Assembly: GCA_007134725.1 (NCBI GenBank)
Contig: SLKF01000018.1
Location: forward strand, 1 to 16,559
Length of the DNA stretch: 16,559 nucleotides
Reading direction: 5' to 3'
DNA from: Clostridiales bacterium
GTDB taxonomy: Bacteria > Bacillota > Clostridia > Peptostreptococcales > T1SED10-28
The notes under the pieces were generated by a model, which was not told the DNA's origin, ran no database searches, and worked only from the letters and a program-made list of their open reading frames with translations. This document shows positions 1 through 16,559 of this stretch, one piece after another; position 1 is the first letter of the stretch, and each line of letters begins with the position of its first letter. The translations under genes and the position numbers were made by a program.

Positions 1-119
1 AGCGTCCGGAAGTGGCTTTAGAAAATTGTATCCGCTGTTACTGCTGTCAGGAACTTTGTCCGGAGAGAGCCGTCACAATTCACCGGCCCTGGCTGCTAAG
101 AACCATGAGTAAATTTTAG
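1..119 (+). CDS. DUF362-type 4Fe-4S protein, C-terminal end (partial)
   Basis: This is the last 38 codons of a gene that begins outside the window; the reading frame starts at base 3 and ends at a TAG at 117-119. The residues include [12 protein letters not shown], a cysteine cluster of the 4Fe-4S ferredoxin type, followed by a basic hydrophobic tail. That wording of the cysteine motif close to the C-terminus is typical of clostridial DUF362 iron-sulfur proteins, whose function is not settled. The N-terminal domain cannot be seen, so the family call rests on the motif alone. A terminator follows about 60 bases downstream. Confidence 0.65.
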
Positions 120-178
120 GATTCCCCTTCAACTCTCATAACTATCGTTTCGAGTTTTCTCGATTATATAATTAAAAG

Positions 179-223
179 CCCGTCTGAGGACTTATTAAAA
201 TGAGTCTTTTAGACGGTTTTTTT
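179..223 (+). terminator. Rho-independent terminator after the DUF362-type gene
   Basis: CCGTCT-type and AGACGG arms enclose an inner GACT/AGTC pairing, and a run of seven T follows at 217-223. It ends the transcript of the partial iron-sulfur protein gene and separates it from the membrane protein gene that follows. Confidence 0.75.
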
Positions 224-382
224 ACCAAACTTCCTCTCTCTAGAACACCCTTTACAGGACTGTAAAAACAGCAATGTAAATATTGCTTTACCGCATGTTA
301 TACAAAGCATTTGATGATATTGCATAATTGTTAGAATAGTGCTACTATTAAGATGATTAAAGTGATGGGAGTTGAATCGAAG

Positions 383-634
383 ATGGATAAAAAATTACGC
401 TATGGAATTTTCGGAGGAATTCTAGGCTTCTTTCTTGGACTGATTGGAGGTGCTTACCTCGGTATGGTTGTTGGAGGAACCTTCTTTGGTTGGCTGGAAT
501 TTTCAAACTACCCCACCTTAACGGGATACGAGTTGGGTACCTATATCGGGGCAGCACTTGGCATATTGATTGCAACACCTGTTGGGGTTTTGTTTGCTCT
601 TCGAATCATGAAAAAACCGGAAAAAAATTTGTAA
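383..634 (+). CDS. Small glycine-rich membrane protein (hypothetical)
   Basis: The protein is 83 residues from the ATG at 383. After a short basic start (MDKKLRYG) there are two hydrophobic segments, roughly residues 7-36 and 55-75. Both carry glycines at helix-packing spacings (GGILGFFLGLIGGAYLG), and the tail is lysine-rich (KKPEKNL). This predicts a two-helix inner-membrane protein with a short polar loop. No known family is recognised. I chose 383 because GGGAG lies 11 bases upstream and because the protein then starts at the basic-hydrophobic boundary. An in-frame ATG at 353 would add ten residues but has no ribosome site. The patatin-like gene starts 42 bases downstream with no terminator between, so the two may be cotranscribed. 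Confidence 0.6.
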   Translation: MDKKLRYGIFGGILGFFLGLIGGAYLGMVVGGTFFGWLEFSNYPTLTGYELGTYIGAALGILIATPVGVLFALRIMKKPEKNL

Positions 635-676
635 AGTAAAAAATATTGCCTTAAGCTAAAAAAGGAGAGGGTACGA

Positions 677-1711
677 ATGACGGTTCAGTTTCGAAACCTG
701 GTGTTTGAAGGTGGCGGAGTAAAAGGTATTGCCTATGTAGGTGCTATGCAGGTACTAGATCAACGGGGACTCCTAGACCATATTGACCGAGTCGGGGGCG
801 CCAGTGCCGGTGCTATTAATGCGTTAATTTATGCTCTGGGTTATGATATTCCAACACAACGGGAAATACTGAATTCAACGGATTTTAAAGCTTTTATGGA
901 TAACTCCTTTGGTTATATTCGAGATTTCAAACGGCTGTGGTTTGAGTTTGGATGGAACAAAGGAGATTTTTTCAATGAATGGGTAGGAAAATTGGTAAAG
1001 GAGCGACTGGGAAATGCTCAGGCCACCTTTCAAGATTTAAAAGATGCGGGGCGTCCGGATTTATATGTAATCGGTACCAATTTATCCACCGGTTACTCCG
1101 AAGTCTTTTCTGTTGAGCGGGTGCCGGATATGCCTTTGGTAACAGCGCTTCGTATCAGCATGTCCATCCCCTTATTCTTTCGTGCCAAACGTTACGGCAA
1201 ACGGGAAGACGTATATGTGGATGGGGGCGTGATGATGAACTATCCCGTAAAGATTTTTGATCGACTAAAATATATCGATATGAAATCCGAGGAAGAAGCG
1301 GCCCGATCTGTGGAGTATTACAACAAGGAAAACGCCCGCTTTCTTTTGGAACGCCCGGGAAGCAGTCCCTACGTATACAATCGTCAGACCCTGGGGATGC
1401 GACTGGACACCCAGGAAGAGATCGGATTATTCCGCTATAATGAAACCCAACAAGGGAATAAAATTAACACCTTTCCGAATTATGCCCGGGCACTGATTGG
1501 AGCATTAATGCAGGTTCAGGAAAACAAGCATCTCCATAGTGATGATTGGCAAAGAACCTTATACATTAATACCCTGGATGTGAAAACCACGGATTTTGAT
1601 TTGACCGATGAGAAAAAACAGGCACTTATTTTACAGGGGATCGAAGGTGCTGAGAGCTATTTTAAGTGGTTCGAAGATCCTAAAGAGGATCCTGCTAATC
1701 GAATTATTTAA
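677..1711 (+). CDS. Patatin-like phospholipase / lipid acyl hydrolase
   Basis: This 344-residue protein carries the full patatin signature. An oxyanion-hole loop GGGVKG lies at residues 12-17, the nucleophile elbow GASAG at 41-45 (Ser43), and the catalytic DGG at 182-184 (Asp182). The fold uses a Ser-Asp dyad to hydrolyse ester bonds in membrane lipids. No signal peptide or membrane helix is seen, so it is probably cytosolic and may act at the membrane surface. AGGAGAGG ends 8 bases before the ATG. The region after the DGG motif (residues 195-344) is a family-variable cap I cannot assign. The gene follows a small membrane protein and ends before a strong hairpin. The natural substrate is unknown. 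Confidence 0.9.
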   Translation: MTVQFRNLVFEGGGVKGIAYVGAMQVLDQRGLLDHIDRVGGASAGAINALIYALGYDIPTQREILNSTDFKAFMDNSFGYIRDFKRLWFEFGWNKGDFFNEWVGKLVKERLGNAQATFQDLKDAGRPDLYVIGTNLSTGYSEVFSVERVPDMPLVTALRISMSIPLFFRAKRYGKREDVYVDGGVMMNYPVKIFDRLKYIDMKSEEEAARSVEYYNKENARFLLERPGSSPYVYNRQTLGMRLDTQEEIGLFRYNETQQGNKINTFPNYARALIGALMQVQENKHLHSDDWQRTLYINTLDVKTTDFDLTDEKKQALILQGIEGAESYFKWFEDPKEDPANRII

Positions 1712-1763
1712 AGAATTACGGCAATTGCCTGAAAGGGTTGTGGTGAGGATTTCTTGAAGAAAA

Positions 1764-1802
1764 AAATCGCCTAAGGATTTTATTCAAATCCTTAGGCGAT
1801 TT
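1764..1802 (-). terminator. Perfect 17-bp inverted-repeat terminator between convergent genes
   Basis: The arm AAATCGCCTAAGGATTT (1764-1780) pairs perfectly with 1786-1802 around a 5-base loop. A6 on the left gives a T-run when read on the minus strand, so it suits the end of the amidohydrolase operon best. It may also stop plus-strand transcripts from the patatin-like gene, although the T-run on that side is interrupted. Confidence 0.85.
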
Positions 1803-1839
1803 CAATGTTTTTGATTGAAAAACTATTTGACCAGGTGTC

Positions 1840-2979
1840 CTACAACACTTGATACTCTTCAGCAATTCTTTTGTAAATTTCAATCCCATAGAGCAACATT
1901 TCTTCATCGAAATTAAACTGAGAGGAATGTAAGGGATAAATAAAACCTTTCTCCTCATTTTTAATCCCAAGCATGAGGAATAAACCAGGTATTTTCGTCT
2001 GATAAAATGAAAAATCCTCGGTGATAGTCATGGCCTCCATTTTGATGAATTCCTCAGGACCCATTATGCTGACAAAACGCTCATACAATTCAGCATCGTT
2101 GACAACCGGCGGACAAAAGTCAATAAAATCGGTTTCAATCTTCACCTCATACATAGCTTCAAGGCCCCGATTAATTTGCAGTATTCTTTTCTTTACGAAC
2201 TCGTATACCTCCAAATCAAAAGTTCTAAGGGTGCCTTCCAGTTTTACATTTTCTGCAATCAAGTTTCGTACGGTACCTCCATTGATTTTGCCGATGGTTA
2301 AGACCCCAGCATCTAGGGGGTCCACATTTCGACTGATTATACTTTGGTAGCTATTTACAAGTTGGGAGGCAACATAGATGGCGTCCACTCCATTTTGCGG
2401 CTGAGCACCATGACAACCCTTGCCTTGGATGGATATATTAAATTCGATAGTCTGTGCCATGAAAGGGCCGGGCTTAGTACCCACTTTCCCTTCCGGAATT
2501 TCCGGTTGCAAGTGAAATCCGAAAATCGATTCAATATCATATTTTCTAAAAGTTTCGTCCTTTAAAACCACATCGGCACCACCGGCATTCTCTTCTCCCG
2601 GTTGAAACAGCAGCACAATGCTTCTGGTTATTTCCGGCACCTCTGCCAAATACGCTGCAAAACCCAATAGCATGGTCATATGCCCATCATGGCCGCAGGC
2701 ATGCATAAAACCATTGGTGGAAGCGAAATCAAGGCCGGTCTTTTCTTCTCCTTCTAAAGCATCCATATCTGCTCTAAAGCAAATGGGTCGTTCATCACTT
2801 GTGCCTTTTCTAAAAGCCAAAACTCCTGTCTTTGCAACCTTTTCTACTTGATAGCCTAAATCCGTCAGTTTGTTTTCAATATACTCCGAGGTATTAAATT
2901 CCTTAAAAGCAGGCTCCGGCATTTGATGAAGATCCCGTCTTGTTTTAACTAGATCCTCTTTCAGGTCTTTTATTTTCAT
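1840..2979 (-). CDS. M20-family (M20D) amidohydrolase / N-acyl-amino-acid deacylase
   Basis: This 379-residue metal-dependent hydrolase belongs to the M20D group that removes acyl groups from N-acyl amino acids. Motifs in order are RRDLHQMPE near residue 14, RADMDAL near 69, HACGHDGH at 93-100 (Cys95 and His97 as likely metal ligands), QPGEE with Glu129/Glu130, and FGFHLQPE (His156). A C-terminal PLHSSQF supplies the last metal-binding histidine. No signal peptide is present, so it is cytosolic. GGAGGGG lies 6 bases upstream of the ATG. It starts 30 bases after the ornithine cyclodeaminase-family gene, with no terminator between, so the two form an operon and probably act on one amino-acid-derived compound. 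The substrate cannot be read from sequence. Confidence 0.88.
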   Translation of the reverse strand: MKIKDLKEDLVKTRRDLHQMPEPAFKEFNTSEYIENKLTDLGYQVEKVAKTGVLAFRKGTSDERPICFRADMDALEGEEKTGLDFASTNGFMHACGHDGHMTMLLGFAAYLAEVPEITRSIVLLFQPGEENAGGADVVLKDETFRKYDIESIFGFHLQPEIPEGKVGTKPGPFMAQTIEFNISIQGKGCHGAQPQNGVDAIYVASQLVNSYQSIISRNVDPLDAGVLTIGKINGGTVRNLIAENVKLEGTLRTFDLEVYEFVKKRILQINRGLEAMYEVKIETDFIDFCPPVVNDAELYERFVSIMGPEEFIKMEAMTITEDFSFYQTKIPGLFLMLGIKNEEKGFIYPLHSSQFNFDEEMLLYGIEIYKRIAEEYQVL

Positions 2980-3009
2980 TTGATCCCCTCCAGGTAAAGC
3001 TTCTATACC

Positions 3010-4065
3010 TTAAATTTCCACCTCTGCACCGAGGCCCTTCTTTTCTGCTAAATCCAGTGCATATTTCGCGGTAATCAAATCCTGTATTGCCAGTCCGCTG
3101 GTATCAAAGATCGTCACATCTTCATCGGTTAGTCTTCCACTGATTTTCCCTTCAATCAAATTCCCAATTTCTCCAATGATGTCTTCCCTTCGAATCACTT
3201 CTTTTTTTATGGCAGTTTCAGTTTCTCCCACACGAATCGATTGATTGATATCGTCCACAAAAACCCTGGCGATTCCAAAAATTTCTTCATCGATTTCCTG
3301 TTTCCCTTCCATGTCGGAACCGATACAATTGATATGGACTCCCTTTTTAATCCACTCCTTTTGTATCATCGGTTTCTTTGAAGGCGTAGCCGTGATAATG
3401 ACGTCCGCCTTATTCGTTGCTTTTTCAATATTGTCCACCGCTTGAAATTCCACATCATATCTTTTTTTGATCTCTTGATAGGCTTCCCTGTTTTCATCAA
3501 ATTTAGCTAAAAAATCATTGTTCAGGGTATCCTTAACAGTCTCAACAAATTTTTCTGCCTTTTCAGGGGATCGGGGGTTATAGACGGAAACGGTTTTAAT
3601 CTCACTTAGCACCGATAACGTGGCGGCTAATTGATATATTGCCTGATTTCCCGTCCCGATCATCAGTAAGTTTTTCGAGTTCTTTCTCGCAAGATATTTA
3701 ATGCCTATGGCACCGGCGGCTCCGGTTCGGATAGACGTAATATAAGAGGCGTCCAACAATCCCAAAGGTCTACCGGTATCCCCTTCAAAAAGCATCATGG
3801 ATCCAAGTAAGGCCGGCAATCCTTTTTCAGGATTCTCGCCGAACCAGGAAACCTGCTTAAATCCGTAAAGATTTGCTCCTTTTAAATGACCGGCTTTAAT
3901 ATCCATATCCGCTTTACCGGAATCAAATTCATGAAAGATCATGGGAAAAACATCGGCTTCATTTCTTGCCTTGGATACATAGGCTTCTTCCACCCCTTGG
4001 ATTACACTTCTTATGTCTAGAATACTTTCAATATCTTCCCTTCGCAAAACCTTTATTTTAAACAT
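3010..4065 (-). CDS. Ornithine cyclodeaminase / mu-crystallin family oxidoreductase
   Basis: This 351-residue NAD(P)-binding protein has the family layout. An N-terminal half contains the FGFK-like strand near residue 67 and SIRTGAA at 111-117. A Rossmann glycine loop IGTGNQA lies at 136-142, and CIGSDMEGKQEID places Asp251 where ornithine cyclodeaminase has its catalytic aspartate. Relatives cyclise ornithine or lysine, reduce cyclic ketimines, or act as alanine dehydrogenases, so the exact reaction is open. A charged insert around residues 180-205 between the Rossmann strands is longer than in many homologues. AAGGAGC lies 8 bases before the ATG. It is the first gene of an operon with an M20 amidohydrolase, which suggests catabolism of a modified amino acid. 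Confidence 0.87.
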   Translation of the reverse strand: MFKIKVLRREDIESILDIRSVIQGVEEAYVSKARNEADVFPMIFHEFDSGKADMDIKAGHLKGANLYGFKQVSWFGENPEKGLPALLGSMMLFEGDTGRPLGLLDASYITSIRTGAAGAIGIKYLARKNSKNLLMIGTGNQAIYQLAATLSVLSEIKTVSVYNPRSPEKAEKFVETVKDTLNNDFLAKFDENREAYQEIKKRYDVEFQAVDNIEKATNKADVIITATPSKKPMIQKEWIKKGVHINCIGSDMEGKQEIDEEIFGIARVFVDDINQSIRVGETETAIKKEVIRREDIIGEIGNLIEGKISGRLTDEDVTIFDTSGLAIQDLITAKYALDLAEKKGLGAEVEI

Positions 4066-4110
4066 GACTTCAGCTCCTTATAATTATAATGTTTGAATCA
4101 TCAGTTCTAG

Positions 4111-4147
4111 TGCAAATTGCAACTACCTTTACATAAACGCATGTAAA
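4111..4147 (-). promoter_or_regulatory. Inverted repeats upstream of the cyclodeaminase-amidohydrolase operon (candidate operators)
   Basis: Two near-adjacent dyads lie 46-82 bases upstream of the minus-strand ATG: TGCAA-A-TTGCA (4111-4121) and TTTACAT-N6-ATGTAAA (4128-4147). A third perfect palindrome, TGCTCGAGCA, lies at 4165-4174. Their position in the promoter-proximal region suggests repressor or activator sites. I could not place a convincing -35/-10 pair on this strand, so the assignment is tentative. Confidence 0.35.
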
Positions 4148-4244
4148 ACATACTTATCTTAAGTTGCTCGAGCAGTTAATTTATATATACTCTTTCTAGG
4201 GATTTTCTAACATAGGATTAATTTCACTTTTCTGAAAAAAACAT

Positions 4245-4273
4245 TTGCTTTTTTTCACCAGTTGTTGTATTAT
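4245..4273 (+). promoter_or_regulatory. Sigma-A promoter of the SAM riboswitch-metYA unit
   Basis: TTGCTT at 4245-4250 and TATTAT at 4268-4273 are 17 bases apart, with a TG immediately before the -10 element. Transcription would start about 35 bases upstream of the riboswitch P1 stem. Confidence 0.7.
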
Positions 4274-4315
4274 AGAAAAATCAAATTAAAAACAACTGAA
4301 TATTTTGAAGCTACA

Positions 4316-4468
4316 TCTTATCAAGAGCGGTGGAGGGACTGGCCCTACGAAACCCGGCAACCAGGAAGAAATTCCAAGGTGCTAATTCCAGCAGACGATA
4401 TGTCTGGAAGATAAGTGTTGTGTTGTAGATGAATCCTATAGCCGCACTTATTTGAGTGTGGTTTTTTT
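4316..4468 (+). ncRNA. SAM-I (S-box) riboswitch with terminator/antiterminator platform
   Basis: The S-box core is visible: CAAGAGCGGTGGAGGGACTG, then ACGAAACCCGGCAACC, then AAGGTGCTAATTCC, closing with TGGAAGATAAG. P1 is CTTATC (4317-4322) with GATAAG (4410-4415). The expression platform can be read directly. ATAAGTG (4411-4417) can pair with CACTTAT (4445-4451) as an antiterminator, which uses both the P1 3' strand and the terminator 5' arm. With SAM bound, P1 forms and the terminator at 4442-4468 folds, so metYA is switched off when SAM is plentiful. This is a standard transcriptional OFF arrangement. Confidence 0.97.
4442..4468 (+). terminator. Intrinsic terminator of the SAM-I riboswitch
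   Basis: CCGCACT (4442-4448) pairs with AGTGTGG (4455-4461, one G-U pair), followed by seven T at 4462-4468. It lies 56 bases before the metY start codon and competes with the antiterminator described for the riboswitch. Confidence 0.92.
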
Positions 4469-4524
4469 ATTTCCCCCACTCATCTTGTTATACCAAAATA
4501 CACTATGGAAAGAGGGAATGTATC

Positions 4525-5898
4525 ATGAAAAACAATGAAAAGCATCATGCACAGGAAACCCTATGCGTACAGGCAGGCTACCAACCAAAAAACGGCGAGG
4601 CAAGAATTATGCCCATCGTCCAGTCCACCACCTACAAGTACGACAAAGCCGAGGAAGTGGCAAAGCTCTTTGATCTGGAAGCCGAAGGCCATATGTATTC
4701 ACGAATCAGCAACCCCACCGTGGCAGCACTGGAGGAAAAAATGGCAACATTAGAAGGCGGTGTCGGAGCTCTTGGAACCTCATCGGGACAGTCCGCCACT
4801 CTTCTATCCGTCCTTACCATCTGCAATGCGGGAGAACATGTGCTGGCCCTATCCAATCTTTACGGGGGCACCTTTACTCTTTTTTCCTCTACCTTGAAAA
4901 AGATGGGTATCGACGTGACCTTTGTCAATCATCGGGCTACTCCCAAAGAAATTGCATCCCATATTCAAGAGAACACCAAATTGATTTTTGGTGAGACCAT
5001 CGGAAATCCCGGGGTGGATGTTTTAGATATTGAATTGATAGCGAAAGTTGCCCACGATCACGGAATTCCTTTAGTGGTGGATAACACTTTTGCCACCCCT
5101 TATCTTTGTCGACCCATAGAATTCGGAGCCGACATTGTAACCCATTCCACCACCAAATATCTGGATGGACACGCCACTAGTGTTGGAGGAATGATTGTAG
5201 ACAGCGGCAAATTTGATTGGGAGAAAAGCGGTAAATTTCCCCACCTAACTGAGCCGGACCCAAGCTATCACGGCCTTAGCTATACAAAACAGTTTCAAGA
5301 AAAGGCCTACATTACCAAGGCTCGTGTGGCCTTCCTCAGGGATATGGGAAACACCATGAGTCCCTTCAATGCCTTCCTTACGAATCTGGGAGTGGAGACC
5401 TTGGCCCTTCGGATGGAGCGGCACAGTGAAAATGCATTGAAAATTGCTGGATTTTTAGGAAATCATCCCAAGGTCAGTTGGGTTAAGTACCCTCTATTGG
5501 ATAACGGGGACCATTTTGATCTTGCAAAAAAATATCTTCCCAAGGGAGGCAGCGGAATCATCTCCTTCGGAGTCCAAGGTGATGGGGAACAGGGTAAGAC
5601 CTTTATTAATTCTCTCAACTTAGCAAGCCTTGTGGTTCATGTGGGGGATCTTCGAACCCACGTCCTCCACCCTGCCAGCATGACCCATCGTCAACTCTCC
5701 TTGGAAGATCAGATCAAGGCGGGAATCAAGCCGGAAATGGTTCGCCTCTCCGTAGGGATTGAGCATGTGGATGACATTATCGGGGATATTGATCAGGCAC
5801 TGGATGCTTTAGATGGCAACGTGACAAACTCTGCTACAGCAGAATCCAACCCAACCCTTCAAGAGAGTTCAAACTCCATCTCAGCGGAAACGAGGTGA
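4525..5898 (+). CDS. metY: O-acetylhomoserine sulfhydrylase (O-acetylhomoserine aminocarboxypropyltransferase)
   Basis: The enzyme makes homocysteine directly from O-acetylhomoserine and sulfide, using PLP. The 457-residue protein has the Cys/Met-metabolism fold: YSRISNPT near residue 58, GTSSGQSA near 84, VVDNTFATP near 184, and STTKYLDGH with Lys211 as the PLP lysine. It also has HPASMTHRQL, characteristic of MetY-type enzymes. The ATG at 4525 follows AGAGGG by 8 bases. Reading further upstream in frame would run into the riboswitch terminator, so that longer start is rejected. The last 30 or so residues (NSATAESNPTLQESS and so on) form a polar tail beyond the usual domain end. metA follows immediately, its ribosome site spanning the metY stop codon. 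Control is by the SAM-I riboswitch. Confidence 0.95.
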   Translation: MKNNEKHHAQETLCVQAGYQPKNGEARIMPIVQSTTYKYDKAEEVAKLFDLEAEGHMYSRISNPTVAALEEKMATLEGGVGALGTSSGQSATLLSVLTICNAGEHVLALSNLYGGTFTLFSSTLKKMGIDVTFVNHRATPKEIASHIQENTKLIFGETIGNPGVDVLDIELIAKVAHDHGIPLVVDNTFATPYLCRPIEFGADIVTHSTTKYLDGHATSVGGMIVDSGKFDWEKSGKFPHLTEPDPSYHGLSYTKQFQEKAYITKARVAFLRDMGNTMSPFNAFLTNLGVETLALRMERHSENALKIAGFLGNHPKVSWVKYPLLDNGDHFDLAKKYLPKGGSGIISFGVQGDGEQGKTFINSLNLASLVVHVGDLRTHVLHPASMTHRQLSLEDQIKAGIKPEMVRLSVGIEHVDDIIGDIDQALDALDGNVTNSATAESNPTLQESSNSISAETR

Positions 5899-5903
5899 CC
5901 CCT

Positions 5904-6830
5904 ATGCCGGTAATTATTCCTAAGGAGCTACCTGCTAAAGATACTCTGAGCCGAGAGCACATCTTCGTGATGGATAGGGGCAGGGCCAAAACCCAGGATA
6001 TTCGCCCCTTGAAAGTGGCCATTGTCAATTTGATGCCCACAAAGATCGAAACCGAAACCCAACTTCTTCGTATGCTTTCCAATACCCCCCTACAGGTGGA
6101 AGTGGATTTGGTGAAAACCGCCTCCTATGAAAGTCAAAATACGGGAAAAGAGCATCTGAAGAAGTTTTATACCACTTTTGATTCTATTAAAGATAATTTC
6201 TACGATGCCATGATTGTTACCGGCGCTCCCGTGGAACGGATGGATTTTTCTGAAGTTGATTACTGGGAGGAATTAACGGAGATTCTGGATTTCGCTGAAA
6301 AACAGGTGTACTCCACCATGTTTATCTGCTGGGCAGCCCAGGCGGCCCTTTATCATTACTTTAACATTCCGAAATATCCCTTAAGAAAGAAACTCACCGG
6401 GGTCTTTGAAAATGAAGTGACCGGTGAAACGGTTCTCACAAGAGGGTTCGATCACAGCTTTTATGCTCCCCACTCCCGCTATACCTATTGCCGGGAGCAG
6501 GATTTAGAAGGAATTTGGGACCTGAACATCCTGGCAAAATCCAATGAAGCCGGGGTTCACTTGGCCGCAACAAAGGATCACCGAAAGATTTTCGTCTTCG
6601 GCCACAGCGAATACGATGCCGATACCCTGGATAAGGAGTATCAACGGGACCGACTAAAAGAAACCTTGCCTCCCCTCCCGGAAAACTATTACCGAGGGAA
6701 CGATCCCCATAAGGGAATTCGGGTACAGTGGAAAGCCCATGGCAATCTGCTCTTTAGTAATTGGCTCAACTACTGCGTATACCAGGAGACCCCTTTTGAT
6801 ATCAGGAAAATTGGAGAACCTAAAAAATAA
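5904..6830 (+). CDS. metA: Homoserine O-acetyltransferase (MetA-type)
   Basis: MetA acylates homoserine to activate it for methionine synthesis. The protein is 308 residues, the family's normal length. With the ATG at 5904, Cys142 in MFICWAAQAA is the acyl-carrying nucleophile, and His234 and Glu236 in FGHSEYD complete the active site. Residue 111 is Glu (GAPVERMDF). In characterised MetA enzymes Glu at 111 goes with acetyl-CoA and Gly with succinyl-CoA, so this one is predicted to make O-acetylhomoserine, matching the MetY next to it. GAGGTGA, which contains the metY stop codon, lies 5 bases before this ATG. A GTG at 5895 overlapping metY is possible but has no ribosome site and would shift the numbering. 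Confidence 0.95.
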   Translation: MPVIIPKELPAKDTLSREHIFVMDRGRAKTQDIRPLKVAIVNLMPTKIETETQLLRMLSNTPLQVEVDLVKTASYESQNTGKEHLKKFYTTFDSIKDNFYDAMIVTGAPVERMDFSEVDYWEELTEILDFAEKQVYSTMFICWAAQAALYHYFNIPKYPLRKKLTGVFENEVTGETVLTRGFDHSFYAPHSRYTYCREQDLEGIWDLNILAKSNEAGVHLAATKDHRKIFVFGHSEYDADTLDKEYQRDRLKETLPPLPENYYRGNDPHKGIRVQWKAHGNLLFSNWLNYCVYQETPFDIRKIGEPKK

Positions 6831-6842
6831 TCCAAAATAAGT

Positions 6843-6871
6843 TTGACAATTCAGAAAGATCTGTGTATAAT
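6843..6871 (+). promoter_or_regulatory. Consensus sigma-A promoter of the Thr/Met leader-lysC-hom unit
   Basis: TTGACA at 6843-6848 and TATAAT at 6866-6871 match consensus exactly at 17-base spacing, with TG directly before the -10. It starts only 12 bases after the metA stop codon. A promoter this strong is usual when control is exerted afterwards, by attenuation. Confidence 0.9.
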
Positions 6872-6960
6872 CTATAACAATTAACTATAGGAAGTTAACA
6901 AATAAATATGAGTAACTACTGAAAGATCAAAAAGGAAGCACTTTGAAGGGAGAAATAACA

Positions 6961-7065
6961 ATGATCAATGTAAACACGACCACCACTATGACGACCTCGA
7001 TGCCTACCATGGATACCATGTGCACCACGGTAACCATGACCGGAAACTTCAAACAACCTAAATGA
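6961..7065 (+). CDS. Thr/Met-rich leader peptide of the aspartokinase-homoserine dehydrogenase operon
   Basis: A 34-codon reading frame starts at the ATG at 6961, 8 bases after AAGGGAG, and ends at TGA 7063-7065. It contains 12 Thr and 6 Met codons (including the start), for example NTTTTMTTSMPTM near the front. Such composition is explained by ribosome-mediated attenuation, where the ribosome stalls when charged tRNA for the end-product amino acids is scarce. The downstream genes make homoserine, precursor of exactly threonine and methionine. The E. coli thr operon leader is the same idea but uses Thr and Ile codons. The stop codon lies inside the antiterminator 5' strand, so a ribosome finishing the peptide would block antitermination. 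The peptide itself probably has no other function. Confidence 0.88.
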   Translation: MINVNTTTTMTTSMPTMDTMCTTVTMTGNFKQPK

Positions 7066-7130
7066 TCTTGATTGCAAAGAAACCGGGTTTCTTATGGGCG
7101 ATCAGGGATCGCTCATAGTGGAATCTTTTA
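7063..7130 (+). ncRNA. Attenuator: competing antiterminator and terminator hairpins
   Basis: Two exclusive folds can be read. Antiterminator: 7063-7075 (TGATCTTGATTGC, beginning with the leader peptide stop codon) pairs with 7098-7111, 13 pairs with one bulged G and some G-U pairs. It is capped by the inner hairpin AAGAAAC-CGG-GTTTCTT (7077-7093). Terminator: ATGGGCGATC (7094-7103) pairs with GATCGCTCAT (7107-7116), extended downward by 7086-7093 with 7117-7125, then TTTTATAT. The shared strand 7098-7111 makes them mutually exclusive. Stalling on Thr/Met codons leaves the antiterminator strand free; reading to the stop codon covers it. Confidence 0.8.
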
Positions 7131-7243
7131 TATCGAATAATTTAATGAGGCTGTATCGATTGGGAAACGGAAATTACAAGGAATTCTTGTACCCTTCTCT
7201 TATTGGGAATTTCATTGATACATCTTACCTTAAATGATTTTAG

Positions 7244-7275
7244 AAGATGCTGTGAGTCACACAGCATCTTTTTTT
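7244..7275 (+). terminator. Second strong intrinsic terminator in the lysC leader
   Basis: AAGATGCTGTG (7244-7254) pairs perfectly with CACAGCATCTT (7260-7270) around a 5-base loop, followed by T to 7275. It lies about 115 bases beyond the attenuator and 190 bases before the aspartokinase gene. CATCTT at 7221-7226 could pair with AAGATG (7244-7249) and partly oppose it. Just upstream, 7153-7160 with 7214-7221 and 7170-7175 with 7208-7213 form a coaxial stem around a small hairpin (7176-7190), so this stretch is structured. Confidence 0.85.
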
Positions 7276-7320
7276 ATTTTCAATTATTCACTATAGGTTT
7301 AATTTACATTACAGGTTTTC

Positions 7321-7358
7321 ATCTAAATTATCTATCTTAATCTAAATTATCTATCTTA
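7321..7358 (+). repeat. Tandem 19-bp direct repeat, two copies
   Basis: ATCTAAATTATCTATCTTA occurs at 7321-7339 and again without change at 7340-7358, with the first four bases of a third copy after it. It lies in the AT-rich gap between the second leader terminator and the aspartokinase gene. It may be a simple slippage duplication; no function is evident. Confidence 0.85.
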
Positions 7359-7426
7359 ATCTCCATTATGTAGCCTCAACTATACTATCAACGGCCTTTT
7401 GCTTTCTGTTAAGGCTTTGCACGGTT

Positions 7427-7432
7427 TATAAT
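7427..7432 (+). promoter_or_regulatory. Possible internal promoter -10 element just before the aspartokinase gene
   Basis: A perfect TATAAT lies 35 bases before the start codon. The best -35 candidate at proper spacing is poor (TTCTGT at 7404-7409). If active, it would give basal lysC-hom expression that bypasses both leader terminators. Confidence 0.35.
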
Positions 7433-7467
7433 TCTTATCTTAGAAAAATTGAAAAGGAAGTGATCCC

Positions 7468-8325
7468 ATGTTCAGTCCTGTGGTTTCAAAATTTGGCGGA
7501 AGTTCTCTATCCCAGGGAGGCCAATTTCATAAAGTAAAATCCATCATCTCCTCCGGGAAAAAGCGAAACTGTATCGTGGTTTCCGCACCGGGAAAGCGTT
7601 TTAATGGGGATCTTAAGGTTACGGATCTTCTTAGCGAAATCCATCGGTTGAAAGAATCCGGTGAAAGTTACGAAAGACTGCTCTTACAAATCCAAAATCG
7701 CTATCAGGAAATTTTTTGCCACCTCAATATCTCAAAAGATATGGGCAGAGAGATCCACAAGGTTTGCAAGGAAATCAACAACTCTTTAGACCGGGATTTT
7801 ATTCTCAGCAGAGGGGAGTATTTAAACGCATTGATTATGGCAAAATCCTTGGGATATATTCTGGTTGATGCAAAAGATATCATTTTCTTTAAAGAAAATG
7901 GCGTGCTTGATGAGAAAAGAACGGATCAGGCCATTCACAATCGCCTTTCAAAGGAAGAAAAAGTGATTGTTCCAGGTTTTTACGGATCCAATTCCCGTGG
8001 AGCTGTCAAAACCTTTGCCCGGGGTGGCTCGGATATTACTGGAGCTCTGATTGCTAAAGGTATTGGTGCCGCTCTTTATGAAAATTGGACCGATGTATCC
8101 GGTGTTATGACCGCTGATCCGAGTATTGAGCGGTCGGCAAAGACCATCCCCTATCTATCCTATAAAGAACTTATGAGAATTACCCAAGAGGGCGCCCAGG
8201 TTTATCATCCCGATGCCATCCCTCCGGTTGAAAGTAGGAATATTGCACTGCATATCAAAAATACCAACAGCCCGAAAGAATCGGGAACCATTATAAAAGG
8301 AGATGATCAACATGGAAAAGATTAA
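7468..8325 (+). CDS. lysC: Aspartate kinase, catalytic domain only (no ACT domains)
   Basis: The enzyme phosphorylates aspartate, the first step toward lysine, threonine and methionine. The 285-residue protein has the amino-acid kinase fold: KFGGSS at residues 8-13, VVSAPGK near 38, FILSRGEYLNA, ARGGSDITGA for nucleotide binding, and NWTDVSGVMTADP. It then ends at NTNSPKESGTII plus a short tail. Typical aspartokinases run on for over 100 residues of paired ACT domains that bind the feedback inhibitor; these are absent. The next gene starts at that point, so this is not a frameshift in a longer gene. AAGGAAG lies 7 bases before the ATG. The stop overlaps the homoserine dehydrogenase start by 14 bases. 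Control is by the Thr/Met leader upstream. The symbol is by family; thr-type naming is equally possible. Confidence 0.92.
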   Translation: MFSPVVSKFGGSSLSQGGQFHKVKSIISSGKKRNCIVVSAPGKRFNGDLKVTDLLSEIHRLKESGESYERLLLQIQNRYQEIFCHLNISKDMGREIHKVCKEINNSLDRDFILSRGEYLNALIMAKSLGYILVDAKDIIFFKENGVLDEKRTDQAIHNRLSKEEKVIVPGFYGSNSRGAVKTFARGGSDITGALIAKGIGAALYENWTDVSGVMTADPSIERSAKTIPYLSYKELMRITQEGAQVYHPDAIPPVESRNIALHIKNTNSPKESGTIIKGDDQHGKD

Positions 8326-9292
8326 AATTGCACTACTAGGACTGGGAACTGTGGGTAGCGGTGTGAGAGAAATACTAAATGAAAAGCAGGAACAACTTAG
8401 CCAAAAGATTTATCAGAAAAACGGACAGAAAGTCACCATCGAGATCGCAAAAATTTTGATTCGACGTCCTGAAAATTACTTGGAAGCGGACCCCTCTCTC
8501 CTTACTACAAATTATCAGGAAATCCTGGATGATGACAGCATCAAAGTAGTTGTGGAGGCCATGGGTGGAGAACATCCTGCCACAGAGTATATGATAAGCG
8601 CCATGGAGAAGAAGAAACAGGTGGTCAGTGCCAATAAGCTTGCTATTGCTAAGTCCCACGGCTCACTAGAAGAAGTCGCTCGTAAAAATCAAGTGCACTT
8701 TTCCTACGAAGCCGCTGTGGCGGGTACCGTCCCCATTCTCCGAACAATCAATGATTCCCTGGTGGCCAATGAAATTACCAAGGTGTCGGGAATAATTAAC
8801 GGAACCACCAACTACATCTTAAGCAAAATGACCAATGAACAAAGTAGTTACAAAGACGCCCTTAAAAAAGCCCAGGAGCTGGGCTTTGCAGAAGCGGATC
8901 CCGCCTCGGATGTAAACGGTGACGATGCGAAGTATAAAATCGCCATTCTTTCCCGCCTGGCCTTTGGAAAATGGCCGGATCTGGACTCCATCGATTGCCA
9001 GGGAATCACTGCAGTAACCCCGAAGCAGATTAAGGATGCAAAGACAAAGGGCAAGGTTATTAAGTTCCTTGCCCAGTCGGAAAAAGTGAATGGTAACATC
9101 ATCGCCTCCGTATCACTACAGGAAATTGACCGTCAGCATCCCTTAGCCCATGTGGAAGGCGCTATGAACGCCGTCTACCTACACTGTGACAATGCCGGCG
9201 AGCTACTTTTCCAGGGAGCCGGTGCCGGTTCAAGACCCACGGCCAGTGCTGTAATCAGCGATGTTTTTGAGATTATAGAAAGATACCGCTAA
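8312..9292 (+). CDS. hom: Homoserine dehydrogenase, short form without ACT domain
   Basis: This enzyme reduces aspartate semialdehyde to homoserine, the branch point for threonine and methionine. The 326-residue protein has the Rossmann loop GLGTVGSG near residue 10, EAMGGEHPA, and SANKLAIA (Lys109). It also has the substrate segment SGIINGTTNYIL, and ADPASDVNGDDAKYK with Asp205 and Lys209 as likely catalytic residues. It ends at GAGAGSRPTASAV plus a short helix, where many bacterial enzymes continue into an ACT domain. I chose the ATG at 8312 because AAAAGGAG ends 9 bases upstream; the in-frame ATG at 8303 sits directly against that ribosome site. The 14-base overlap with the kinase gene implies translational coupling. 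No clear terminator follows. Confidence 0.94.
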   Translation: MEKIKIALLGLGTVGSGVREILNEKQEQLSQKIYQKNGQKVTIEIAKILIRRPENYLEADPSLLTTNYQEILDDDSIKVVVEAMGGEHPATEYMISAMEKKKQVVSANKLAIAKSHGSLEEVARKNQVHFSYEAAVAGTVPILRTINDSLVANEITKVSGIINGTTNYILSKMTNEQSSYKDALKKAQELGFAEADPASDVNGDDAKYKIAILSRLAFGKWPDLDSIDCQGITAVTPKQIKDAKTKGKVIKFLAQSEKVNGNIIASVSLQEIDRQHPLAHVEGAMNAVYLHCDNAGELLFQGAGAGSRPTASAVISDVFEIIERYR

Positions 9293-9524
9293 AAATCTTA
9301 TAAAAATTCATTTTACAGAAAAATATTTGTTTTAAAAAAAACGATTGAGGGTATTTATTCGTTAACATAAGGTAATATAAGTAAATATTAGATAATATTT
9401 CTGAAATCTATTGAGTATGGTCTAGAATGATTGACAATATAAGGTTTAGTGGTTTAGGGAGGATGAATAATAAGAGTTGGAGGTGAATTGGCAGTTTTGA
9501 TAACTAAAATCAAAAAAGATTAAA
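9293..9524 (+). other. AT-rich spacer between hom and the c-di-GMP riboswitch, no gene seen
   Basis: No credible reading frame is present. A weak AT hairpin AAATATT-AGAT-AATATTT lies at 9383-9400 without a T-run. TTGACA at 9431-9436 is a perfect -35, but the sequence 17 bases on (TTAGGG) is a poor -10, so the promoter for the riboswitch transcript is not settled. Confidence 0.5.
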
Positions 9525-9626
9525 TGATAGGGAAGCTATGAAATCAAGTCTGTATCTGGACACTTGGACTTGATGGAGCTACTAGTGTAACCGGCCCTCT
9601 TACTTATGGAAAAAACAAGTGAGAGG
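9525..9626 (+). ncRNA. Class II cyclic-di-GMP riboswitch with translational expression platform
   Basis: The segment CTGGACACTTGG, then GCTACTAGTGTAACCGGCC, matches the conserved core of c-di-GMP-II aptamers from memory. The fold is also present: P1 AGGG (9529-9532) with CCCT (9595-9598), P2 ATCAAGTC (9543-9550) with GACTTGAT (9567-9574), and ACACT with AGTGT. Downstream, CCTCTTACTT (9596-9605) pairs with AAGTGAGAGG (9617-9626), and that second arm holds the GAGG ribosome site of the next gene. The P1 3' strand and this anti-SD arm overlap, so both cannot form. Ligand binding should stabilise P1 and free the ribosome site, predicting an ON switch. No T-run follows, so transcription termination is unlikely. 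Confidence 0.87.
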
Positions 9627-9637
9627 ATGGGTGTATA

Positions 9638-10360
9638 ATGAAAAAAGGTATGGTATTGGTTTTAGTGTTAGCGATGGTGTTGAGCATGACAGCAGTGGGG
9701 TTTGCCAACTTCGGTGTTGAGGTTACAATCGAACCTTCATCTACTGCGACTGATAAAATCTCCGTTGAGCAAGGCGAGACATTAATTCTTACTGCAACAT
9801 CTGATCTTGGCAATGGAACCTATAGTTTTATTGAGGATTTATGGACAGGAGCAGAAAGACAAACAGGTCCTTCAGCTGGTGACTCATCTACAAATTTCTT
9901 TGTTTCAACCGCTAAATTCTCATCAATAGGAATGGAAGTAGGTAGTGAACACACCGTAACTTATCGGATTAAAGTTAATCGGCCTGGTGGTGGACAATCC
10001 GGTACGGACTATGATGACTCTGACGAAGCATATATTGAAATCATCCAACAGGAAATGACCATCGTCGTCGAACCCATGGCAGCACCTTCCATCGCCGCAA
10101 AGATATTGGAAGCGAATGGTATCCAATCACGATATGGTCAGGGTCGAAACGGAGGAAATTTTATTGCTGATGTTGCTCGAACAATGGGACCTCAGGCTGT
10201 ATTTATGGATACCGCGAAAGCAGTTTGGTGTGACGATGCAGAAGTTTACGTTGCTAATCCTTATTATTGGAATGCAGTACTGAATTTTCTTAATCAACAC
10301 ACCTGGATGAATGAAGTCTTAGAAGGCGATTTTGATTGGTATGTTAATTCACTAAAATAA
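9638..10360 (+). CDS. Secreted protein of unknown function under c-di-GMP control
   Basis: The 240-residue protein begins with a clear Sec signal peptide, MKKGMVLVLVLAMVLS, probably cut after VGFA near residue 23. Residues 25-140 are strand-rich with Val/Thr alternation (FGVEVTIEP, EAYIEIIQQEMTIVV), resembling an Ig-like beta-sandwich. A Gly/Asp-rich loop near 117-130 might bind calcium, which is inference. Residues 150-240 form a different, mixed segment with RYGQGRNGGNFIADVARTMG and several aromatics, which I do not recognise. There is one cysteine (198) and no LPXTG, transmembrane anchor or lipobox, so it is probably released or held non-covalently. GAGG lies 11 bases before the ATG, in the riboswitch-controlled hairpin. 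Control by c-di-GMP suggests a role in surface attachment or motility-to-sessile transition. Confidence 0.8.
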   Translation: MKKGMVLVLVLAMVLSMTAVGFANFGVEVTIEPSSTATDKISVEQGETLILTATSDLGNGTYSFIEDLWTGAERQTGPSAGDSSTNFFVSTAKFSSIGMEVGSEHTVTYRIKVNRPGGGQSGTDYDDSDEAYIEIIQQEMTIVVEPMAAPSIAAKILEANGIQSRYGQGRNGGNFIADVARTMGPQAVFMDTAKAVWCDDAEVYVANPYYWNAVLNFLNQHTWMNEVLEGDFDWYVNSLK

Positions 10361-10391
10361 CTCAGTTTTTTCCTCCCTCCAACTAAACCCC

Positions 10392-10436
10392 AAAAAGGCT
10401 CTTCCTGCTAATTAAGCGGAATAGCCTTTTTGTTTT
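10392..10436. terminator. Bidirectional terminator between convergent genes
   Basis: AAAAAGGCT pairs with AGCCTTTTT; inner TTCC/GGAA and GCT/AGC pairs extend the stem. T-runs occur on both strands, so it can end both the secreted-protein transcript and the minus-strand padR-DUF2812 transcript. Confidence 0.85.
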
Positions 10437-10462
10437 CTTGTCTACTCTATTTTAAATTTATA

Positions 10463-12004
10463 TCACTGAAGCAACTCTTCAATAAGTACATCCATGTTAA
10501 GAGCTTCTAATTTTTCCATTTCTTCTCTACGGCCGGTTTTTCTTAGCTCATCAATCTCTTCCCGGATCTCTTGACCTTCTTCGTACATTGTGGTCTCCGA
10601 TAATTTTTCATGCAATTCTTCGTACTTGGATTCCCATTCTTCCATATGATTCTCCCGGGTATTTTTATAGGACCCTTGGATTACCCAAACCCGTTCTTCT
10701 TTCTGTATCAGTATAGCAGGGTAGCTCTTCGTCATATAAAAACTTTCTACGTTCCAAGCTTCTTTTAAGTCTGCTTTTTCCACCCAGCTTTCTCCCAAAT
10801 AGGTGATTATACCACCAAGTTGGAAATCTAGATATCCTTCTGTAATAATTTCTGCAATTCCGGTATTACGGGTCTCATAGGTTTTAATAGTGATTCCCCA
10901 TTCTGCGTTATCAACTTCCCAAGTCTCCTGCTGCGTATAATACTTGGGGATTGCAAAACTTTGTCCAATCATGGGGAAAGTTCTTCTTTTCAGTGTCACT
11001 TCCTCTGTTGAAAACAACAAATTTCCAATTGAATAGGCTTCAAGCCCTTCAGGGATTTCTTCGATGATATTTTGGTCCCTATCCCTTTCATTGATCCTCT
11101 GTTCTATTTGTTGATTACGAAAATAATTGACCCCTCCCAGGATCATAAACATGATCAAAAATCCCACTATGACGAAGATGATACCATCATCTTTCTTTCG
11201 TCCCTTTAAACGAATCAAGTATCTTAAAATGGTGCCTACGGTAATACCCAACAGAGGAGGAAACATTACCGATAGTATATTTGCATGGGGATTGTACAAG
11301 CTATCCAGCACAATGCCGATAATCAGAACTCCGCAAATAACCGTCGCTGTAGCACCAATCATCAGTTGCCGTCTTCGTCCCGTAAAAAAAGACTCCACTT
11401 CCTTATCCGGTATACCATGGTTCTTTATTTTTCGGATCCAAAGCCCACTATGAATAACACTAAGTAACGCAGGGATCAACATCAAGGGATAGACAAAATA
11501 AATCATATTTCCCACATATTCATCCATATGGACAGGAGCTCGAAATCGACTGAAAATAACTAAGCCTAAGGTAATAACTAGAACCATAACCTTAACACCA
11601 AAATCTTTTTTCCATAATTTATTTCGTATCAGGTTTTCTTCCAATTCTTCATCGGTCTGAATCGGTGTTAACTCCTCTTCTCCCGGGGCATAGAATATTT
11701 GTAGCTCCTTAATGGATGTAACAAAATTCCAGCCATTCTTTTCACAGAGTTCCCGATACTCCTTTGCTTCTTCAGTTTCTTCCGGGGTAATGATTCCACT
11801 TCCTTCAAAAACGTCTATGGTAAACTGAAGATTTTGGGGTGTGGCCTCATAAAAAGTTGCCCAAACTTCCCCGATCTTTTCCAACATCCAACCTTCCTTT
11901 GCCATTTTTTCAAAATAGGCTTCCATTCCTTTATAATCAAGCAAGGAATATCCCCAGTACACCCGTTTTTTCCGTTTTTTATCTCCTTTATTGTTCCCAA
12001 ACAT
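10463..12004 (-). CDS. DUF2812 domain-containing membrane protein
   Basis: This 513-residue protein starts with a DUF2812-like segment: YWGYSLLDYKGMEAYFEKMA followed by EGWMLEKIGEVWATFYE, residues 15-53. Five predicted membrane helices follow at about 137-153, 166-190, 214-235, 243-263 and 274-295. After residue 300 comes a long soluble part ending in a Glu/Arg-rich helical stretch (480-513). DUF2812 proteins are typically encoded directly after a PadR regulator in Firmicutes, as here; their function is unknown. The ATG abuts the PadR stop codon (TAA-ATG), and a GAGGGGG ribosome site lies inside the padR 3' end, so translation is probably coupled. The extra C-terminal soluble region makes it longer than many relatives. 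Confidence 0.8.
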   Translation of the reverse strand: MFGNNKGDKKRKKRVYWGYSLLDYKGMEAYFEKMAKEGWMLEKIGEVWATFYEATPQNLQFTIDVFEGSGIITPEETEEAKEYRELCEKNGWNFVTSIKELQIFYAPGEEELTPIQTDEELEENLIRNKLWKKDFGVKVMVLVITLGLVIFSRFRAPVHMDEYVGNMIYFVYPLMLIPALLSVIHSGLWIRKIKNHGIPDKEVESFFTGRRRQLMIGATATVICGVLIIGIVLDSLYNPHANILSVMFPPLLGITVGTILRYLIRLKGRKKDDGIIFVIVGFLIMFMILGGVNYFRNQQIEQRINERDRDQNIIEEIPEGLEAYSIGNLLFSTEEVTLKRRTFPMIGQSFAIPKYYTQQETWEVDNAEWGITIKTYETRNTGIAEIITEGYLDFQLGGIITYLGESWVEKADLKEAWNVESFYMTKSYPAILIQKEERVWVIQGSYKNTRENHMEEWESKYEELHEKLSETTMYEEGQEIREEIDELRKTGRREEMEKLEALNMDVLIEELLQ

Positions 12005-12322
12005 TTATTGTCCCCCTCTCAGAATATCCTGGCCATCCTTTACAAGTCGATTCAGCCGTTGAAATTCTTCTTCCACAAGTGCTTTTCCCTTTTTGGTAAT
12101 CACATAGTTCTTTTTTCGATCTTCCTCGGATAATGCTTCGATGATCCCTTCCTTTTCAAATCGTGAAAGGAGGGTGTAAAGGGTTCCGGCACCAATTTTT
12201 ACATGGCCGTCGGTCATCTCTTCCACGGTTTGCATTATTCCATAGCCATGATTCGGTGTTTTCAGAATCAGCAAAATATAATACATGGGTTCTGTTAAGT
12301 TTTTCAACTGCTTTCTCGGCAT
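12005..12322 (-). CDS. PadR-family transcriptional regulator
   Basis: This 105-residue winged-helix protein carries the PadR core: LTEPMYYILLILKTPNHGYG (helices 1-2), GAGTLYTLLSRFEKEGII (recognition helix and wing start), and DRKKNYVITKKGKALVEEE (wing and C-terminal helix). PadR proteins bind as dimers to AT-rich dyads and usually repress their own operon, with a ligand or membrane signal releasing them. I use the ATG at 12322, which is 6 bases from GAGGG; an adjacent in-frame ATG at 12325 is only 3 bases from it. It is cotranscribed with the DUF2812 gene that follows at once. Candidate operator sequence lies upstream at 12398-12461. Confidence 0.9.
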   Translation of the reverse strand: MPRKQLKNLTEPMYYILLILKTPNHGYGIMQTVEEMTDGHVKIGAGTLYTLLSRFEKEGIIEALSEEDRKKNYVITKKGKALVEEEFQRLNRLVKDGQDILRGGQ

Positions 12323-12397
12323 CATTATCCCTCTTTTCTTTTGTTTCCATATAAAATTTATATATTCCTAGTGCCATCGGCGATACTTTATACTATA

Positions 12398-12407
12398 TGT
12401 TTAAACA
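12398..12407 (-). promoter_or_regulatory. Palindrome TGTTTAAACA upstream of padR (candidate operator)
   Basis: A perfect 10-bp AT-rich palindrome lies about 75 bases before the PadR start, flanked on both sides by ATACTATAT direct copies (12389-12397 region and 12410-12418). PadR proteins bind AT-rich dyads, so autoregulation here is plausible but unproven. Confidence 0.4.
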
Positions 12408-12416
12408 ATATACTAT

Positions 12417-12461
12417 ATCCAATAACAATGTATCTAATAACGATATATCTATTAACAATAT
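12417..12461. repeat. Three tandem 15-bp repeats upstream of padR
   Basis: Units ATCCAATAACAATGT, ATCTAATAACGATAT and ATCTATTAACAATAT follow each other without gap. They differ at a few positions but keep the period of 15. They sit 95-140 bases upstream of the padR start, next to a palindrome, so they may be repeated regulator sites; slippage in AT-rich DNA is the plain alternative. Confidence 0.75.
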
Positions 12462-12633
12462 AATACCACCTATTTTTGCAATTGTCAAAATATTTATTTG
12501 TAATTGAATATCCATTTAAAGTGACACACGGTCGTTCTTTCCTGAGCAAAATGGGTAGATATACGAAAAGAGCTTTTTTGATGATTTATAATTTATTTCA
12601 ATTGAAGGATCGTAATTTGAAGGAGGCAGTACC

Positions 12634-12893
12634 ATAAAACGGGGAAGATTCTTACTGATTATTTTGCTTTTGCTGGGTGTTTAGATTCTGCAGTTAAACC
12701 GAGATCCCACCGAAGAGGAAATCATCAGTGACGTTCTCACGACCGAGGCTGTAGAGTATCAGTACGAGGTATTGGCTACGGATTTAGAAGTTCCATGGGA
12801 AATTGCAGTCTTGCCCGAAGGCGGTATAATCGTTATGGTCTTGGGAGCCCGGATGATGAGGACGATCTTCTGATTCGATTAACACCCTTGTAA
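12634..12893 (+). pseudogene. Remnant of a PQQ-type sugar (glucose/sorbosone) dehydrogenase gene
   Basis: A good ribosome site (GGAGG at 12622-12626) precedes ATA where a start codon should be. The frame then reads a hydrophobic export or lipoprotein-like start (RGRFLLIILLLLGV), hits a TAG at 12682-12684, and continues into EVLATDLEVPWEIAVLPEGG. That is the typical first blade of sugar dehydrogenases. The last bases, in another frame, encode GLGSPDDEDDLLIRLTPL before TAA 12891-12893, which resembles the family's C-terminal end. Nearly the whole beta-propeller between them is missing, about 250-300 residues in intact members. So the gene has lost its start, gained a stop and suffered a large internal deletion. 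The ribosome site and terminator still remain. Confidence 0.78.
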
Positions 12894-12900
12894 ACGACAA

Positions 12901-12930
12901 GAGCCCCGGTTATCCCGGGGTTCTTTTTTT
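12901..12930 (+). terminator. Terminator of the decayed dehydrogenase gene
   Basis: GAGCCCCGG (12901-12909) pairs with CCGGGGTTC (12915-12923) around TTATC, followed by seven T. It lies 8 bases beyond the remnant's stop codon and is still intact. The T-run is only on the plus-strand side. Confidence 0.9.
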
Positions 12931-12973
12931 ATGCTGTATTCCCTTATTCATGATGTTCCAGAATTGAAATTTT

Positions 12974-13987
12974 TTAATCCACCCAGTTCCAGTGGGTAAT
13001 CTCTCCAATCTGTACCCCTCGAATTTCTTCTATTTCCTGTAGCCGTAACAACTCTTTGCTGGGCCCGGTTACAACGGCTCCATAGACGATAAATCCTTCA
13101 TCCTCCAAAAATTCGATTCGTTCTTCAATGTTTCCGGAACTAAACATTGCTTCTGTCAGTTTCGAATCATCCTGATATATCCGTTTCATATTCTCCAACA
13201 TCAATACCTGTGCTTCTTCTACGCTCCCGGCACTCATGTAAAAAAAAGACCCAATCCAATAATCTTCGTCGATCTCTCTTCCATGGGTCAGCCCCCAAGG
13301 CTCAAAAGCAATGGATTCACCGAAACCGTTTCCATAGTCGAACCCGGAAACACTGTAAGGATCAAAGTTTTTCATCTCACCCATATACAGGGGCATCCAG
13401 TTTACCTTAATGTCGTAGCCCTCCAGTAATTCAAATAGTTCTTCCGGAGAAAAATACTCTTCTGTGGAAAAAGCCATTTCCGCCACAGTTCCTTCATGAA
13501 TCTTGTCGAGCGTTTCCCATGATGCCGTACTGTCACCGGCACTTAGCGGTTCTCCACTTTCCGGATGTGTAGGAACATAAAACCTGAAATCCGATTGTTC
13601 CTGGGGATTATGAAAATCCAACCGCTTTTTCAAAAAGGAAGTCATGACGGGCTTTTCCACCTCAAATTCTCCAACGATAATCCTTTCTTTCCCGACCTCC
13701 CGCTGTACAGGAATTGAAGTGCTTTGGGTAAGATTAGGAGAAATGCGAGCTGAAAGGGGAGTGTACGAACTTGAAACATCGGGGTATACCCAGTCAATAT
13801 ATAACTGTGCATAGGTTGTAAGTTTTTCTCCTTTGGAAGTTTTGTCATAAGTAATCGAAAGTGCGGTAACATAGATTATGTAGAATGTTAAAAGCATCAG
13901 TCCCACAGCAATAATTCGAAACGTTAGCGTATATCGGTATTTTCTAAGAATTTTCTTTTCTTTATCTTCGGACCATTTTTCTGTCAT
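12974..13987 (-). CDS. Anti-sigma factor of the Sigma_reg_N/Sigma_reg_C type
   Basis: The 337-residue protein has a cytosolic N-terminus of about 20 residues, one membrane helix at about 22-45 (FRIIAVGLMLLTFYIIYVTA), and a large external domain. The N-terminal part matches the sigma-regulator N-terminal type. The later part, with TVAEMAFSTEEYFSPEELF and VNWMPLYMG, matches the C-terminal sigma-regulator domain of YhdL-like anti-sigma-M factors. It would hold the ECF sigma factor at the membrane until an envelope signal arrives. The ATG is one base after the sigma gene's stop codon, with AAGGGG inside the sigma 3' end as ribosome site, so the partners are coupled. The signal sensed is unknown. 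Confidence 0.82.
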   Translation of the reverse strand: MTEKWSEDKEKKILRKYRYTLTFRIIAVGLMLLTFYIIYVTALSITYDKTSKGEKLTTYAQLYIDWVYPDVSSSYTPLSARISPNLTQSTSIPVQREVGKERIIVGEFEVEKPVMTSFLKKRLDFHNPQEQSDFRFYVPTHPESGEPLSAGDSTASWETLDKIHEGTVAEMAFSTEEYFSPEELFELLEGYDIKVNWMPLYMGEMKNFDPYSVSGFDYGNGFGESIAFEPWGLTHGREIDEDYWIGSFFYMSAGSVEEAQVLMLENMKRIYQDDSKLTEAMFSSGNIEERIEFLEDEGFIVYGAVVTGPSKELLRLQEIEEIRGVQIGEITHWNWVD

Positions 13988-13988
13988 T

Positions 13989-14522
13989 TTATTCTACCCC
14001 TTTCCGATGGTTTTTATTTGCCAGTTGATGCAGCCGCTGACGTGCCCGATGAAGCGTAACCTTCACTTGATTTTCATTCATCTCAAGAGCTTCCGACAAC
14101 TCCTTATAAGACAGTCCTTCATCCTCCCGTAAATAGAGAATGGTTCGGTAGGTTTCCGGTAACTGTTTATTCAGGTTAAGAAGATCCTTTTCACTTTCTT
14201 TAGAAATTACGTAGTCCTCCGGCTGTTCAAAAGGACTCAGCATCTCCTCCCCTTTATGTAGCACTTCAATAAATGGTACCCATTCCCATCGTTTTCGCTT
14301 ACGCCACTGGTCAAGATAGGTATGTCTTGCAACTTTGAATAGCCAACTTTTCACTTCCTGATCGTGATAAAATGCTAGGGATAAGGTCGCTTTATAAAAG
14401 GTCTCCTGTACCAGATCTTCTGCAACCGTAGGGGACCCGGTCAGCTTTAATAAATAAAGATAGAGCATTTTAGCATGCCGCCGATAGACATCATGAAGTT
14501 TTTCTTTTCGCTCATTGTCCAA
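13989..14522 (-). CDS. ECF-family RNA polymerase sigma factor (SigM/SigW-like)
   Basis: This 177-residue group 4 sigma factor has region 2 (AEDLVQETFYKA, then KSWLFKVARHTYLDQWRK) and region 4 (LPETYRTILYLRE, LSYKELSEALEM, NQVKVTLHRARQRL), joined by an acidic linker. It has no region 1 or 3, as expected for the family. The start codon is TTG, preceded by AAGGGGGGGG a few bases upstream; an ATG seven bases further in is out of frame. The anti-sigma gene follows after one base. An ECF-type promoter lies just upstream, so it probably transcribes its own operon. The role is likely envelope stress, by analogy with Bacillus SigM. Confidence 0.93.
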   Translation of the reverse strand: MDNERKEKLHDVYRRHAKMLYLYLLKLTGSPTVAEDLVQETFYKATLSLAFYHDQEVKSWLFKVARHTYLDQWRKRKRWEWVPFIEVLHKGEEMLSPFEQPEDYVISKESEKDLLNLNKQLPETYRTILYLREDEGLSYKELSEALEMNENQVKVTLHRARQRLHQLANKNHRKGVE

Positions 14523-14548
14523 CCCGTCCCCCCCCTTCCTGCTCTTAT

Positions 14549-14574
14549 AACGAACAAATCCCTAAAATGTTACA
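14549..14574 (-). promoter_or_regulatory. ECF-type promoter of the sigma/anti-sigma operon
   Basis: Read on the minus strand, TGTAAC (14574-14569) and CGTT (14552-14549) are separated by exactly 16 bases, matching the -35 AAC and -10 CGT pattern of ECF promoters. It lies 27 bases before the sigma start codon, which fits autoregulation. Confidence 0.72.
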
Positions 14575-14603
14575 CATGAATTTTAAAATATTGCAAGTTT
14601 TTA

Positions 14604-15068
14604 TTAATACTTGCTCACATCAACCCACTCCTGAAATATGCAGTGCTCTTCTAATTCTTCTATGGAAAGTTCGATCAGACTGTTTTCACTGCCTGCTGCG
14701 GGATAGATGACTTCATTTTGTTTCAGAGAAATATCGAGATACACTTTCACCTCAGACTTAAGTACAAAGGGACATACGCCCCCCACATCATGGCCGATCA
14801 TATCTTCCACCAATTTTCCCGGGATCATTTTCGGCCGGGTGCCAAAACGACTTTTGAATTTTTTATTATCCATTTTTACATTTCCTGCGGCAACTACTAA
14901 AACCGGTGACTTTTCCACCATAAAAGACAAGGTTTTTGCAATCTGTTTCGCCTCACAGCCTAGAGCCTCTGCCGCCATCTCCACCGTCGCACTGGAGGTT
15001 TTCAGTACCTTAATCCGATCCACTAACCCTTTTTCTATAAAGTAGTTTTTCACATTTTCGTAAGCCAA
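14604..15068 (-). CDS. YbaK/EbsC-family aminoacyl-tRNA deacylase-like protein
   Basis: This single-domain protein of 154 residues belongs to the YbaK/ProX group, which hydrolyses mischarged aminoacyl-tRNA such as Cys-tRNA(Pro). Features include AKTLSFMVEKSPVLVVAAG with the conserved lysine early in it, GHDVGGVCPF for the active-site loop, and a final beta/alpha segment ELSIEELEEH. I place the start at TTG 15068 (AYENVKNYFIEKG). AAGGAGG lies 7 bases upstream of it, and homologues usually begin at that AYE-like sequence. An ATG ten codons further upstream would make the ribosome site part of the protein. The tRNA substrate cannot be told from sequence. The sigma-factor operon lies downstream with its own promoter. 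Confidence 0.88.
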   Translation of the reverse strand: MAYENVKNYFIEKGLVDRIKVLKTSSATVEMAAEALGCEAKQIAKTLSFMVEKSPVLVVAAGNVKMDNKKFKSRFGTRPKMIPGKLVEDMIGHDVGGVCPFVLKSEVKVYLDISLKQNEVIYPAAGSENSLIELSIEELEEHCIFQEWVDVSKY

Positions 15069-15204
15069 CTTTCTTCCTCCTTCACTTATCATCTTCAATA
15101 TTTAATTGCTTAATTAATCAATTCTGCATCGTAACCGGGAAATCCTTTATTTCCTAACAGATTTGCCTTATATTATTATGCATTTTTGATTACCATAATC
15201 AATG

Positions 15205-15250
15205 TGTACAGTATCCGAGTAGCTTTCTATATAGAGGGTATCTGTACAGT
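15205..15250 (+). promoter_or_regulatory. Promoter of the DUF302 gene with two TGTACAGT sites
   Basis: TGTACA (15205-15210) and TATATA (15228-15233) are 17 bases apart. The 8-mer TGTACAGT appears at 15205-15212, over the -35, and again at 15243-15250, just after the expected transcription start; the second is within the palindrome CTGTACAG. Two identical dyads bracketing a promoter suggest a repressor that binds both. No regulator gene is adjacent. Confidence 0.45.
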
Positions 15251-15292
15251 GAGTGTATTTTTTAATGGAGGATTATTAAAAGGGGGATTATA

Positions 15293-15679
15293 ATGAAAAT
15301 GAACTATGAAGTAAAAACTGACAAAAGCTTTGAAATAGCGGTAGAGGATTTGAAGAAAAATCTAAGTAATAATGGCTTCGGGGTGTTATGGGAGCTAAAC
15401 TTCAAAGATAAGCTTAAAGAAAAAAAGTTGGATTTTGATAAAAACTTCAAAGTATTAGAAGTTTGCGATCCTAAGCAAGCGAAAGATATCCTCGAGAAAA
15501 ATATCGAAGCCGGATACTTCTTGCCTTGTAAGATGGTAGTTTATGAAAATAATGACTCAGTATTCATGGGTATGACTAAGCCAACCAGCTTAATTGAAAT
15601 GCTGGGCGATAAGGAGTTGTCTTCGACTGCAAAGGAACTGGAAGACAAACTAATATCCGCTATGGATGGAGCAAAGTAA
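15293..15679 (+). CDS. DUF302 domain-containing protein
   Basis: This 128-residue soluble protein is one DUF302 domain. It has FGVLWELNFKDKLKEK near residue 29, then DFDKNFKVLEVCDPKQAKDI with the family's conserved cysteine near residue 60, then AGYFLPCKMVVYE with a second cysteine. The domain is widespread, often with heavy-metal or sulfur-related genes, but its activity is not established. No export signal or membrane helix is present. The ATG is 6 bases after AGGGGG; a second ATG two codons on is less well spaced. It stands alone, with its own promoter and terminator. Confidence 0.88.
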   Translation: MKMNYEVKTDKSFEIAVEDLKKNLSNNGFGVLWELNFKDKLKEKKLDFDKNFKVLEVCDPKQAKDILEKNIEAGYFLPCKMVVYENNDSVFMGMTKPTSLIEMLGDKELSSTAKELEDKLISAMDGAK

Positions 15680-15721
15680 AGACTTAGATAACATCTTTCT
15701 AATATACTAGAGATCTAGATG

Positions 15722-15764
15722 AAAGCGAACCAGTTTGCAATTATGCTGACCGGTTCGCTTTTTG
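15722..15764 (+). terminator. Terminator of the DUF302 gene
   Basis: AAAGCGAACC (15722-15731) pairs with GGTTCGCTTT (15752-15761) across a 20-base interior, followed by T to 15763. The T-run on the minus side is poor, so it mainly stops plus-strand transcripts. Confidence 0.85.
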
Positions 15765-15847
15765 TTTCTATGGATCAAGGGCAGACAAAGAGACTAAAAC
15801 CTGTCTGAAATCGGGCAAGTCCCTATCCCTTTATCTGTTTTCTTTGT

Positions 15848-16559
15848 CTATTTTAGGTATTTATCAAACCATCCGGTTATTTCTTCCAATCTTCGAACCC
15901 TGTGCTTGGGCTTACCGCTTCTGCTAAGTTCGTGGTTCTCACCTCTAAACATGCACATTCTCGCTTCTACTCCATGATACTTCAGGGCGGTATACATTTG
16001 GAACCCTTCTACCACCCAGCATCGATAATCTTCTTCTGAGTGGATAAACAGAGTAGGGGTTTTCGCCTTGTCCGCATGTTTCAATGGCGACTGTTCCCAT
16101 AATTTTTCATGATCCTCCCAAGGTGTGGTTTGGTTTTGGTCCTCAACGAAAAAGTATCCGATATCCGTGGTATTAAACTTGGAGATCCAATTGGAGATAC
16201 TTCGCTGAGAGGCTGCCGCCTTAAATCGATTGGTGTGGCCAATTATCCAGTTGGTCATAAATCCGCCGTAGGATCCTCCAGTTACCCCAACTCTTTTTTC
16301 ATCGATAAAATCGTATTTCTCCAGTACCACATCGGTAAATTTCATGATATCGTCGTAATCAATGGTTCCGTATTTTCCTCTAATGTCGGCAAATGCATTT
16401 CCTTTTCCGTCACTACCTCTGGGGTTGCAGAAAAATACGACGTAGCCTTCGCTGGCCCAATACTGCATTTCATGAAAGAAATTCTCTCCATAGGCGGTTT
16501 TGGGACCTCCGTGGATATTCAAAATAGCGGGATACTTTTTCTTTTCATCAAAGTCCCCA
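15848..16559 (-). CDS. S9-family prolyl oligopeptidase-like peptidase, C-terminal catalytic domain (partial)
   Basis: The reading frame is open to the window edge, so the N-terminal beta-propeller lies outside; 237 codons plus the stop are visible. They hold the alpha/beta-hydrolase domain: LNIHGGPKTAYG (oxyanion side), VVFFCNPRGSDGKG, the nucleophile elbow GGSYGGF, HSEEDYRCWV with the catalytic Asp, and FRGENHELS with the catalytic His. This pattern is that of acylaminoacyl-peptidase or dipeptidyl-peptidase-like S9C enzymes, which trim short peptides. No export feature can be judged without the start. The TTG at 16522 inside the domain is not a real start, since conserved family sequence (GDFDEKKKYPAI) continues upstream of it. 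Confidence 0.92.
   Translation of the reverse strand, partial: GDFDEKKKYPAILNIHGGPKTAYGENFFHEMQYWASEGYVVFFCNPRGSDGKGNAFADIRGKYGTIDYDDIMKFTDVVLEKYDFIDEKRVGVTGGSYGGFMTNWIIGHTNRFKAAASQRSISNWISKFNTTDIGYFFVEDQNQTTPWEDHEKLWEQSPLKHADKAKTPTLFIHSEEDYRCWVVEGFQMYTALKYHGVEARMCMFRGENHELSRSGKPKHRVRRLEEITGWFDKYLK

Follow-up and report, generated by a model that had tools for sequence, protein, structure and literature searches.

The locus described here raises the question of how lysC and hom are controlled when neither of the encoded enzymes carries the domain through which feedback would usually act. The window, by which we mean the whole 16,559-nt stretch of DNA that was analysed, is contig C303 of a genome (G000) that is 79.9% complete. 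On its + strand a SAM riboswitch, metY, metA, a promoter, a leader ORF, a series of hairpins, lysC and hom follow each other in this order. The outer elements are:

4315–4417, + strand: SAM-I (S-box) riboswitch, 5′ of metY-metA (Rfam RF00162, 88.6 bits)
4525–5898, + strand: metY (start chosen by eye)
5895–6830, + strand: metA
7468–8325, + strand: lysC, aspartate kinase, 285 aa, without ACT domains (profile and Pfam matches)
8303–9292, + strand: hom, homoserine dehydrogenase, 329 aa, without ACT domain (profile and Pfam matches)

ACT domains are the usual site of feedback action. Pfam detected none in LysC or Hom; in aspartate kinase profiles the match of LysC is confined to the catalytic portion (for instance 3–293 of 454), and Hom covers positions 2–321 of 430 in its profile. 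End-product control may thus sit in the leader. From the end of metA (6830) to the leader promoter there are 12 nt, which is insufficient room for a terminator. Counterpart loci from two relatives (Clostridiales/Clostridiaceae MAG records) were compared: L002, taken as the locus of genome G003, and L003, taken as that of G004. Triplets of values are given in the order window, L002, L003; triplets of pairwise identities are given in the order window–L002, window–L003, L002–L003.

We consider it probable that lysC-hom is governed by a ribosome-mediated transcription attenuator which reads the charging of Thr-tRNA and Met-tRNA and which, in our folding models, is wired as a relay. The two parts of this reading differ in strength: a Thr/Met attenuator as such is very likely, and its relay to a second terminator is slightly favoured. 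The reading starts from a promoter and a short ORF.

6843–6871, + strand: leader promoter, TTGACA, 17 nt, TATAAT (12 of 12 consensus bases)
6945–6952, + strand: Shine-Dalgarno sequence GAAGGGAG, 8 nt 5′ of the ATG (read by eye)
6961–7065, + strand: leader peptide ORF of 34 codons, stop codon at 7063–7065, with counterparts in L002 and L003

A consensus promoter and a leader of 34 codons, 12 for Thr and 6 for Met, had been predicted from the sequence, and both are borne out. The promoter has all 12 bases also in L002 (2683–2711) and L003 (2706–2734). The reading frame, which encodes the peptide MINVNTTTTMTTSMPTMDTMCTTVTMTGNFKQPK followed by the stop, contains 12 Thr codons (8 ACC, 3 ACG, 1 ACT) and, including the start, 6 Met codons. 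The leader of L002 (MMNLNTTTMTTMPTIETMCMTATMTANFKQFQ) has 10 Thr and 7 Met codons, that of L003 (MISVYTTTTTMTTMPTMETMSMTGTMTTNFKQFQ) 13 and 7. Read from the sequence, a short ORF with a ribosome site thus appears to precede lysC-hom, and its excess of end-product codons is shared by both homologues. The binomial chance of at least 17 Thr plus Met in 33 codons is 1.6e-10 against a background of 8.4% (ten window ORFs); this figure is post hoc, enrichment having been the reason for choosing the ORF. The homologues are stronger evidence: a leader of this type is present in each of the two other species that have the locus. In a short-ORF scan (ribosome-site motif plus Thr/Met-rich stretch) over loci L001–L076, many of them overlapping, the leaders of the three species reached the maximum of 24, the next best ORF scoring 16. 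Over-representation of ACC/ACG as a sign of rare-codon use in the leader was not significant (p 0.11).

The leader is followed by a first pair of competing structures.

7066–7107, + strand: antiterminator 1 (AT1), S1 (7066–7075) with S2 (7098–7107), 10 of 10 pairs in three species
7077–7083/7087–7093, + strand: hairpin enclosed by AT1, 7 of 7 pairs in each of the three species
7085–7126, + strand: T1 hairpin of 19 pairs and a single bulge, 3′ arm termed S3, modest U-tract at 7123–7131 (UCUUUUAUAU)

The original prediction had placed the antiterminator at 7063–7075/7098–7111, with the stop codon inside its 5′ strand. This is nearly what we find, but the stop codon (7063–7065) abuts S1. The competing hairpin, predicted at 7086–7125 with a T-run, is also present, but its U-tract is modest, and it is unlikely to be the sole or principal terminator. 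Folding energies of the region 7063–7110 and its counterparts range from −16.0 to −16.9 kcal/mol, and 7063–7131 and its counterparts have folding z-scores of −3.6, −3.2, and −4.3. Changes in S2 among the species are purine exchanges which keep the pairing with U. T1 shares S2 and retains 19, 18, and 18 of its 19 pairs. The terminator scan made no call for T1 in any of the three species. In all three species, AT1 is the predicted fold of an RNA cut off behind S2; the complete stretch adopts T1. If the stop codon occupied the A site, the ribosome, with the footprint assumed, would shield the RNA as far as about 7075 and so block AT1. AT1 and T1 are predicted to be mutually exclusive, with S1 covered by a ribosome at the stop codon.

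A second terminator lies between T1 and lysC.

7131–7240, + strand: spacer between S3 and S4, partly conserved, folded, without Rfam family
7242–7280, + strand: T2, canonical intrinsic terminator, stem 7242–7254/7260–7272 (13 bp), then a long U-tract

The original prediction, whose overall reading of a Thr/Met leader coupled to competing hairpins over lysC-hom stands, did not mention T2. T2 has a folding z-score of −5.9 in the window, was called by the terminator scan in all three species and has 13 of 13 pairs in each; an intrinsic terminator with a U-tract thus precedes the first gene. Since T2 is conserved between T1 and lysC, it is presumably the main terminator.

A simpler explanation would be a plain attenuator with a single terminator: the leader controls T1 only, and T2 together with the spacer is a separate device, either a terminator that acts partially and without condition or an element resembling an orphan riboswitch. 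We regard this as somewhat unlikely. T1/AT1 by itself is a complete textbook design, and the spacer (7131–7240), with 71 of 110 window positions invariant among the three species, folds into a three-way-junction-like shape. Against this stand the weaker U-tract of T1, its being missed by the scan which called T2, and the weak z-scores of the spacer (−2.4, −1.1, and −1.3 for 7140–7236 and its counterparts). Moreover, the region 6840–7480 yielded no T-box, S-box, lysine riboswitch or other Rfam match at gathering score; eight matches with E-values up to 5 were all below their own gathering scores. Three candidates from this region were rejected. One was a new riboswitch in the spacer: its junction is plausible, but the z-scores are weak and, among 393 genomes, its covariance model found little beyond the three species. 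For a short ORF in the spacer (window 7145–7237, by eye), no counterpart was visible in the other two loci. A local T2 antiterminator (CATCTT/AAGATG, by eye) in the window is absent from L002 and L003.

The preferred reading, in which T1 and T2 are coupled, rests on a helix which connects them.

7111–7257, + strand: antiterminator 2 (AT2), S3 (7111–7119 and 7123–7130) with S4 (7241–7257), 17 pairs, 3-nt bulge

S3 is the 3′ arm of T1 and S4 comprises the 5′ arm and loop of T2, so that in the models S3:S4 pairing excludes both T1 and T2; the two terminators seem to be linked. The scheme would operate as follows. When a ribosome is slowed on the early Thr/Met codons, as we presume to happen upon shortage, S1 would remain free and pair with S2. 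AT1 would prevent T1 and release S3, which would capture S4 as AT2, and the polymerase would read into lysC-hom; the helices presumably form in this order during transcription. With Thr and Met in ample supply, the ribosome would reach the stop codon and cover S1. S3 would then be held in T1, or by a leader segment (S0, see below), leaving S4 free for T2 to form; T1 possibly terminates too under these conditions. In its fullest form, the model is a chain S1:S2, S2:S3, S3:S4, S4:S5 (S5 being the 3′ arm of T2) with S0 competing for the hub S3. Two serial terminators would thus operate under a single sensor of two amino acids, replacing the allosteric feedback that both enzymes lack; this we put forward tentatively.

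S3:S4 has 17, 16, and 16 of 17 pairs and duplex energies of −17.0, −16.0, and −15.5 kcal/mol. Shuffled versions of S3 did as well in 8, 9, and 4 of 2000 cases and those of S4 in 6, 3, and 2 of 2000. Among pairs from other terminators with matched arm length, 80, 114, and 135 of 13110 (0.6–1.0%) were as good; random terminator pairs with arms shorter than the native ones were as good in 0.2–0.3% of 4000, short arms favouring the relay. None of 115 other 5′ arms matched S4 as a partner for S3 (best −11.7), and 0, 0, and 1 of 115 other 3′ arms matched S3 as a partner for S4. The native S4 duplex was matched by 0.9, 1.8, and 2.7% of 110 3′ arms, the strongest of these being T2's own 3′ arm. Complementarity exceeding that of about 99% of other terminator pairs argues against a single-terminator design. 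The changes in S3:S4 (one U-G to U-A, two end pairs lost) do not amount to real covariation, as only three sequences with nearly identical S3 and S4 are available. Of the positions needed by AT2 alone, 6 of 8 are invariant; outside all helices the figure is 77 of 120, and numbers this small do not discriminate.

The relay was also modelled as an ensemble. The RNA used here began at the stop codon and ended with S4; it contained neither leader codons nor S5. With S1 free, AT1 formed with a probability of 0.99, AT2 with 1.00, 1.00, and 0.98, and T1 with 0.00. With S1 masked, T1 reached 0.88, 0.99, and 0.99, and AT2 dropped to 0.40, 0.01, and 0.00; in the window, AT2 remains at 0.40, or 0.57 by a wider measure, until S5 emerges. 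When S5 was added stepwise, T2 took over in both S1 states and won in both once S5 was complete, so that AT2 must act kinetically. Replacing S4 by 108 other terminators or by 200 shuffled versions never brought AT2 within 0.1 of the native value in any of the three species, which is a further point against T2 being a separate device. With S1 free, the 108 replacements gave a mean T1 of 0.87, 0.95, and 0.31, compared to the native 0.00. Native S4 thus lets AT1 win at equilibrium in the window and in L002, and less so in L003, where 23 of the 108 replacements and 77 of the 200 shuffled versions left T1 at less than 0.1. A shorter RNA, ending 3–4 nt earlier in S4, was less favourable to the relay: in L003, even with AT1 forced, the T2 arm and the T1 U-tract paired at only 0.14–0.20, and the lower AT2 pairing of the window was 0.70–0.97 despite masked S1 (one base 0.01).

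The leader codons themselves add a competitor.

6983–6994, + strand: S0, leader codons (CCACTATGACGA) complementary to S3, including one ATG codon (from duplex energy)

S0:S3 has −16.8 kcal/mol in the window and −13.9 kcal/mol in L002 and L003. Codon-order shuffles were as good in 14, 50, and 122 of 2000 cases and synonymous redraws of the Thr codons in 27, 33, and 23 of 2000; support for S0:S3 is thus moderate. Models which include the leader, with a 28-nt ribosome mask, treat a kinetic process at equilibrium and ignore following ribosomes. For stalls at Thr/Met codons 6–14, they gave AT2 at 0.94–1.00 in the window and at 0.97–1.00 in L002. At later stalls, AT2 fell to at most 0.51 from codon 16 in the window and at most 0.33 from codon 17 in L002; in L003 it was 0.92–0.98 at codons 6–9, 0.17 at codon 10 and at most 0.01 from codon 11. 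Late stalls (codon 17 on) showed S0:S3 pairing and little AT2. At codons 6–8 of L002 and 6–9 of L003, AT2 formed with AT1 at about 0.00–0.01 and is there independent of AT1. With no ribosome, or with one at the stop codon, S3 was mainly paired to the leader (0.85–1.00) and T1 was at 0.00. The failure of T1 to form with a ribosome at the stop codon conflicts with the simple picture of the first switch. A role of S3 as hub and of T2 as effective terminator fits these predictions. Models with leader codons are less clean than those without, L003 being worst, and that they give no clean relay is a point for the single-terminator explanation.

The second issue is whether methionine is sensed at all. 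The leader may be a threonine-only sensor, its Met codons being by-products (one transition away from ACG) or kept for RNA pairing; we consider this unlikely. It would be compatible with positions of the leader alignment, such as codon 22, where Thr and Met replace each other, with the ATG codon inside S0, and with methionine control being exerted already upstream through the SAM riboswitch of metY-metA. On the other side, there are 5, 6, and 6 internal Met codons, an excess with binomial probabilities of 0.002, 0.0002, and 0.0003 relative to the Met frequency of the ten window ORFs, although the leaders are not independent, and at three internal positions of the alignment all leaders have Met. 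In addition, the window Hom has a single match apiece in G000, G003, and G004, two of the three genomes being incomplete. We thus retain a Thr/Met leader, in which Met-tRNA charging is presumably read along with that of Thr-tRNA.

The third explanation, an undetected promoter after T2 which drives lysC-hom and leaves the leader transcript as a stand-alone small RNA or peptide, is improbable. No promoter-like site in the T2-lysC interval is shared by all three species: one weak site is present in the window (7303–7331, 9 of 12), but none was found on the + strand after T2 at the scan's threshold in L002 and L003. The interval is also poorly conserved (pairwise identity 59, 58, and 65%, with large gaps) and varies in length, with 194 nt in the window versus 70 nt (L002) and 96 nt (L003). 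Transcripts therefore probably must pass T2. In the window, this interval contains a tandem duplication (7321–7358) of the 19-nt unit ATCTAAATTATCTATCTTA.

That the leader is an accidental Thr/Met-rich ORF is extremely unlikely: short ORFs are common, but a promoter, a ribosome site and hairpins accompany this one in three species, and its conservation contradicts chance.

As read from the DNA, the promoter, leader and mutually exclusive helices recur in both congeners found to have the locus. Homologous leaders lacking Thr/Met enrichment or paired hairpins would have spoken against the original prediction, and both homologues keep the Thr/Met run and the hairpins. Pairwise DNA identity (aligned bases) is 91, 88, and 94% for the attenuator and 92, 94, and 89% for T2, compared to 77, 74, and 90% for the leader ORF, 75, 70, and 84% for the spacer (7147–7236), 75, 76, and 79% for lysC, and 74, 71, and 78% for hom.

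Beyond these loci, the attenuator RNA model matched 3 of 393 genomes of the order (G000, G003, and G004 only). The spacer-T2 covariance model matched 4 of 393, namely the three species and G533 with a marginal 70-nt match (E 3.5e-4), which we take for a terminator match. A leader-peptide profile, searched against 391 genomes of the class, matched four at E ≤ 0.01: the own leader and, weakly (E 9e-4 to 3e-3), G154, G256, and G328. The scan found no Thr/Met-rich ORF in the 3-kb loci around the latter three matches, which are therefore taken for chance. There was thus no further supported case in the samples of 393 (order, RNA model) and 391 (class, peptide profile) genomes. As these samples were drawn evenly from larger groups and both RNA-model searches used stricter filters, other clades may hold similar leaders.

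The E. coli thrL leader uses Thr and Ile codons, whereas only one Ile codon is found per leader here (codon 2 in the window, codon 15 in L002, codon 2 in L003), so that Ile is not mixed with Thr in the manner of thrL. Both are ribosome-read, Thr-rich leaders with a preference for ACC over homoserine/threonine synthesis genes. The window leader differs in combining Thr with Met, in its clostridial host, in its ACT-less lysC-hom and in a second terminator that is apparently coupled. Eight ACC codons are reported for thrL in the portion cited (PMC1183508), to be compared with 8 ACC among the 12 Thr codons of the window leader. According to the same portion of that attenuation model, sensitivity drops if only some control codons are regulatory, which would put a mixed Thr/Met leader at a disadvantage.

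Amino-acid leader attenuation in Gram-positives is likewise described, in the portions cited, for the Leu-rich ilv-leu leader of Staphylococcus aureus (PMC5794164) and the His leaders of hisS/hisZ in bacilli (PMC2965389). These differ in having Leu or His codons, and the cited portions describe no second coupled terminator. The Salmonella mgtCBR leader, as summarized in the source, has tandem attenuators with two ORFs acting independently and additively (PMC3641672). It resembles the present case in that two signals are read by attenuation in one leader mRNA; here, one mixed-codon ORF and a chain of overlapping helices would be used instead. Another two-input methionine device, described in the portion cited, is a SAM riboswitch which also senses uncharged initiator tRNA (PMC7270179). 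For threonine/methionine operons of Actinobacteria, the cited portion of a survey reports that no conserved RNA structures were found (PMC1262725). A search of titles and abstract openings in the open-licence PMC literature found neither a Thr/Met leader nor a two-terminator relay among the matches listed, which is weak evidence.

Methionine genes of Firmicutes are controlled by S-box and T-box elements through transcription termination. The present system shares termination control of the same pathway, and an S-box sits 5′ of metY-metA. It differs in that none of these elements was found at Rfam gathering score between metA and lysC, where a leader ribosome would act as the sensor. If true, sensing of both branch-point end products by one leader would economically control a shared intermediate, homoserine, and would coincide with enzymes lacking ACT domains. 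The relay, if true, would extend the classical attenuation design, as the arm of a first hairpin disarms a second, stronger terminator; it could give tighter shut-off. The putative Thr/Met switch belongs to a group of sediment clostridia.

Within the family, this lysC is present in three of six genomes (G000, G003, and G004); G001, G002, and G005 have a distant match only. A distant second lysC match is found elsewhere in G000, within a 418-codon frame; five loci of this second lysC, scanned for a lysine riboswitch, gave no Rfam match at gathering score. The genes thrB and thrC sit on other contigs than lysC-hom. A thrC match above cut-off was found in G001, G002, and G004, with a contig-end fragment below cut-off in G003 and none above cut-off in the incomplete G000; thrB was above cut-off in G000, G001, G002, and G004 and not in the incomplete G003. 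In G001 and G002, which are near-complete and of the same genus as the window, thrB and thrC are present and the window hom has no match. Six thrB/thrC regions had no Rfam element at gathering score, and 16 matches to Thr-rich short ORFs in these regions were judged non-leaders by position and ribosome sites.

A different arrangement is seen in G024, from another family, which has a SAM riboswitch, metY, a metA::lysC fusion, hom and asd in this order (gene names by eye). There, metA and an ACT-less lysC apparently form one 602-codon frame (L044, 8667–10475, − strand; names by eye), located 3′ of the SAM riboswitch and metY and 5′ of hom and asd. We infer, from gene order and without a tree, that lysC-hom is under its own control in the window genus and part of a SAM-riboswitch operon in G024. 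In G058, a hom match lies in a 562-codon frame with a kinase-like start (L045, 5537–7225, − strand), apparently a lysC::hom fusion (by eye), which is followed by asd, with metY and metA nearby.

Two further riboswitches were observed. In the window, a cyclic di-GMP-II riboswitch (9522–9605; Rfam, 76 bits) is located directly 5′ of a 240-aa ORF (9638–10360), which has a signal-like N-terminus (by eye) and no Pfam/NCBIfam match at E 0.001. A THF riboswitch (L047, 1951–2042; Rfam, 75 bits) lies on the contig that also carries the L003 locus.
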